Shown piece by piece: positions 1 through 64,000 of a stretch of DNA of 64,000 bases. Each line of letters begins with the position of its first letter. Position 1 is the first letter of the stretch. Source of the stretch: Pseudonocardia abyssalis (GTDB taxonomy: Bacteria; Actinomycetota; Actinomycetes; Mycobacteriales; Pseudonocardiaceae). Location of the stretch: assembly GCF_019263705.2 (NCBI RefSeq), contig NZ_JADQDK010000001.1, forward strand, positions 2,170,001 through 2,234,000, in the 5' to 3' direction. The position numbers and the translations under genes are program-made. Below the pieces are notes generated by a model. The model was not told the origin of the DNA and ran no database searches. It saw nothing but the letters and a program-made list of their open reading frames with translations.

Positions 1-1608
1 GGCAAGGGCGCCGACTTCCGGCTCGCCGAGATGAAGTACGCCGACTACCCCGGCGTCTACCACATGATCGAGGTCGACCCGGAGGACTGGACGCTGCTCC
101 CGGACGTCCCGTCCGGCCGCGACTCCGTCAACATCGACCCGGCCACCGAGGAGCAACTGGAGAAGGCCGGCTACATCATCGGCCGCCTGCAGCGCGTCAT
201 CTTCTACGCCGAGGGCGTCAAGGAGACGAACTGGAGCGCCACGAAGGCCGTCGAGGGCGTCGACGGGGTCGAACGCCGCTGGGTGTACCTGCACTACTTC
301 AAGGAGGGCCAGCCCTCGATCAACTGGCTCGACCCCAGCTTCGCGGGCATGCGCCTGGTCATCGGCGACGCCCTGCACTCGCTCACCGACCTCGGCGCGG
401 GCGCGCTGCGCCTGGACGCCAACGGCTTCCTCGGCGTCGAGAAGTCGACGGAGGGGCTGCCCGCGTGGTCCGAGGGCCACCCGCTCTCCCAGGCGGCCAA
501 CCACCTCATCGGCTCGATGGTGCGCAAGCTCGGCGGGTTCACCTTCCAGGAGCTGAACCTCACCATCGACGACATCCGGGTCACCGCCGAGGCGGGCGCC
601 GACCTGTCCTACGACTTCGTCAACCGGCCCGCCTACCACCACGCGCTCGCCACCGGCGACACCGAGTTCCTGCGGCTGACGCTGCGCACGTCGCTGGAGC
701 TCGGCGTCGACCCGGCGTCGCTGGTGCACGCCCTGCAGAACCACGACGAGCTGACCTACGAGCTCGTGCACTGGGCCACCGGGCACCGCGACGACGTCTA
801 CACCTACAAGGGTGCGGAGATCACCGGCGGCGACCTGGCGATCAGCGTGCGCCGCGACCTGTGCGAGCAGCTCACCGGGCCGGACGCCCCGTACAACCTG
901 ATCTTCACGACCAACGGCATCGCCTGCACCACCGCCACCGTCATCGCCGCGACGCTGGGCATCTCCGACCTCGACACCATCGAGGAGATCGACACCGCCC
1001 GGATCATGCGGGTGCACCTGCTGCTCGCGATGTTCAACGCGCTGCAGCCCGGCGTGTTCGCGCTGTCCGGGTGGGACCTCGGCGGCATGCTCACCCTGGC
1101 CCCCGACCAGGTCGCAGAGCTGCTGGAGAGCGGCGACACCCGCTGGATCCACCGGGCGGGGCACGACCTGATGGGGGTCAACCCGGGGGCGCGGAGCTCG
1201 TCGTCGGGCCTGCCGCGCGGGCGCAGCCTCTACGGCACGATCCCCGACCAGCTCGACGACGAGGCCAGCTTCGTCCGCCAGCTCCAGGCGATCCTCGCCG
1301 TCCGCACCCGCTACGGCATCGCGACGGCTCAGCAGGTCGACGTGCCGGACGTGTCGCACCACGGCCTGCTCGTGCTCGTGCACCAGCTCGCCGACGCCGC
1401 GCAGCTGCACCTCACGGTGCTCAACTTCTCGGGAGAGCCCGTCACCGGCACCGTCCGCTCGGAGTTCCTGACGCCCGGCGCCGAGGTCTCGGACATGTTC
1501 ACCAGCCGTCCGCTCGGCACCGTCGACGACCTGCACTCCTTCTCCGTCGAGATGGAGCCGCACCAGGGGCACTCGCTGCTGGTGGCGCAGGCCCCGGAGG
1601 AGCACTGA
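1..1608 (+). CDS. GH13 trehalose synthase-like glucosyltransferase/hydrolase, 3' part
   Basis: The reading frame is open from base 1, so the 5' end lies outside the window. The protein is an alpha-amylase-superfamily (GH13) enzyme of the trehalose synthase/maltose glucosyltransferase type, acting on alpha-glucosides in the cytoplasm. The three catalytic residues are visible: nucleophile Asp in LRLDANGF (bases 415-417), acid/base Glu in FQELN (550-552) and the third Asp in NHDELT (745-747). The C-terminal ~110 residues form the usual beta-sandwich, ending with a PHQGHSLLV strand. A role in trehalose or maltose interconversion follows from the family; the exact reaction cannot be fixed without the N-terminus. 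It ends two bases before a short hydrolase relic. Confidence 0.8.
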
Positions 1609-1610
1609 CG

Positions 1611-1970
1611 GTGCGTAGGTACGCCGGGTCCACGGGCCTGTGGACCCGGTACCCCGACCACTACCCGGACGCCCTGCGCGGGGGCCCGGACCCGGTCGGG
1701 GAGAGGCTCGGCCCGGTACACCTGGACCGGCTGCCCGCCCCCGACGCGCCGTGCACGGTCCTGCTCGCCCACCCGGCCGCCGACCGCTGGACCCCGCCGC
1801 CCAGCCGCCGGTTCCTCGACCGGATCGCCGCGCCGACGGTGTACGTCGGCCCGCCCGACGCCGGGCACCTGCCCGCCGAACCGGCCGGGGCCGACGCGCT
1901 GCGGACGGCCCTGCACGCGTTCCTCGCGCGCGTGCTCCGCGGTGGAACTGCTCACCCCGGCGTGACCTGA
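1611..1970 (+). pseudogene. Truncated alpha/beta hydrolase C-terminal remnant
   Basis: A 119-codon GTG-start frame two bases after the GH13 stop. The second half (HPAADRWTPP, a central RFLDRIAAPT and a terminal GHLPAEPAG) looks like the last strand, catalytic Asp loop and catalytic His loop of a serine alpha/beta hydrolase. The GxSxG nucleophile elbow and the core sheet are absent, so it cannot be a normal hydrolase. I read it as a gene reduced to its C-terminal third. It could still be translated through coupling to the upstream gene. The N-terminal 45 residues match nothing I recognise. Confidence 0.5.
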
Positions 1971-1988
1971 CGCCCCTGCGGGACGAAC

Positions 1989-3221
1989 ATGGAGGCAGTG
2001 ACCGTCCGCTCCCCCGTCCGCCCCGGCACCAGCACCGCACTCCTCGTCCTCGCGCTCGTCGTGCTCGCGCTGAACCTGCGCGGCCCGATCGTCGCGATCT
2101 CCCCGGTGCTGGACACGATCCGCGCCGACCTGGGCATCGGGGCAGGCACGGCGGGGCTGCTCACCAGCCTGCCGGTCCTCTGCTTCGCGCTCGCCACGCC
2201 GCTCGCGTCGCTGCTGCTGGCCCGGGCCGGTCTGGAGCGCGGGGTGCTGATCGCGCTGGGGGCACTGCTCGTCGGCACGGTGGTCCGTTCGACCGACGGG
2301 TTGCCCGCCGTCGTCGTGGGCACGCTGATCATCGGGATCGCGATCACCGTCGGCAACGTCGCGGTGCCGGTCATCGTCGGACGGGACGTGCCCGCGCACC
2401 GCGCCGGGATCGTGCTCGGCGGCTACACGGCGGCGCTCAACGTCGGCTCGATGATCATGCTGTCGTTCACGGTGCCGCTCGCGGCCGGGCTGGGCTGGCG
2501 GCCCGCGCTGGCGGCGTGGGGGCTGGTCGCCGTGCTCGCGGCGGTGATCTGGTGGGTCGGCACGCGCGGCAACGCGCGGCGCGCCGCGGAGGCCGTCGCG
2601 CCGGACGGGGGCAGCGACGGCGACCCCGTATGGTGGCGGCGCCCGATCGTCTGGACCCTCGCGATCGCGTTCGGCGGCCAGGCGTTCGCCTACTACGGAG
2701 TGACGGCGTGGCTGCCGCTGCTGCTGCGCGACGAGCTGGGCATGGACCCCGCAGCGGCCGGCGTCAGCGCGTCGATCTTCCAGGTGGCGGCCGTGGCGGG
2801 CGCGTTCGGCGTGCCGGTTCTACTGCGGGTGTTCGACCGTCCGCTGCCCGCGCTGCTGGTCGTCTGCGCGTTCTGGGTGACGCTTCCGCTGGGCCTGCTG
2901 CTGGCCCCCGGGCTGTGGCCGGTCTGGTGCGCACTCGGCGGCGCCGCGCAGGGCGGTGGGTTCACCGTGATCTTCTCGATCGTCGTGCGGGCGGCGCGCG
3001 GGCCGGCCGAGGGGCGCCGGATGTCGGCGCTGGTGCAGGGCGGCGGGTACCTGATCGCGGCCACCGGACCGACGATCGTCGGTGCCGTGCACGAGGCCAC
3101 CGGCACCTGGACGGCCCCGCTGCTGGTGGTCCTGGGCGCGGTCACCCTGCTCACCGTCGCGGGCGGCTTCTCGGCGAGTGCTCGCGCAGATCAGGTCAGG
3201 CTTCCTGCACCTCGCGCGTGA
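1989..3221 (+). CDS. MFS transporter, CynX/NimT family
   Basis: A 410-residue protein with about 12 hydrophobic segments. The N-terminus carries the CynX/NimT (cyanate/nitroimidazole) hallmark: a LNLRGPIVAISPVLDTI segment ending the first helix, then a TAGLLTSLPVLCFALATP segment in helix 2. A loop of ~30 charged residues around residue 205 separates two six-helix halves. The family exports or imports small anions and drugs across the inner membrane; the substrate is unknown. The ATG at 1989 has only a weak ribosome site; the GTG three codons later follows GGAGG too closely to be preferred. It stands alone, 18 bp after the hydrolase relic. Confidence 0.85.
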   Translation: MEAVTVRSPVRPGTSTALLVLALVVLALNLRGPIVAISPVLDTIRADLGIGAGTAGLLTSLPVLCFALATPLASLLLARAGLERGVLIALGALLVGTVVRSTDGLPAVVVGTLIIGIAITVGNVAVPVIVGRDVPAHRAGIVLGGYTAALNVGSMIMLSFTVPLAAGLGWRPALAAWGLVAVLAAVIWWVGTRGNARRAAEAVAPDGGSDGDPVWWRRPIVWTLAIAFGGQAFAYYGVTAWLPLLLRDELGMDPAAAGVSASIFQVAAVAGAFGVPVLLRVFDRPLPALLVVCAFWVTLPLGLLLAPGLWPVWCALGGAAQGGGFTVIFSIVVRAARGPAEGRRMSALVQGGGYLIAATGPTIVGAVHEATGTWTAPLLVVLGAVTLLTVAGGFSASARADQVRLPAPRA

Positions 3222-3320
3222 CCCTCCCCCACGACCTGCCGAGCCGGCGCACCCTGCTCGCCGGATCGGTCGAGCGGCTGCGATGGCGCGTCGATCAGCG
3301 GGAAGTCAGACTGTTCGACC

Positions 3321-8234
<4,914 letters not shown>

Positions 8235-8298
8235 CCGCACCGCCGTCGCGGTGACCGCACCGCTGTTCCGGCGGCGGTGCGGTCCGCACCACGACTGT

Positions 8299-8362
8299 GC
8301 GGTGGGCGAACCCGGCGCGGTGGGCGAACCCGGCGCGGTGGGCGAACCCGGCGCGGTGGGCG
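8299..8362. repeat. 18-bp tandem repeat, 3.5 copies, between convergent genes
   Basis: The unit GCGGTGGGCGAACCCGGC is repeated three times without change (8299-8316, 8317-8334, 8335-8352), followed by a 10-bp partial copy. It lies between the stop of the sensor fusion and the stop of the minus-strand crotonase. Unit length is a multiple of three but it is outside both genes. There are no spacers, so it is not a CRISPR. It may affect termination between the convergent genes. Confidence 0.85.
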
Positions 8363-8372
8363 CCGGCGGCTC

Positions 8373-9143
8373 CTAGCGTCCCCTCCAGACCGGCGCCCGC
8401 TTCTCCGCGAACGCCGTGGATCCCTCCCGCGCATCGTCGGAGGAGAACACCGGCGCGATGATCTCGGCCTGGTCGACCCAGCCCTGCTCCACGGTCCAGT
8501 CGGCGCTGGAGCGGGCGATCCGCTTCGAGGCCGCGACGGCGAGCGGGGCGTTGGCGGCGATGGTGGCGGCCAGCTCCAGGGCCGCGTCGAGGGCGCCGCC
8601 CTCGTCGGTGACGCGGTTGACCAGGCCGATCTCCGCGGCGCGCTCGGCGCCGATCGGGTCGCCGGTCAGCAGCATCTCCATCGCGAGCGCGTACGGCACC
8701 CGGCGGGTCAACAGCAGTGCGCCGCCGGCCGCGGCGACCAGCGAGCGCTTCACCTCGGGTACACCGAACTTCGCGGTACGGGACGCCACCACCAGGTCGC
8801 ACGCCAGCAGCAGCTCGAACCCGCCCGCCAGCGCCCAGCCCTCGGCCGCGCCGATCAGCGGCTTGCGGGGCGGGGTCTCGGTGATCCCGCACAGGCCGCG
8901 ACCCTCGATCCCCGGACGCTCGCCCTGCAGGAACGCCTTCAGGTCCATGCCGGCGGAGAACACGCCGCCCGCGCCGGTGAGCACGCCGGCCCACAGCTCG
9001 TCGGAGGCGTCCAGCTCGTCGACGGCGTCGGCGATACCCTGCGCGACCGCGCCGTTGAGCGCGTTCTTGACCTGCGGCCGGTTGATGGTGATGACCTGGA
9101 CGGCGCCGCGGCGCTCGACGAGGACCTCGTCGGACCCACTCAT
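8373..9143 (-). CDS. Enoyl-CoA hydratase/isomerase (crotonase)
   Basis: A 256-residue crotonase-fold protein. Oxyanion-hole motifs are present: [13 protein letters not shown] (~residues 60-72) and [18 protein letters not shown] (~100-117). The first putative catalytic Glu of classical enoyl-CoA hydratases falls in GGFEL, whereas the second position in [10 protein letters not shown] retains Glu, so hydratase or isomerase chemistry on a CoA thioester is plausible. It is the last gene of the minus-strand acyl-CoA operon and overlaps the SDR stop by 4 bp, so the two are translationally coupled. The expected role is hydration of an enoyl-CoA produced by the dehydrogenase and carboxylase upstream. 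Confidence 0.88.
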
Positions 9144-9901
9144 CGGGGGGCCATCCGGATCGCGCCGTCGAGGCGGATGACCTCGCCGTTGAGCATCGGG
9201 TTGGCCGCGATGTGGGCGACGAGCGCGCCGAACTCCGACGGCTGCCCCAGCCGCGACGGGTGCGGCACCTGCTGGCCCAGCGAGATCCGCGCGTCCTCGG
9301 GGAGGCCCGCGAGCAACGGGGTGTCGAACAGGCCCGGCGCGATCGTGACGACGCGGATCATCGCCGACGCGAGGTCGCGCGCGATCGGCAGCGTCATGCC
9401 GACGACGCCGCCCTTCGACGCCGAGTACGCGGCCTGCCCGATCTGGCCGTCGAACGCCGCGACGGACGCGGTGTTGACGATGACGCCGCGCTCACCGTCG
9501 ACGATCTCGGTGGCGGCGATGCGCTCGGCCGCGAGCCGGATGACGTTGAACGTGCCGATCAGGTTGATGTTGATGATCCGCGCGAACTTCTCGAGCGGGT
9601 ACACGCCCTTCTTGCCCAGCACGCGGATCGCGTCTCCGGTGCCTGCGCAGTTGACGGCCACCCGGATCGGGCCCAGCTCGGCGGCGGCGTCGAGCGCGGC
9701 GCTCACCGAGGCCTCGTCGGTGACGTCACCGGGGGCGAACCGCACGCGGTCGCCCAGCTTCGCCGCGACCTCGGCACCCGCCGACGACGGCAGGTCGAGG
9801 ATGACGACCGACGCGCCCCCGTCGAGCAGCTTCTCGGTGGTGGCCAGGCCGAGCCCGGACGCCCCACCGGTCACGACCGCGGCAGCTCCGTTGATGTCCA
9901 C
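9140..9901 (-). CDS. SDR 3-hydroxyacyl-CoA dehydrogenase (HSD10-like)
   Basis: A 253-residue short-chain dehydrogenase. It has the cofactor motif TGGASGLG (residues ~11-18), NCAGTG (~84), catalytic Ser in NTASVAAF and the YSASK Tyr/Lys pair. The acidic residue after strand 2 (ILDLP) predicts NAD rather than NADP. The insert [19 protein letters not shown] and the ending resemble type II 3-hydroxyacyl-CoA dehydrogenases (HSD17B10, 2-methyl-3-hydroxybutyryl-CoA dehydrogenase). In this operon it would oxidise the hydroxyacyl-CoA made by the neighbouring crotonase. It starts 47 bp after the carboxylase alpha stop, the largest gap inside the operon. Confidence 0.87.
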
Positions 9902-9927
9902 AGGTGTCTCCTCGTGCGTCGATGCCT

Positions 9928-9942
9928 ACCTGACCGGCAGGT
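9928..9942. promoter_or_regulatory. Small dyad in the accA-SDR gap
   Basis: In the 47-bp gap a 5-bp inverted repeat, ACCTG (9928-9932) and CAGGT (9938-9942), surrounds ACCGG. It may be a regulator site or weak stem separating the carboxylase genes from the SDR-crotonase pair. No matching copy was noticed at the divergent TetR promoter near 16.25 kb, so a link to that regulator is not supported. Confidence 0.25.
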
Positions 9943-9948
9943 TAGCAG

Positions 9949-11921
9949 TCAGTCCTGACCGTTAGGGGTGGCCCCGGTCACGACGGCCAGCACCTGGCCG
10001 GTCGTGACCTGGTCGCCCGCGGCGACGTGCAGCTCGGTCAGCTCGCCGTCGGCCGGGGCCGCCACCGTGTGCTCCATCTTCATCGCCTCCAGGACGACGA
10101 GCGGCTGGCCTGCGGTGACCGTCGCGCCGGGTTCGGCGAGCACCCGCAGCACCGCACCGGGCATCGGGGCGAGCAGCGAGCCCGGGGCCTGCGCGGCGGA
10201 CGGGTCGACGAACCGCGGCACCTCGACGAGCGCGCTGGAGCCCAGCGGGCTGTCGACGTAGGACACGCCGTCGACCGAGTGCACCGACACCGACCGTCGT
10301 ACGCCGTCGACGGAGACCTCGACCGACGTCGGCGTCACCGCGTGCGTCGTGACCGCGAACGACCCGCCGTCGACGGTGACGTCGGCGCCCCCGCGACGGA
10401 TGCGGTAGGCCACCTCGACGTCCCGCTCCCCCAGCAGGAACGACACGTGCTGCGGCGCCGGGGCGACACTGCGCCAGCCCGACGGGAGCCCGCCGAGCAC
10501 GCGCGCGGCCGCCCGGTTCCCGGCCTGGCGGGCGAGCACGGCGGCCGCGGCGTGCAGCGCCACGGCGGAGTCCGTGACGGTGAGCAGGTCCGGGTGCCGG
10601 TCGAGGAAGCCGGTGTCGGTGGCGCCGGCGAGGAAGTCGGGCTCGCGCAGGATGGCGACGAGCAGGTCGCGGTTGGTGACGACGCCGTGCACGCGCGCAC
10701 CGGCCAGTGCCGCGGCGAGCGTGCGGGCGGCCGCGGCGCGGGTGGGGCCGTGCGCGATCACCTTCGCCAGCATCGGGTCGTAGTGCGGGCCGACGACCGA
10801 CCCGTCGGCGACGCCGGTGTCGACGCGCACGTCGCCCGGCACGGCGAAGCGGTGCAGGGTGCCGGTGGCGGGCAGGAACCCCGCGGGGACGTCCTCGGCG
10901 TAGAGCCGCGCCTCGATCGCGTGCCCGCTGATCCGGGCGTCGTGCACCTCGGGCGGCAGGGGCTCGCCCTCCGCGACGCGCAGCTGCAGCTCCACGAGAT
11001 CGAGCCCGGTGACCAGCTCGGTGACCGGGTGCTCCACCTGCAGCCGGGTGTTGACCTCCAGGAACCCGAAGGAACCGTCGGCGTCGAGGACGAACTCGAC
11101 GGTGCCCGCGCCCGCGTAGGACAGGGCCTTCCCGGCCGTCACGGCGGCGGCGCTCAGCTCCGCGCGCAGCGCGTCGTCGACCGCGGGGGACGGCGCCTCC
11201 TCCACGATCTTCTGGTAGCGGCGCTGGATCGAGCACTCGCGCTCGAACAGCGCGACGACCGAGCCGTGGGCGTCACCGAGGATCTGCACCTCGACGTGGC
11301 GCGGGTCGACGACGAACCGCTCCAGGAACACCGTGCCGTCGCCGAACGCGGACGCGGCCTCGCGGCGCGCGCTCGACACGGCCTCCTCCAGCTCACCGGC
11401 GGCGCGGACCACCCGCATCCCCCGTCCGCCACCGCCGAACGCGGCCTTGACCAGCAGCGGGAAGCCGACCCGGTCCCCCAGTGCGGCGAGATCGTCGTCC
11501 GGGCCGACGGTCGCCCCGGGAAGCACCGGCACCCCGGCCGCCGACATCAGCGCCTTGGCCCCGATCTTCGACCCCATCGCCGCGATCGCCTCGGGCGACG
11601 GGCCGACGAACGTGATCCCGGCCGCGGCGCACTCGCGGGCGAACCCGGCGTTCTCCGAGAGGAACCCGTAACCGGGGTGGATCGCGTCGGCGCCGGTGGC
11701 GCGGGCGGCGGCGAGCACGAGGTCGCCGCGCAGGTAGGTGTCGGCGGGCGCGGCCCCGGGCAGCCGCACGGCCTCGTCCGCGGCGGCGACGAACGGGGCG
11801 TCGGCGTCGGGATCGGAGTACACGGCGACGCATGTGATCCCGAGGGCCCGCGCGGTGCGGAACACGCGGACGGCGATCTCGCCGCGGTTGGCGACGAGCA
11901 ACTTCTGGATCATGCGAGTAC

Positions 11922-11925
<4 letters not shown>
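9949..11925 (-). CDS. Acyl-CoA carboxylase alpha subunit (biotin carboxylase + BCCP)
   Basis: A 658-residue biotin-dependent carboxylase alpha chain. The biotin carboxylase part begins KLLVANRGEIAVR and includes the ATP-grasp loop FGGGGRGMRVV and the active-site segment EVNTRLQVEHPVTE. A middle linker/BT region follows, and the C-terminus is a biotin carrier domain with EAMKMEH, whose Lys (residue 616) carries biotin. It carboxylates biotin with ATP and bicarbonate for the beta subunit encoded just upstream. The chosen GTG start overlaps the beta-subunit stop as GTGA; the ATG four codons later (11913) is an alternative. Its domain order matches methylcrotonyl/propionyl-type actinobacterial subunits. 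Confidence 0.92.
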
Positions 11926-13520
<1,595 letters not shown>

Positions 13521-15071
13521 TCAGCGACCTCCGTAGTGGTCCGCGTGCGCCTCGCGCACCATGTTCTTGCGGATCTTGCCCGTGCTCGTGCGCGGCAGTT
13601 CGTCCACCACGATCACGGACTTGGGGACCTTGTAGCCGTCGAGCCGGCCGCGCAGCGCCGCCAGCAGTTCCGGCCCGTCGACGCTCTCGCCGGGCTTGGG
13701 CACCACCACCACCGTGATCGCCTCGGTCCAGCGCTCGTGCGGCAACCCGACGACGACGGCCTCCGCCACGCGGTCGTCGGCGGCGTAGACCGCCTTCTCC
13801 ACCTCGATCGACGCGACGTTCTCGCCGCCGGTCTTGATCACGTCCTTGTAGCGGTCGGCGAACCACAGCACGCCGTCGTCGTCGAAGCGGCCGACGTCGC
13901 CGGAGTGGAACCAGCCGTGCGCGAACGCCTCCGCGGTGGCGTCGGGGTCGTCGAGGTAGCCGTTCATCGTCGACGGGCCGCGGTAGACGATCTCGCCCAG
14001 CTCGCCGGCCGGGAGCAGCTCCCCCTCCGGGCCCATGATCGCGACCTGGACGCCGACGATCGGCGTGCCGACCGCGCCGATGTGGGTGAGCTGGTGCTCG
14101 GGGCGGAACAGCGTGGTGACCGGGCTCATCTCGGTCTGGCCGAACAGCAGCGCGAAGTCGCAGCCGAAGCCGTCCAGGCAGGCGCGGATCAGCGCGTCGG
14201 GCATCGGGGCCATGGCGTAGACCGCGCGCTTGAGCGACGACAGGTCCCGTCCGGCGAACGACGGGTGCTCCAACGCCGCGCGGAACATCATCGGCAGCCC
14301 GAAGACCTGGGTGATCCGCTCGCGCTCGATCGCGTCCAGGAACGCGGCCGGGTCGAACCCGCGGTGGACGTGGATCGTGGCCCCGACCAGGACCGCCGGG
14401 GTGCAGAACGCGTTGAGCTGCGCGGTGTGGAACATCGGCATCATCGCGACGAACCGGTCGCCGGCGTTCCAGCCCGCCTCCAGCGCGCCCGACATCGACC
14501 CCAGGTAGATCGCCTTGTGGCTGCCCACCACGCCCTTGGGGAACGACGTGGTGCCAGAGGTGTAGAGGTAGGACAGTGCGTCGGCGTCCTCGACGTGGAC
14601 AGCGGGCTCGGAGGCGTCGTCGGACTCGACCGCCGCCGCCGTGAGGGCGCCGGCGGGGGCCGTCCCGGTGCCGGGCGCGACGATCACCTCGACGCCGTCG
14701 GCGATGCCGTCGCGCAGCGCGTCGAGCAGCTGGGACTCCACGACGATCCCGCGCGCCCGGGAGTGCCCGAGGACGTAGGCGACCTCGTCGGGCCGCCAGC
14801 CGAGGTTCATCGGCACGCAGACCACACCGATCTTCGCGCACGCGTAGTAGACGGCGAGGAACTCCGCGCTGTTGGCCGACGCGAGCCCCAGTGCCTCGCC
14901 GCGGACGTAGCCGCGGGCGGCGAGGCCGTGCGCGAGCCGGTTGACCCACGCGTTCAGCTCGGCGTAGGTCCACCGGCGGTCGCCGTCGACGAGCGCGGGC
15001 TGCGTGGGCCGCAGGGCGGCGGTGCGGGTCAGCGAGTCGCCGACGTTGATCCGCTGAACGAGGTTCTGCAT
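13521..15071 (-). CDS. AMP-forming acyl-CoA ligase
   Basis: A 516-residue ANL-superfamily ligase. Motifs: P-loop YTSGTTSFPKGVV (~residues 171-183), substrate-site FGQTEMSPVT, the adenylate motif HSGDVGRFDDDG, YKDVIKTGGENV, and the C-terminal catalytic Lys in PRTSTGKIRKN. It would activate the entry substrate of this operon as its CoA thioester. It lies 8 bp after the dehydrogenase stop and directly abuts the carboxylase beta start. The family covers medium-chain, branched and aromatic acids, so the substrate is open. Confidence 0.9.
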   Translation of the reverse strand: MQNLVQRINVGDSLTRTAALRPTQPALVDGDRRWTYAELNAWVNRLAHGLAARGYVRGEALGLASANSAEFLAVYYACAKIGVVCVPMNLGWRPDEVAYVLGHSRARGIVVESQLLDALRDGIADGVEVIVAPGTGTAPAGALTAAAVESDDASEPAVHVEDADALSYLYTSGTTSFPKGVVGSHKAIYLGSMSGALEAGWNAGDRFVAMMPMFHTAQLNAFCTPAVLVGATIHVHRGFDPAAFLDAIERERITQVFGLPMMFRAALEHPSFAGRDLSSLKRAVYAMAPMPDALIRACLDGFGCDFALLFGQTEMSPVTTLFRPEHQLTHIGAVGTPIVGVQVAIMGPEGELLPAGELGEIVYRGPSTMNGYLDDPDATAEAFAHGWFHSGDVGRFDDDGVLWFADRYKDVIKTGGENVASIEVEKAVYAADDRVAEAVVVGLPHERWTEAITVVVVPKPGESVDGPELLAALRGRLDGYKVPKSVIVVDELPRTSTGKIRKNMVREAHADHYGGR

Positions 15072-15079
15072 GTCGACCC

Positions 15080-16231
15080 CTAGTAGGAGCGCGGGAGGCC
15101 GAGGCTGTGCTGGGCCACGTAGTTGAGGATCATCTCGCGGTTGACCGGCGCGATCCGCAGCAGCCGCGCGAGGCCCCAGTAGGGCACGAGGCCGTACTCG
15201 GTGGCCAGGCCGTTGCCGCCGTGGGACTGGATCGCCGCGTCGACGGCGGCGATCGCGGCCTCCGCCGCGGCGTACTTCGCCATGTTCGACGCCTCGCCCG
15301 CCGGCAGCCCGCGGTCGTGCAGCCAGGCGGCCTTACGGGTCATCAGCGCGGCCAGCTCGGTCTCGATCTTCGCCTTGGCCAGCGGGTGCGACACGCCCTG
15401 GTGCGCGCCGATCGGGGTGTCCCAGACCGTGCGCGTGGTGGCGTAGGACGCGGCCTGGTCGAGTGCGTGCCGGGCGATGCCGACACACAGCGCGGCGCCG
15501 GTGATCCGCTCCGGGTTGAGCCCGCGGAAGACCTGCCGGAACCCCTGCCCCTCCTCGCCGACGAGCGAGGTGGCCGGCACCCGGACGTCGTCGAAGTGCA
15601 GGGTGAACTGGCGCTCCGGGAGCATCGCGTCGACGGGCAGCGGGACGGCCTGCATCCCCGGCGCGTCGGTGGGGACGACGAACAGCGACATCAGCGGGCC
15701 GCCGGACTCGTCGCGGCCGGTGCGCGCGACGACGAGCAGCGCGGCCGCCTCGTCGACGCCGGAGATGTAGTACTTCGTGCCGCGGATCAGCCAGTCGTCG
15801 CCGTCGCGCACGGCCGTGGTGCTGATCTTGTGGGTGTTGGAGCCCGCGTCCGGCTCGGTGATCGCGAAGACGACCTTGACCGTGCCGTCGGCGAGACCCG
15901 GGAGCCACTGCGCGCGCTGCGCCGCGCTGCCGAACTCGCCGATCACCTCGGCCGAGATCGCTGCGGAGACCAGCAGCAGGAGCAGCGGGGTGCCGCGGGC
16001 GGCGATCTCCTCACAGACGATGGCCAGCTCGACGAGCCCGCCCCCGCCGCCGCCGTGCTCCTCGGCCACGTTGACCCCGATGAAGCCCGACTCCCCGAGG
16101 GCCGCCCACAGCTCGGTGCACGGCTCGTGGGCCGCGGCGCGCCCGGCGTAGTAGGTGGGGCCGAAGCGGCTCGCGACCGCACCCACCGCGGCGCGCAGGT
16201 CGCGGTGCTCGTCGGTCTCGGTGAAGTCCAC
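15080..16231 (-). CDS. Acyl-CoA dehydrogenase
   Basis: A 383-residue acyl-CoA dehydrogenase, first gene of the minus-strand operon. FAD/substrate motifs FAITEPDAGSN and a GGNGLATEYG segment near the C-terminus are present. I chose the GTG at 16231 because the minus strand reads AGGAGG six bases before it and the protein then begins VDFTETDEHRDLR, as in typical family members; an in-frame ATG five codons upstream overlaps the Shine-Dalgarno and is unlikely. It catalyses FAD-dependent alpha,beta-desaturation of an acyl-CoA with electron transfer to ETF. The divergent TetR gene starts 69 bp away and probably regulates it. Confidence 0.9.
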   Translation of the reverse strand: MDFTETDEHRDLRAAVGAVASRFGPTYYAGRAAAHEPCTELWAALGESGFIGVNVAEEHGGGGGGLVELAIVCEEIAARGTPLLLLLVSAAISAEVIGEFGSAAQRAQWLPGLADGTVKVVFAITEPDAGSNTHKISTTAVRDGDDWLIRGTKYYISGVDEAAALLVVARTGRDESGGPLMSLFVVPTDAPGMQAVPLPVDAMLPERQFTLHFDDVRVPATSLVGEEGQGFRQVFRGLNPERITGAALCVGIARHALDQAASYATTRTVWDTPIGAHQGVSHPLAKAKIETELAALMTRKAAWLHDRGLPAGEASNMAKYAAAEAAIAAVDAAIQSHGGNGLATEYGLVPYWGLARLLRIAPVNREMILNYVAQHSLGLPRSY

Positions 16232-16300
16232 CCGTGTCCTCCTCATCGAGTCATTCCCGGATCACTAGCAACGTAGACCTCCCGGTGCCACACTGGCCAG

Positions 16301-16915
16301 ATGCCGTCGACCGACACCGGGCGCAGACGCGACCCGGACCGGCGCGCCCGCATCCTCGACGCCGCAGCCGAGCTCGCGGCGCAGCGCGGGTTCCACAGCG
16401 TCGGGATGGCCGAGATCGGCGCGCAGGCCGGGATCGTCGGCACCGGGATCTACCGGCACTTCGACAGCAAGATGGCCGTGCTGGTCGCAGTGCTCGACCT
16501 GGGCATGGACCGCCTCGCCCGCGGGGCCGCCGACATCGTCTCCTCGGCCCCCGACGACCGCAGTGCCCTGACCGCGCTGGTCCGCGACCACATCGAGGTG
16601 GCCATCACCGAGCGGCCGATGCTCGCCGCCTACCACCGCGAGGTGCACAACCTGCCCGAGGACGACCGGCGGCGGCTGCGCAGGCGCCAGCGCCACTACC
16701 TCGAGGACTGGGTGCACGTGCTCGGCCCGCTGCGCCGCGACCTGTCCGATCCCGAGTTGCGGGTGGTGGTGCAGGCCGCGATCGGCGCCGTGCAGTCGAC
16801 GCTGTTCTTCCGCAGCGGACTGCCCGAGGACCGGCTGGCCGCGCTGCTCGACACGATGGCGCACAGCTGCCTCGGTGTGGAGCCCGCGAGTGAATCCCCG
16901 ATGACCGACTGGTGA
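16301..16915 (+). CDS. TetR-family transcriptional regulator
   Basis: A 204-residue TetR protein. The N-terminal helix-turn-helix runs RARILDAAAEL, then GFHSVGMAEIGAQAGI with recognition helix TGIYRHFDSKMAVL (residues ~15-60). The C-terminal domain resembles regulators of fatty-acid and acyl-CoA genes. It is divergent from the acyl-CoA dehydrogenase operon and 29 bp upstream of a second acyl-CoA ligase. By the usual logic of the family it represses both directions until bound by an acyl-CoA ligand. No perfect operator dyad stands out in the 69-bp divergent gap. Confidence 0.9.
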   Translation: MPSTDTGRRRDPDRRARILDAAAELAAQRGFHSVGMAEIGAQAGIVGTGIYRHFDSKMAVLVAVLDLGMDRLARGAADIVSSAPDDRSALTALVRDHIEVAITERPMLAAYHREVHNLPEDDRRRLRRRQRHYLEDWVHVLGPLRRDLSDPELRVVVQAAIGAVQSTLFFRSGLPEDRLAALLDTMAHSCLGVEPASESPMTDW

Positions 16916-16944
16916 TCTGACCGCACCCCACCGAGGAGAGCACC

Positions 16945-18489
16945 GTGTACCCAGGGACCTTCGCCGCGACGACCCCGGACAAGGCCGCCGTCGTCATGTC
17001 CGACACCGGGGCCACGCTCACCTACGCCGAACTGGAGGACCGGTCGATCCGGCTCTCGCGCGTCCTGCACGCCGCGGGCCTGCGGCCCGGCGACGACGTC
17101 GCCCTGCTCGCCGAGAACAACCTGCGCACCTACGAGGTGTTCTGGGCCGCGATGCGCAGCGGGCTCTACATCACCGCGATCAACCAGCACCTGACGCCGT
17201 CCGAGGTCTCCTACATCGTCGGCGACTGCGGGGCGAAGGCGATCGTCGTCTCCTCCGCCTACGCGGCCACCGCGACCGCGATCGTCGACGGCACGCCGGC
17301 CGTCACGCTGCGGCTCGCCTACGGGCCCGACCCCGTCGACCACCACGACGACCTCGAGACCGCGCTCGCCGCGGCGCCGGCCGAGCCGCTCGAGGACCAG
17401 CCCCGCGGCCGCGACATGCTCTACTCCTCGGGCACCACCGGGCAGCCCAAGGGCGTCAAGGCGCCGCTGCCCGGCGTCGACGTCCGGGAGGGTGGCGACG
17501 CGCTGCTCGGTCTGTTCGGCCCGCTCTACGGGTTCGGCGCCGACACCGTCTACCTCTCCCCCGCGCCGCTGTACCACGCCGCGCCGCTGCGCTTCGGCGG
17601 GATGATCCACCAGGTCGGCGGCACGGTCGTCGTGATGCCGAAGTTCGAGCCGACCGCGGCGCTGGCGGCGATCGAGCGCTACCGCGTCACGCACAGCCAG
17701 TGGGTACCGACGATGTTCGTGCGCATGCTGAAGCTCCCCGACGAGGTCCGCGCGGGTTACGACCTGTCCTCGCTGCGGGTCGCGGTGCACGCCGCCGCAC
17801 CGTGCCCGGTGGAGGTCAAGCGCCGGATGATCGACTGGTGGGGCCCGGTCCTGCAGGAGTACTACGCGGCGACCGAGGCCATCGGCGTCACCGTGATCGA
17901 CTCCCCCACCTGGCTGGAGCACCCCGGGTCGGTCGGCCGGTCGCTGCTCGGCGTGGTGCACATCTGCGGCGAGGACGGCACCGACCAGCCGACCGGCGAC
18001 GTCGGGCTGATCTACTTCGAGCGCGAGGTGCTGCCCTTCGCCTACCACAACGACCCCGACAAGACGGCCTCCGCGCAGCACCCGGACCACCCGAACTGGG
18101 GCACCACCGGCGACGTCGGCTACCTCGACGGGGACGGCTTCCTGTTCCTCACCGACCGCCAGGCATTCATGATCATCTCCGGTGGGGTGAACATCTACCC
18201 GCAGGAGATCGAGAACGCGCTGACGCTGCACCCGTCGGTGCTCGACCTGGCCGTCATCGGCATCCCCGACGAGGAGATGGGTGAGCAGGTCAAGGCGGTC
18301 GTGCAGCCGGCGCCGGGCGTCGCCGGGTCCCCGGAGCTCGAGCGCGAGCTGCTCGACTTCCTGCGCACGCACATCGCCGGGTTCAAGGTCCCGCGCAGCA
18401 TCGACTTCGTCGACGCGCTGCCCCGCACCGAGACCGGCAAGCTGCAGAAGCACAAGCTGCGCGACCGCTACCCGACCCCGGCGGGCTGA
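16945..18489 (+). CDS. Acyl-CoA synthetase (FadD-like)
   Basis: A 514-residue ANL ligase starting with GTG behind GAGGAGAG (16932-16939). Motifs: YSSGTTGQPKGVK, YYAATEAIGVT, GTTGDVGYLDGDG, ISGGVNIYPQEIE and the catalytic Lys in PRTETGKLQKH. It forms acyl-CoA via acyl-AMP. The LSPAPLYHAAP and HSQWVPTMFVRML segments are typical of actinobacterial FadD4-like steroid or long-chain acid ligases, but I do not assign that name. It follows TetR and is followed after one base by the LLM oxidoreductase, suggesting one transcript. Confidence 0.9.
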   Translation: MYPGTFAATTPDKAAVVMSDTGATLTYAELEDRSIRLSRVLHAAGLRPGDDVALLAENNLRTYEVFWAAMRSGLYITAINQHLTPSEVSYIVGDCGAKAIVVSSAYAATATAIVDGTPAVTLRLAYGPDPVDHHDDLETALAAAPAEPLEDQPRGRDMLYSSGTTGQPKGVKAPLPGVDVREGGDALLGLFGPLYGFGADTVYLSPAPLYHAAPLRFGGMIHQVGGTVVVMPKFEPTAALAAIERYRVTHSQWVPTMFVRMLKLPDEVRAGYDLSSLRVAVHAAAPCPVEVKRRMIDWWGPVLQEYYAATEAIGVTVIDSPTWLEHPGSVGRSLLGVVHICGEDGTDQPTGDVGLIYFEREVLPFAYHNDPDKTASAQHPDHPNWGTTGDVGYLDGDGFLFLTDRQAFMIISGGVNIYPQEIENALTLHPSVLDLAVIGIPDEEMGEQVKAVVQPAPGVAGSPELERELLDFLRTHIAGFKVPRSIDFVDALPRTETGKLQKHKLRDRYPTPAG

Positions 18490-18490
18490 G

Positions 18491-19495
18491 GTGCTGATCG
18501 ACGCCGTCGTCGACTTCGCGGCCGACCCGTTCGCCGCCGAGGCCGCCGCCGTGCGCGCGGAGGCCGAGGGGTACGACGGCGTCTCGATCCCGGAGACCTC
18601 GCACGACCCGTTCGTCGCGCTGACGCTCGCAGCCAGGGCGACGAACGGCATCACGCTGCAGAGCGGCATCGCGGTGGCCTTCGCCCGTAACCCGATGACG
18701 ACGGCGGTGGTCGCCAACGACGTGCAGCTCGTCTCCGGCGGGCGGTTCGAGCTCGGCCTCGGGTCGCAGGTGCGGGCGCACATCGAGCGGCGGTTCGGGA
18801 TGCCGTGGAGCCGCCCGGCCGCGCGCATGGAGGAGTACATCTCGACACTGCGCGCGATCTGGGAGCGGTTCGCCACCGGCGAGCGGCTGCGCGTCGAGGG
18901 CGAGTTCTACCGGCACACCCTGATGACGGAGTTCTTCGACCCCGGGCCCAACCCGCACGGCCCGCCGCCGGTGCTGCTGGCCGCCGTCGGGGAGCGGATG
19001 ACCGAGGTCGCGGGCCGCGTCGCGGACGGGATCCTGTGCCACAGCCTCACGACCGTGCGGTACCTGACCGAGGTGACGCTCCCGGCCCTGACGCGCGGGC
19101 GCGGCGGCCCGCTCGACGGGTTCACCGTCGGCGTGCCGGCGTTCGCCGTGCTCGGCGACTCCCCGGAGCAGCGGGCCGCGGCCGAGGCGGGCGTGCGCCG
19201 GCAGATCGCGTTCTACGGATCCACGCCCGCCTACCGCCCGGTGCTGGAGCTGCACGGCTGGGGAGACCTGGCCGACCGGCTCAACCGCCTCTCGCGCCGG
19301 CAGTCCTGGACGGAGATGACCGGGCTGATCGACGACGACGTGCTCGACACCTTCGCCGTCGCCGGGGACGCCGCGGAGGTCGCCGCGCAGCTGAGGACCC
19401 GCTTCGGCGGGATCGCGGGGCGGCTCTCGCTCAACACGCCGTACGCGGCCGACGAGGCACAGGTGCTGGAGGTGGCCGCGCGGCTGCGGGCATGA
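18491..19495 (+). CDS. LLM-class F420-dependent oxidoreductase
   Basis: A 334-residue luciferase-like monooxygenase-fold (TIM barrel) protein. It shows the family pattern: ETSHDPF, an ITLQSGIAVAFARNPM barrel strand, SGGRFELGLGSQVRAHIERRFG and a VLLAAVGERMTEVAGRVADG segment. Such actinobacterial proteins mostly use coenzyme F420 in redox steps of lipid, steroid or cofactor metabolism. It starts at GTG one base after the CoA ligase stop and ends in an ATGA overlap with the GH3 gene. The link to acyl-CoA metabolism is by context only. Confidence 0.85.
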   Translation: MLIDAVVDFAADPFAAEAAAVRAEAEGYDGVSIPETSHDPFVALTLAARATNGITLQSGIAVAFARNPMTTAVVANDVQLVSGGRFELGLGSQVRAHIERRFGMPWSRPAARMEEYISTLRAIWERFATGERLRVEGEFYRHTLMTEFFDPGPNPHGPPPVLLAAVGERMTEVAGRVADGILCHSLTTVRYLTEVTLPALTRGRGGPLDGFTVGVPAFAVLGDSPEQRAAAEAGVRRQIAFYGSTPAYRPVLELHGWGDLADRLNRLSRRQSWTEMTGLIDDDVLDTFAVAGDAAEVAAQLRTRFGGIAGRLSLNTPYAADEAQVLEVAARLRA

Positions 19496-21699
19496 TCGCC
19501 GGTATGGAGACCCTCACCGTCGACCAGAAGGCCGCGCTGTGCCTCGGCGCCGACTTCTGGCACACCGCCGCCGTCCCGGGCGTCCCGTCGATCCTGGTCT
19601 CCGACGGGCCGCACGGCCTGCGCGTGCAGCCCGGCGCGGGTGACCACGCCGGGATCGGCGGCAGCCTGCCCGCCACCTGCTTCCCGACGGCGGCGGCGCT
19701 CGCGTCGTCGTGGGACCCGGACCTGGCCCGCGAGATCGGTGCGGCACTCGGCGACGAGGCCCGTGCGCAGGGCGTCGGCGTCGTGCTGGGGCCGGGGGTG
19801 AACATCAAGCGCTCGCCGCTGTGCGGGCGCAACTTCGAGTACTTCTCCGAGGACCCGCACCTCACGGGCGTGCTCGCCGCGGCGCTGGTCGAGGGCGTGC
19901 AGAGCCGGGGCGTCGGGACGTCGGTGAAGCACTTCGCGGCCAACAACCAGGAGACCGACCGGCTGCGCGTGAGCGCGGAGGTCGACGAGCGCACGCTGCG
20001 CGAGATCTACCTGCCCGCGTTCGAGCGGGTCGTCACGCACGCCCGGCCGTGGACGGTGATGTGCGCCTACAACAAGGTCAACGGCATCTACGCCTCGCAG
20101 CACGAGTGGCTGCTCACGACGGTGCTGCGCGACGAGTGGGGCTTCGACGGCGTCGTCGTGTCCGACTGGGGCGCGGTGGCCGACCGCGTCGCCGCGCTCG
20201 CCGCGGGGCTGGACCTGGAGATGCCGCCGAACCTGGGCGTGAGCGACCGCGCGATCGTCGACGCCGTCGCCGACGGGTCACTGGACGAGGCGGTGCTGGA
20301 CCGGGCCGTCGCGCGGATGCGGACGCTGGTGGAGCGGGCACATCGGTCCGACCCGGGCGATGCGTTCGACGTCGACGCCCACCACGCGTTGGCCCGGCGG
20401 GCCGCGGCCGACGGGATCGTGCTGCTGCGCAACGAGGGCCACGACCCCGAGGACCGGATCCTGCCGCTGCACGACTCGGCGGCGCTGACGGTCGCGGTCG
20501 TCGGCGAGCTGGCCCGCACCCCCCGCTACCAGGGCGCGGGCAGCTCCCAGGTCAACCCGACCCGCCTGGACGTCCCGTTCGACGAGCTGGTGGCCGCCCT
20601 GCCGCAGGCGACGGTCTCCTTCGCCGCGGGCTACGCCCTCGACGGGCCCGGCGACCGGGCGCTCGCCGACGAGGCGGTCGCGCTGTCCACGGGGGCCGAC
20701 GTCGTCGTCGCGCTGCTCGGGCTGCCCGCGGCGCAGGAGTCCGAGGGCTTCGACCGTGAGCACATCGACCTGCCCACCGCGCAGCTCATGCTGCTGTCGC
20801 GGCTCGTCGACACCGGGGTGCCCGTGGTCGTCGCGCTGGCGCACGGCGGGGTCGTGCGCACCGACCCGTGGGAACAGCGCGTCGCGGCGCTCGTCGAGTG
20901 CCGGCTCGGCGGGCAGGCCGGCGGCGGTGCGCTCGCCGACGTCCTGACCGGCGTCGTCGACCCCGGCGGGCGCCTCGCCGAGACCATCCCGCTGCGCCTG
21001 GCCGACACCCCGTCGCACCTGAACTTCCCCGGCGAGGAGGGGCGCGTCCGCTACGGCGAGGGCGTGTTCGTCGGCTACCGCGGGTTCGACGCGCTGGACC
21101 GCCCGGTCGCGCACCCGTTCGGCCACGGCCTGTCCTACACCGGGTTCGACTACTCGGGGCTGACCGTCGACGTCGACGGGACGGACCTGACCGTCGGGGC
21201 CACCGTCACCAACACCGGCGGCCGGGCGGGGCGCGAGGTCGTGCAGCTCTACGTCGGGGACCCGGAGGCCTCGGTCGCGCGCCCGCCCGCCGAGCTGCGC
21301 GGGTTCACCAAGATCACGCTGGAACCCGGGGAGTCGCGGACCGTCTCCTTCACCCTCGACGCCCGCGACCTGTCGTTCTGGTCGACCGCCCGCGGCCGCT
21401 GGGTGCTGGAGGCGGGCGAGTTCGAGATCGCCGTCGGGGCGTCCTCGCGGGACCTGCGGCTGTGCCGGACCGTCGTCGTCGACACCGACCCGGTGCGCAC
21501 CCCGCTCACGGCGGACTCGACGCTGCAGGAGTGGCTGGCCGACCCCGACCGCGGACCGGAGCTGCGTGCCGCGGCGGGGCCCGGGATCCTGCAGGACGAC
21601 GAGCTGCTGCGGGTGATCGGCAACTTCCCGCTCGGGCGGCTCGCCGCGTTCCCCGGTATCGGGATCAGCTGGGAGACGCTGACGCGGCTCGGCGCCTGA
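19492..21699 (+). CDS. GH3 beta-glucosidase
   Basis: A 735-residue cytoplasmic glycoside hydrolase family 3 enzyme without a signal peptide. The N-terminal barrel has GPGVNIKRSPLCGRNFEYFSEDP, the KHFAANNQE pair and the catalytic nucleophile Asp225 in VVVSDWGAV; a GH3 C-terminal alpha/beta sandwich (GSSQVNPTR, EGFDRE) and a fibronectin-III-like domain (YTGFDYSG to RDL) follow. It should hydrolyse beta-glucosides (oligosaccharides, glycosylated natural products). The ATG at 19492 overlaps the upstream stop (ATGA); an in-frame ATG at 19504 is possible. The open frame extends upstream of 19492 but only as antisense/offset coding of the LLM gene. Confidence 0.92.
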   Translation: MIAGMETLTVDQKAALCLGADFWHTAAVPGVPSILVSDGPHGLRVQPGAGDHAGIGGSLPATCFPTAAALASSWDPDLAREIGAALGDEARAQGVGVVLGPGVNIKRSPLCGRNFEYFSEDPHLTGVLAAALVEGVQSRGVGTSVKHFAANNQETDRLRVSAEVDERTLREIYLPAFERVVTHARPWTVMCAYNKVNGIYASQHEWLLTTVLRDEWGFDGVVVSDWGAVADRVAALAAGLDLEMPPNLGVSDRAIVDAVADGSLDEAVLDRAVARMRTLVERAHRSDPGDAFDVDAHHALARRAAADGIVLLRNEGHDPEDRILPLHDSAALTVAVVGELARTPRYQGAGSSQVNPTRLDVPFDELVAALPQATVSFAAGYALDGPGDRALADEAVALSTGADVVVALLGLPAAQESEGFDREHIDLPTAQLMLLSRLVDTGVPVVVALAHGGVVRTDPWEQRVAALVECRLGGQAGGGALADVLTGVVDPGGRLAETIPLRLADTPSHLNFPGEEGRVRYGEGVFVGYRGFDALDRPVAHPFGHGLSYTGFDYSGLTVDVDGTDLTVGATVTNTGGRAGREVVQLYVGDPEASVARPPAELRGFTKITLEPGESRTVSFTLDARDLSFWSTARGRWVLEAGEFEIAVGASSRDLRLCRTVVVDTDPVRTPLTADSTLQEWLADPDRGPELRAAAGPGILQDDELLRVIGNFPLGRLAAFPGIGISWETLTRLGA

Positions 21700-22198
21700 C
21701 CGTCCGCTCCAGGATGCCCAGCGTCGCCTTCAGCGCCTGCTCGGAGATGATCGGGAAGACCGCCCTGGCCCGCCACTCGTCGTCGATGCCGGACCAGTCG
21801 TAGTAGGACGTCACGACCGTGCCGTCGGCGGTGGGCTCCAGGCGGTAGCCGTAGACGTGGCCGATCGCCGGGCGGATCGTGCCGAGGATCGTCCAGGCGA
21901 TCTCGCGGTCCGGCTCGAAGTCGCGGATCGTGACCTGCACGTCGTAGCGGCCCATCGGCAGGTCGCCGAGGGACTCGCGGTCCATGTGGACGACGAACGT
22001 GTCACCCGCCGCCGTCACCGGCTCCCCCGTGGCGTCCTGCAGCATCCCGGTGGCGTCGATCTCCACGTGCCCCTGCGGGTCGCAGAGGACGGCGAAGACC
22101 GTCTGCGGGGTGGCGGGGACGGTGCGGCGTACCTCGATTCGTTCTTCTGGGATGCGTTCTTCTGGGATGCGTTCCTCTGGGATGCGTTCGTCGGCCAT
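21665..22198 (-). CDS. SRPBCC-family lipid-binding/START-like protein
   Basis: A 177-residue polyketide-cyclase/START-like protein: RTVPATPQTVFAVLCDP as the first helix-grip element, DREIAWTILG, and a final helix ERTVRRR. The family binds hydrophobic ligands or acts as a cyclase; no substrate can be named. The first ~17 residues are three and a half copies of the pentapeptide ERIPE, encoded by a 15-bp tandem repeat. Its 3' end overlaps the convergent GH3 gene by 35 bp. Divergent from the KstD-like flavoprotein, with 45 bp between starts. Confidence 0.82.
   Translation of the reverse strand: MADERIPEERIPEERIPEERIEVRRTVPATPQTVFAVLCDPQGHVEIDATGMLQDATGEPVTAAGDTFVVHMDRESLGDLPMGRYDVQVTIRDFEPDREIAWTILGTIRPAIGHVYGYRLEPTADGTVVTSYYDWSGIDDEWRARAVFPIISEQALKATLGILERTVRRRAASASPS
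22142..22190. repeat. 15-bp tandem repeat inside the SRPBCC N-terminus
   Basis: Units TTCTTCTGGGATGCG at 22142-22156 and 22157-22171, TTCCTCTGGGATGCG at 22172-22186, and a partial copy. On the minus strand it encodes repeating Glu-Arg-Ile-Pro-Glu directly after the start MAD. The repeat keeps the frame and adds a charged N-terminal tail absent from ordinary SRPBCC proteins; copy number is likely to vary between strains. Confidence 0.85.
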
Positions 22199-22243
22199 CC
22201 CCGCATCCTGCTCCCGTGGTGGGGGTCGAGGCAGGATGAGGGG

Positions 22244-23914
22244 ATGGACGCCGACGTGATCGTGGTGGGGGCGGGGTTGGCCGGGCTGGCGGCCACCGCG
22301 GAGCTGGCCGACGCGGGGCGGCGGGTGCTGCTGCTCGAGCAGGAACCGGAGCAGAACCTGGGTGGCCAGGCGTTCTGGTCGTTCGGCGGGCTGTTCCTCG
22401 TCGACTCCCCCGAGCAGCGCCGCCTGGGCATCCGCGACTCCGCCGACCTCGCGATGCAGGACTGGCTGGGCAGCGCCGGGTTCGACCGCGGCGTCGACGA
22501 CCCGTCCGGCGAGGACTTCTGGGCCCGCCAGTGGGCCACCGCGTACCTCGACTTCGCCGCGGGCGAGAAGCGGTCGTGGCTGCACGCGATGGGGATGCGC
22601 TGGTTCCCGGTCGTGGGGTGGGCCGAGCGCGGTGGGGGTCTCGCCGACGGGCACGGCAACTCGGTGCCGCGCTTCCACGTCACCTGGGGCACCGGGCCGG
22701 GCGTCGTGGAGCCGTTCGCGCTGCGGGTGCGCGAGGCGGTCGCGCGCGGGCTCGTCGAACTCCGCTTCCGGCACCGCGTCGACGGGCTGGCCGTCACCGA
22801 CGGCACGGTCACCGGCGTCCACGGGGCGGTGCTCGAACCCAGCACGGCCCCGCGGGGTACGGCGAGCTCCCGGACCACGGCCGGCGAGTTCGCGCTGGGC
22901 GCGCAGGCGGTGATCGTCACCTCCGGCGGCATCGGCGCGAACCACGACCTCGTCCGGGCCAACTGGCCGAGGCGGCTCGGTTCGCCGCCGAAGCGGATGA
23001 TCTCCGGGGTCCCCGAGCACGTCGACGGGCGGATGCTCGGGATCACCGAGGCCGCGGGCGGGCGGATCGTCAACCGCGACCGCATGTGGCACTACACCGA
23101 GGGCATCCGCAACTGGGACCCGATCTGGGCCCGGCACGGCATCCGGATCCTGCCCGGGCCGTCGTCGCTGTGGTTCGACGCCACCGGGACGCGCTTCGGC
23201 GCCCCGAACTTCCCCGGGTTCGACACCCTGTCCACGCTCGCCGCGATCACCGCCACCGGCCACGACCACTCGTGGTTCGTGCTCACGCAGAAGATCGTGG
23301 AGAAGGAGTTCGCGCTCTCGGGATCCGAGCAGAACCCGGACCTGACCGGCAAGGACGTCCGCGCGACGCTGGGCAGGGCCCGCGCCGGCGCCCCCGCCCC
23401 CGTCCAGGCGTTCCTGCGCAACGGGGCCGACTTCGTCGTCGCCGACACGCTGCCCGAGCTGGTCGCCGGGATGAACGGGCTGACCGACGAGCCGCTGCTC
23501 GACGCCGCCGCGCTGGAGCGCCAGATCGTGGCCCGCGACCGCGAGATGGACAACCCGTTCACCAAGGACCTGCAGGTCACCGCGATCCACGGGGCGCGGC
23601 GCTACCGCGGCGACAGGCTCGTGCGCACCGCCGCCCCGCACCGGGTGCTCGACCCCCGCAACGGCCCGCTGATCGCCGTGAAGCTCAACATCCTCACCCG
23701 CAAGACCCTCGGCGGACTGCAGACCGACCTGTCCGGGCGGGTCCGCCGGGCCGACGGCACCCCGTTCCCCGGCCTCTACGCCGCGGGCGAGGTCGCCGGG
23801 TTCGGCGGCGGCGGTGTGCACGGGTACCGCTCGCTGGAAGGCACGTTCCTGGGCGGGTGCCTGTTCTCGGGCCGCCAGGCCGGACGGTCGGCGGCGCTCG
23901 CGACAGGGGTGTGA
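22244..23914 (+). CDS. FAD-binding dehydrogenase, 3-ketosteroid delta1-dehydrogenase-like
   Basis: A 556-residue flavoprotein of the FAD_binding_2 (fumarate reductase/KstD) family. It has the dinucleotide motif VIVVGAGLAGLAATAELADAG (read as two parts, residues ~5-25), a second FAD segment VIVTSGGIGANHDLV, and the C-terminal FAD loop GLYAAGEVAGFGGGGVHG with GTFLGGCLFSGR. Actinobacterial relatives are annotated as FAD-binding dehydrogenases and are thought to desaturate steroid-like or related ring substrates. The catalytic Tyr set of true KstD cannot be confirmed by eye. The start ATG is the first after an AGGGG sequence. Confidence 0.85.
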   Translation: MDADVIVVGAGLAGLAATAELADAGRRVLLLEQEPEQNLGGQAFWSFGGLFLVDSPEQRRLGIRDSADLAMQDWLGSAGFDRGVDDPSGEDFWARQWATAYLDFAAGEKRSWLHAMGMRWFPVVGWAERGGGLADGHGNSVPRFHVTWGTGPGVVEPFALRVREAVARGLVELRFRHRVDGLAVTDGTVTGVHGAVLEPSTAPRGTASSRTTAGEFALGAQAVIVTSGGIGANHDLVRANWPRRLGSPPKRMISGVPEHVDGRMLGITEAAGGRIVNRDRMWHYTEGIRNWDPIWARHGIRILPGPSSLWFDATGTRFGAPNFPGFDTLSTLAAITATGHDHSWFVLTQKIVEKEFALSGSEQNPDLTGKDVRATLGRARAGAPAPVQAFLRNGADFVVADTLPELVAGMNGLTDEPLLDAAALERQIVARDREMDNPFTKDLQVTAIHGARRYRGDRLVRTAAPHRVLDPRNGPLIAVKLNILTRKTLGGLQTDLSGRVRRADGTPFPGLYAAGEVAGFGGGGVHGYRSLEGTFLGGCLFSGRQAGRSAALATGV

Positions 23915-23939
23915 ACGCAGGCGACCCCAAGGTGGGCAG

Positions 23940-24220
23940 GTGCCCGGTTTCGGTTCCGTCCTGACCACCCCCGAGCAGCTGGCGGAGCACTACCGCCCGC
24001 CGGGCGAGCCGTCGACGACGCCGTGCTCGACCGCGTCGCCGGCGACGGCCCGCGCCCGGTCTCGGCGATCGGCATCACCGTCGGGTCGGTGTTCGTGGAC
24101 TGCGCGGCGTCGCTGAAGCGGTCCGGGCTGTGGGAGCCGGAATCCTGGGGGCGCGTCGAGGCACCGGCGGTGAGCGAGGTCGTCCGCGGCCATCTGGAGC
24201 TGACCGCCCCGGTGCAGTAA
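23940..24220 (+). pseudogene. Decayed PPOX-family flavin-binding protein (internal deletion, frameshift)
   Basis: Two pieces of a pyridoxamine-5'-phosphate-oxidase-like protein are joined out of frame. Frame one from GTG 23940 reads PGFGSVLTTPEQLAEHYRPP, the normal N-terminus; from about 24005 the match continues in another frame as LDRVAGDGPRPVSAIGITVG, then CAASLKRSGLWEPESW, the normal C-terminus, ending at a TAA at 24220. The ~100-residue FMN-binding centre is missing. No continuous frame supports a functional protein. The deleted centre resembles what remains of the second PPOX relic at 30.9-31.2 kb. Confidence 0.65.
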
Positions 24221-24235
24221 CGGAATGCTGTGCCG

Positions 24236-24778
24236 ATGCCCCCCGCCTGCGCCCCCGACACCGCCCACGACACCGCCGACGAGCTGTTCACCGAGCACGC
24301 CGCCGTCTTCGGCGACGAGCTCGCCACCTACCGCGGTCACGTCCACCGCGTCATCGGCGTCGTCGCACTGCAGGCACCGGTGCCCGAGGACCGGGCCCGC
24401 GTGCTCGGCGTCGCCGCGTTCTTCCATGACGCCGGGATCTGGTTCGACGGGACGTGGGACTACCTTCCGCCGTCGTCGCGCCGGGCCGTCGACGCGCTCG
24501 GGGACCCCGGACAGGCGGCGCTGGTCGCGGCGATGGTCGACGAGCACCACCGCGTGCGGCCCGCGCGGCACCCGGACCCGCTGGTCGAGGCGTTCCGCCG
24601 GGCGGACCTCGCCGACGTCACGGGCGGGCTGATCGGGGCGCCCGGGGTGCCCCGCGCGCGGTTCCGCGAGCTGGTCGGGCGGTACCCGGACCGCGGGTTC
24701 CGGCCGATGCTGGCCCGCGCGTTCGGCCGGGGCCTGCGTGAGGCCCCGTGGCGACCGGCGCCGATGCTGAGGTTCTGA
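24236..24778 (+). CDS. HD-domain phosphohydrolase-like protein
   Basis: A 180-residue protein with the HD metal-site pattern: His in HVHRVIGVV (~residue 37), the His-Asp pair in AAFFHDAGIWF (~residue 65) and a later HH in DEHHRVRP. HD proteins hydrolyse phosphomonoesters or nucleotides; these small actinobacterial members have no assigned substrate. GTG at 24230 is an alternative start. A perfect 9-bp dyad lies just after the stop. Confidence 0.8.
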   Translation: MPPACAPDTAHDTADELFTEHAAVFGDELATYRGHVHRVIGVVALQAPVPEDRARVLGVAAFFHDAGIWFDGTWDYLPPSSRRAVDALGDPGQAALVAAMVDEHHRVRPARHPDPLVEAFRRADLADVTGGLIGAPGVPRARFRELVGRYPDRGFRPMLARAFGRGLREAPWRPAPMLRF

Positions 24779-24781
24779 CGC

Positions 24782-24806
24782 GAAGTGCTCAGGAGATGAG
24801 CACTTC
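24782..24806. promoter_or_regulatory. Perfect 9-bp inverted repeat between HD and YdeI genes
   Basis: GAAGTGCTC (24782-24790) and GAGCACTTC (24798-24806) are exact reverse complements around the 7-nt spacer AGGAGAT. It starts four bases after the HD stop and ends 19 bases before the preferred YdeI-like start. There is no T-tract, so an operator for the downstream gene or an RNA stem is more likely than a terminator. The spacer contains an AGGAG and an ATG, so a stem would hide this ribosome site. Confidence 0.6.
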
Positions 24807-24825
24807 TGCGGAGCATCCTGTGCCC

Positions 24826-25380
24826 ATGACCGACGACATACTCCACGTCACCGACCGCGCCGGGTGGCGGGCGTGGCTCGACGAGCACGCCGGCACCGCG
24901 CGCGAGGTCTGGCTGGTGATCCCGCGAGCGGCACAGGGCGGCATCCGGCACGGCGAGGCCGTCGAGGAGGCGCTGTGCCTCGGCTGGATCGACAGCCTCA
25001 CCCGCCGCCACGACGAGAACTCGCGGCGGCAGCGGTTCAGCCCGCGCAACCCGAGGAGCGCGTGGAGCGCGATCAACCGCGAGGCCGTCGAGCGACTGAC
25101 CGCGGAGGGACGGATGGCCCCGGCCGGGCTCGCCGCGGTCGAGCTGGCCCGGCGGACCGGTACGTGGGGCCTGCTCACCGACGCCCAGGCCGGGATCGTC
25201 CCCGACGACCTGCGCGCGGCCCTGGACGCGGTGCCCGAGGCGGCCGGCCACTTCGCCGCGTTCCCGGCGTCGGCGCGCCGGGCCGCGCTGGAGGCGGTCG
25301 CGCGGGCGAAGCGGCCGGAGACCCGCCGCCGCCACGTCGAGCGGATCGTGGAGCGGGCGGCGCGGGGCGAGCGACCCTGA
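24826..25380 (+). CDS. YdeI/OmpD-associated family protein
   Basis: A 184-residue cytoplasmic protein of the YdeI (bacteriocin-protection/OmpD-associated) family: WLDEHAGTAREVWLVIPRA, the signature EEALCLGWIDSLTRR, FSPRNPRSAWSAINR and a C-terminal EAVARAKRPETRRRHVERI repeat-like helix. Its biochemical function is unknown. An in-frame ATG at 24796 would add ten residues but lies within the dyad spacer; I prefer 24826, where similarity to family N-termini begins. Confidence 0.82.
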   Translation: MTDDILHVTDRAGWRAWLDEHAGTAREVWLVIPRAAQGGIRHGEAVEEALCLGWIDSLTRRHDENSRRQRFSPRNPRSAWSAINREAVERLTAEGRMAPAGLAAVELARRTGTWGLLTDAQAGIVPDDLRAALDAVPEAAGHFAAFPASARRAALEAVARAKRPETRRRHVERIVERAARGERP

Positions 25381-25397
25381 TCCCCTCGGCGGGAGCG

Positions 25398-26549
25398 TCA
25401 GCCGTACAACCACCCGACGTGGCCGTGGTCGTCCGGGGCCCGTCCGACGAGCAGCGCGTCGCGGGCGTCGGCGGCGGGCCCGTCGAGGTGCCACAGCTCG
25501 CCCCACTGCCGCGCGGTGGTCTGGACGCGGGTCGCGCGGGGCACCCGCCGCTCGGCGTAGCGGCGCAGCGCCTCCGCGGGCGGCGAGGAGGCGAGCGCCC
25601 CGGTCACGGCGTCGGCGTCCTCCACCGCCTGGCAGGCGCCCTGCGCCAGGTACTGGAGCATCGGGTGGGCGGCGTCGCCGAGCAGGCCGATCCGGCCCCT
25701 CACCCAGTGCTCGGTGGGCGGCCGGTCGTACATGGGCCAGCGGGCGTCACGGCCCACGGCGGTGATCGCGCCGCGGACGTGCCCGCAGCTCCCGGCGAAC
25801 GCGGCGTCCAGCTCGTCCGGGCCGCCCCAGTCGGTCTCCCCGCGCGCGAAACCCGGGCTGCGGAACACCGCGACCTGGTTGTAGAGCGTCCGGGCGCGCA
25901 GCGGGTACTGCACGAGGTGGCGGCCGGGGCCGAGGAACACGACGACGTCGTCGAGGTCCGAGCGGTGCTGCACGCGCTCCAGCGGCACCGCACCCCGGTA
26001 GGCGACGTAACCCGAGCAGACCGGTTCGTCGACGACGAGCCGCGGCCGGATCCGCGAGTGCAGCCCGTCGGCGGCGAGGAGCACGCCACCCGCGAACCCC
26101 CGCCCGTCGGTGCAGCGGACCTCGACCCGGTCGCCGGTGTCGGTGACGTGGTCGGCGCGGGCGCCCGTCTCCAGTGCGACGCCCGCGTCGCGGCAGGCGT
26201 CGAGCAGCGCGGCGAGCAGGTCGCTGCGGTGCAGCACGACGTAGGGCCCGCCGTAGCGCTGCGGGAAGTCGGTGAGCGGGAGGTGGGTGAGCTCGCGTCC
26301 GGTACCGGCGTGGGCCAGGACGAGCCGCCGGGGCAGGACCCCGACGTCGCGGATGCGGTCGAGCAGCCCGAGCCGGTCCAGGACGCGGGTGGCGTTGGGC
26401 GCGAGCTGGATCCCGGCCCCGATCTCGCCGTAGGTCGCGGCCTGCTCCAGCACCCGCGCCGAGAGCCCGCGGCGGACGGCGCACAGGGCGGTGGTGAGCC
26501 CGCCGATCCCGCCGCCGACCACCAGGACGTCCGGGACGATCTCCGTCAT
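25398..26549 (-). CDS. FAD-dependent monooxygenase (salicylate hydroxylase-like)
   Basis: A 383-residue class A flavoprotein hydroxylase. FAD GxGxxG motif VLVVGGGIGGL (residues ~8-18), the DG motif in LLAADGLHSRIR (~160), and the GD motif GRIGLLGDAAHPMLQYLAQG (~290-309) are intact. Relatives hydroxylate salicylate, 3-hydroxybenzoate or other aromatic acids with NAD(P)H. The ending (ELWHLDGPAAD) is like the 3-hydroxybenzoate 6-hydroxylase group, but substrate is not established. It is convergent with the YdeI-like gene and lies 28 bp downstream of no other flavoenzyme; it appears monocistronic. Confidence 0.88.
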   Translation of the reverse strand: MTEIVPDVLVVGGGIGGLTTALCAVRRGLSARVLEQAATYGEIGAGIQLAPNATRVLDRLGLLDRIRDVGVLPRRLVLAHAGTGRELTHLPLTDFPQRYGGPYVVLHRSDLLAALLDACRDAGVALETGARADHVTDTGDRVEVRCTDGRGFAGGVLLAADGLHSRIRPRLVVDEPVCSGYVAYRGAVPLERVQHRSDLDDVVVFLGPGRHLVQYPLRARTLYNQVAVFRSPGFARGETDWGGPDELDAAFAGSCGHVRGAITAVGRDARWPMYDRPPTEHWVRGRIGLLGDAAHPMLQYLAQGACQAVEDADAVTGALASSPPAEALRRYAERRVPRATRVQTTARQWGELWHLDGPAADARDALLVGRAPDDHGHVGWLYG

Positions 26550-26577
26550 GGACGGAGACAGTAGGGGGCGGACGGGG

Positions 26578-27756
26578 TCACGTCGGGACGGCGTGCACCT
26601 CGACCTCGGACGGGTCCGCTTCGCCGTAGCGGTCGTGCCCGGGTTCGGGCGGGGCGCGCTCCTCGGGTTCGCTGCCGCGCACCTCGTCCGGGTCCAGGTG
26701 CTCGTCGGAGGAGCTGCGCAGCGACCGGATCCCCGAGTTCAGGACGGCCAGCAGCGGCACCGAGAACAGGGCGCCCGCGATGCCCGCCACGAGCAGCCCG
26801 GTGGCGACCGCGAGCACGACGGCGAGCGGGTGCAGCCGGACCGCGCGGCCCAGCAGCAGCGGCTGCAGGACGTGCGCCTCCAGCTGCATGACGCCCACGA
26901 TGATCGCCAGCACGATCAGTGCGGAGACCGGGCCCTGCGCGACGAGCGCGACGAGCACGGCCGCCCCGCCCCCGACCAGCGCGCCGATGATCGGGACGAA
27001 CGCGCCGAGGAACACCAGCGCCGACAGCGGCACCGCGAGCGGCACGCCGAGGACCCCCAGCCCGATCCCGATCGCGACGGCGTCGACGACCGCGACGGCT
27101 GCGGTCGCCCGCACGTAGCTCACCAGCGCGGCCAGTCCGCGGCGCCCCGCGACGTCGGCCCTGGCCCGGACGTCCGACGGCACCGCGAGCAGCAGGAACT
27201 GCCAGATCCCCGACCCGCCCTGCAGGAAGAAGATCAGGGTGAACACCACGAGGAGGATCTCGGCCAGGGTCTCGCCGAGCGTCGCGGCGGTCGTGAGCGC
27301 CCCGGTCGTCAACGCGCCCTGGTTGTCGCCGATGAGCGCCAGCACGTCCTGCTGGGCGCTGCTGAGCTGCTGCTCGCTGACGCGCAGCGGGCCGTCCTGC
27401 AGCCACCTCGCGAGCGTGTCGACACCCGAGGTGAGCTGCGCCGCGAGGTCCGGCACGCCGTCGACGAAGGCGATCACGACGAACGACAGCACCCCGCCCA
27501 GCACGGCGAGCCCGCCCGTCATCACCACGGCGGTCGCCACCCAGCGTGGCACCCGGTGCTGCACGAGCCAGTGCACCGCGGGCGCCAGCAGGGCGGCGAG
27601 CAGCAGCGCGACGGCCACCGGCACCACCACGGACGCGAGGGTCGCGAGCACCTGCCCGACGACATACAGCGCGGCGACGACGACCAGTGCCCGCCACCCG
27701 AGCGCCGCCGTCACGCGCAGGGCCCGCGGGACCCGCGCACGCTCGTCCACCGTCAT
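26578..27756 (-). CDS. AI-2E family permease
   Basis: A 392-residue membrane protein with about eight hydrophobic helices. The paired N-terminal helices, the long amphipathic region with DVLALIGDNQGALTTGA, and the conserved C-terminal GAFVPIIGALVGGGAAVLVAL and EAHVLQPLLLGRAVRLHPL motifs define the AI-2E (TqsA/YdiK-like) family of putative exporters. The tail of ~45 acidic residues is cytoplasmic and low-complexity. Substrate unknown. It is divergent from a crotonase gene, with a 20-bp perfect palindrome in the shared upstream region. Confidence 0.87.
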   Translation of the reverse strand: MTVDERARVPRALRVTAALGWRALVVVAALYVVGQVLATLASVVVPVAVALLLAALLAPAVHWLVQHRVPRWVATAVVMTGGLAVLGGVLSFVVIAFVDGVPDLAAQLTSGVDTLARWLQDGPLRVSEQQLSSAQQDVLALIGDNQGALTTGALTTAATLGETLAEILLVVFTLIFFLQGGSGIWQFLLLAVPSDVRARADVAGRRGLAALVSYVRATAAVAVVDAVAIGIGLGVLGVPLAVPLSALVFLGAFVPIIGALVGGGAAVLVALVAQGPVSALIVLAIIVGVMQLEAHVLQPLLLGRAVRLHPLAVVLAVATGLLVAGIAGALFSVPLLAVLNSGIRSLRSSSDEHLDPDEVRGSEPEERAPPEPGHDRYGEADPSEVEVHAVPT

Positions 27757-27835
27757 CTCCACCACCCGTCCGGCCCGCACCGGGCCGAAGGACCGGGTAC
27801 CCCCACCGGACGCCGCCCACCGGCCCGGACCCCAA

Positions 27836-27855
27836 GTTGGGCCGATCGGCCCAAC
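27836..27855. promoter_or_regulatory. 20-bp perfect palindrome in a divergent promoter
   Basis: GTTGGGCCGATCGGCCCAAC is its own reverse complement. It lies 79 bp from the permease start (minus) and 49 bp from the crotonase start (plus). Position and symmetry suit an operator bound by a dimeric regulator; no regulator gene is adjacent. The GC content also allows a strong RNA hairpin, but no gene ends here. Confidence 0.65.
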
Positions 27856-27904
27856 GGGTGCGCGGGTAGCCTCGGCCGGCCCGACACCGCACCCGAGGGG
27901 GACC

Positions 27905-28666
27905 ATGACCGGCGCCGTCCGACCCGTCAGCACGGAGGTGCGCGGCCACGTCCTGGTCGTCACCGTGGACCGGCCCGCCCGGCGCAACGCGATCGACCGC
28001 GCCACCGCCGACGGGCTCAGCGCGGCGCTCGACCGCCTCGACGACGACCCCGACCTGTGGTGCGGCGTCCTGACCGGGGCGGGCGGGTACTTCTGCGCCG
28101 GCAGCGACCTGACGGCGAACGGCGACTACGTCACCGGGCGCGGCGGGGAGTACGGCGTCGTCCGGCGGGAGCGGCGCACCCCGCTGATCGCCGCGGTCGA
28201 GGGCTTCGCCCTCGGCGGCGGCATGGAGATCGCGCTGGCGTGCGACCTCGTCGTCGCGGCGTCGGACTCGCGGTTCGGGCTGCCCGAGGTGGGGATCGGC
28301 CTGATCCCGACCTGCGGCGCGCTGTTCCGCGGGCCACGGGCACTGCCCGTCAACATCGCCCGGGAGCTGGTGCTGACCGGCGACCCGATGTCCGCCGCCC
28401 GGGCGCACGACCTAGGCTTCGTCAACCTGCTGACGGATCCGGGCGGCGCTCTCGACGGCGCGCTGGGCCTCGCGCAACGGATCTGCCGCAACGCCCCGCT
28501 CGCCGTGGCTGCCTGCGTCCGCGCGATCGACGACGCCCTCGGAGGGGACGGCGCGGGCTGGACGGCGACCGAGGCGGCGAAGGACGTGGTCCTGCCGAGT
28601 GCCGACGCCGCGGAGGGTGTGGCGGCGTTCCTCGGCAAACGGCCCCCGACCTGGACGGCCCGCTGA
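27905..28666 (+). CDS. Enoyl-CoA hydratase/isomerase (crotonase)
   Basis: A 253-residue crotonase. Oxyanion motifs GGYFCAGSDLTAN (~residues 61-73) and AAVEGFALGGGMEIALACD (~98-116) are intact; the Glu in GGGMEIA and the PEVGIG Glu occupy the usual catalytic positions. It starts with ATG after GAGGGGG. It is a second crotonase, more distant from the operon copy at 8.4 kb, and stands alone. It probably hydrates an unsaturated CoA thioester. A hairpin 54 bp after its stop could terminate it. Confidence 0.87.
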   Translation: MTGAVRPVSTEVRGHVLVVTVDRPARRNAIDRATADGLSAALDRLDDDPDLWCGVLTGAGGYFCAGSDLTANGDYVTGRGGEYGVVRRERRTPLIAAVEGFALGGGMEIALACDLVVAASDSRFGLPEVGIGLIPTCGALFRGPRALPVNIARELVLTGDPMSAARAHDLGFVNLLTDPGGALDGALGLAQRICRNAPLAVAACVRAIDDALGGDGAGWTATEAAKDVVLPSADAAEGVAAFLGKRPPTWTAR

Positions 28667-28697
28667 CGAGCGGCAAGGACTCGGGGGCGCAGATGCA

Positions 28698-28815
28698 GCG
28701 ACTCGCGGGCGGAGGGACAGCGACTCGCGGAGTTTCCCGCGAGTCGCGAGATTCGCGCCCGCGAGTCGCCGGTTTCGCGCCCGCGAGTCGCCGGTTTCGC
28801 GCCCGTGAGTCCCTC
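28698..28815. repeat. Cluster of GCGACTCGC/GCGAGTCGC words with 22-bp tandem copies
   Basis: This convergent intergenic gap is built from one 9-11-bp word in both orientations: copies at 28698, 28720, 28737, ~28762 and ~28784, plus degraded copies after 28797. From 28753 a 22-bp unit (TCGCGCCCGCGAGTCGCCGGTT) is repeated twice exactly and a third time with changes. It does not code for protein. It resembles an intergenic palindromic repeat family whose copies could be counted genome-wide. Confidence 0.75.
28720..28747. terminator. Strong hairpin between convergent genes
   Basis: Arms GCGACTCGCGG (28720-28730) and CCGCGAGTCGC (28737-28747) pair perfectly over 11 bp around the 6-nt loop AGTTTC. 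It follows the crotonase stop by 54 bp and precedes the oxidoreductase stop on the other strand by about 100 bp, so it could act bidirectionally. There is no U-tract, as is common for actinomycete stem-only terminators; function is inferred. Confidence 0.5.
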
Positions 28816-28849
28816 GATCCCGTCCGCGAGTCCCTCGACCGTCAGGGGT

Positions 28850-29824
28850 TCAGGGGTTCAGGACGATCTTGCCCGTGACGCTGCGCCCGGCGTAGCGGGT
28901 CAGCACCTCGCCCGCCTGCGCCAGCGGGGCGGTGGCCGGGCGCGGCGGGTGGAGCTCCCCGCGGGCGATGCGGCCGAGCACGTCGGCGAGCAGTTCGGCG
29001 TTGCCGCTCGGGCCGCCGACCCGGCGCGCCCAGTCGCCCCAGTCGACGCCGACGACCGTGCGGTTGAGCAGCAGCACGACGTTGGCCGGCAGCCGCGGGA
29101 TCTCCCCCGAGGCGAACCCGAGCACGCAGAACCGCCCGCCCGCGCGCAGCGCCCGTAGGGCCGACTCGGCCGCGGGCCCGCCGACCGGGTCGATCACGAC
29201 GTCCGCGCCACCACCGGTCGCGGCGCGGATGCCGTCCTTGAGGTCGGTGTAGTCGATCACGACCTCGGCGCCGGCCGCCGTGGCCGCCGCCCGCTTCTCC
29301 GCCGACGACGCGACGCCGACGACCCGCGCCCCCAGCCCGCGGACGACGTCGACGGCGGCGAGCCCGATGCCCCCGCCCGCCCCGAGGACGACGACCCACT
29401 CCCCCGCCGCGATCGTGACGCGCCGGGTCACGGCGAAGACCAGCGTGTTGTAGCTCTCCATCGCCGACGCCGCGACGGCGAGGGCGACGCCGTCGGGCAC
29501 CGGGACGGCCAGCGCCGCGGGCACCACGACGTGCGAGGCGTACCCGCCGAAGTCCATCAACGCGGCGACGACGGGGGTGCCCACCGCCGGTCCCGCGACG
29601 TCCGGGCCGAGGGCCGCGACCCGTCCCGCGACCGCTGACCCCGGGGTGAACGGCAGCGGCGGCCGTAGCTGGTAGCGACCCGCGACGATCAGCCCGTCGA
29701 CGAAGCTGACGCCCGCCGCGGAGACCTCGACGAGCACCTCGCCCGACCCCGGATCCGGCGTGGCCTCCTCGACCACGGCCAGTCCCTCGGGCCCCCCGAA
29801 CTCCGCACACACCACGCGCCGCAT
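28850..29824 (-). CDS. Zinc-independent NADPH:quinone oxidoreductase (MDR)
   Basis: A 324-residue medium-chain dehydrogenase of the quinone oxidoreductase/crotonyl-CoA reductase-like branch. GroES-like N-terminal domain (AAGVSFVDGLIVAGRYQ, PFTPGSAVAGRV) and a Rossmann domain with VVVLGAGGGIGLAAVDVV (~residues 145-162) are clear; no zinc-ligand Cys cluster is seen. It likely reduces quinones or enones with NADPH. Start ATG 29824 (MRRVVCAEFGGPEG) is the natural family start, although the frame is open further upstream. Three 8-bp TCAGGGGT repeats at 28842-28865 place successive TGA codons at its 3' end. Confidence 0.88.
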   Translation of the reverse strand: MRRVVCAEFGGPEGLAVVEEATPDPGSGEVLVEVSAAGVSFVDGLIVAGRYQLRPPLPFTPGSAVAGRVAALGPDVAGPAVGTPVVAALMDFGGYASHVVVPAALAVPVPDGVALAVAASAMESYNTLVFAVTRRVTIAAGEWVVVLGAGGGIGLAAVDVVRGLGARVVGVASSAEKRAAATAAGAEVVIDYTDLKDGIRAATGGGADVVIDPVGGPAAESALRALRAGGRFCVLGFASGEIPRLPANVVLLLNRTVVGVDWGDWARRVGGPSGNAELLADVLGRIARGELHPPRPATAPLAQAGEVLTRYAGRSVTGKIVLNP

Positions 29825-29938
29825 GCCCTGCACTCTGCCGGTCCGGGTCGGCACCGTGCCGGACAGGACCCCCCGGGCGGGACGCACGGGCGCCCCGGTC
29901 CCCGCAGACGTCCCGGTCACTCGCACACGGTGCAGCCC

Positions 29939-29991
29939 GTGCGACGAACCAGAGGCCGTGCGACGAACCAGAGGCCGTGCGACGAGCGACC
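29939..29991. repeat. 19-bp tandem repeat
   Basis: Unit GTGCGACGAACCAGAGGCC at 29939-29957 and 29958-29976, then a partial third copy. It lies in the 169-bp gap between two minus-strand genes, ending three bases before the hydrolase stop codon. The rest of this gap shows no gene. Confidence 0.8.
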
Positions 29992-29993
29992 GG

Positions 29994-30857
29994 TCATCCG
30001 GCTGCGGCCCGCAGGCCGTCCAGCAGCGCCGTCAGGGCCCCCACCAGCGCCTGCGGGCGGTCGAGCATCGGGTGGTGCCCGGAGTCGACCACCGCGACCG
30101 CGGCGTCGGGCCGGGCGAGCCGCGGGAGCATCGCGGCGAGGTCGTCGTCGGTGAGCCGCCCGTGCGCGGCGCGGAGCACCGCGAGCGGGCAGGCGAGCGG
30201 CCGCAGGTCCTCGAGGTAGAGGCTCGGGCGGTCGAACGCCCGGAGGTCGCGCTTCCAGGTCCACCGGTCGCCGTCGGGGCGCACCGCGGCCCGGGCGACA
30301 CGGTCGCGGACGTACCCCAGGCACTCCTGGTCGGGGAACGGCCGGAACCGCGCCACGGCCTCCTCGGGCGAGTCGAACGTGCGCGCGACCGCGCGGGCCC
30401 GACGTTCGCGCACCCGCTCGATCCGCGGGTCCGGCGGCCGGACGACGGCGTCGACGATCACCAGTCCCGCCATCGCCCCGGACACGACGGCGGCCGCGAG
30501 CCCGACCATCCCGCCGAGGCTGTGCCCGACGACGACCGGTGCCCGCCCCGCGACGGGGCTCGCGGCGACCGCACGGACCCCCTCGGCCCACCGGTCGACC
30601 GAGTAGTCGGTGCGGGTGTCAGCGTCGCCGTGGCCGGACAGGTCGAGCGCGACGACGCGGCACCCGGCCGCCCGGGCCAGCGGCGGCCCGACGTGGTCCC
30701 ACCAGCCGGCGTGCGCGGCGGCCCCGTGAACGAGCACGACACCGGGCGCGCCCGGATCGCCCCAGGCCCGCACCGGCACGGCGACCTCCCCGGCGGGGAC
30801 CCGGACGTGCTCGACGGGAGCGGCGAGCGCGTCGGCGAACCAACCGGGCACGTCCAT
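29994..30857 (-). CDS. Alpha/beta hydrolase
   Basis: A 287-residue alpha/beta-fold hydrolase. Oxyanion segment VVLVHGAAAHAGWWDHV, nucleophile Ser in VVVGHSLGGMVGLAA (~residue 112) and catalytic His in VVDSGHHPMLDRP near the C-terminus. The Asp would lie after LRPLACPLAVLRA in the final strand region. No signal peptide. It is of the epoxide hydrolase/esterase type; substrate unknown. The ATG at 30857 begins MDVPGWFADAL; the frame is open upstream through PPOX relic sequence, so an in-frame fusion transcript is not excluded. Confidence 0.85.
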   Translation of the reverse strand: MDVPGWFADALAAPVEHVRVPAGEVAVPVRAWGDPGAPGVVLVHGAAAHAGWWDHVGPPLARAAGCRVVALDLSGHGDADTRTDYSVDRWAEGVRAVAASPVAGRAPVVVGHSLGGMVGLAAAVVSGAMAGLVIVDAVVRPPDPRIERVRERRARAVARTFDSPEEAVARFRPFPDQECLGYVRDRVARAAVRPDGDRWTWKRDLRAFDRPSLYLEDLRPLACPLAVLRAAHGRLTDDDLAAMLPRLARPDAAVAVVDSGHHPMLDRPQALVGALTALLDGLRAAAG

Positions 30858-30889
30858 GACCCGCAGCCTAGGCAGTGTCGGTACCGGTG

Positions 30890-31230
30890 GAACCGAGCCT
30901 CCTGGCGCAGCGGCGTCGATCAGCCGGACCGGGATCGGTGTGCCGTGCCGGCCGCGCACCAGCTGCCCGGCCCCGGGCACGTCGCCGCGCTGCGGCCGGG
31001 TCGTGGCAGCCGGGTCGACGCGCAGCGTGTCGCCGACCCGGCACCAGGAACAGCGTCCCCACCTGCGGACCGCTCGGGATGTCGCGCATGCCGTCGAGGC
31101 GCCGGTGTCCCGTGCGGTCGGCGATCGCGACCGTCTGGTCGTCGAGCACGCGCACCCCGGGCGGGGCACCGCGCGGCGCCACGTCGCAGCTGCCGTCCTG
31201 CGCCGTCGTGGGCACGGGGAGGACGGGCCC
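30890..31230 (-). pseudogene. Decayed PPOX-family protein, central part only
   Basis: The minus strand reads QDGSCDVAPRGAPPGVRVLD then DRTGHRRLDGMRDI and VGTLFLVPG, the FMN-binding centre of a pyridoxamine-5'-phosphate-oxidase-like protein; after VPG the match shifts frame and goes on as GDTLRVDPAATTRPQRGD. The N-terminal ~50 and C-terminal ~50 residues are absent. It joins an amidohydrolase relic on the opposite strand without a gap. No intact frame exists. Confidence 0.65.
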
Positions 31231-31242
31231 GCCCCGAGGAAC

Positions 31243-31554
31243 CGCAACTCGGGTGCGGTGCTCGCGCTGGGCTCCGACACGCCGGTCGTCCCGCTCGACC
31301 CGTGGATCACCCTCGCCGCCGCGGTGCACCACTCCGGGGACGCCCGCCCGCCGTGGCATCCCGAGCAGCACGTCCCGGTCGACGTCGCGCTGGCGGCGTC
31401 GGCCGGGCCGGACGGGCCGGTGGCGGTCGGGCGGCGGGCCGATCTCGTCGTCACCGACCTCGACCCCCGCACCGCCGCCCCGGCCGCGCTCCGGTCGATG
31501 CCCGTCGCCGGAACGCTGCTGGGCGGCCGGTGGACCCACCGTGCCGGGATCTGA
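31243..31554 (+). pseudogene. C-terminal remnant of a YtcJ-like amidohydrolase
   Basis: About 103 codons ending at TGA 31554: RNSGAVLALGSDTPVVPLDP, then HSGDARPPWHPEQHV, GRRADLVVTDLD and AGTLLGGRWTH. This is the metal-site Asp strand and closing beta-sandwich of an amidohydrolase (YtcJ type). The barrel with its HxH metal ligands is missing; upstream sequence belongs to the antisense PPOX relic. The breakpoint is therefore at about 31.24 kb. Confidence 0.7.
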
Positions 31555-31566
31555 CGGCGGTGGCCC

Positions 31567-32874
31567 TCAGGAGCCGGTGGCGGAACGCGCCAGGTCGGCG
31601 GGCCGGTGGGCGGTCTTGCGGGCCACGATCGACGCGGCGATCTCCCCCGTCCGCACCGCGACGTTCGACAGCAGGGTCGAGGACAACCCGTGGGTGTGCT
31701 CGGTGGCCCCCTGCACGTAGATCCCCGCCCGCAGGTCCCCGTCGGTCGCCACCCGGTAGTCGCGCCCGATGTCCAGACGTCCCAACCGGTCCCGGCGGCA
31801 CCGCGGCGCCAGCCCCCCGAGCAGGGCCACCGGGTCCGACGGCCGGTACCCCGTCGCGTACACCACCAGGTCCGCCGAGATCACCTCCCGGCTGCGGTCC
31901 ACCAGCGACTCCACCGCCAGTTCGACGCGGTCGTCGGTCTCGACCACGTCGGCCACCCGGCTGACGTTCAGGAACCGCAACCGCTCCCGCCCGCTGACCT
32001 TCTCGTGGTAGTGCCGCCGGTAGAGCGCCTGGATGAGGTCCAGGTCCACCACCGAGTAGTTCGTGTTCCCGTGATAGGCCAGGATCAGGTCCTTCACCTC
32101 CGAAGGGGCCTGGAAGAAGTCGTCCACCGCACCCGGGTCGAACACCCGGTTCGCGAACGAGCTGTCGTCCGCGGGGCTGTAGCCGTACCGGGCGAACACC
32201 GCGCACACCTCGGCGTCGGGGAACGTGCGGTGCAGGTGGTCCGCCGCCTCCGCGGCACTCTGGCCGGCCCCGACCACGATCACCCGACGGACCTCCGTCG
32301 CCGCGGCCGTGGCCGCGACCAGGTCGCGGCTGTGCCACACCCGGCGCCCCCCGGAGACGCCCTCGGGCAGGTGCGGCACCAGCCCCGTCGCCAGCACCAC
32401 GTTGCGCGTGCGCAGCCGCCCGCCGTCCTCGGTGCGGACGTCGAGCACCTCCGGGTCGTCCGGGACGGCCTCGACCCCCACGATCGTCGTGCCGTAGTCG
32501 ACGCGGTCGGCGAAACCCGCCGCGGCCCACTCCAGGTAGTCGTGGAACTCCAGGCGCGTGGGGAACGACGTGCCGTAGTTGATGAAGTCGACGAGCCTGT
32601 CCCGGTCGTGCAGGTAGGACAGGAACCCGAAGCGGCTGGTCGGGTTGCGCAGCGTCGCGAGGTCCTTGAGGAACGACACCTGCATCGTCGCGTCCTCGAT
32701 CAGCATCCCGCGGTGCCAGCCGAACTCCGTCTGCCTCTCGACGAACCGCGCGGCGAGCCGCCCGCCGTACTCCTCCGCCGCGATGGCCAACGCCAGGTTC
32801 GACGGACCGAACCCGATACCGACCAGGTCGTGGACGGAGCCGCGACCTGCATCGGCCGATCTCACCTGCGGCAT
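31567..32874 (-). CDS. L-ornithine/L-lysine N-monooxygenase (siderophore-type)
   Basis: A 435-residue N-hydroxylating flavoenzyme of the SidA/PvdA/IucD family. FAD motif DLVGIGFGPSNLALA (residues ~16-30), substrate segment HRGMLIEDATMQVSFLKDLA, NADPH motif VIVVGAGQSAAEAA (~205-218) and the closing VVYATGYRP motif are intact. It N-hydroxylates ornithine or lysine with O2 and NADPH, usually the first step to a hydroxamate siderophore. No NRPS or NIS synthetase lies in the window, so the rest of the pathway must be elsewhere or the enzyme serves another product. It is preceded by an AT-richer promoter with a possible iron box, and by the ABC importer operon. Confidence 0.9.
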   Translation of the reverse strand: MPQVRSADAGRGSVHDLVGIGFGPSNLALAIAAEEYGGRLAARFVERQTEFGWHRGMLIEDATMQVSFLKDLATLRNPTSRFGFLSYLHDRDRLVDFINYGTSFPTRLEFHDYLEWAAAGFADRVDYGTTIVGVEAVPDDPEVLDVRTEDGGRLRTRNVVLATGLVPHLPEGVSGGRRVWHSRDLVAATAAATEVRRVIVVGAGQSAAEAADHLHRTFPDAEVCAVFARYGYSPADDSSFANRVFDPGAVDDFFQAPSEVKDLILAYHGNTNYSVVDLDLIQALYRRHYHEKVSGRERLRFLNVSRVADVVETDDRVELAVESLVDRSREVISADLVVYATGYRPSDPVALLGGLAPRCRRDRLGRLDIGRDYRVATDGDLRAGIYVQGATEHTHGLSSTLLSNVAVRTGEIAASIVARKTAHRPADLARSATGS

Positions 32875-32916
32875 GACTGCCCCTTCTCGACGACGAGCCC
32901 CCCGAACGTAGGACTA

Positions 32917-32944
32917 TAGGCAACCCTCATGGAAGGATTGCCTA
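32917..32944 (-). promoter_or_regulatory. Possible DtxR/IdeR iron box and promoter of the N-monooxygenase
   Basis: TAGGCAA (32917-32923) and TTGCCTA (32938-32944) form a perfect 7-bp inverted repeat 14 nt apart, 43 bp upstream of the gene. Read on the minus strand each arm begins like the iron box (TTAGGCAA, and GAGGGTTGCC), but each matches only about half of the 19-bp IdeR consensus, so two half-sites or another iron regulator are possible. A TATAGT lies just downstream on the same strand and could be the -10 element. The local base composition is clearly AT-richer than the surroundings. Confidence 0.45.
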
Positions 32945-32996
32945 ACTACAAGTCTTGACGGAAGCGCCTGCTCGTGTCGTGGGCGGCCCGGGCCCC

Positions 32997-33683
32997 TCAG
33001 GAGCGCTGTCGCGGGCCCGACAGCAGAGCGGACACCCCCGCCGCGTCGACCCCGGTGTGCCAGGTCCCCGCCGGGTTGTCGATCACCAGCGGGCCGAGGT
33101 TGCACGGTCCGAGACAGCCGATCGGGGTGACCAGCGTGCCGGGGTCGTCGCAGGTGGCCGCGGTCAGCGCGCGGTGCGTCGTCCCGGCGTCGTAGGCGGT
33201 GCAGCGGGGGCCGCGGCAGACCAGCAGGTGCCGCCCGACCCGCGGGAGCGTCGACCACGCCGGGCTGCGGAACCCGGCCGGGCTCGCCCGGACCGGGTCG
33301 CCCGCGTCGTCGCCGAGCCGTGCGACCAACCCGGCGAGATCGTCGTGGCGGGCCAGCCCGGTGGCGAGGGTCACGTTCACGTCGGGGACCCGGTCCTCGC
33401 GCCAGTGCGCGACGGCCCGCCCGATCCACGCGGTGAGGTACCGGTCCTCGGGCACCGCGAGCGCCACGATCCGCACCCGCTCCGCCCCGGCGGCGACGGC
33501 GTCGTCGAGCGCGGAATGGATCGACGGCTCGGCCTGGTCGAGGTGCCCGACCCGGACCGGGAGTGCGCTGCGTTCCGCGACGGCGGCGGCGAGTGCCGCG
33601 AGCGAACGCGCGTCGACGCCCGCGGGCGTCGGGCGGGCGACGAGCAACAACTCGGTCGATCGTGCGAACTCAGTGGACGGCAC
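32997..33683 (-). CDS. CbiX/SirB-like domain fused to a thioredoxin-like [2Fe-2S] domain
   Basis: A 228-residue protein. Residues ~10-125 follow the class II chelatase (CbiX/SirB) fold pattern (TELLLVARPTPAG, a middle IHSALDDAVAAGAERVRIVAL, then a VPEDRYLTAWI strand-loop). The two metal/porphyrin-binding His expected in those loops are replaced (ARPTPAG for a HGS-type loop, EDRYL for a xxH loop). Residues ~140-215 form a 2Fe-2S thioredoxin-like ferredoxin: HLLVCRGPRCTAYDAG and IGCLGPCNLGPL supply four Cys in C-x4-C and C-x3-C spacing. It ends the ABC importer operon, overlapping the ATPase gene by 14 bp. Role in handling an imported metal or metallophore is inferred. Confidence 0.75.
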   Translation of the reverse strand: MPSTEFARSTELLLVARPTPAGVDARSLAALAAAVAERSALPVRVGHLDQAEPSIHSALDDAVAAGAERVRIVALAVPEDRYLTAWIGRAVAHWREDRVPDVNVTLATGLARHDDLAGLVARLGDDAGDPVRASPAGFRSPAWSTLPRVGRHLLVCRGPRCTAYDAGTTHRALTAATCDDPGTLVTPIGCLGPCNLGPLVIDNPAGTWHTGVDAAGVSALLSGPRQRS

Positions 33684-35109
33684 GGTCCTGGACCTCCCCC
33701 TCGGCGAGCCGACCGGCCCGCATCCTGATCACGCGGTCGGCGTAGCTGCGCAACCGCGCCTCCTCGTGGCTGACGACCAGCAGCGCCGCGCCGTCGTCGG
33801 CGATCGTGCGGAGCAGGGCGGCGATCGCGGTCGCGGCGGCGACGTCGAGGCTGGCGGTCGGCTCGTCGGCGATCAGCAGCGCGGGCCGGGCCAGGAGCGC
33901 GCGGGCGATCGCGACCCGCTGCGCCTGGCCCGTCGAGAGGGTCCCCGGGACCCGGTCGACGTCGACCCCGGCCAGTCCGACCCGGTCCAGCGCCTCCGCC
34001 GCGAGATCGCGCAGCCGGCGTCGGGAGTGGCGCTCGCCGCGCGCACGGCGCGGTTCGGCCAGCGTGCGCCACAGCGGCCAGCGCCGGTCCAGGCTCGCCA
34101 CGGGGTCCTGGAAGACCGGCATCACGAACCCGGGCCGGTTCCCGTGCAGGTGCACCGTCCCCGCGTCGGGGCGCTCCATCCCGCCGACGAGCCGCGCGAG
34201 CGTCGATTTGCCCGACCCCGAACGGCCGATCACGCCGACCACCTCGCCCGCCGCGACGTCGAGATCGACCCCGTCGACGGCGGTGACCGGCCCGTAGCGG
34301 CGCACGATCCCGCGCACGCCCGCGACGACCGGGCCGGGCACGGCGGGTCCGGCCCGCGGTTCCGGGGCCGACGCCGCGACCAGCAGACGGGTCTCCGGGG
34401 CCGCGGGCGCCCGCAGCAGCGTCGCGGAGGTGCCGTGCTCGACCACCCGGCCCTCGCCGAGCACCAGCACCGACCCGGCGTGGCGGGCGACGAGCGCGAG
34501 ATCGTGGCTGATCAGCAGCAGTGCCCCGCAGGTGCGGCGGACGAGGTCGAGCACGTCGTCGGCGAGCTCCGCGTCCAGCGCGCTGGTGGGCTCGTCGGCG
34601 AGCGTCAGCAGCGGGGTGTGCGCGGTGGCCGCCACCAGGGTGGCGCGCTGCAGCATCCCGCCCGACCACTGGTGCGGGTGCTGGCCGTGGCGCCGCTCGG
34701 CGTCGGGGATGCCGACGCGCTGGAGCGCGGCGGGCACCGCGCCGTCGGGCGGGCGGCAGCGGTGCGCGGCCCAGGCCTGCGCGACGTGGTGCCCGACGGT
34801 CCGCAGCGGGTCGCACGCCGCGAACGGGTCCTGCGGGACGTAGCCGACGACGAGCCCGCGCAGCGCCCGCAGCTCCGCGTCCGGCGCACCCAGCACCTCC
34901 CGGCCGCCCACCCGCACGCTGCCCGACACGTGTGTACCGGGCGGGAGCAGCCCGAGGACCGCACGGACCAGGGTGGTCTTGCCGCTGCCCGACCGCCCGA
35001 CGACGGCCCAGCGCTCGCCCGCCCCCACGGTGAGGTCGACGCCGTCGAGCGCGACCCGGCCGCCCGGGTACCGGACGGTGAGCCCGGTGATCTGCAGCGG
35101 GGCGTTCAC
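33670..35109 (-). CDS. ABC transporter, fused double ATPase (dipeptide/nickel type)
   Basis: A 479-residue protein with two complete ABC nucleotide-binding domains, equivalent to DppD/NikD plus DppF/NikE. Domain 1 (~1-225): Walker A GRSGSGKTTL, signature WSGGMLQRA, Walker B LLTLADEPTSALD. Domain 2 (~245-475): Walker A GRSGSGKSTL, signature LSTGQAQRV with Thr for Gly, Walker B LLIADEPTASLD. It powers import through the two permeases upstream. GTG start overlaps the permease stop as GTGA; its end overlaps the CbiX-like gene. Confidence 0.92.
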   Translation of the reverse strand: MNAPLQITGLTVRYPGGRVALDGVDLTVGAGERWAVVGRSGSGKTTLVRAVLGLLPPGTHVSGSVRVGGREVLGAPDAELRALRGLVVGYVPQDPFAACDPLRTVGHHVAQAWAAHRCRPPDGAVPAALQRVGIPDAERRHGQHPHQWSGGMLQRATLVAATAHTPLLTLADEPTSALDAELADDVLDLVRRTCGALLLISHDLALVARHAGSVLVLGEGRVVEHGTSATLLRAPAAPETRLLVAASAPEPRAGPAVPGPVVAGVRGIVRRYGPVTAVDGVDLDVAAGEVVGVIGRSGSGKSTLARLVGGMERPDAGTVHLHGNRPGFVMPVFQDPVASLDRRWPLWRTLAEPRRARGERHSRRRLRDLAAEALDRVGLAGVDVDRVPGTLSTGQAQRVAIARALLARPALLIADEPTASLDVAAATAIAALLRTIADDGAALLVVSHEEARLRSYADRVIRMRAGRLAEGEVQDRAVH

Positions 35110-35981
35110 GCGGGCCGCCCCGGGTCCGTGACGTCGCGCAGCGCGTCGCTGATCAGGGCGGCCGCGGTGACGGTGAGGACGAGCCCGACGCCGGGCCCGA
35201 TCAGCTGCCACGGCGCGAACGCGAACGTCGCGCGGCCGGTGGCGAGCATGTTGCCCCACTCCGCGGTCGGGGGCTGCGCGCCGAGCCCGAGGAACGACAG
35301 CCCGCCGAGCGCGAGCACCGTCTCCCCCAGCCCCAGCGTGGCCGCCACCGTGACCTGCGACGCCGCCGCAGGCAGGACGTGCCCCAGGGCGACCCGCACC
35401 CGCCCGACACCCGCCATCCGGGCCGCGACCACGTCGGGGCGCCGGTCGCTGCCGCGTGCGACGCTGCGGGCCAGGCGCGCGAGCCCCGCCCAGCTCGTGG
35501 CCGACATCGCGAGGACCAGGTTCCAGAAGCCGGGCCCGAGCACCCCGACGACGGCCAGGGTCAGCACCAGCGACGGCAGCCCGAGCAGGACATCGGTGAG
35601 GCGGGTCAGCACGGCGTCGACCCGGCCGCCGACCGACCCCGCGACGGTGCCGACGACGAGCCCGACCGCCGCGGCGATGCTCATGACCAGCAGCGCCGCC
35701 CCCAGCGAGGTCTGCGCGCCGGCGACGCTGCGCGCGAGCAGGTCGCGGCCGGACTGGTCGGTGCCCAGCCGGTGCGCGGCACTCGGGGCGGCGAGCTGGT
35801 CGGTGTAGTCGGGCAGGTCCGGGTCGGCGGCGAGCAACGGGCCGACCAGCGCGACCAGGGCGAGGGCCGCGGCCAGCGCCAGCCCCACCCGGGCCGCCGG
35901 GCGGCGCAGCAGGTCGCGCCACACCCCGCCGCGGACCTCGGGGGCGAGTCCCGGGCGGGTGAGGATCCCGAGCGCGGTCAC
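35106..35981 (-). CDS. ABC transporter permease (DppC/NikC type)
   Basis: A 291-residue inner-membrane permease with about six helices. Typical OppC-family features: N-terminal LLRRPAARVGLALAAALAL, GTDQSGRDLLARSVAGAQTSL, and the EAA-loop RMAGVGRVRVALGHVLPAA that docks on the ATPase. Starts with GTG in a GTGA overlap with the first permease stop and ends in a GTGA overlap with the ATPase start. The open frame continues upstream but only antisense to nothing meaningful; the N-terminus chosen fits the family. Confidence 0.9.
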   Translation of the reverse strand: MTALGILTRPGLAPEVRGGVWRDLLRRPAARVGLALAAALALVALVGPLLAADPDLPDYTDQLAAPSAAHRLGTDQSGRDLLARSVAGAQTSLGAALLVMSIAAAVGLVVGTVAGSVGGRVDAVLTRLTDVLLGLPSLVLTLAVVGVLGPGFWNLVLAMSATSWAGLARLARSVARGSDRRPDVVAARMAGVGRVRVALGHVLPAAASQVTVAATLGLGETVLALGGLSFLGLGAQPPTAEWGNMLATGRATFAFAPWQLIGPGVGLVLTVTAAALISDALRDVTDPGRPA

Positions 35982-36913
35982 CGGACGTCCTGCCGCAGCC
36001 GTGGGTCGATCAGCGTGCACACCAGGTCCACGACCAGGCTCGTCACCACGTAGACGACGACCGCGACGAGCGTGAACCCGACGACGACCGGCATGTCCCG
36101 CGCGTCGATCGCCTCGACGGTGTACCGCCCGACACCGGGCCAGGTGAACACGCTCTCGACGATCGGCGCCCCGCCGATCAGCGCCGCGGTGCCCAGCCCG
36201 ACGACGGTGAGGAACGGGGCCGCGGCGTTGGGGAGCTCGTGGACGCGCAGCCGCTGCCACGGCGTCGCACCGCGGGCGGTGCTCACACGCAGGTAGGACG
36301 CCGAGCGGGCCTCCAGCAGGCCGGTGCGCAACACCCGCGACCAGGTCGCCCCCGACGCGAGCGCGAGCGTCAGCGCGGGGAGGAACACCGTGGCCCAGGT
36401 GCCGTCGGCGATGACGCGGCCGAGCCCGGCGCCGACGACCAGCACGTCGAGGACGAGCACGCCCAGCACGAAGCTCGGCACGACGAGCATCCCGAGCGCC
36501 ACCACCCGGGAGACGACGTCGGGCCACCGCCCCGGCGCCGCCGCGGCGACCGCGCCGAGCACCAGGGCCAGCGCGACGGCGAGGGCGAGCGCCGCCCCGG
36601 TGAGCCGCAGCGTCGCGGGCAGCCGCTCGGCGAACTCCGCGGCGACCGGCTGCCCGGTGCTCCAGGAGATCCCCAGGTCCCCGGTCGCCGCGTCGGCCGC
36701 CCACCGGAGGAACCGCAGCGGTAGCGGGTCGTCCAGGCGCAGCTCCGCGCGGACCGCGGCGATCGCGGGCGGGCTCGGCTCGGTCACGCCGCGCGCCTCC
36801 AGCACCCGCCGGGCCGGGTCGCCCGGGGTGACGGCGAGCATCCCGAAGACCAGCGCGCCCGCCCCGGCGAGCGTGACCAGAGCCTGGACCAGCCGGGTCA
36901 GTACCGCGCGCAC
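35978..36913 (-). CDS. ABC transporter permease (DppB/NikB type)
   Basis: A 311-residue permease beginning with GTG, one base after the binding-protein stop. Family features: first helix LVQALVTLAGAGALVFGML, TPGDPARRVLEARGVTEP, periplasmic DLGISWSTGQPVAAEFAERLP, and the coupling loop ARGATPWQRLRVHELPNA. With the NikC-like protein it forms the transmembrane channel of the importer. The DDPLPLRFLRWAADAATGDLG segment is typical of nickel/peptide permeases and does not settle the substrate. Confidence 0.9.
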   Translation of the reverse strand: MRAVLTRLVQALVTLAGAGALVFGMLAVTPGDPARRVLEARGVTEPSPPAIAAVRAELRLDDPLPLRFLRWAADAATGDLGISWSTGQPVAAEFAERLPATLRLTGAALALAVALALVLGAVAAAAPGRWPDVVSRVVALGMLVVPSFVLGVLVLDVLVVGAGLGRVIADGTWATVFLPALTLALASGATWSRVLRTGLLEARSASYLRVSTARGATPWQRLRVHELPNAAAPFLTVVGLGTAALIGGAPIVESVFTWPGVGRYTVEAIDARDMPVVVGFTLVAVVVYVVTSLVVDLVCTLIDPRLRQDVR

Positions 36914-36914
36914 C

Positions 36915-38513
36915 TCAGGCGGCCGGCGCGGTGCGGGCGTCCACCCAGAGATTGGAGATCGGCACCTCGTAGCCGCGCCAGGCGGGCCCGGTGATCACGG
37001 CGGGCAGCCGGATGCCGAGGTAGGCGAGGTGTCCCTGGTCGGCCACGCGCTGCTGGACGCGGCGCAGCAGGTCGTCGCGGGCGGTCGTGTCGAGGGTGGT
37101 CGAGAGCTCGTCGACCAGCGCGTCGAGTTCGGGGTCGGCGACACCGGTGACGTTGCGCGGACCGCCGGTGCGCAGGTAGCGCTGCACGGGCGTGAGGTAG
37201 TCACCGCCGAAGGAGATGAAGCCGTTGCTCGTCACCGCCGCCTGCCAGCCGACCGGATCGCCCTCCTGCACGTCGTTGATGTCGGGGACCTGCTGGATCT
37301 CCACCCCGATCCCCACCGCGCCGAGCTGGGACTGCAGCGCGAGGGCCAGCACGTCGGAGTCGGGCTGCTGCGGGTAGGTCAGGACGGTGAAGCGCAGCGG
37401 GACGCCGTCGCGGGTGCGGGTGCCGTCCGCCCCGGGAGCCCAGCCCGCCTCGTCGAGCAGGGCGGCGGCTGCGGCGACGTCGGTGCGCTGGGTCGGCACG
37501 GCCCACGGCCGCGAGTCGATGTAGAGGCCGGTCGACGGGGCGTAGCGGCCGTTCATCACCTCGTTCGCGAGCTGGTCGTAGCCGACGGCGGAGTAGACCG
37601 CGCGCCGGACGAGGGGGTCGCCGAACGGGTCCACCCGCTGGTTGAGCTGGAACATGAACGACGGCCCGCTGGGCTGCCCGGTGACGTAGAACGAGTCGGT
37701 GCGCCCGTCCAGGGTCTGCGCCGACGCGGTCGGCGGGTAGAGCGCGATGTCGGCCTCCCCGGCCTGCACCGCCTGGATCCGCGCGGAGACCTCCGGCACG
37801 AACCGCACGGTGAGGTCCTCGAGCGCGGGGACGCCGTCCCAGTAGCCGGGGCGCGGGGAGAGCTGCATCGACTCGGCGTCGAGCGCGTCGACGACGTAGG
37901 GCCCGGTGTAGAGGCCCGCGGTCACCAGGTCGGTCACGGGCGCCCCCGACGCGCGGTGGGCCTGGTAGGCCGCCACGTCGTAGACCGGCACCATCGCCTC
38001 GTCGGCGAGCAGCGCGGGCACGTTCGGGATGGGCCGCGTGGTGGTCAGGGTGGCCTGCAGCGGCCCCGTGGCGGCGGCCGTCGCGCCGGGCAGCCCGGCC
38101 CCGAAGTCGGGGTTCTCGGCGAGCTGGAACGTCAGCAGCGCGGCCAGCGCGGCGCCGTCGAGCGGGGCGCCGTTCTGGAAGGTGACGCCGCCGTTCAGGT
38201 CGAGCACCCAGGTCAGCGGGTCCGGGTTGTCGAGGCCGGACAGCACCCACGGCGTCGGGGCGCCGTCGCGCTCGGGGTGCATGAGCAGCTCGATGTAGCC
38301 GAACTCGGGGCCCCAGAACGCGTTCTCGATCGGGTCGAGGTCGTCGATCGCGAAACCCGTCGCGATCGTCAGCGTGGGGGGCGCGTCGGCGGGCGCCGGT
38401 CCGGTGCCGGTGGTCGCGCAGCCGGCCAGCAGCAGCGCGACCAGCGCGAGCAGGGCGGGCAGCGCGAGCAGGGCGGGCAGCGCGAACAGGGCGGGCAGGG
38501 ATCGGGTCGGCAC
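36915..38513 (-). CDS. ABC transporter substrate-binding lipoprotein (SBP family 5)
   Basis: A 532-residue family 5 extracellular binding protein. The N-terminus is a lipoprotein signal with lipobox LLAGC around residue 32; the hydrophobic core is lengthened by repeated Leu-Pro-Ala-Leu units encoded by an 18-bp tandem repeat. The mature part has family motifs DLNGGVTFQNGAPLDG, RPGYWDGVPALEDLTVRFVPE and AVQAGEADIALYP. GTG start follows GGAGG with good spacing. First gene of the operon. Peptides, nickel or metallophores are possible ligands; the downstream CbiX-like/ferredoxin gene favours a metal-related ligand. Confidence 0.9.
   Translation of the reverse strand: MPTRSLPALFALPALLALPALLALVALLLAGCATTGTGPAPADAPPTLTIATGFAIDDLDPIENAFWGPEFGYIELLMHPERDGAPTPWVLSGLDNPDPLTWVLDLNGGVTFQNGAPLDGAALAALLTFQLAENPDFGAGLPGATAAATGPLQATLTTTRPIPNVPALLADEAMVPVYDVAAYQAHRASGAPVTDLVTAGLYTGPYVVDALDAESMQLSPRPGYWDGVPALEDLTVRFVPEVSARIQAVQAGEADIALYPPTASAQTLDGRTDSFYVTGQPSGPSFMFQLNQRVDPFGDPLVRRAVYSAVGYDQLANEVMNGRYAPSTGLYIDSRPWAVPTQRTDVAAAAALLDEAGWAPGADGTRTRDGVPLRFTVLTYPQQPDSDVLALALQSQLGAVGIGVEIQQVPDINDVQEGDPVGWQAAVTSNGFISFGGDYLTPVQRYLRTGGPRNVTGVADPELDALVDELSTTLDTTARDDLLRRVQQRVADQGHLAYLGIRLPAVITGPAWRGYEVPISNLWVDARTAPAA
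38451..38500. repeat. 18-bp tandem repeat in the binding-protein signal peptide
   Basis: Units CAGGGCGGGCAGCGCGAG (38451-38468) and CAGGGCGGGCAGCGCGAA (38469-38486) and a partial third copy. In the minus-strand gene they encode repeated six-residue hydrophobic blocks (Leu/Phe-Ala-Leu-Pro-Ala-Leu), lengthening the signal h-region without changing frame. Confidence 0.85.
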
Positions 38514-38560
38514 GCTGCCTCCACACGTCGTCGGATGATTGACGAGACCCTAACAACATC

Positions 38561-38574
38561 TGAACGATTGTTCA
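38561..38574. promoter_or_regulatory. TetR-like dyad upstream of the importer operon
   Basis: TGAAC-GATT-GTTCA is a 5-bp inverted repeat in the AT-rich divergent region between the binding-protein gene (48 bp away) and the alpha/beta hydrolase gene (59 bp away). The TGAAC/GTTCA half-sites resemble TetR-family operators. No TetR gene is adjacent. Confidence 0.5.
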
Positions 38575-38632
38575 TATGTGACGACGATTGCGCGGAGCGA
38601 TGAGTTTGCCGCGCAGGCGTCGTCTGACGGGC

Positions 38633-39496
38633 ATGACCACTCACACGCTCGCGCTTCCCGACGCCGACCTGGCCTACGACGTCCTCGGGCCCCTCCCCAC
38701 CGCCGACGGGCGGCCGCTCCTGCTCATGATCGGCCAGCCGATGGACGCCACCGGCTTCCGCTCGCTGTCGGCGCAGTTCCCCGACCGCACCTGCGTCACC
38801 TACGACCCGCGCGGCATCGGCCGCAGCGTGCGCAGGGACGGCCGCGTCGACAACCTCCCCGAGACCCAGGCCGCCGACGTCCACGCCCTGATCGAGACGC
38901 TCGGCGCGGGCCCGGTCGAGATGTTCGCCAGCAGCGGCGGCGCGGTCACCGCGCTGGAGCTCGTCGCGGCCTACCCCGACGACGTGACCGTCCTGGTGGC
39001 GCACGAGCCCCCGGTGCTCCCGACGCTTCCCGACGCCGCGGCCGCCGAGCGCGCCCAGGCCGGGTGGCGCGAGGCGTACCAGGCCAAGGGCTTCGGTGCC
39101 GGCATGGCCGGGTTCATCGCCGGCACCTCGTGGGAGGGCGAGTTCACCGACGAGTACTTCGCGCAGCCCGCGCCGGACCCGGCCGCGTTCGGGATGCCGA
39201 CCGAGGACGACGGCAACCGCGACGACCCGCTGCTTTCGGACCGGTCGCTGGCCTTCACCACCTACCGCCCCCGCGTCGAGGCGCTGCTCGCAGCCCCGAC
39301 GCGGGTCGTGCTGGCCGTCGGCGAGGAGTCGCTGAACCTCCTCACCGGCCGCACCGCGGTGGCCACGGCCGCGCTGCTCGGCCAGGAGGCGACCGTGTTC
39401 CCCAGCCACCACGGCGGCTTCGCCGGCGACGAGTTCGGCCACCCGGGGCAGCCCGAGGCGTTCGCGCGGACGCTGCGCGAGGTCCTCGGCGGCTGA
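38633..39496 (+). CDS. Alpha/beta hydrolase
   Basis: A 287-residue alpha/beta hydrolase. Oxyanion/entry region LLLMIGQPMDATGFRSL, catalytic acid region TYDPRGIGRS, nucleophile Ser in EMFASSGGAVTAL (~residue 101, a variant AxSxG elbow), and catalytic His in FPSHHGGFAGDEFGHPGQ. Such actinobacterial proteins often flank TetR regulators and act on small esters or lactones. Start ATG 38633 (MTTHTLALPDADL) is chosen because homologous sequence starts there; an ATG at 38600 is in frame and gives 11 extra basic residues. Confidence 0.82.
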   Translation: MTTHTLALPDADLAYDVLGPLPTADGRPLLLMIGQPMDATGFRSLSAQFPDRTCVTYDPRGIGRSVRRDGRVDNLPETQAADVHALIETLGAGPVEMFASSGGAVTALELVAAYPDDVTVLVAHEPPVLPTLPDAAAAERAQAGWREAYQAKGFGAGMAGFIAGTSWEGEFTDEYFAQPAPDPAAFGMPTEDDGNRDDPLLSDRSLAFTTYRPRVEALLAAPTRVVLAVGEESLNLLTGRTAVATAALLGQEATVFPSHHGGFAGDEFGHPGQPEAFARTLREVLGG

Positions 39497-39547
39497 CCCC
39501 GCGCGCGTCGCCGGATTCTTCTCGGCCCGCTCGGCCATGATGGCGGG

Positions 39548-40117
39548 GTGCCGCCCGACCCCGAGGCCGACCTCGCCGCCGAGTCGCCGGCGCGCCTCGT
39601 CGAGGCCGCGCGGCGCCGGCGGTTCGAGCTGCTCCGCGCCCACCAGGACCTGCGCGACGCCGACCTCACCGACGACCAGGTCGACGAGATCGTCCGGGCC
39701 ACCGACGAGGTGCTGGAGATGGAGGATCGGGCCGCGCGGGCCGAGGAGGCCCTCGCGTACGCCGCCAGCTCCCGGCAGGTGCTCCGCGCCGCGCTGGCGC
39801 TCGGGGCGGGGTCCGCGGTGCTGCTCGTCGTCGGGCTGATCGCCGGGTGGTGGAGCGCGGGGGGCGTCGTCGTCCTCGTCGCCGGGATCGTGGCCGCCGC
39901 AGTGATCGCGGTCGCGCACCGGTTCGGCCCGCCCGCCGGTCACCGCATGCGCCGCACCGGCTCGCTCGTCGTGCTGGTCGCCGGGGTGGCGCTGGCCTGC
40001 GTCGCGCCGGAGTGGGCGCCGTGGTGGGCCCGCACGGTGGCGCTGGTCGTGGCCGCCGTCGCGGTCGCCGGGTTCGTGCGCACCGTGCGCCGCCCACCGG
40101 CCGACGAGGAGGCCTGA
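39548..40117 (+). CDS. Hypothetical membrane protein with helical N-terminus
   Basis: Not recognised. A 189-residue protein: an acidic, probably coiled-coil N-terminal half (residues 1-75, DLTDDQVDEIVRATDEVLEMEDRAARAEEAL), then four hydrophobic segments as two hairpins (~80-125 and ~135-175) and a basic-then-acidic tail. GTG start. It is followed 5 bp after its stop by the coiled-coil gene, with an AGGAGG for the latter lying inside its last codons, so the two form a unit. Confidence 0.7.
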   Translation: MPPDPEADLAAESPARLVEAARRRRFELLRAHQDLRDADLTDDQVDEIVRATDEVLEMEDRAARAEEALAYAASSRQVLRAALALGAGSAVLLVVGLIAGWWSAGGVVVLVAGIVAAAVIAVAHRFGPPAGHRMRRTGSLVVLVAGVALACVAPEWAPWWARTVALVVAAVAVAGFVRTVRRPPADEEA

Positions 40118-40122
40118 GCCCC

Positions 40123-41094
40123 GTGGACGCCGACGATCACCAGCACGCCGACCTGCACCACCTGATCGCGCGCCTGGAGAACCGGCTCACCCAGCTCCGG
40201 CGCGACGTCGACGCCAAGGCCGACGCGCGGCCCGTCGAGGAGCTGCGCGACGACCTGAGCCGCTACACCGACCACGCCGAGCAGCTCGAACGTCGTGTCG
40301 ACGAGGCAGGCGAGGCGGTCGACGCGGTGGAGCGCGACCTCACCCGGCGTCTCGACGAGACCACCGCCCGGCTCGAGCGCAGGCTGCGCTGGCTCGACCG
40401 CCACGTCCGGGCGTCCACGGGGGCCCGCACGGCCGACCTCGACGCCGGCCCCGACCTCGTCGCGCTCGCCGCCCGGGCCGAGCGCGGCGCGAACCTGGAG
40501 GCCGATCTCCTGCCCGAGGCCCGGCGCCGGATCCTCCAGGCCGACGTCGCGGAGCTGCGCCGCTGGCGGGTGGGCCACGGCCGCGCCGTCCGCGCCACCG
40601 TCGACGCCAGCCTGGCCGTCGCCCGGAGCGAGCCCGGCTCACCGACCCGCTCGACCGCCGCTCGCGAGTTCGCCGCCGCCCGGCTCGACCTCGACGACTA
40701 CCGCCAGACCTCCGAGCACGTCACCGAGGCGGCCGACCGCGCCGCGGCGGTGCTGGCCGCCGACGACGAGCGCCGCGGGCAGCGGGCCGAGGCGATCGAC
40801 GACGGCCGCTCCTCCCACGACGCCCTGCGCACGTCGCTGCGGACCCGCCTGGCCGGGATGATCGACCGCGCGGAGATGCCGCCGGTGTGGTTCGACGCGG
40901 TGCTCGGGCCCGGTCCGCCCGCCGAGGCCGGTCCGTGGCTGGAGACCGCCGTCGACCTGCTCGTGCACCGGGTCACCTACGGCATCACCGACGCCGCCGT
41001 GGCGCTGGGCGATCCACCGGGCCCCGACGCCTCGCCCCGCCGCCGCGAGTCCCACCACCGGATCGCGACGCGCCTGGCTCCCCACCGGTCCTGA
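40123..41094 (+). CDS. Hypothetical coiled-coil protein
   Basis: Not recognised. A 323-residue soluble, strongly charged protein. Residues ~8-115 have heptad-like patterns (HLIARLENRLTQLRRDV, LEDLSRYTDHAEQLERRV-like, ERDLTRRLDETTARLERRL) predicting long coiled coils; the middle is Arg/Ala-rich helical, and the C-terminal ~75 residues (MPPVWFDAVLGPGPPAEAG to VTYGITDAAVALG) may be a small globular domain. GTG start with AGGAGG ten bases upstream. A structural or scaffold partner of the membrane protein before it is a guess from context. Confidence 0.7.
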   Translation: MDADDHQHADLHHLIARLENRLTQLRRDVDAKADARPVEELRDDLSRYTDHAEQLERRVDEAGEAVDAVERDLTRRLDETTARLERRLRWLDRHVRASTGARTADLDAGPDLVALAARAERGANLEADLLPEARRRILQADVAELRRWRVGHGRAVRATVDASLAVARSEPGSPTRSTAAREFAAARLDLDDYRQTSEHVTEAADRAAAVLAADDERRGQRAEAIDDGRSSHDALRTSLRTRLAGMIDRAEMPPVWFDAVLGPGPPAEAGPWLETAVDLLVHRVTYGITDAAVALGDPPGPDASPRRRESHHRIATRLAPHRS

Positions 41095-41101
41095 CCGGGG
41101 T

Positions 41102-41452
41102 TCAGCGGTGGCGGTCGAGGAGCTCCCGCACGCGCTCCGGCGGCCGGGCCAGCACCGCCCGGTCCCCGTCGATCACGATGGGCCGCTCGATCAGGGACGG
41201 GTGTGCGGCGAGCGCGTCGAGCAGGGTGTCGCGGTCGGCTCCGGCCAGCCCCAGCTCGCGGTACGCGGGCTCGCCGGTGCGGACGACCGACGCCGGGTCG
41301 TCGGTGCCGAGCAGGCGCAGCACGTCCTCGATCTCCGCCCGCGACGGCGGGGTGTCGAGGTAGCGCACCACCTCGGGCGTCACCCCGGCCTCGGCCAGCA
41401 CCTGCAGGACGCCACGGCTCTTCGAACAGCGCGGGTTGTGCCAGACGATCAC
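41102..41452 (-). CDS. ArsC-family (glutaredoxin-type) reductase
   Basis: A 116-residue ArsC/YfgD family protein. The catalytic Cys9 lies in WHNPRCSKSRGVL; the family loop RYLDTPPSRAEIEDVLRLLG, and the ERPIVIDGDRAVLARPPERV segment with the conserved Arg, complete the fold. It would reduce arsenate or a related thiol substrate using glutathione- or mycothiol-like thiols; arsenate specificity is not proven. GTG start overlaps the preceding gene's TGA as GTGA. Confidence 0.88.
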   Translation of the reverse strand: MIVWHNPRCSKSRGVLQVLAEAGVTPEVVRYLDTPPSRAEIEDVLRLLGTDDPASVVRTGEPAYRELGLAGADRDTLLDALAAHPSLIERPIVIDGDRAVLARPPERVRELLDRHR

Positions 41453-41811
41453 GCTCCGAGCGTAGTCCGGCGGTGCGGGGCCAGGTCGTGCCGCTTCCCC
41501 AGCCACCCGACGATCTCGTCGGCGGCGAGGTCGTTGCCGGTCGACTCCCCGGGCACCGGAGCCCCGCCGAGGTGCAGCCCGCGGACCGAGGCCGTGGTCA
41601 GGTCGGCCACCCCGAGTGCGTCGACCCTGCGGCGGGAGTCGGCGGGGAAGGCGGCCTGGTCCCCGGTCGGCGGCCGGACGTGCAGCGAGGTGAGCTCCAG
41701 GCACAGCAGGACCGCCGATCGCCCGCGCGCCACGACGAAGTCGCTCACGGCCCCGGTCGATGCCGGCCTGCGGGCGAGGGCCGCCGCGCTCGGAGCCCGC
41801 ACGGTCGTCAC
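41449..41811 (-). CDS. Hypothetical protein upstream of arsC-like gene
   Basis: Not recognised. A 120-codon frame (SAVLLCLELTSLHVRPPTGD near the middle, then RVDALGVADLTTASVRGLHL) whose stop overlaps the ArsC-like GTG start by 4 bp, suggesting translational coupling. Its first ~18 codons overlap a plus-strand stretch that looks like the end of a flavin monooxygenase. Composition is acceptable for a soluble protein but no motif is evident. It may be a lineage-specific gene or a degraded one. Confidence 0.4.
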   Translation of the reverse strand: MTTVRAPSAAALARRPASTGAVSDFVVARGRSAVLLCLELTSLHVRPPTGDQAAFPADSRRRVDALGVADLTTASVRGLHLGGAPVPGESTGNDLAADEIVGWLGKRHDLAPHRRTTLGA

Positions 41812-41912
41812 CGACGGCCCCGCGCTCCGAAGGTGGCTCGGTGCCGGTCGGACGACCGCGGTGCTGCTGCGCCCGGACCGGGTCGTCGCCGCGGTCCCCC
41901 GGGACCGGGGGG
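41757..41912 (+). pseudogene. C-terminal scrap of an aromatic-ring FAD hydroxylase
   Basis: The plus strand reads LRARAAALGARTVVTDGPAL then TTAVLLRPDRVVAAVPRD in one frame, matching the thioredoxin-like tail of 3-(3-hydroxyphenyl)propionate hydroxylase-type flavoproteins (the LLVRPDGxVA strand). Only ~50 residues remain, the frame runs on without the expected stop, and the rest of the enzyme is missing. Part of it is covered antisense by the hypothetical gene. Confidence 0.45.
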
Positions 41913-41913
41913 C

Positions 41914-42123
41914 TCAGCCCCCGCCGCCACCGACCTCGTCGCCCGCGCCACCCTCGCCCGGGGCCTCCTCGTCGCCCTGGTCGCCGCCGTTGCCGACGCC
42001 GTCGCCCTGCTCACCGTTGGGCGGCACGCCCGGGCCGCTGTCGCACGCACCGGCTCCGGTCAGCAGCAGAGCGGCCGCGGCCGCGCCTGCGGCCACCGTC
42101 CGCCGCACTCTCGACACCCTCAT
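41914..42123 (-). CDS. Small secreted, probably lipoprotein, Gly/Asp/Glu-rich
   Basis: A 69-residue protein: basic start MRVSRVRR, an Ala/Leu hydrophobic core AAGAAAAALLLTGAGAC giving a likely lipoprotein or secretion signal (Cys at residue 27), and a low-complexity acidic Gly-rich tail. No known domain. It overlaps the DUF3618 stop by ATGA and ends the three-gene operon. Confidence 0.6.
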   Translation of the reverse strand: MRVSRVRRTVAAGAAAAALLLTGAGACDSGPGVPPNGEQGDGVGNGGDQGDEEAPGEGGAGDEVGGGGG

Positions 42124-42524
42124 CCGGCGTTCCGTTGGCGCAGGCGGGTCACCACCAGCACGGCGAGGACGGCGGCGAGGGCCGCGGCGGCGACGGATCC
42201 GGGACGTTCTCGGACGACCTGCCCGACCTGCGGCGCGTTGTCGTCGAGGACGGACTGCGCCCGCCCCAGCCCGGCCTTGGCCTGCGCCGTGACCTCCTCG
42301 CCGCGGGCCTTGACCCGGGCGGGGACGTCGACGCGGTGCGCGAGCTCGGAGACGGTGTCGCCGAGGTCGGCGCGCAGCTCCTCGATCGCGGCCCGCTTGT
42401 CCTCGGGGGTGCGTGCGTCGACGACGGGGCGGTCGGGGTCGACCGGGCCCGGGCCGTCGGCCACGAGATCGGCCACGGTGCGGGTCTCGGCGTCGCCGTC
42501 GTCGGCCCGGTGCGCGCCGGTCAT
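42120..42524 (-). CDS. DUF3618 family protein
   Basis: A 134-residue actinobacterial DUF3618 protein: signature KRAAIEELRADLGDTVSELAHRVDVPARVKA (in two adjacent helices, residues ~43-73), a helical middle, and one C-terminal transmembrane segment AAAALAAVLAVLVVTRLRQR. Function unknown; commonly paired with holin-like DUF1469 proteins, as here, through ATGA overlaps on both sides. Possibly a membrane-anchored cell-envelope factor. Confidence 0.85.
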   Translation of the reverse strand: MTGAHRADDGDAETRTVADLVADGPGPVDPDRPVVDARTPEDKRAAIEELRADLGDTVSELAHRVDVPARVKARGEEVTAQAKAGLGRAQSVLDDNAPQVGQVVRERPGSVAAAALAAVLAVLVVTRLRQRNAG

Positions 42525-42952
42525 CGCCGCACCGCCGCCTTCACGGTGTCGACGTCGTGCCCGACGGACTCGACGGTCCGCTCCGGCACCGGCGGCACCG
42601 CCTTGCGGATCTGCGAGCGCCCGACCAGCGCGAGCACGCCCGCCACGACGAGGACGACGACCGCGACGATCAGCGCGGCCAGCCACACGTCGAGGACGAG
42701 GGAGAGGCCGGCGATCGCGGCCGCGACCAGCGCACCGACGCCGTAGAGCGCCACGACCCCGCCCGCCCCGGCCAGGCCGGCCCCGAGGCCCGCACGCTTG
42801 CCCTTCTCGGCCAGCTCGGTCCGGGCCAGTTCCAGCTCCCCGCGCACCAGCTCGGTCACCTGGCTCGACAGGCGGGTGACCAGCTCGCCGGTGGACAGGT
42901 CGCCTGGGTCGACGGCGGCGTGGCGCGAGGCCGACGTTGTTTCGCTGCTCAT
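42521..42952 (-). CDS. DUF1469/Actinobacterial holin-X-like membrane protein
   Basis: A 143-residue protein of the phage-holin-superfamily-III-like (DUF1469) group: amphipathic ELVTRLSSQVTELVRGELEL, LARTELAEKGKRAGLGAGL, and two transmembrane helices (~55-80 and ~85-110) followed by a charged tail. Despite the name these are housekeeping membrane proteins in actinobacteria, not prophage parts. First gene of the operon with DUF3618 and the small lipoprotein. Confidence 0.85.
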   Translation of the reverse strand: MSSETTSASRHAAVDPGDLSTGELVTRLSSQVTELVRGELELARTELAEKGKRAGLGAGLAGAGGVVALYGVGALVAAAIAGLSLVLDVWLAALIVAVVVLVVAGVLALVGRSQIRKAVPPVPERTVESVGHDVDTVKAAVRR

Positions 42953-42989
42953 GACCGGGACGTACCCGCTCCCCCACCGGTCACACCTC

Positions 42990-45002
42990 TCACCCCCGTT
43001 CGGGTGCCGCCTGCAGCTCCCCCGCGGGCAGGCGGTCGGCGCCCCAGCTGCGCTCGATGTAGCCGACGACGCGGTCCAGGTCGCCCGCCGGGACCCGCTC
43101 CGGGTCGCCCCGCTCGAACGGGTCGTAGTGGTAGATGTAGAGCCGCGACGCGAACTGCTCGAACGGCAGCGACCCCTCGCCGAAGCGCTCGCCGTTGCCC
43201 GCGGTGCCGACCACGACCCCGTCGCCCCAGTCCTGGCCGCTGTCGTTGTTGGGGTTGTAGAAGTAGACCCGCATCTCGTCCTGCGGGTCGAAGTTCACGC
43301 GCAGGATCGTGATCGCGTGCCAGCCGATGTAGCGCGCCGCGCTGTCGGTGACGGCGACGCCGGCCGGCTGCGGGTGGATCAGCGGCTGGTAGCCGTTGTA
43401 GTCGGGGTGGTAGCTGGCGTAGAAGTGCCGCAGGAACTCGTCGAGGTCGATCAGCTTGCCCGTCTCGACGTCGACGTTGATCCGGAACCCGCGCCCGGCC
43501 CACCAGCCGTGGAACTCGGGATTGACCCAGCGGTGGGGGTCGCCGGGCCGGTCGATGCAGCGCCGCCCCATCTCGGCGTAGATGCGGTCGAGATGCGGCA
43601 CGACGAGCAGCGACACCGGGTCGAGGTCGGTGGGCAGCGTCGTGGCCACCCCGCCCTCGCTCTCGCGCGAGGAGATCGGTTGCCCCTCGAAATGCAGGAT
43701 GACCTCGTCGTCGCGGGCGGCCCAGACCAGCACCTGCAGCAGGTAGTCGGGGTCGTTGTAGGCCCACATCGACAGCGCGCGGGCCGACTGGCACGTCGGG
43801 TTGTCGCCTTGGCCGACGCCGAGCGGCAGCCCGAGCATCGACAGGACCCCCGCCACCAGGCGCGCGCGGGGTGTGGGCTCCGACCCGTGGGCGACGGTGA
43901 GCCGCTCCTGCGCGTAGGGCGACAGCGTGAGGGCGAGCTGGCGCCACAGCGCGGGCTCGACGGCGGGCTGGTAGAGGATCCCACGGTCGAGCAGCAGCGC
44001 GAGCCCGTAGATGCACTGGGCCGTCTGCGGGTGTACCGCGACGTCGATCAGGCGGTGCACCAGCTTGTGGAAGCGCAGCATGCAGTCACGGCCGGTGCCG
44101 GACAGGCCGAGCGCCTCCGCGAGCAGGTAGTCGCCCTCCTCGAGCAGGAACCGCAGCAGCTCCGCGTGGTACGGCGACACCAGCCCGGTGTCGTGCATGG
44201 CGCGCGCGAACCCGGTGGCCTCGTACTGCAGGCCAGCGGCGTCCATCGCCTCCAGGCGCGAGCGGTAGACCTCGGTGCCGGGGTCCTCCCGGCACGCGTC
44301 GGTCGTGCCGAACAGGCTCGTGATCAGGCGGTCGAGGCCCTGCCCGGTCGACCCCAGGTCGACGTCCGGGTCGCTGCGGTACACCGCGATCTGCGTGATC
44401 ATGTCGCGCACCTGGTCGACCTGGATCGGCCGCTGGCGCAGGATCCGCCAGATCTCCTCGACGAGGTGGTCGAGGATGCTCTCGTAACCGACGGTCTCGC
44501 CGAGGTACCGGAACAGGTCGCGGATCAGCTGCGCGGTGCGGCCCTGCGTCGTGCGCTCCGCTTCGCTGGGCGGGGTGAACAGCAGCTCGATGTTCATGGC
44601 CAGCACCTGCGAGAGGAACTGGTGCGCCTCCTCGGCGGAGATGCTCGGGTGCACGTAGTCGCCGGTGGCGACGGCGAGCATGCGCAGCTCGCTCGCCGCC
44701 TCCATGAGGACGGTGTCGGCCTCGGTGCTGTGCAGCGACCCCCCGACAAGCGCGGGGATGAGGATCTCCGGGGAGTCCCAGTCGGTGCCCCGGAACAGCC
44801 CGGCCTCCTCCAGCGCGGCGGCGCGGGAGCGGGCCTCCGCGCACCCGCCCGGCGCCAGCAGGACCCGCCGCAGGGAGTCGAGCACCTGCCGCAGCTTGAG
44901 GTGCTTGCCGAAGTCCCGCGTCTCCGACATCGCCCGCACGGCGTCGTCGAGCGACGCGAGTCGCTTGGCCAGCACCGCGTCGGTGCTAGACGTAGAAGTC
45001 AA
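42990..45002 (-). CDS. Large protein with papain/C39-like Cys-His-Asn signature, partner of ATP-grasp
   Basis: Not a family I can name. A 670-residue protein. Residues 1-~390 are helical with no known motif (FTPPSEAERTTQGRTAQLIR, GYESILDHLVEEIWRIL). The C-terminal ~270 residues suggest a papain/transglutaminase-like fold: Cys404 in GDNPTCQSARALSMW, His562 in YIGWHAITILRVNF and Asn583 in VYFYNPNNDSG, about 20 residues after the His. That order and spacing fits C39 or transglutaminase-like peptidases or acyltransferases. It apparently starts with TTG at 45002, behind AGGAAG, and overlaps the ATP-grasp gene by 17 bp, so the two are coupled. GTG at codon 10 is an alternative start. No signal peptide. 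Confidence 0.7.
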   Translation of the reverse strand: MTSTSSTDAVLAKRLASLDDAVRAMSETRDFGKHLKLRQVLDSLRRVLLAPGGCAEARSRAAALEEAGLFRGTDWDSPEILIPALVGGSLHSTEADTVLMEAASELRMLAVATGDYVHPSISAEEAHQFLSQVLAMNIELLFTPPSEAERTTQGRTAQLIRDLFRYLGETVGYESILDHLVEEIWRILRQRPIQVDQVRDMITQIAVYRSDPDVDLGSTGQGLDRLITSLFGTTDACREDPGTEVYRSRLEAMDAAGLQYEATGFARAMHDTGLVSPYHAELLRFLLEEGDYLLAEALGLSGTGRDCMLRFHKLVHRLIDVAVHPQTAQCIYGLALLLDRGILYQPAVEPALWRQLALTLSPYAQERLTVAHGSEPTPRARLVAGVLSMLGLPLGVGQGDNPTCQSARALSMWAYNDPDYLLQVLVWAARDDEVILHFEGQPISSRESEGGVATTLPTDLDPVSLLVVPHLDRIYAEMGRRCIDRPGDPHRWVNPEFHGWWAGRGFRINVDVETGKLIDLDEFLRHFYASYHPDYNGYQPLIHPQPAGVAVTDSAARYIGWHAITILRVNFDPQDEMRVYFYNPNNDSGQDWGDGVVVGTAGNGERFGEGSLPFEQFASRLYIYHYDPFERGDPERVPAGDLDRVVGYIERSWGADRLPAGELQAAPERG

Positions 45003-46227
45003 GTTCTTCCTGCCTCGCCAGCAGATCGCGCATCTGGTACGGATCGTCGCCGAAGAAGTAGACCAGACCCCAGTGGGTGCCGAACGCGGTGCGCTTGGTG
45101 ACCGTCTCCTCCAGCGGCGCCGTCAGCTCGTGGGACTCGAAGTACTCGTGCCCCTCCGTCTCCGCCGGCATGGCCAGCTCGTTGACGACGCGGCGCCGCG
45201 GATACACCCCGAAGCAGCCGGCGTAGCCGCGGGCGTCGACGACCTCCTTCGGGAAGAACGCCTCGATCTCCTCCTCGGTGGTCTTCGGGTCGAAGGCCAG
45301 CACCAGCGCCTGGTAGGCGTTGAAGCCGTACGCGCGCTCGAGCAGCTCGAACACCTTGAAGCCCGGCGGCCGGTAGGCGACCTCGCCGAAGTACATCTCC
45401 CCGTCACTGGTGACGAAGTACTCGGGGTGGATGAACCCGAAGTCGATCTCGAAGGCCTTGATCAGCTTCTCGATCTCCCGCGTGATCCGCTCGCGGTACT
45501 TCTCCAGTTCCGGCGTGGCCGGGACGAACACCGAGTAGCCGAGGGTGACGTACTCGGAGATGTTCAGGAACCGGATCTTCCCGTTGTAGATCCACGCCTC
45601 GACAGCGAACTCCCAGCCGTCGAGGTGCGATTCCATGAGGACCGGGAACTCCTCCTCCGGAATGGTGTCGACCTCGTCCGGGGTGCGAATGACGCGGTGC
45701 CCGAGGCACCCCGCCTTGTCGAAGGCCTTGAGGTGGATCGGGTCGTTCGGGTCCCCGTCGAGCTTGAGCAGCGTCTGGTTGACCCGCTTGAGGAAGCGGA
45801 TGACGTCACCCTTGTCGTGGGCCTCCTCGAAGATCCCGACGCGGATGCCGCCCAACTGCGCGCGACGCTTCATCAGCGCCTTGTCGCGGAGCAACATCGC
45901 CTGACCGAACAGGCGCGGGTTACCCATCAGCACCGAGTTGATCGCCCCGGCCCATTCGACGGTCTCCTCGTAGAGCGGGATCGCGACGTCGACGCCGGCG
46001 TCCTGCAGCGTCTCGGCGATCTCCATGGAGCGGTCGTTGAGCCGCTCGAAGTTCCACGGGATGTAGGGGATGTCGTGTTCGGTGCAGTACTCCTCGGCCC
46101 AGTCCGGGGCCACCACGACGTAGCGGCGGTCGAACCGGTCGAGAGCCTCGACGGCATTCAGGCTCCATCCCAGAATAGCGACATAGCCCTTGTCCGGATT
46201 GCGGGCGACTGGCTCGGACGGTGCCAT
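44986..46227 (-). CDS. ATP-grasp ligase
   Basis: A 413-residue ATP-grasp protein. An N-terminal Rossmann-like preATP-grasp domain (AILGWSLNAVEALDRF, residues ~16-110, with IPLYEETVEWAGAINSVL) precedes the grasp domain: NQTLLKLDGDPNDPIHLKAF, the hinge FPVLMESHLDGWEFAVEAWI, and the metal site GEVAYRPPG with Glu282 and Arg286. Such enzymes join a carboxylate, via acyl phosphate, to an amine or thiol. Strong Shine-Dalgarno AAGAGGAGG eight bases before ATG. It is first in a two-gene operon with the papain-like protein. Substrate unknown. GC content and codon use are somewhat lower in GC than neighbours. Confidence 0.85.
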   Translation of the reverse strand: MAPSEPVARNPDKGYVAILGWSLNAVEALDRFDRRYVVVAPDWAEEYCTEHDIPYIPWNFERLNDRSMEIAETLQDAGVDVAIPLYEETVEWAGAINSVLMGNPRLFGQAMLLRDKALMKRRAQLGGIRVGIFEEAHDKGDVIRFLKRVNQTLLKLDGDPNDPIHLKAFDKAGCLGHRVIRTPDEVDTIPEEEFPVLMESHLDGWEFAVEAWIYNGKIRFLNISEYVTLGYSVFVPATPELEKYRERITREIEKLIKAFEIDFGFIHPEYFVTSDGEMYFGEVAYRPPGFKVFELLERAYGFNAYQALVLAFDPKTTEEEIEAFFPKEVVDARGYAGCFGVYPRRRVVNELAMPAETEGHEYFESHELTAPLEETVTKRTAFGTHWGLVYFFGDDPYQMRDLLARQEELDFYV

Positions 46228-46515
46228 GATGAATTCCTCCTCTTATTCGCTCGGACTGACGATCGATCACTGCCGGGGACCCTACCTCGACTCAGCGGAC
46301 CGGACAGGACGTGGACCCGGTCGGGCCGTTGACCTGCTACGAGCCGAATCCACCGGGGGCGAAGTTCGATGTGATCGGCGTCATTCCCGCATTTGTCCCG
46401 ACGGATGTCCGCCATTGCGCCGAGCCCTGCCGGCCCGCGCGATAACCCGTTGCCGGACCACAGCGGCCAGGGCTACGGTCCGGTGACCGTGCGAGAGATC
46501 GAGGAGGTGGTACCC

Positions 46516-46569
46516 GTGAACGCAGTGTCGACATGGGTGCTCCCCTCCGGGGTCACGGTCGGGCGGTAG
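46516..46569 (+). CDS. 17-residue leader-like ORF
   Basis: GTG at 46516 follows GAGGAGG (46501-46507) by eight bases, an excellent ribosome site, and encodes MNAVSTWVLPSGVTVGR before TAG. Upstream in-frame GTGs exist at 46507 and 46489. It ends 7 bp before a hairpin and 45 bp before the downstream hydrolase start, the layout of a regulatory leader peptide. A ribosomally made peptide substrate for the nearby ATP-grasp enzyme is a more remote idea. No homologue is known to me. Confidence 0.35.
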   Translation: MNAVSTWVLPSGVTVGR

Positions 46570-46575
46570 GTCGTC

Positions 46576-46602
46576 CGGGAGCGCCGTCCACGAACGCTCC
46601 CG
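46576..46602 (+). terminator. Hairpin between leader ORF and hydrolase gene
   Basis: Arms CGGGAGCG (46576-46583) and CGCTCCCG (46595-46602) pair perfectly around an 11-nt loop, 12 bp before the hydrolase ATG. No T-tract follows. It could be an attenuator linked to translation of the leader ORF, or simply sequester the downstream ribosome site (GAGAGG right after the stem). Confidence 0.4.
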
Positions 46603-46614
46603 AGAGGCACGACC

Positions 46615-47418
46615 ATGCGCTTCACCTCCGAACAGCACCTCGACGACCGCGTCCTCGAACGCGGATTCACCCTCGGCGGGATCCCCGGCATCCTGTGGAC
46701 GCCCGCATCCGCACCGGCCCCGCTGATCCTGCTCGGCCACCCCCCGCTCGGACTCCGCACGATGTACCCCCGACTGGTGGCCCGGGCCCGGCAGTGCGCG
46801 GCGGAGGGGTTCGCCACGGCCACCCTCGAGCTCCCCGGGAGCGGTGAGCGGCCCCGTTGGCCCGCCGCCGAGCAGGCCCGCGCCGATCTGCGCCGGGCGG
46901 TGGAGGCCGGCAGCCCGGTCGGCGACGAGATCGTCGACGCCCTCGTCCTCCCGCTCGTCGACCGGGCGGTCCCGGAGGCGCAGGCCGCGCTGGACGCCCT
47001 GCTCGCGCTGCCGGACATCGGCGGCCCGGTCGGGTACTCGGGGGGCGTCATCTCGATCGGCATCCGGCTCGCGGTGGTCGAGCCGCGCATCGGGGCCGCC
47101 GGACTCTTCGCCGGGAGCTTCGTGCCGCGGAGCATGTTCGAGGAGGCCCGACGGGTCACCGTCCCGCTGCACGTCCTGCTGCAGTGGGACGACGAGGGGA
47201 ACGACCGGCAGGCGGCCCTGGACCTGTTCGACGCCTTCGGGTCACGGGAGAAGACGCTGCTCGCCAACACGGGCGGACACGCCGGTGTCCCGCAGTCCGC
47301 CGGGGAGGACGCCGCCAGGTTCTTCGCCCGGCACCTGCGCTGGCCGCCGCCGTCTCGACCAGGCGCGGGTTCGCGTGGGTGGATCACGACCCCGGGGGCG
47401 AGGGGAGGCAGGCGGTGA
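46615..47418 (+). CDS. Dienelactone hydrolase-like alpha/beta hydrolase
   Basis: A 267-residue alpha/beta hydrolase. LILLGHPPLGLRTMYPR gives the oxyanion region, GGPVGYSGGVISIGIRLA the nucleophile elbow (GYSGG Ser), QWDDEGNDRQAALDLFDAF the acid region, and NTGGHAGVPQSA the catalytic His. Cytoplasmic. It could cleave esters, lactones or dipeptides. The last ~30 residues are Arg/Gly/Pro-rich and overlap the convergent MarR gene by 35 bp, so this tail is probably a recent read-through extension. Confidence 0.8.
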   Translation: MRFTSEQHLDDRVLERGFTLGGIPGILWTPASAPAPLILLGHPPLGLRTMYPRLVARARQCAAEGFATATLELPGSGERPRWPAAEQARADLRRAVEAGSPVGDEIVDALVLPLVDRAVPEAQAALDALLALPDIGGPVGYSGGVISIGIRLAVVEPRIGAAGLFAGSFVPRSMFEEARRVTVPLHVLLQWDDEGNDRQAALDLFDAFGSREKTLLANTGGHAGVPQSAGEDAARFFARHLRWPPPSRPGAGSRGWITTPGARGGRR

Positions 47419-47830
47419 GGTCGTCGAGCAGGCGCCGCCTCCGCTCGGGCGGGAGCGGGCGGAGCAGGTCCTCCTCCACCGCGTGCACCGCGACGGAGGC
47501 CGCGGTGAGCCGGGTGCGGCCGGTGTCGGTCAGCTCGGCGGGCCGGGCGCGGCCGTGGTCGGCGGTGTCGGCGCGGGTGACCAGGCCGCGGTCCTGCAAT
47601 CCGCGCAGCACCCCGTTCATCGACTGGCGCGTGACGAACGCACCCCGGGCCAGCTCCGCGTTGGACAGGCCCGGCCGCTGACCGAGCAGTTCCAGGCACG
47701 CGTACTGGGGCACGGTGAGGTCGAGCGGACGCAGCGCGGCGTCCATCCCGGACCGCAGCGCGGACGCCACCTGCTTCAGCACGTACCCCACGGCCTCCTC
47801 CAGAGGACCGACCGTCTCCCCTTGACACAT
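47384..47830 (-). CDS. MarR-family transcriptional regulator
   Basis: A 148-residue winged-helix MarR protein: dimerisation helix EEAVGYVLKQVASALRSGM, LDLTVPQYACLELLGQRPG, the recognition helix in AELARGAFVTRQSMNGVLRGL and the wing DHGRARPAELT. It is divergent from the AlkA-like glycosylase gene, and two matching dyads in the shared region are likely its operators, the first touching its own start codon. That arrangement predicts autoregulation plus control of the glycosylase, relieved by a small ligand or oxidation. Confidence 0.88.
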   Translation of the reverse strand: MCQGETVGPLEEAVGYVLKQVASALRSGMDAALRPLDLTVPQYACLELLGQRPGLSNAELARGAFVTRQSMNGVLRGLQDRGLVTRADTADHGRARPAELTDTGRTRLTAASVAVHAVEEDLLRPLPPERRRRLLDDLTACLPSPPGS

Positions 47831-47872
47831 GTCAGCATCCTGACACATCATCAGCATGTCAGTATCCTGACA
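47830..47872. promoter_or_regulatory. Twin MarR operators
   Basis: TGTCAG-CATC-CTGACA (47830-47845) and TGTCAG-TATC-CTGACA (47857-47872): two 16-bp dyads with identical 6-bp arms, 27 bp start to start, i.e. about 2.6 helical turns. They fill the divergent promoter between marR and the glycosylase gene. A TTGACA (47822-47827) partly adjoining the first site could be the -35 of the rightward promoter. GGAGG for the glycosylase follows at 47879. Confidence 0.75.
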
Positions 47873-47889
47873 TCGTTCGGAGGACGCAG

Positions 47890-48771
47890 ATGCTGCACGC
47901 ACAGGTCGAGGTCGCCGGGCCGTGGTCCCTCGCGACGAGCAAGCGGTTCTGGGAGGGCTTCACCCCCGCCGCCCTCACCGGCACGGCGGACGCCCGGCGC
48001 CTGCACACCGTGTTCCGCGTCGACCACGACTGGTCCCGCGCCGAGGTCGACGTCACCCAGGACGGCACGACGGCCCACCTGCACCTGCGGGGCGACGGGG
48101 ACCTCGACGCCGCCGCGGTCCAGGTCGCCCGGTTCCTCTCCCTCGACGTCGACGGTCGCGGCTGGGCCGACGTCGCCGGGCGCGACCCCGTCATCGCCGA
48201 CGCCCGGCGGCGGCTGCCCGGCATGCGCCCGTGCGGGTTCCACTCCCCCTACGAGTGCGCCGTGTGGGCGGTGCTCTCCCAGCGCGTCCGGATCGTCCGG
48301 GCCGCCCGGCTGCGCGACGACCTCATCGCCCGCCACGGCGACGACGGCGCGTTCCCCTCCCCCGACCGCCTGCGCTCCCTCGACCTCGACCTGCCCGGCC
48401 GCAAACCCGAGTACCTGCACGCGGTCGCCGACGCCGCCCTCGACGGCCGCCTCGACGGGGCCGCACTCCGGGAGCTCGACCCGGTCGCGGCCGTCGCCCG
48501 CGTGCAGGAGGTCAAGGGCCTGGGCCCGTTCGCCGCCGAGCTGGTCGTCCTCCGCGGTGCCAACCACCCCGACGCGCTCCCGCTGCACGAGCGCCGCCTC
48601 GACGACGAGGTCCGCCACCGCTACGGACAACCCCTGGCGGAGGTCGCGGAGAACTGGCGCCCGTTCCGGACCTGGGCCGCGGTGCTCCTGCGCACGCTGC
48701 GCGAGGAGCGCACCCACGAGATCGGCGCGGGCCGGTCCCCCGCCCGCGCGTCGACGACCGCCGTGCGGTGA
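47890..48771 (+). CDS. AlkA-like DNA-3-methyladenine glycosylase (HhH-GPD)
   Basis: A 293-residue base-excision repair glycosylase. N-terminal AlkA-type domain (residues ~1-95), then the HhH-GPD core with FHSPYECAVWAVLSQRVRI and the helix-hairpin-helix VQEVKGLGPFAAELVVLRG followed by NHPDALP, whose Asp is the catalytic residue. No Fe-S cluster Cys are present. It should remove alkylated purines. Good Shine-Dalgarno GGAGG six bases before ATG. Its probable control by a ligand-sensing MarR protein, rather than Ada, is unusual. Confidence 0.85.
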   Translation: MLHAQVEVAGPWSLATSKRFWEGFTPAALTGTADARRLHTVFRVDHDWSRAEVDVTQDGTTAHLHLRGDGDLDAAAVQVARFLSLDVDGRGWADVAGRDPVIADARRRLPGMRPCGFHSPYECAVWAVLSQRVRIVRAARLRDDLIARHGDDGAFPSPDRLRSLDLDLPGRKPEYLHAVADAALDGRLDGAALRELDPVAAVARVQEVKGLGPFAAELVVLRGANHPDALPLHERRLDDEVRHRYGQPLAEVAENWRPFRTWAAVLLRTLREERTHEIGAGRSPARASTTAVR

Positions 48772-48790
48772 CCCCGCCGCTGCGCCGCGA

Positions 48791-48868
48791 CCCCACGCGG
48801 TCCGAGCCGTCGCGCGCGCCCGGTCAGAGGGCCCGTCGCAGCACCGCGCCCCCACGCGGTCCGAGCCG
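48791..48868. repeat. 19-bp direct repeat across the GH42 3' end
   Basis: CCCCACGCGGTCCGAGCCG occurs exactly at 48791-48809 (intergenic) and 48850-48868 (inside the last codons of the GH42 gene), 59 bp apart. It looks like a small duplication of the gene's 3' end into the convergent gap. Confidence 0.8.
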
Positions 48869-50869
48869 GACGAGCTCCCCGTCGCGCACCCCGTGCAGGA
48901 CGTCTCCGGCCAGCTCGACGTCGACCGGGTCGGTGGTGCGGTTGACCAGGAACCAGAACTCGACGCCGTCACCGGACCGCACCACCAGCTCGACCCGGCC
49001 CCGCGCCTGCGTCGGGAGCTCGGACGCCGCGGCGGGCGGCAGCAGCAGCCGTACCAGCGCTGCCAGTGCGACGGCGTCGAGCTGCGTCGACACCCATGCC
49101 GCCGATCCCCCACCGGGGACGGCGCGGCGGGTCACCGCGGCGCGGCCGGCGTTCGCCCCGGTTCGGTAGTGCGCGAGCACCTCCGCGTCCACGACGTCGA
49201 TCCGGTCGGTCCACACCGTGCCCGTCCAGTCCGTCCCGGCGCCGTCGCACGCGGCCAGCTCGACCGACTCGCCGTCGAGCAGTGGCGTGAACTCCTCGAT
49301 CCGGATGCCCAGCAGGTCGCGCAGTGCGCCCGGGTACCCGCCGAGGTGGACGTGCGCGTTCGCGTCGACGATCCCGGAGAAGTACGTGGCGACGAGGTGC
49401 CCTCCGCCTTCGACGTGGTCGGTGAGCCGCCGCGCGCGGGCCGTGTCCATCACGTGCAGCATCGGGGCGACGACGAGGGCGTGCCCGGTCAGGTCGGCGC
49501 CGGCGGGCAGCACGTCGACCCGGACGCCCACGTCGGTGAACGCGGTGCACCACTCCACCGCGTGCCGGCGGTACTCCAGCCGCGAGCTGGGCAGGTACTC
49601 CTGCGAGGTCGCCCACCAGGAGTCCCAGTCGAACAGCACCGCGACGGGGGCCCGCTTGCGGTGCGACCCCGCGACCGGAGCCAGCCCGTCCAGCGTCGCC
49701 CCGAGGGCCGCGACCTCGCGGAACACGGCGCTGTCGGGGCCGGCGTGCGGCACCATCGCCGAGTGGAACCGCTCGGCCCCCGCCGTCGACTGGCGCCACT
49801 GGAAGAAGCAGACGGCGTCGGCGCCGTGCGCGACGTGGGTGAGCACGTCGCGCACCAGCTCCCCCGGCCGCTTGGCCCGGTTCACCTCCTGCCAGTTCAC
49901 CGCGCTCGTCGAGTGCTCCATCAGCCACCACGGCCGCCCGCCGGCCAGGCCGCCGGTGAGGTTGGCGGAGAACGACAGCTCGTCGTGCTCGTGACGGCCC
50001 GGTCGTACGTAGTGGTCGTTGGAGACGATGTCGACCTCGCCGGCCCAGGACGCGTAGTCCATCCGGCTGCTCTCCGTCATCACCATGAAGTTGGTGGTGA
50101 CCGGCACGTCCGGGGTGATCGCGCGCAGCAGGTCGCGCTCGGCGCGCAGGTGCTCGCGCAGGGCGTCGGACGAGAAGCGGGCGAAGTCGAGCTGCTGGGT
50201 CGGGTTCGCGGGCGTCCCGGCGAGGCGCGGCGGGAGGATCTCGGCCCACCGCCCGTAGGACTGCGACCAGAACGCGGTGCCCCACGCCGCGTTCAGCTCG
50301 GCGATCGAGCCGTGACGCTCCCGCAGCCACACCCGGAACGCGGCGGCGGCGTCGTCGGAGTAGTCGTGCGCGTTGTGGCAGCCCAGCTCGTTGTTCACGT
50401 GCCACGCCACCAGCGCGGGGTGGTCCCCGAACCGGCGCGCGAGCCGCTCCACCAGCTCCAGCGCGTGCCGGCGGAACACCGGCGAGGTGGGCCGCCAGTG
50501 CTGGCGCCCGCCCGGCCACAGCGTCCGGCCCAGCTCGTCGACGGGCAGGACCTCCGGGTGCGCGGTCGTGAGCCACGGCGGCGGTGATGCGGTCGCCGTC
50601 GCGAGGTCGACGGCGACGCCACCGTCGTGCAGCAGATCGAGCACGTCACCGAGCCAGTCGAGGTCCCAGACGTCGGCGGCGGGCTGCAGCAGCGCCCACG
50701 AGAAGACCCCGACCGTCGCGATCGTGACCCCGGCCTCGCGCATCAGCGCGACGTCGCGCACCCACACCTCGCGCGGCCACTGCTCCGGGTTGTAGTCGGC
50801 GCCGTACTCGATGCGCGCGCCGCGCCCGGACGAGATGCGACCGCGCAGTGGAAGGGGGGTGACGGGCAC
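48824..50869 (-). CDS. GH42 beta-galactosidase
   Basis: A 681-residue glycoside hydrolase family 42 enzyme. N-terminal [17 protein letters not shown], acid/base Glu in [12 protein letters not shown], nucleophile Glu in [14 protein letters not shown]; a trimerisation Rossmann-like domain ([13 protein letters not shown] to [10 protein letters not shown]) and a C-terminal beta domain follow. No signal peptide, so it acts on imported beta-galactosides. GTG start lies 3 bp after the globin gene stop, so the two probably share a transcript, an odd pairing. Confidence 0.93.
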
Positions 50870-50872
50870 GGC

Positions 50873-51418
50873 TCAGCGCCTCCCCCACGTCGCGGCCGGG
50901 CGTCGTCGGGACGGGAGCGGGTCGGCCGGGCGGGGGGCGGGCAACGACACCGGCTCCTGCTCGACCTCGTGGTCGACGGCCTCGGCCCCGGCCACCATGT
51001 GCGCCGCGACCCACTGCACGAGCGCGATCCAGCAGGAGCTCAGCGCGCCCGAGTACGCCGGCCCGGCGACCTCGCGCACGGCCCGGGTCAGCGCGTGCCC
51101 GATCACCAGGTAGTGCGCCGACTCGACGCCGTAGCGGATCCGGTGGTCGGCCCCGAGCCTGCGCAGCACGGCCTCCAGCTCGACCGTGTCGCGCGACGCG
51201 ATCTGGGCGATCGCGCCGAGCAGCACATCGGTCATCTTCTGCATCTGGTCGGTCATGTCGGCCGCGAACATGCCCCGCAGCTGCGGGGCCATCTCGAACA
51301 GGTTCGCGTAGAACACCTCAGCGAGGCGCACCGGGCGGGCCGCCACCGCCGCGCACGAGGCCTGCACCGCCTCGATCGTCGCCCTCGACGGGCGCCGCAC
51401 CGTCGACGGGTCGCTCAC
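50873..51418 (-). CDS. Globin-family haemoprotein
   Basis: A 181-residue single-domain globin. Helix pattern fits bacterial haemoglobins: [24 protein letters not shown] (helices A-C, in two parts), a proximal His in [17 protein letters not shown], and [15 protein letters not shown] helix G (written [14 protein letters not shown]). The C-terminal ~35 residues are disordered, Pro/Arg-rich. It could handle NO or oxygen. GTG at 51418 is chosen because globin similarity begins just after it; the frame is open back to 51493. A ten-codon GTG ORF ends at the same GTGA, which might couple translation. Confidence 0.75.
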
Positions 51419-51609
51419 CGGACCATCCCGAACTGCTGCCTGATCACCGTGCCGCCTTCCCGTCGCGCAATCCGGCGCACACGTCAGGGGCACCGGCTAC
51501 GCCTCCTATCGCTCCCGGGGCGCCCGGTGTTGCGCCCGGGACCCGAGGGAGATCCGGCGCACGTCCGTGCCGCGTGCCGGACGGGCCGCCCGGACGTAGC
51601 CTCAGGGCC

Positions 51610-53058
51610 ATGACCGTCGCCAGGACGCTGTTCGAGTTCGACGACTCCTACGCCCGCGAGCTGCCGAGCCTGTCGGTGCCGTGGACCGCCGCCGAGGTGC
51701 CCGCGCCGGAGCTGCTGGTGCTCAACGAGGGCCTCGCCGCCGAGCTGGGCGTCGACCCGGCACTGCTGCGCGAGCCCGCCGGAGTGTCCTCGCTGGTCGG
51801 GCACGGTCTCCCGGAGGGCGTCAGCACGGTCGCGCAGGTCTACGCCGGCCACCAGTTCGGCGGCTACCAGCCGCGCCTGGGCGACGGCCGGGCGCTGCTG
51901 CTCGGCGAGGTGATCGACGTCGCGGGCCACCGCCGCGACCTGCACCTGAAGGGCTCGGGCCGCACCCCGTTCTCCCGGCGCGGTGACGGGTTGGCCGCCG
52001 TCGGGCCGATGCTGCGCGAGTACCTGATGGGCGAGGCGATGCACGGCCTCGGGATCCCGACGACGCGCGCGCTGTCCGTCGCCGCCACCGGCGTGCCCGT
52101 CCCGCGCGACGGCGCGACGCTCCCCGGCGCGGTGCTGTGCCGGGTCGCCGCGAGCCACCTGCGCGTCGGCACGTTCCAGTACGCGGCGAACCTGCGCGAG
52201 ACGGTCGCGGGCGACCTCGACGTGCTGCGCGGGCTGGCCGACCACGCCATCGCCCGACACCACCCCGACTCCGGCTCCTACCTGGAGTTCTACCGCCGTG
52301 TCGTGCACGCCCAGGCCGAGCTCGTGGCCCGCTGGATGCTCGTCGGGTTCGTCCACGGCGTGATGAACACCGACAACATGACGATCTCCGGCGAGACCAT
52401 CGACTACGGGCCCTGCGCGTTCCTCGACGCCTTCGACCCCACCGCGGTGTTCAGCTCCATCGACTCGGGCGGCCGTTACGCCTACGCCAACCAGCCCCCG
52501 GTGGCGCAGTGGAACCTCGCGCGGCTCGCCGAGTCGCTGCTCCCGCTGATCGACCCCGACGCGGAGCAGGCGGTGGCGGCCGCGACGGCGGTGCTCGACG
52601 AGTTCCCCGACGCCTACCGGCGGCACTGGGACGAGGGCCTGACCGCGAAGCTCGGACTCGGCGCGCCCGACCCGCAGCTGGCGACCGACGTGCTGGAGCT
52701 GCTGCGCACCCAGGGCGTCGACCTCACGCTGTTCTTCCGCGCGCTCGCCGCGGGCACCGCGCGCGACCTGTTCGTCGACCCGGCGCCGTTCGACGTCTGG
52801 GCGGAGCGCCGCGACGCGCTGCTCCCGGCCGACCGCACGGCCGTGGCGGCGGCGATGAACCGCGTCAACCCGGTCTACGTGCCGCGCAACCACCTCGTCG
52901 AGGAAGCGCTCACCGCCGCCACCTCGGGCGACCTGGGCCCGTTCCACCGGATGCTCGACGCCGTCTGCGCACCGTTCGACGAGCGTCCCGGTCTGGAGGC
53001 GTACGCGCAGCCCGCCCCCGACGGGGCCCCGCCGCACGTCACCTACTGCGGCACCTGA
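51610..53058 (+). CDS. selO: Protein adenylyltransferase SelO (UPF0061)
   Basis: A 482-residue pseudokinase-fold AMPylator. Diagnostic segments: [36 protein letters not shown] (ATP-binding Lys), [40 protein letters not shown] and AFLDAFDP (metal site). SelO transfers AMP to Ser/Thr/Tyr of proteins in redox homeostasis. The C-terminus ends TYCGT; there is no in-frame TGA that would suggest selenocysteine. It stands alone, convergent with the histidine kinase gene. Confidence 0.95.
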
Positions 53059-53088
53059 CGTACTGGGGCACCTGGCCTACTGGGGAAC
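53044..53088. repeat. 17-bp tandem repeat spanning two convergent stop codons
   Basis: TACTGCGGCACCTGACG (53044-53060), TACTGGGGCACCTGGCC (53061-53077) and a partial third copy. The first copy contains the selO stop, the third contains the stop of the convergent kinase gene. 17 bp is not a multiple of three, so copy changes would alter only the short gap. Confidence 0.75.
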
Positions 53089-54381
53089 GTGAACCCGGCC
53101 CGGTAGCCGCAGGGACGCGGGCACCGCCACCGACACCGCCGTGCCGGCCCCGGGGGCGCTGGTGACGATCACCGTACCGCCGGCCTCCTCGACGACCCGG
53201 CGCACCAGCAGCAGCCCGACGTGCCCCGGCGGCGGCGGGCGGCCGGGATCGAAGCCCCGCCCGTCGTCGACGACCTCCAGGCGGACCGCGCCCGCCCCGT
53301 CGGCCCCGAGCCGCACGAGCACCCGCGACGCGCCCGCGTGCTCCCCCGCGTTGTGCAGCAGCTCGCGCGCGACCCGGTGCAGCAGCGTCGCCGCGTCGTC
53401 GCCGACGACCGGCATCGCGTCCACCCGCAGATCGGCCCCGGCCGCCAGCGCCCGCACCGACGCCGCGAACGTCTCCCCGGTGACCTGGTCCGGGAGGAAC
53501 TCGGTGAGCAGCGCGCGCATCCGGCGGACGTCCTCGCCGATCATGGTGCGGGCACGGCCGACCAGCTCACCGGATCCCGACCCGGCCGCGGTGTCGAGCA
53601 GCAGCCCCGCCCCCGCGAGGTCGGGGATGACGTCGTCGTGCAGCCACCGGGCGAGGTCGCGGCGCGCCAGCTCGGACGCGGCGAGGCCGTAGTGCAGCGT
53701 GTCGGCGCGCTCGCGGCGGTCGCGGTCGATGCGCCGGGCCAGTGCCACCGACAGGGCGAGCATGCCCGAGCCGAGCAGGAGCAGGCCGCCGAGCGCGATC
53801 GGCAGCATCACCGCGACGGCGGCGCGGGTCGTGCCCGCGATGTCGACCGGGACGTAGATCTCGAGCCGGGCCGGGTGGCCCCCGGCGTCGCGGAACCCGA
53901 TGAACACCTCCAGCAACTCACCGGCCTGCGCGATCTCGAAGCGGTGCTCGGGGTCGTCGGGGACCGGGAACACCGCGGTCTCCCCCGCGCCGAGCCGGCG
54001 GCCGAGCCCCGGATCGGCGTGGCGCCGGGCCGACTCGATCCGGCTCTCGTCGGAGAAGACGATCTCCACCTGGTCGCCGTCGACCCGCCACACCTTGACG
54101 CGGTGCACCACCCCGGACCGCAGGAACGGGTCGACGTCGCGCAGCAGGTCGGCGCGGTCGAGCGGCTGCGCGTAGTCGCGCGCGGTGAGCGGCACCAGCA
54201 CCGCGGCCGCCACCTGGGTCGCGACCCGCTCGGCCGTGCGGCGGGCCTCCGCCTGCGCGACGAGCCACACCCCGAGCGTCACCAGCGCCGACAGGACGAG
54301 GGCCACGACGATGATGAGTGCGGTGTGCCGCAGCACCGTCGTCCGGACGGTCGGGCGGGCGTCGAGCAGCACGGTCAGCAC
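53077..54381 (-). CDS. Sensor histidine kinase (NarL-type partner)
   Basis: A 434-residue membrane kinase: TM1 (~20-42), an extracytoplasmic sensor of ~130 residues, TM2 (~185-210), then the H-box ARRDLARWLHDDVIPDLAGAG with phospho-acceptor His, N-box ELLHNAGEHAGAS, and G-box DDGRGFDPG and GHVGLLLVRRVV. It belongs with NarX/DesK-like HisKA_3 kinases. GTG start overlaps the response-regulator gene by 7 bp. The signal is unknown. Confidence 0.88.
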   Translation of the reverse strand: MLTVLLDARPTVRTTVLRHTALIIVVALVLSALVTLGVWLVAQAEARRTAERVATQVAAAVLVPLTARDYAQPLDRADLLRDVDPFLRSGVVHRVKVWRVDGDQVEIVFSDESRIESARRHADPGLGRRLGAGETAVFPVPDDPEHRFEIAQAGELLEVFIGFRDAGGHPARLEIYVPVDIAGTTRAAVAVMLPIALGGLLLLGSGMLALSVALARRIDRDRRERADTLHYGLAASELARRDLARWLHDDVIPDLAGAGLLLDTAAGSGSGELVGRARTMIGEDVRRMRALLTEFLPDQVTGETFAASVRALAAGADLRVDAMPVVGDDAATLLHRVARELLHNAGEHAGASRVLVRLGADGAGAVRLEVVDDGRGFDPGRPPPPGHVGLLLVRRVVEEAGGTVIVTSAPGAGTAVSVAVPASLRLPGRVHVPQ

Positions 54382-54974
54382 CCGCCGCCGACCAGGACGA
54401 TGCCGAGCCGGTCGGCGGTGACCACGGCGTCGAGCTGGGTGTGCACCCCCAACTTGGCCATGACCGCCCGGATGTGGTCGCGGGTGGTGTGCACCGAGAT
54501 CCCGAGCTCGGCGGCGATGCGGGTGGCGTCGAGCCCGCGGCCCAGCCCGGCCAGCACCTGCAGCTCGCGGGGGGTCAGCCGGGCTGCGGCCGGCGGGACC
54601 GGGGCACCGTGCCCCCCGGAGCGGCTCCGCACCGCCGCGAGGATCTCGGCCAGCGGCGCGTCCTTCGCCAGCACCGCCTCGGCCCCGCCCTGGAGGGCGA
54701 GCCGGACGAGCTCGGGGCGCGGGTGCGCGGTCAGGACCACGATCCGCACCCCGGGCCGCAGCTCCAGCAGCCGCGGGATGGCGGTGAGACCGCCGCCGTC
54801 GGGCATCTGGAGGTCGACGACCGCCACGTCGAACTCGAGGCACCGCGCCTGGTCGACCGCGTCGGTCACCGAGTGTGCCGTGCCGACGCAGCGCAGGTCC
54901 GGCTGGGCGTCGATGCCCATCGCGAGCAGCTCGGCGAACACACGGTGGTCGTCGACCACGAACACCGCGGACAT
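54375..54974 (-). CDS. LuxR/NarL-family response regulator
   Basis: A 199-residue regulator: receiver domain with VFVVDDHRVFAELL, phospho-acceptor Asp in VAVVDLQMPDGGG, VLTAHPRPEL and Lys in AVLAKDAPL; C-terminal LuxR helix-turn-helix LTPRELQVLAGLGRGLDATRIAAELGISVHTTRDHIR (in two segments, ~135-175). Start ATG 54974 follows GAGGGGG by five bases; GTG at 54980 is in frame but overlaps this site. Forms a two-component system with the kinase downstream. Confidence 0.9.
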   Translation of the reverse strand: MSAVFVVDDHRVFAELLAMGIDAQPDLRCVGTAHSVTDAVDQARCLEFDVAVVDLQMPDGGGLTAIPRLLELRPGVRIVVLTAHPRPELVRLALQGGAEAVLAKDAPLAEILAAVRSRSGGHGAPVPPAAARLTPRELQVLAGLGRGLDATRIAAELGISVHTTRDHIRAVMAKLGVHTQLDAVVTADRLGIVLVGGGC

Positions 54975-55068
54975 CGCCACCCCCTCAATCCTGGGGAGAT
55001 ACGCCGCCCCTACCCCGAGGCTAACCTCCCCTCTCCGACAGCGGCACTACCCGAGGGGTACGGACACG

Positions 55069-55587
55069 ATGAGCCACGGCGAGGCGGTCTGGATCCACCC
55101 GGACCTCGTCTCGGAGGCCGTCGCCGCACGGGCGCTGGGGATCAAGCCCACGACGCTGCGCCGGCAGATCGAGCGCATCGGCCTGCGCCCCGACGCCCGC
55201 AGCGCCACCCGGCGCCGGTACTGGGACGTGCGCGCGCTGGATCAGGCGCTGCGGGACGCACCCGACGCGGAGGACGCCGCGCGGGCGGCGCTGGCGTCCG
55301 TGCTCGGCACGGTCGACCGCCACGACGACCGCTCGCTGACCCGGCAGATCGCCGACGACCTGCGCGCCGTCCTGCTCGGTGACCGCGGTGGCCTCGGTGA
55401 CCGCGGTGACCTCGCTGGCGAGGCGTTCGGGACGGGCGGCCGGCTGCCCTCCACCACGGCGATCGCCCGGCACTACCGCGTCTCCGACAACACGGTGCGC
55501 CGCGCCCTGCGGGTGCTCCGCGCCGAGGGGCTCCTCGTGCGCCGGTCCCGCGCCGCGGTCGCAACAGAGCCAGGTCCCGTCCGCTGA
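55069..55587 (+). CDS. Transcriptional regulator with two HTH motifs (MerR-like + GntR-like)
   Basis: A 172-residue protein. Residues ~8-60 (VSEAVAARALGIKPTTLRRQ, RRRYWDVRALDQAL) resemble an excisionase/MerR-type winged helix; residues ~82-165 resemble a GntR winged helix (LTRQIADDLRAVLL, GGRLPSTTAIARHYRVSDNT, VRRALRVLRAEGLLVRR) lacking an effector domain. A Gly/Asp-rich linker around residue 108 (DRGGLGDRGDLAG) is encoded by a short repeat. It is divergent from the response regulator (94-bp gap) and its 3' end overlaps an antisense dehydrogenase relic. Confidence 0.7.
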   Translation: MSHGEAVWIHPDLVSEAVAARALGIKPTTLRRQIERIGLRPDARSATRRRYWDVRALDQALRDAPDAEDAARAALASVLGTVDRHDDRSLTRQIADDLRAVLLGDRGGLGDRGDLAGEAFGTGGRLPSTTAIARHYRVSDNTVRRALRVLRAEGLLVRRSRAAVATEPGPVR

Positions 55588-55665
55588 TCTCCTTCATGAT
55601 CTCGGTCGTACCGCCGTAGATCGTCTGCACCCGAGCGTCGACGAACGCCCGGTCCACCGGTCCGC
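55567..55665 (-). pseudogene. C-terminal scrap of an acyl-CoA dehydrogenase
   Basis: The minus strand reads DRAFVDARVQTIYGGTTEIM then KEISGRDL, the conserved last ~30 residues of acyl-CoA dehydrogenases. Nothing upstream on that strand continues the match and the native stop is gone, the frame running antisense into the regulator gene. A truncation relic. Confidence 0.7.
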
Positions 55666-55695
55666 GGTCCGTCGTCGGGCCGGGCGGGGCCCACG

Positions 55696-56036
55696 CACCG
55701 GCCCTTCGGGTCCGCCGCCAGGACGTCGACGTCGCGGTGCTCGAGACGACCGGCGACGTCGACGGCGTCAGCGCTCCCCCGATGCTCGAACAGGTCGAGA
55801 TGCTGGTGAGCTACAGCCGGTGCACCGTCCTGGACCTGCGCGGGTGCTGTTCCTCTCCGCGCGGGCTCGACGTGCCGGTCACCGGCCACCGGCGGCCGGC
55901 GGCGCGCGGGCACCGATCCTGATCTGCGGTCTCGACGAGGTCCTCCGCCCGGGCCCCACGCTGGACGCAGCACTGGACGCGGCACTGGACGCGGCACTGG
56001 ACGGGGCACTGGACGGGGGCGCGGGCCTGACGGGCG
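55696..56036 (+). pseudogene. Frameshifted STAS-domain (anti-sigma antagonist-like) relic
   Basis: The plus strand reads VDVAVLETTGDVDGVSAPPM then YSRCTVLDLRG, as in STAS proteins, after which the match shifts frame to VLFLSARA and ILICGLDEVLRPGPTLDAAL, the expected later strands and helix. No single frame is intact and the N-terminus is absent. The end is expanded by a 12-bp tandem repeat. Confidence 0.55.
55961..56020. repeat. 12-bp tandem repeat, five copies
   Basis: CTGGACGCAGCA, then CTGGACGCGGCA twice, CTGGACGGGGCA and CTGGACGGGGGC, contiguous from 55961. In the relic STAS frame it would read (Leu-Asp-Ala-Ala)n. It ends 35 bp before the MOSC gene. Confidence 0.85.
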
Positions 56037-56054
56037 GGCGCCTACCGTCGGGGC

Positions 56055-56693
56055 ATGGGAGTGGTGGAGTCGGTCAACATCGGCAGGGTGCGGCCGATCG
56101 AGGCCGAGACGGGGGTGTCGGGCATCGACAAGCGCCCGGTCCCCGGGCCGGTCCGCGTGCAGGCCCCGGAGCCGGGCGGCAGCGGCCTCGCCGGGGACCG
56201 GATCTGCGACGTCCGCCACCACGGCGGGCCCGACCAGGCCGTCCACGCCTACGCACGCGAGGACCTCGACGGCTGGGAGGGCGAACTGGGCCCGCTCCCG
56301 TCCGGGGTGTTCGGGGAGAACCTGACGACGCGCGGCGTCGACGTCACCGGCGCGGTGATCGGCGAGCGGTGGCGTGTCGGCGGGGCGCTGGTGCTCCAGG
56401 TGACGACGCCGCGGATCCCGTGCCGGACCTTCGCCGCGTGGCTGGCCCGACAGGGGTGGGTCCGGACCTTCACCGACGCCGCCCGACCCGGGGCGTACCT
56501 GCGGGTCGTCGAGCCGGGCGAGGTGCGGGCCGGTGACGCCGTCGCGATCGCCCACCGGCCCGTGCACGGGGTCACCGTCGGCACCGCGTTCCGCGCGCTG
56601 CTGACGGCACCGGACCTGCTCCCCGTCCTCGCCGGGGTCCACGATCTCCCGCAGGCCACCCGGGACCAGGTGGCGCGCCGGCTGGGGGCGTGA
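56055..56693 (+). CDS. MOSC-domain protein (YiiM-like)
   Basis: A 212-residue MOSC protein: N-terminal VVESVNIGRVRPIE, GDRICDVRHHGGPDQAVHAY, FGENLTTRGVDV, and the presumed molybdenum-ligand Cys in TPRIPCRTFAAW. MOSC proteins bind or transfer the sulfurated molybdenum cofactor; YiiM-type members reduce N-hydroxylated compounds. ATG start. The gene abuts (3 bp) the convergent DsbA-like gene. Confidence 0.88.
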   Translation: MGVVESVNIGRVRPIEAETGVSGIDKRPVPGPVRVQAPEPGGSGLAGDRICDVRHHGGPDQAVHAYAREDLDGWEGELGPLPSGVFGENLTTRGVDVTGAVIGERWRVGGALVLQVTTPRIPCRTFAAWLARQGWVRTFTDAARPGAYLRVVEPGEVRAGDAVAIAHRPVHGVTVGTAFRALLTAPDLLPVLAGVHDLPQATRDQVARRLGA

Positions 56694-56696
56694 CCC

Positions 56697-57242
56697 TCAG
56701 GTGACCGGCTGCTCCGCGTGCTGCGACTCCAGCGCCTCGATCAGCGCGTCGACCGTGCGCTCACCGCGATAGGCGATCCCGTTGACGAACAGGGCCGGGG
56801 TGCCCAGCACGCCGCTGCGGACCCCGGAGTTGAAGTCGGCCTCGACCCGGTCCTCCACCCGCTGGGTCGCGGGCCACACCACCGACTCCGGCGGTACGCC
56901 GATCTCCTCGGCGTAGCGGCGCAGGTCGGCCTGGGTGAGCGCCGGCTCGTCGCCCGACATCAGTCGGCCGTACATCGGCCAGAACTGCCCGGCCAGCGCC
57001 GCCGCCTCGGATGCGACGGCGGCCGAGAGCGCGTAGGGGTGCAGCTCCGCGAGCGGGAAGTGGCGGAAGGCGAACACCACCCGGCGCCCGAGGCGCTCGA
57101 GCACCTCGTGGACGACCGGGGCGGTGGCCCGGCAGTACGGGCACTCGAAGTCGCCGTACTCCATGAGCGTGAGCTGGGCTCCGAGGACACCCTTGAGGTG
57201 GTCGTAGGGCCCGATGGGCGGGTCCAGAGGTGTGGCGCTGAT
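56697..57242 (-). CDS. DsbA-family thioredoxin-like protein with apparent ATC start
   Basis: A ~181-residue DsbA/Thioredoxin_4-type protein: active site YGDFECPYCRATAPVV (CPYC), cis-Pro in GVLGTPALFVNG, and YRGERTVDALIEAL. No signal peptide, as in many actinobacterial cytoplasmic members. The N-terminus expected for the family, (M)SATPLDPPIGPYDH, would begin at ATC 57242-57240, placed six bases after a perfect GAGGAGG (57255-57249). No ATG, GTG or TTG lies at that position; the nearest upstream in-frame start, GTG 57299, has no ribosome site and would overlap the divergent nhaA gene. Confidence 0.8.
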   Translation of the reverse strand: MSATPLDPPIGPYDHLKGVLGAQLTLMEYGDFECPYCRATAPVVHEVLERLGRRVVFAFRHFPLAELHPYALSAAVASEAAALAGQFWPMYGRLMSGDEPALTQADLRRYAEEIGVPPESVVWPATQRVEDRVEADFNSGVRSGVLGTPALFVNGIAYRGERTVDALIEALESQHAEQPVT

Positions 57243-57274
57243 CGTCGGCCTCCTCGTGGCAACACGGCTGGTGG

Positions 57275-58624
57275 ATGATCGAGCCCGTGACCACGACACT
57301 AGCCGAGCGCGGGGACCTGAGCCGGGCCGCGAGAGCCTTCCTCCGCACCGAGTCGGGCTCGGCGGTGCTGCTCCTGGTCGCCGCCGTCGTCGCCCTGCTC
57401 TGGGTCAACCTCGGCGGGGGGTACGAGGAGTTCTGGCACACCGAGCTCTCCCTGCGGATCGGCGACACCGCGCTCACGGAGGACCTGCGGCACTGGGTCA
57501 ACGACGGGCTGATGGTGCTGTTCTTCTTCAGCGTCGGGCTGGAGATGTCGCGCGAGGCGGTGCTGGGCGAGCTGCGCGGGGCCCGGGCGATCGCCGCACC
57601 GGCCCTGGCCGCGCTCGGCGGGCTGGTCGTCCCCGCGCTGCTGTTCCTCGCGTTCAACGCGGGCGGGCCCGCCGCCGGGGCGTGGGGCATCGCGATCTCC
57701 ACCGACACCGCCGTCGTGATCGGGGTGCTCGCACTCGTCGGCCCCCGGTGCCCCGACCAGCTCCGCGTGTTCCTGCTGGCGCTGGCGATCGTCGACGACA
57801 TCGGCGCGGTCGCCGCGATCGCGTTCTTCTACACCGACGACGTGCGGATCACGCCGTTGCTACTGGCCGCTGCGCTGTTCCTCGCGCTGCTCGGCCTGCG
57901 GTACGCCCAGTTCTGGCGTACCCCGATCTACGTCGTCATCGGGCTGGTGATGTGGCTCGCGGTGCTGGAGTCCGGGGTCCACCCCAGCGTCGTCGGGGTG
58001 GCGCTGGGTCTGCTGGTCAACGCCTACGCGCCCCGCCAGGTCGACATGGACCAGGTCGCGGTCCAGGGCCGCAGCTTCCTCGTCGACCCGAGCCCGCAGC
58101 GGGCGCTCGCGGCGCAGGCGGCGGCCGTCGAGGCCGTGTCGCCCAACGAGCGGCTGCAGCTGCGCATCCAGCCGTGGAGCAGCTACGTCATCGTCCCGCT
58201 GTTCGTGCTCGCCAACGCCGGTGTCCCGCTCGACGGCGCCACCCTCGCCGCCGCCGCCACCTCGCCGCTGACCTGGGGGATCGTCGTCGGGCTGACCGTG
58301 GGCAAGATCGTCGGCGTGTCCGCGGGCACCTGGGTCGCGCTGCGCACCGGGATCGGGCGGGTGCCCGACACGCTGCGGTGGGGGCAGCTGATCGGCGGGG
58401 CCGGGCTGGCCGGGATCGGCTTCACCGTGGCGCTGTTCGTCACCGACCTGGCCCTCGACGACGACGTGCTGGTCAACCAGGCAAAGATCGGGATCCTGGC
58501 GGGGTCGCTGCTGGCCGGGCTGACCGGCTGGGCGATCTTCCGCTTCGCCGGTGAGCGCGGCGGCCAGTGCGCGCCCACCGGCCTGCCGGTACTGCCCCCG
58601 CGGCCGTGGCGGCCGCCGAGCTGA
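57275..58624 (+). CDS. nhaA: Na+/H+ antiporter NhaA
   Basis: A 449-residue NhaA-family antiporter with about 12 helices. Signature motifs: DGLMVLFFFSVGLEMSREAV, WGIAISTDTAVVIGVLALVG with the Asp equivalent to E. coli D133, and FLLALAIVDDIGAVAAIAFF with the transport Asp pair (D163/D164 equivalents), plus the C-terminal LIGGAGLAGIGFTVALFVTDLA. It exchanges Na+ for H+ across the inner membrane for pH and salt control. ATG 57275 chosen; GTG 57287 is possible. A relic of a different antiporter family follows directly. Confidence 0.95.
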   Translation: MIEPVTTTLAERGDLSRAARAFLRTESGSAVLLLVAAVVALLWVNLGGGYEEFWHTELSLRIGDTALTEDLRHWVNDGLMVLFFFSVGLEMSREAVLGELRGARAIAAPALAALGGLVVPALLFLAFNAGGPAAGAWGIAISTDTAVVIGVLALVGPRCPDQLRVFLLALAIVDDIGAVAAIAFFYTDDVRITPLLLAAALFLALLGLRYAQFWRTPIYVVIGLVMWLAVLESGVHPSVVGVALGLLVNAYAPRQVDMDQVAVQGRSFLVDPSPQRALAAQAAAVEAVSPNERLQLRIQPWSSYVIVPLFVLANAGVPLDGATLAAAATSPLTWGIVVGLTVGKIVGVSAGTWVALRTGIGRVPDTLRWGQLIGGAGLAGIGFTVALFVTDLALDDDVLVNQAKIGILAGSLLAGLTGWAIFRFAGERGGQCAPTGLPVLPPRPWRPPS

Positions 58625-58696
58625 ACGGCGTCCCCACGGTCGATCCGGATGCGGCCCGCGCGGGTGCCGGCCTGTGCCCCCGGCCGAGGTGCTGGC

Positions 58697-58928
58697 GTGG
58701 TCGTCATCGGGCTGTCGGTGATCGCCGCCGCGACCGTCCCCCGGCCGCGCGCGGGGGTCGTGTCACCGCCGGTCCTCGTCGCGATCGGGGTCGCGGCGAG
58801 CGTCCGGCCCGTCGCCGGGGCGGTGCGGATCGAGCCCGGGTGGATCCTCGCGGGTCCTCCCGCAGGTGCTCGCCACCCTCGACGCGTCGGAGATCGACAT
58901 CGGGATGCGCGGAAAGCCCGTGCGCTGA
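58697..58928 (+). pseudogene. Na+/H+ antiporter (CPA1 type) relic with internal deletion
   Basis: From GTG 58697 the frame reads VVVIGLSVIAAATVPRPRAG, then PPVLVAIGVAASV and VRIEPGWILAG, the first two helices of CPA1/NhaP antiporters; then a frame change leads into VLPQVLATLDASEIDIG and a TGA at 58926-58928, probably the cytoplasmic C-terminus. About 10 helices are missing. It sits 72 bp after nhaA, so two sodium antiporters were once adjacent. Confidence 0.55.
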
Positions 58929-58934
58929 CGGGCC

Positions 58935-59654
58935 TCAGAGCAGCGCCCGGTACGCCCCGCCGTCCACCGGGACCGCCGTGCCGGTCAGGAAACCGGCCTG
59001 GCGCGAGCACAGGAACGCGACGACCGCGCCGAAGTCGTCCGCGCTGCCGACCGGCACGTCCGGCAGCCCCCCGTCGTTCATGCTCCGCAGGCGGGCGGTG
59101 TCGTGGAAACCCGGGAGCACCGAGTTGACGGTGACGCCGTCCGCGGCCGCCTCCGCGGCCAGGGTCTTGAGGAACCCGGTCACCCCGGCGCGCGCGGTGT
59201 TGGACAGCACCAGGTTCGGGTACGGCTGGCGCACGCCCAACGAGGTGATCGCGACGATCCGCCCCCACCCCGCCGCGCGCATGCCCGGCACCGCGGCCAG
59301 GCACATGTGCACGACCGAGAGCAGGCTGCGCTCCAGCGCCGCGGGGTAGGCGTCGGCGGCCGTGTCGAGCGCCGTCCCGGGGGCCGGGCCGGGGCCGTTG
59401 GTGACGAGGATGTCGACACCGCCCATCAGCCGGGCCGCCTCCTCGACGAACCGGGTCCCCTCCTCGGGCCGGGTCAGGTCGGCCACGACGAACGCGGCCC
59501 CGATCCGCTCGGCGGCGTCCATCGCGCGCGCCTCGTCGGATCCGCAGATCGTGACCCGCGCCCCCTCCGCCGCGAGCGCCGCGGCACTCGCGAAGCCCAA
59601 CCCGCCGCTCGCCGCGGCCACCGCCGCGCGCCGTCCCGCCATCCCGAGGTCCAC
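58935..59654 (-). CDS. SDR oxidoreductase with atypical active site
   Basis: A 239-residue short-chain dehydrogenase. Cofactor loop AAASGGLGFASA (residues ~12-23), DILVTNGPGPAPG, and catalytic-strand ITSLGVRQPYPNLVLSNTAR. The canonical Tyr-x3-Lys is replaced: after the Ser region the equivalent positions read NLVLSNTARAG, as in a subgroup of FabG-like proteins. C-terminal FLTGTAVPVDGG is normal. GTG 59654 gives MDLGMAGRRAAVAAASGG, the usual start. It may act on 3-oxoacyl or aromatic substrates through altered catalysis, or not be a dehydrogenase. Confidence 0.8.
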   Translation of the reverse strand: MDLGMAGRRAAVAAASGGLGFASAAALAAEGARVTICGSDEARAMDAAERIGAAFVVADLTRPEEGTRFVEEAARLMGGVDILVTNGPGPAPGTALDTAADAYPAALERSLLSVVHMCLAAVPGMRAAGWGRIVAITSLGVRQPYPNLVLSNTARAGVTGFLKTLAAEAAADGVTVNSVLPGFHDTARLRSMNDGGLPDVPVGSADDFGAVVAFLCSRQAGFLTGTAVPVDGGAYRALL

Positions 59655-59695
59655 GGACCCATCGGAGCAGGCCCGACGCCGCAGGACAAGGCCGA

Positions 59696-60136
59696 TCAGA
59701 ACACGATGATCCCGCGCAGGTTGCGACCGGCGTGCATGTCCGCGGAACCGGTCGCGATGTCGTCGAGGGAGTAGCGGACGGTGATCAGCTCGTCGAGCTT
59801 GAGCGCCCCCATGTCGCAGAGGTTCTGGTGGCCCGTCGCGCACCACCGGCAGCGCCCGCACGAGGGCAGGAAGGAGAACACGACGTGGTCGTCCTCGGCG
59901 AAGCCCGGGGTGTGCGGCCCGACCGACTCCACGACGCAGGCTCCCTCGTGCCCGCCCGCGAACGGCAGGATCCCGACCCGCATGTCGCCGGTGGCGTGAT
60001 GGTCGTCGGAGTGGCACAACCCGCTCGCGACCATCCGCCCCCGGATCTCACCGGCCGCGGGTCGTCGACCTCCAGCTCGACGACCTCGAAGGTCCCGGGG
60101 ACCTCCCCGCAGGATCGCCCCCCGCGTCAGCATCAT
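59696..60136 (-). pseudogene. NDMA-type zinc alcohol dehydrogenase with catalytic domain deleted
   Basis: Starts MLTRGAILR as in this family; a local double frameshift scrambles the next ~20 residues (the other frame still reads EVPGTFEVVELEVDDPRP). Then comes the intact zinc/GroES part: MVASGLCHSDDHHATGD, GGHEGACVVESVG, and FSFLPSCGRCRWCATGHQNLC with its structural-zinc Cys. After CDMGA it jumps in frame to LKLDELITVRYSLDDI and ends at RGIIVF. The Rossmann NAD-binding domain (~230 residues) is missing, so it cannot work as an alcohol dehydrogenase. Confidence 0.75.
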
Positions 60137-60328
60137 CGTCGCTCTTCGCCGTCGGCGGCCGGCACCTCGCCGTCACCGCCTACCACCCCGTCACCACGTC
60201 CCACCGGATCGTCCACGGGGGCGCGACGTCTCGCGGACCGGCTCCCGACCGCCCGGGGCCGGGCGGCGCGGCGGGTCGCCGAGCCGCCCGGCTCCCGGTA
60301 CCGCCCCCGGGAGGCGGCGGGGACACCG
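60137..60328. other. Gap without recognisable gene
   Basis: 192 bp between the alcohol dehydrogenase relic and the lysine-rich micro-ORF. One plus-strand frame reads LFAVGGRHLAVTAYHPVTTS, possibly another relic, but I cannot assign it. Several GC-rich self-complementary stretches (for example around 60245-60320) could form stems. Confidence 0.4.
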
Positions 60329-60385
60329 CTACTTCTTCTTGCTCTTCTTGCCCTTCTTGTCCTTCTTCTTCTTGTCCTTCGCCAC
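60329..60385 (-). CDS. 18-residue lysine-rich micro-ORF
   Basis: GTG at 60385 preceded by GAGAGGGGG encodes MAKDKKKKDKKGKKSKKK, then TAG. Twelve of 18 residues are Lys, nearly all AAG, and the only others are Ala, Asp, Gly and Ser. Such composition is striking in a genome this GC-rich and the GTG has a good ribosome site and an AT-rich divergent promoter upstream. A nucleic-acid- or membrane-associated microprotein is possible; expression is unproven. Confidence 0.5.
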   Translation of the reverse strand: MAKDKKKKDKKGKKSKKK

Positions 60386-60416
60386 GACTGACCCCCTCTC
60401 CACGGTCGGAGTCAAC

Positions 60417-60466
60417 TCAACATTGACCTAGGTCAACCTAGCATTGACCCCGGGGCGGGTTAGCAT
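60417..60466. promoter_or_regulatory. Divergent promoter with GTCAA/TTGAC palindromes
   Basis: TTGACCTAGGTCAA (60423-60436) is a perfect 14-bp palindrome; GGTCAA (60431-60436) also pairs with TTGACC (60444-60449), so half-sites are shared. Further GTCAA/TCAAC words lie at 60411-60421. The block separates the lysine-rich micro-ORF (minus) from a small HTH gene (plus). TAGCAT (60461-60466) is placed as a -10 for a leaderless transcript starting at GTG 60473. Confidence 0.6.
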
Positions 60467-60472
60467 CGCCGC

Positions 60473-60751
60473 GTGACAGGGCGCGCGGAGCAGATCCGGC
60501 AGGCACTCGACGCCCTGGGCTCCGCCGCGGACCCCCTCGCGGCGCTGGCTGCGGCGAAGGAGATCCGCGAGGCCGCCGAGTCGCTGGAGATCGCCGTGGC
60601 CGCGGAGGTGCGGCGGGACGGCGGCACCTGGACCGAGATCGGCGCCGTGTACGGCACCAGCAAGCAGGGCGGCCAGCAACGGTTCCGCGACGCGCTGGGC
60701 CCGGACGACCCCGACGCCGCCCGGCGCCGGCGCCGCCGGCGCCGGGCCTGA
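60473..60751 (+). CDS. Small HTH-like DNA-binding protein
   Basis: A 92-residue protein: helical N-terminus EQIRQALDALGSAADPLAAL, AAAKEIREAAESLEIAVAAE, then a helix-turn-helix-like VRRDGGTWTEIGAVYGTSKQ followed by GGQQRF, as in small actinobacterial regulators with a GxSKQAxQQRF helix, and a tail of consecutive Arg. GTG start without a Shine-Dalgarno but with a well-placed -10 element, suggesting leaderless mRNA. It may bind the palindromes just upstream. Confidence 0.65.
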   Translation: MTGRAEQIRQALDALGSAADPLAALAAAKEIREAAESLEIAVAAEVRRDGGTWTEIGAVYGTSKQGGQQRFRDALGPDDPDAARRRRRRRRA

Positions 60752-60817
60752 GCCCCGGCACGGCTCCGCGCGGTACGCTGCCGACTAGTCGTCAGCCGTC
60801 TCACTACGGAGGTGTCC

Positions 60818-61513
60818 GTGCGCGCCGTCGTCCTGTCCGGGGGCCTCACCCACGACTTCCCGGCCACCACCGCGTGCCTGTCCGTACTCCTCGAGGCCGA
60901 AGGGCTCGAGGTGGAGGTGCACACCGGGACGGCGGGCGTCGAGTCCGCGCTGCACGCGCTCCCGGGGGCGGCGCTGTTCGTGGTGAACGCCCTGCGGTGG
61001 TCGATGCTCGGCGCGGCCACCCCGCCGCGCTACCGCGAGCGGGCCGGAACCGAGGGCGTCAGCCCGTCCGCGGCCGCGCGGGCCGCCCTGGACGCGCACC
61101 TCGCGGTGGGCGGCGGAGTGCTCGGCATGCACACCGCCAGCATCTGCTTCGACGACTGGCCGGGCTGGGGGGCCACGCTCGGCGGAGCGTGGGAGTGGGG
61201 GCGGTCCCAGCACCCGCCGCTGGGGCCCGAGGTGACGGTGTCGATCGCGGCCGAGCACCCGCTGGTCAGCGGCCTGGACCCGTTCACCCTCGTCGACGAG
61301 GTCTACGGCGACCTCCGGTACGCCCCGGACCTCACCGGCCTGCTCACGGCACCGCAGCCCGGCGGCGACATCGCCCAGCCGCTGCTCTGGGCCCGGGAGC
61401 GCGGCGGCGGGCGGGTCGTCTACGACGCGCTCGGCCACCACCCGCCCTCCTACGAGGTGCCCGAGCACCGCGAGATCGTCCGGCGGGCCGTCCGCTGGAC
61501 GACCGAGGGCTGA
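60818..61513 (+). CDS. ThuA-like protein (class I glutamine amidotransferase fold)
   Basis: A 231-residue ThuA-family protein: VRAVVLSGGLTHDFPATT, ALFVVNALRWSML, VGGGVLGMHTASICFDDWPGW, GGAWEWGRSQHPPLGP, and EHPLVSGLDPFTLVDEVYGDLRY (last two in adjacent loops). ThuA proteins act with sugar oxidoreductases in trehalose/3-keto-sugar catabolism, with unclear chemistry. GTG 60818 is chosen because GGAGG (60808-60812) lies five bases before it. First of three tightly spaced genes. Confidence 0.82.
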   Translation: MRAVVLSGGLTHDFPATTACLSVLLEAEGLEVEVHTGTAGVESALHALPGAALFVVNALRWSMLGAATPPRYRERAGTEGVSPSAAARAALDAHLAVGGGVLGMHTASICFDDWPGWGATLGGAWEWGRSQHPPLGPEVTVSIAAEHPLVSGLDPFTLVDEVYGDLRYAPDLTGLLTAPQPGGDIAQPLLWARERGGGRVVYDALGHHPPSYEVPEHREIVRRAVRWTTEG

Positions 61514-61516
61514 CGC

Positions 61517-62272
61517 ATGCTCTCCCTCTCGGCGGGCACCGTGCTCGACCTCGCCCCCGGCGACGTCGTGGAGTGCGCGGCCGCGGCCGGGTTCCCCTTG
61601 GCCGGGGTGCGCCTCGCCGACCCGTGCACGCAGGCCGCCGCCGTGGCCGGCGCGCTGGGCCGCACCGGGGTCGACCTGCTCGACGTCGAGGTCGTCCGGC
61701 TCGCTCCGGGTCCCCTGACCGACGCGCAGCGCGCGCTCGCCGACACCGCGGCCTCCCTCGGGGCGCGGTTCCTGCTCACCGTCAGCGACGACGCCGACGA
61801 GTCCGCGACCGCCGCCAAACTCGCCGAGCTCGACGCCCTGCTCGGCGACGGGACCCGGGTCGCACTGGAGTGCATGGCGTTCACCGCCGTCCGCTCCCGC
61901 GCCGCCGCCGAGCGGATCGCGCGGGCCGCACCGGGTGTCACCGTGCTGTTGGACCCGCTGCACCTGCACCGCGCGGGCGACCGGCTCGACGAGCCCGCCG
62001 ACCCCGCGCTGACCGGCTACGCCCAGCTCACCGACGTCGCCGACCCCGGCCGGGTCCCGCCGGACCCCGCCCACGAGGCCCGGCACGAGCGGGTGCCGCC
62101 GGGCCACGGCGGGCTGCCGCTCGCGGTGTTCGTGGCGGGGCTGCCGGTGGGGACCCCGCTCGCCGTCGAGGTCCAGTCGGACGCGCTGGCGGCGGACCTG
62201 GCCCCGCGCGACCGGGCCGTGCTGGTGCGGACCGCGGCCGAGGCCGTGCTCCGCGGAACAGGGAGGAACTGA
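61517..62272 (+). CDS. Sugar phosphate isomerase/epimerase-type TIM barrel protein
   Basis: A 251-residue AP-endonuclease-2/xylose-isomerase-like barrel: LSLSAGTVLDLAPGDVV, VDLLDVEVVRL, ALECMAFTAVRS with its metal-binding Glu, VLLDPLHLHRAG with Asp/His, YAQLTDVADPG, and AVEVQSDAL with the last Glu. The metal-site residues of epimerases and isomerases are therefore present. Starts 3 bp after the ThuA stop. Likely converts a sugar or cyclitol derivative; in combination with ThuA it suggests keto-sugar metabolism. Confidence 0.82.
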   Translation: MLSLSAGTVLDLAPGDVVECAAAAGFPLAGVRLADPCTQAAAVAGALGRTGVDLLDVEVVRLAPGPLTDAQRALADTAASLGARFLLTVSDDADESATAAKLAELDALLGDGTRVALECMAFTAVRSRAAAERIARAAPGVTVLLDPLHLHRAGDRLDEPADPALTGYAQLTDVADPGRVPPDPAHEARHERVPPGHGGLPLAVFVAGLPVGTPLAVEVQSDALAADLAPRDRAVLVRTAAEAVLRGTGRN

Positions 62273-62273
62273 C

Positions 62274-63032
62274 GTGGGACGTGCGATCGAGGGGATGTCG
62301 GTGCTGGTCACCGGCGGCGGGTCGGGCATCGGCGAGGCGGTGGTGGCGCGGCTCGCCGCGGCCGGCGCGCGGGTGACCCTGTCGGGGAGGCGTGCGGAGA
62401 AGGTCGCCGCGGTCGCCGACGCCACCGGGGCGCGCGGCGTCGTCGGCGACGTCACCTCGGCGGCGGACCGGCAGACGATGGTCGACGCGACCGTGGAGCA
62501 CGGCGGCGGGATCGACGCCGTCGTCCACGGGGCGGGCAACATGTACCGCGGACCGCTGGAGGAGCTGACGGAGCAGGGCCTGCACGACGTGTTCGCCTCC
62601 AACACCGTCGGCCCGATGCTGCTCACCGGCCTCGCGCTTGCCCACCTGCGGGAACGCCGCGGCGCGGTGGTGTTCTTCGGGTCGGTGCACACGCAGCGGG
62701 CGTTCCCCGGCGCGTCGCCCTACGCGGCCACCAAGGGAGCGCTGGAGACGCTGACCGGCGTGCTCGCCGCCGAGCTGGGCCCCCAGGGCGTGCGCGTGAG
62801 CTGCGTGCGACCGGGCGGCGTCCTCACCGAGATCAACCAGCGCGCCGGGGTCTTCGACGACGCCACCGCGGCGGCCCGGATGGAGTCGCTCGGCCCGGCG
62901 CACGCGCTCGGTCGCCCCGGCACCGTCGACGAGGTCGCCGAGGCCGTCGAGTACCTGCTCGCCGCGGAGTGGGCCACCGGAGCCGTCCTCACGATCGACG
63001 GCGGGCTCGGCCTGGGCGTGACGAACGCCTGA
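62274..63032 (+). CDS. SDR family oxidoreductase
   Basis: A 252-residue short-chain dehydrogenase: TGGGSGIGEAVVARL (residues ~13-27), VHGAGN, catalytic Ser in FFGSVHTQRAFPG, YAATK Tyr/Lys pair, and GAVLTIDGGLGLG. Arg after strand 2 (SGRRAEKV) predicts NADPH. GTG start, one base after the isomerase stop, with GGGAGG upstream. Probably reduces or oxidises the sugar-like intermediate of this operon. Its stop abuts the convergent TrmB gene exactly. Confidence 0.87.
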   Translation: MGRAIEGMSVLVTGGGSGIGEAVVARLAAAGARVTLSGRRAEKVAAVADATGARGVVGDVTSAADRQTMVDATVEHGGGIDAVVHGAGNMYRGPLEELTEQGLHDVFASNTVGPMLLTGLALAHLRERRGAVVFFGSVHTQRAFPGASPYAATKGALETLTGVLAAELGPQGVRVSCVRPGGVLTEINQRAGVFDDATAAARMESLGPAHALGRPGTVDEVAEAVEYLLAAEWATGAVLTIDGGLGLGVTNA

Positions 63033-63926
63033 TCAGGTACCGGTGCTGCGCCGGCCCCGGCGCGGCGGGGCGCTGGCCCCGGCCGGACCCCGCTTCAGCA
63101 GCGCCGCGGGGATGCCGTGGTCGGCTCGGAGCCTGCGCAGGGCCGGGTCCGTCGTCCAGAAGCTCTCGAAGTCGTCGGGGGCGAACCGCTCCGCGATGAG
63201 GTGCATGGCGATGTCGTGGCGCACGTACTCGACGGCGACCAGCACCACGGCCGGGTCGTCGGTGTAGACGCCCCACGCGTCACCGTTCACGACGCCGCCG
63301 ATGACGGCCTGCTCCCGGTCCGCGGAGACGACCAGCAACCGGCAGCCGAGGTTCTCCAGCACCACCTCCGGCGTGGAGAAGCGGTGCAGGGTGGTGTTGC
63401 CGACCGGGTCCTCGTCCTCCCCGAAGGACACCACCGACACCTCGACCCCCTCGGCCTCGGCGCGGCGCACCACGGGCTTGAGCGGCTCGATCTCGGCGGG
63501 CCAGCCGGACAGGAACAGGTCGTTGCGGGCCGCGGCCACCACGTCCTCGGCCCGGGCCAGCAGCGACGCCCGGTCGGTGAGGTTGTGCACCAGGCGCACC
63601 TGGGGCGGGGAGGCGACCTGGGGCAGGGCGTCGCGCAGCGTGTCGATCGAGGCGTCGAACTCCCGGCGCATCCGGTCCAGCAGCGCCGAGGGCGGCAGCG
63701 AGATGTACCCGACGCTGGCCTCGCCGGCCCGCACCTCGTAGGCCGCACCCCGGCTGACGAGCTTGCCGAGCGTCTCGTAGACGGTGCTGCGCGGCACGCC
63801 GGAGCGCTTCGCGACCTCGTAGCCGTTGAGCGGGGTGCCCGCGGCGATCAGCGCCACATAGGCCTTCGCCTCGTACCCGGACATCCCGAGGCGCTGCAGC
63901 TCCGAGATCACGCTCTCCTGGGACAT
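63033..63926 (-). CDS. TrmB-family transcriptional regulator
   Basis: A 297-residue regulator. N-terminal winged helix: LGMSGYEAKAYVALIAAGTP, LNGYEVAKRSGVPRSTVYET, LGKLVSRGAAYEV (residues ~14-65); then a coiled linker and a C-terminal phospholipase-D-like effector domain (ARNDLFLSGWPAEIEPLKP, GVYTDDPAVV). TrmB-type regulators respond to sugars, matching the ThuA/isomerase/SDR genes it faces. The Arg/Pro-rich last ~20 residues look like added tail. Confidence 0.88.
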   Translation of the reverse strand: MSQESVISELQRLGMSGYEAKAYVALIAAGTPLNGYEVAKRSGVPRSTVYETLGKLVSRGAAYEVRAGEASVGYISLPPSALLDRMRREFDASIDTLRDALPQVASPPQVRLVHNLTDRASLLARAEDVVAAARNDLFLSGWPAEIEPLKPVVRRAEAEGVEVSVVSFGEDEDPVGNTTLHRFSTPEVVLENLGCRLLVVSADREQAVIGGVVNGDAWGVYTDDPAVVLVAVEYVRHDIAMHLIAERFAPDDFESFWTTDPALRRLRADHGIPAALLKRGPAGASAPPRRGRRSTGT

Positions 63927-63946
63927 GCGGTCATCGTCCCATCCGG

Positions 63947-64000
63947 TCAGTCGTCGCTGCTCACACCCGTCGGGTCGACGCCCACCGGGTCGACGCCCAC
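63947..64000 (-). CDS. 3' end of a minus-strand gene (partial)
   Basis: Seventeen codons and a TGA: on the minus strand the frame reads VGVDPVGVDPTGVSSDD. The DNA is a 15-bp tandem repeat (GTCGACGCCCACCGG-like). The rest lies beyond the window, so no product can be named; it is upstream of trmB on the same strand with a 20-bp gap. Confidence 0.4.
   Translation of the reverse strand: MGVDPVGVDPTGVSSDD

Follow-up and report, generated by a model that had tools for sequence, protein, structure and literature searches.

The window analysed here, 64,000 nt of the Pseudonocardia abyssalis contig NZ_JADQDK010000001.1 (positions 2,170,001 to 2,234,000, forward strand), contains a two-gene cassette whose distribution points to a tie with ectoine producers: ectC, encoding ectoine synthase, was present in all 44 cassette genomes tested. 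With a probability of roughly 0.45, we consider the pair to be a stand-alone operon that reversibly forms an amide in the course of osmoadaptation, perhaps within ectoine chemistry.

The gene pair in Pseudonocardia abyssalis

Both genes lie on the minus strand. The first (44986..46227), preceded by a likely ribosome-binding site, aggagg, 5' of its ATG codon, encodes a 413 aa ATP-grasp ligase-like protein, hereafter p413. The second, p670 (42990..45002; P0001), was called as a 670 aa protein having a helical N-terminal half and a papain/calpain-like C-terminal half, as indicated by a predicted model and fold comparison. An earlier note, made from the DNA letters alone, had described such an ATP-grasp gene adjoining a 670-residue papain-like gene, which is confirmed; the 17 bp overlap it reported between the two depends on a TTG start codon at 45002 and is probably not real. 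Judging from the sequence, a GTG codon near 44975, giving a protein of 661 aa, is the more likely start of p670.

The ATP-grasp protein

No Pfam or NCBIfam family matched either protein at its cut-off when both libraries were scanned. The best Pfam candidate for p413 was ATP-grasp_4 (PF13535), at an E value of 3.1e-5 and a score of 24.1 bits, under the 27-bit cut-off; the same family was matched by all 21 p413 homologues, with a best E value of 3.7e-6. The closest solved sequences are L-amino acid ligases (BL00235, structure 3vot, and 4wd3), which aligned over about one third of the protein with E values of 0.0016-0.0018. A pattern of H267, E269, E282 and R286 is kept in 21/21 homologues and recurs in the BL00235 alignment, in which E269, E282 and R286, from the C-terminal part of the ATP-grasp domain, pair with E, E and R residues that we take to be the Mg/ATP carboxylates and arginine. 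The LAL_C2 domain was matched weakly in three of the 21 homologues (E value of 0.028 at best). The AlphaFold prediction for p413 was poor (pLDDT 52), probably through the homologues being too alike, and was left out of the analysis.

The papain-like protein

The predicted structure of p670 divides into a helical half, approximately residues 1-365, and a papain/calpain-like half, approximately residues 366-634. The earlier note had singled out Cys404, His562 and Asn583, and these proved to be invariant in 30/30 and 24/24 aligned members, as did Gln398. Their codons, all on the minus strand, lie at 43809..43811 (Gln398, the putative oxyanion-hole residue), 43791..43793 (Cys404, the putative nucleophile, within an NPTCQS motif), 43317..43319 (His562, putatively catalytic, within GWHA) and 43254..43256 (Asn583, likewise putatively catalytic, within NPNND). 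The order Gln-Cys-His-Asn, with a Gln-Cys spacing of six, is the arrangement of clan CA, and is conserved across both sets of aligned members. p670 shares residue order and spacing with the calpain- and papain-like cysteine peptidases of this clan, to the fold of which its model is a match at modest Z, but differs from them in that no Pfam peptidase family was found in 30 members, single scans of which gave scattered matches to five families with a best E value of 0.063.

Other searches placed p670 in no described family. Foldseek gave no match to the model at an E value of 0.001 or below, solved structures searched by sequence, with either p670 or its alignment as the query, gave nothing below an E value of 0.2, and neither Pfam, NCBIfam nor PADLOC had a family for it; the PADLOC anti-phage models matched neither p413 nor p670 at E values up to 10. 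C39 and transglutaminase families were absent from the Pfam matches of the 30 members and from the fold list, a distant relation being possible. Relatives are numerous, with 2650 found at an E value of 0.001 or below among 8000 candidates scored, and a relative of 473 aa comes from Halomonas elongata (P0249). The best 120 of 246 matches in a search with the C-terminal half were all at least 53% identical, many coming from short contigs and being called partial. At six loci with reported in-frame stops (L102, L171-L173, L144 and L146), these proved to be gene ends, the nearest being no closer than 408 codons ahead of the NPTC motif or 256 codons beyond it, and selenocysteine or stop-codon readthrough was rejected there.

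Conservation of the pair and its surroundings

The two genes are adjacent, in the same order and on the same strand, in all 80 fetched loci, drawn from Actinomycetota and Gammaproteobacteria. In the order to which the window belongs, p670 lies beside p413 in 12/12 genomes having a full-length copy, eight of the 20 matching genomes having been dropped as weak N-terminal matches (E values of 4e-5 to 1e-3); in counting p413, ten of 12 matching genomes were dropped as carrying distant ATP-grasp proteins. The pair is also found together in 8/8 gammaproteobacterial genomes, in two of which it is rearranged: the genes are convergent in G393, and in G482 they are in the other order with one gene between them. 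As both genomes keep both genes in an altered arrangement, the link between p413 and p670 survives rearrangement. The co-occurrence anticipated by the earlier note is thus conserved, and its proposal that the ligase and the papain-like protein form a coupled system gains support from this, from the invariant residues and from the papain/calpain-like model at modest Z. Within the stretches fetched, no relative of p413 accompanies three p670 paralogues (L152-L154). A tree was built from 45 rows; L003 and L011 were excluded from the p670 tree and rate counts on account of a broken p670 frame.

The cassette is rare, being detected in 2/198 Actinomycetota and 8/274 Gammaproteobacteria, and the genes flanking it mostly differ between genera. 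No third gene common to all loci was found, with no flanking family in more than four of 26 diverse loci, and no family with more than three members emerged when 139 neighbouring proteins were clustered (set A5: 90-900 aa, near-duplicates removed from 198, excluding L156 and L152-L154); these open reading frames were called by simple scripts, by which genes may be missed. The widest neighbour outside Marinobacter was a TlyA-like methyltransferase gene, seen in 11 of the 80 loci, ten of them from Halomonadaceae and one from a Marinimicrobium, the S4 and FtsJ domains of which were read in L077; it was set aside as housekeeping. When a mobile-element origin was considered, p670 was in no phage record and p413 on no viral contig, and one 1.8-Mb Halomonas plasmid record carried p670; the phage, viral-contig and plasmid records checked thus held no evidence for a phage or plasmid system.

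Association with ectoine synthase

Throughout, ectC alone was counted, as a stand-in for ectoine making. It was present in 26/26 cassette genomes from the 80 loci, hand-picked for diversity. Amongst the Gammaproteobacteria, 8/8 cassette genomes have ectC against 39/274 overall (Fisher 8.7e-8, or 4.4e-6 when G198 and G204 are left out), and across the window's order the figures are 12/12 against 103/298 (Fisher 1.9e-6), all of these values treating related genomes as independent. Nearly all genomes of the window's own family (50/54) have ectC, hence the five of five cassette genomes there that carry it tell nothing. Most ectC-positive genomes are without the cassette, both in the Gammaproteobacteria (31/39) and in the window's order (91/103); the cassette is therefore dispensable for making ectoine.

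The cassette does not lie beside the ectABC cluster, except that ectC was found within the fetched flanks, of up to about 8 kb, in two of the 90 loci searched, 87 of which had p413. In one (L156), p670, a gene for an HDAC-like protein, p413 and ectC are consecutive on one strand; in the other (L061, from Saccharopolyspora), ectC and a piece of ectB, one end of the gene, lie about 1.9 kb from the cassette. In the window's genome, some 3.2 Mb separate ectC from the pair.

The HDAC-like protein was counted in 44 genomes with the cassette and in 36 ectC-positive controls, chosen from larger sets. Of the 22 gammaproteobacterial cassette genomes, 15 have a full-length copy, against none of 18 ectC-positive controls (Fisher 5.9e-6), which were not kinship-matched to them. 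No orthologue was found in the remaining seven of these 22 genomes or in any of the 22 actinobacterial ones. At L159 the gene is in an operon with the cassette. In four other genomes, comparison of the neighbourhoods of the HDAC-like gene turned up no shared gene beyond that gene itself. Deacylase genes of both HDAC and SIR2 types occur near some cassettes.

Possible functions of the cassette

As an operon for a reversible amide, the pair would operate through p413 activating a carboxylate with ATP and joining it to an amine, as L-amino acid ligases do, with the papain-like half of p670 hydrolysing or transferring the resulting amide and its helical half having a regulatory or substrate-binding role. 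The substrate or product would probably be ectoine, its diaminobutyrate precursors, or some molecule or protein that the cell handles alongside these, and the HDAC-like protein may be an additional part in many Gammaproteobacteria. We infer the chemistry, its direction, its substrate and the action of both enzymes on one bond; a protein tag or peptide, as the earlier note had suggested, may be that substrate. A narrower and somewhat doubtful version is an undescribed branch of compatible-solute metabolism, in which p413 would form an amide from ectoine or its precursor (N-acetyl-)diaminobutyrate, or couple one of these to a peptide or protein, while p670 would dismantle the product at falling osmolarity, and the gammaproteobacterial HDAC-like enzyme would take off the N-acetyl group; the two-gene cassette would have crossed between Gammaproteobacteria and Actinomycetota, entering existing ectoine makers.

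L-amino acid ligases, which share the Mg/ATP-end pattern with p413, are not known to pair with a p670-like protein. Papain-like peptidases were reportedly predicted in operons with ATP-grasp ligases by Iyer and colleagues in 2009. A functional likeness exists to the glutathionylspermidine synthetase/amidase GspSA of Escherichia coli, which forms an amide with an ATP-grasp-type synthetase and cleaves that same amide with a papain-like (CHAP) amidase. However, GspSA holds both activities in one polypeptide rather than in two genes, and p670 differs in its added helical half and in having no CHAP match in the Pfam scans of 30 members; GspSA was also absent from the matches of both proteins in sequence searches of solved structures. 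One article (PMC10318531) places GspSA amongst the CHAP proteins. No Pfam or NCBIfam model names the p413/p670 pair, and no description of it, nor of an ATP-grasp enzyme tied to ectoine, was found in the titles and abstract openings of the papers searched, a few of which contain both terms (for example, PMC7955054 and PMC13307308).

In the manner of RimK-type ATP-grasp enzymes, p413 could tag a protein with an amino acid or a small acid, with p670 removing the tag or cleaving the protein and the ectoine link reflecting a role in salt stress instead of ectoine chemistry. The slow change of p413, the mean divergence of which between Marinobacter pairs is 0.077 (0.143 for Mqo, encoded next to the cassette, and 0.206 for p670), could be anticipated for an enzyme that has a large conserved partner, although it does not by itself prove a protein substrate. 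The helical half of p670 aligns weakly to TOG/armadillo-type protein-binding repeats, but within the chance range of the tool, and the deacylase genes near some cassettes would suit such a modification; however, no candidate substrate protein is linked and the flanking genes are not conserved, and we consider this reading rather unlikely.

Unlikely too is a stand-alone pathway for a dipeptide or amide metabolite with no relation to osmolytes, in which case the tie to ectoine would arise from shared spread, by descent and transfer, among salt-tolerant Gammaproteobacteria and actinobacteria. The p413 proteins of Gammaproteobacteria and Actinomycetota are on average 86% identical, which suggests transfer, and this reading also draws on the small number of genomes with the cassette, on the near-universality of ectC in the window's family and on the general nature of the L-amino acid ligases nearest to p413. 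Against it stand the 8/8 gammaproteobacterial genomes with ectC, where the base rate is 14%, the direct linkage to ectC in L156 and L061, and the 15/22 to 0/18 contrast in the HDAC-like protein between gammaproteobacterial cassette genomes and those with ectC alone. It appears improbable that p670, instead of processing what the ligase makes, is a protease that regulates the ATP-grasp enzyme or an osmotic channel: mechanosensitive-channel genes adjoin the cassette in L041 and L160 and the lone paralogue L152, and are near it in nine Halomonadaceae loci, and the stand-alone paralogues suggest that p670 is able to function independently of p413, but the Halomonadaceae loci share one neighbourhood, channel genes are common, and none was noticed at most other, partly annotated, loci.

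The preferred reading, a reversible-amide operon in osmoadaptation, concerns a pair belonging to a large protein family still called hypothetical. Halomonas elongata, in which a p670 relative occurs, is the species of the industrial ectoine producer named in the title of PMC3187862. Were the pair linked to ectoine, this much-studied osmolyte would have an unknown side branch or a salt-controlled modification. The co-occurrence of the pair with ectC points to unstudied salt-stress chemistry.

Structure and conservation of the gene pair

The gene for p413, an ATP-grasp ligase-like protein of 413 aa, was called as an ORF at 44986-46227 on the minus strand; downstream on the same strand lies that for p670 (42990-45002; 670 aa if translation begins at a TTG codon), which has a helical N-terminal half and a papain/calpain-like C-terminal half. 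Both reading frames are backed by codon composition, and each protein has a single match at E <= 0.001 in the 6.3 Mb host genome, with the nearest named relatives of p670 being from Pseudonocardia. The 17 bp overlap of the two genes described in the earlier note hinges on the TTG codon; a GTG near 44975 is favoured instead, given the 661 aa version of p670 (P0001) and the short gap in relatives, which is 20-60 bp in 69 of 78 cases when starts are picked by script. The active-site residues of p670 are conserved, as the papain-like assignment in that note required. Pfam matches were obtained for six of ten scanned neighbours in the window (abhydrolase, Holin-X, GH42 beta-galactosidase, globin, SelO and a solute-binding protein), and no obvious partner was evident among the ten; the SelO protein adenylyltransferase gene (51574-53058), adjoining the globin and GH42 genes, is ordinary. 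Measured in 2 kb steps, the G+C content of the window is 71-79% except at 44001-46000, where it falls to 68%; a low GC at codon positions one and two of p413 may be the cause of this dip.

This is a real and widespread two-gene system, and the co-occurrence on which its proposal depended is borne out in each sample. Among the best 80 of at least 585 p413 relatives found with a Marinobacter homologue, p670 adjoins p413 in unchanged order and strand at all 80 loci. Two of 198 sampled Actinomycetota genomes have p670, and these two alone have full-length p413; in the window's order, Mycobacteriales, 12 of 298 genomes (the window's included) have full-length p670, always with p413 adjacent; and all eight gammaproteobacterial genomes with p670, out of 274, have p413 close to one copy. 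In genome G393 the two genes are convergent, and in G482 their order is altered with one gene in between; hence the linkage survives rearrangement. The G393 locus (L155:6235-11967) pairs a divergent p670 (43%) with an ATP-grasp gene of 81% identity, followed by ROK kinase and SIR2 deacylase genes. At two other loci (L003 and L011, about 9335-11310; Marinobacter salarius R9SW1 and similis A3d10) the p670 matches are split over two frames.

Flanking genes are mostly common only within one genus or family, the widest exception being a TlyA-like gene found in ten Halomonadaceae and one Marinimicrobium. Several Halomonadaceae (e.g. L072:11248-15431) have genes for a TlyA-like methyltransferase and a large MscS-type channel after the cassette. 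Three extra p670 paralogues, two in M. salarius and one in G393 (L152:5936-7981, L153:5606-7558 and L154:6899-8890), have 51-53% identity to the window protein, and no p413 relative was found in the stretches fetched around them; one lies beside an MscS channel gene, one by a glutamine-synthetase-like gene and one by a TRAP solute-binding protein gene.

Compared across the two groups, actinobacterial and gammaproteobacterial p413 proteins are on average 86% identical and the p670 proteins 65%, whilst divergence in Marinobacter pairs is 7.7% for p413, 14.3% for Mqo and 20.6% for p670. The between-group distance of p413 is therefore only around twice that within a genus, the simplest reading of these sequence comparisons being that the pair was transferred between phyla and that p413 is under constraint. 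In a 45-row p670 tree, the majority of actinobacterial rows cluster, with Oceanisphaera adjoining; the long rows L038 and L057 pair up, a join that is unsafe. An apparent cyanobacterial member (L040) was mislabelled, the record being Rhodococcus.

Association with ectoine synthase

As cassette carriers resembled ectoine producers, the ectoine synthase gene ectC (PF06339) was sought, serving as the sole marker of the pathway. It was present in all 26 cassette genomes picked out of the 80 loci, and in none of the search tool's 14 control genomes. In Gammaproteobacteria, ectC exceeded the cut-off in 39 of 274 genomes, including 8/8 with p670 (Fisher 8.7e-8; 4.4e-6 once G198, on which the draw was centred, and G204, known beforehand, are left out); in Actinomycetota, in 20 of 198, including both with p670 (0.0097); and in the window's order, in 103 of 298, against 12/12 with p670 (1.9e-6). 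All of these p-values ignore kinship and are too small, because the genomes are related. Summed over samples and counted by handle, 44 of 44 cassette genomes tested have ectC. Five of these are uninformative, as they belong to the window's own family, Pseudonocardiaceae, where 50 of 54 genomes have the gene. The majority of ectC genomes lack the cassette. A tie to ectoine synthase was unexpected.

Physical links were found at two of 90 loci searched (87 with p413), with no ectC found at the others. On a 5.6 kb contig of G482 (L156:342-5437), p670, an HDAC-like gene (PF00850, E 3.4e-90), p413 and ectC (PF06339, E 2.3e-53) follow in that order on one strand, the contig terminating shortly past ectC. 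In Saccharopolyspora soli (L061:5720-6490), ectC and a fragment of ectB from its C-terminal end, apparently an ect operon remnant, lie upstream on the opposite strand to the cassette, with ectC around 1.9 kb from p413.

Channel and deacylase neighbours

Mechanosensitive-channel genes adjoin the cassette in Marinimicrobium (L041) and genome G382 (L160), are near it at nine Halomonadaceae loci sharing one common neighbourhood, and adjoin the lone paralogue L152. A SIR2 gene is near the cassette in G393, and p413, p670 and an HDAC-like gene are consecutive, with short gaps, in G403 (L159). Among 139 non-redundant cassette neighbours, two have MscS domains and two an HDAC domain; these numbers, being raw counts, are no more than suggestive.

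The search for the L159 HDAC-like protein covered 44 cassette genomes and 36 cassette-free controls that have ectC, 80 genomes in all. In Gammaproteobacteria, full-length matches above 330 bits (47-73% identity; 100% in the source, G403) were found in 15 of the 22 genomes with the cassette but in none of the 18 controls (Fisher 5.9e-6; 1.6e-5 without G403 and G482; controls class-wide, not kinship-matched), the next best match among the 80 genomes scoring 220 bits. None was found in 22 actinobacterial cassette genomes or 18 actinobacterial controls; hence this protein is probably a partner of the cassette in one class, Gammaproteobacteria, and no universal component. Weaker family members occur in 73 of the 80 genomes at E <= 1e-20, cassette and control alike. 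No common neighbours of the HDAC-like gene were found across four other genomes. Halomonas maura (L051) has a more distant HDAC-like gene near its cassette.

Proposed function

Beyond the observed pairing, active-site conservation and ectC association, the most economical model, in which reaction, direction and substrate are all conjectural, is that p413 would be an ATP-driven amide synthetase and p670 a papain-like amidase or transferase targeting the bond so made, this make-and-break chemistry serving osmoadaptation. The nearest known working model for such a pair is glutathionylspermidine synthetase/amidase. A passage of PMC10318531 places that enzyme in the CHAP class. The tests run here gave no sign of kinship with it. 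Literature searches found no description of the pair; an earlier mention of this family in the 2009 ATP-grasp amidoligase survey by Iyer and colleagues is possible. As far as these searches show, the pair is an apparently undescribed variant of the known idea of an ATP-grasp ligase with a papain-like enzyme, and has a testable tie to ectoine synthase.
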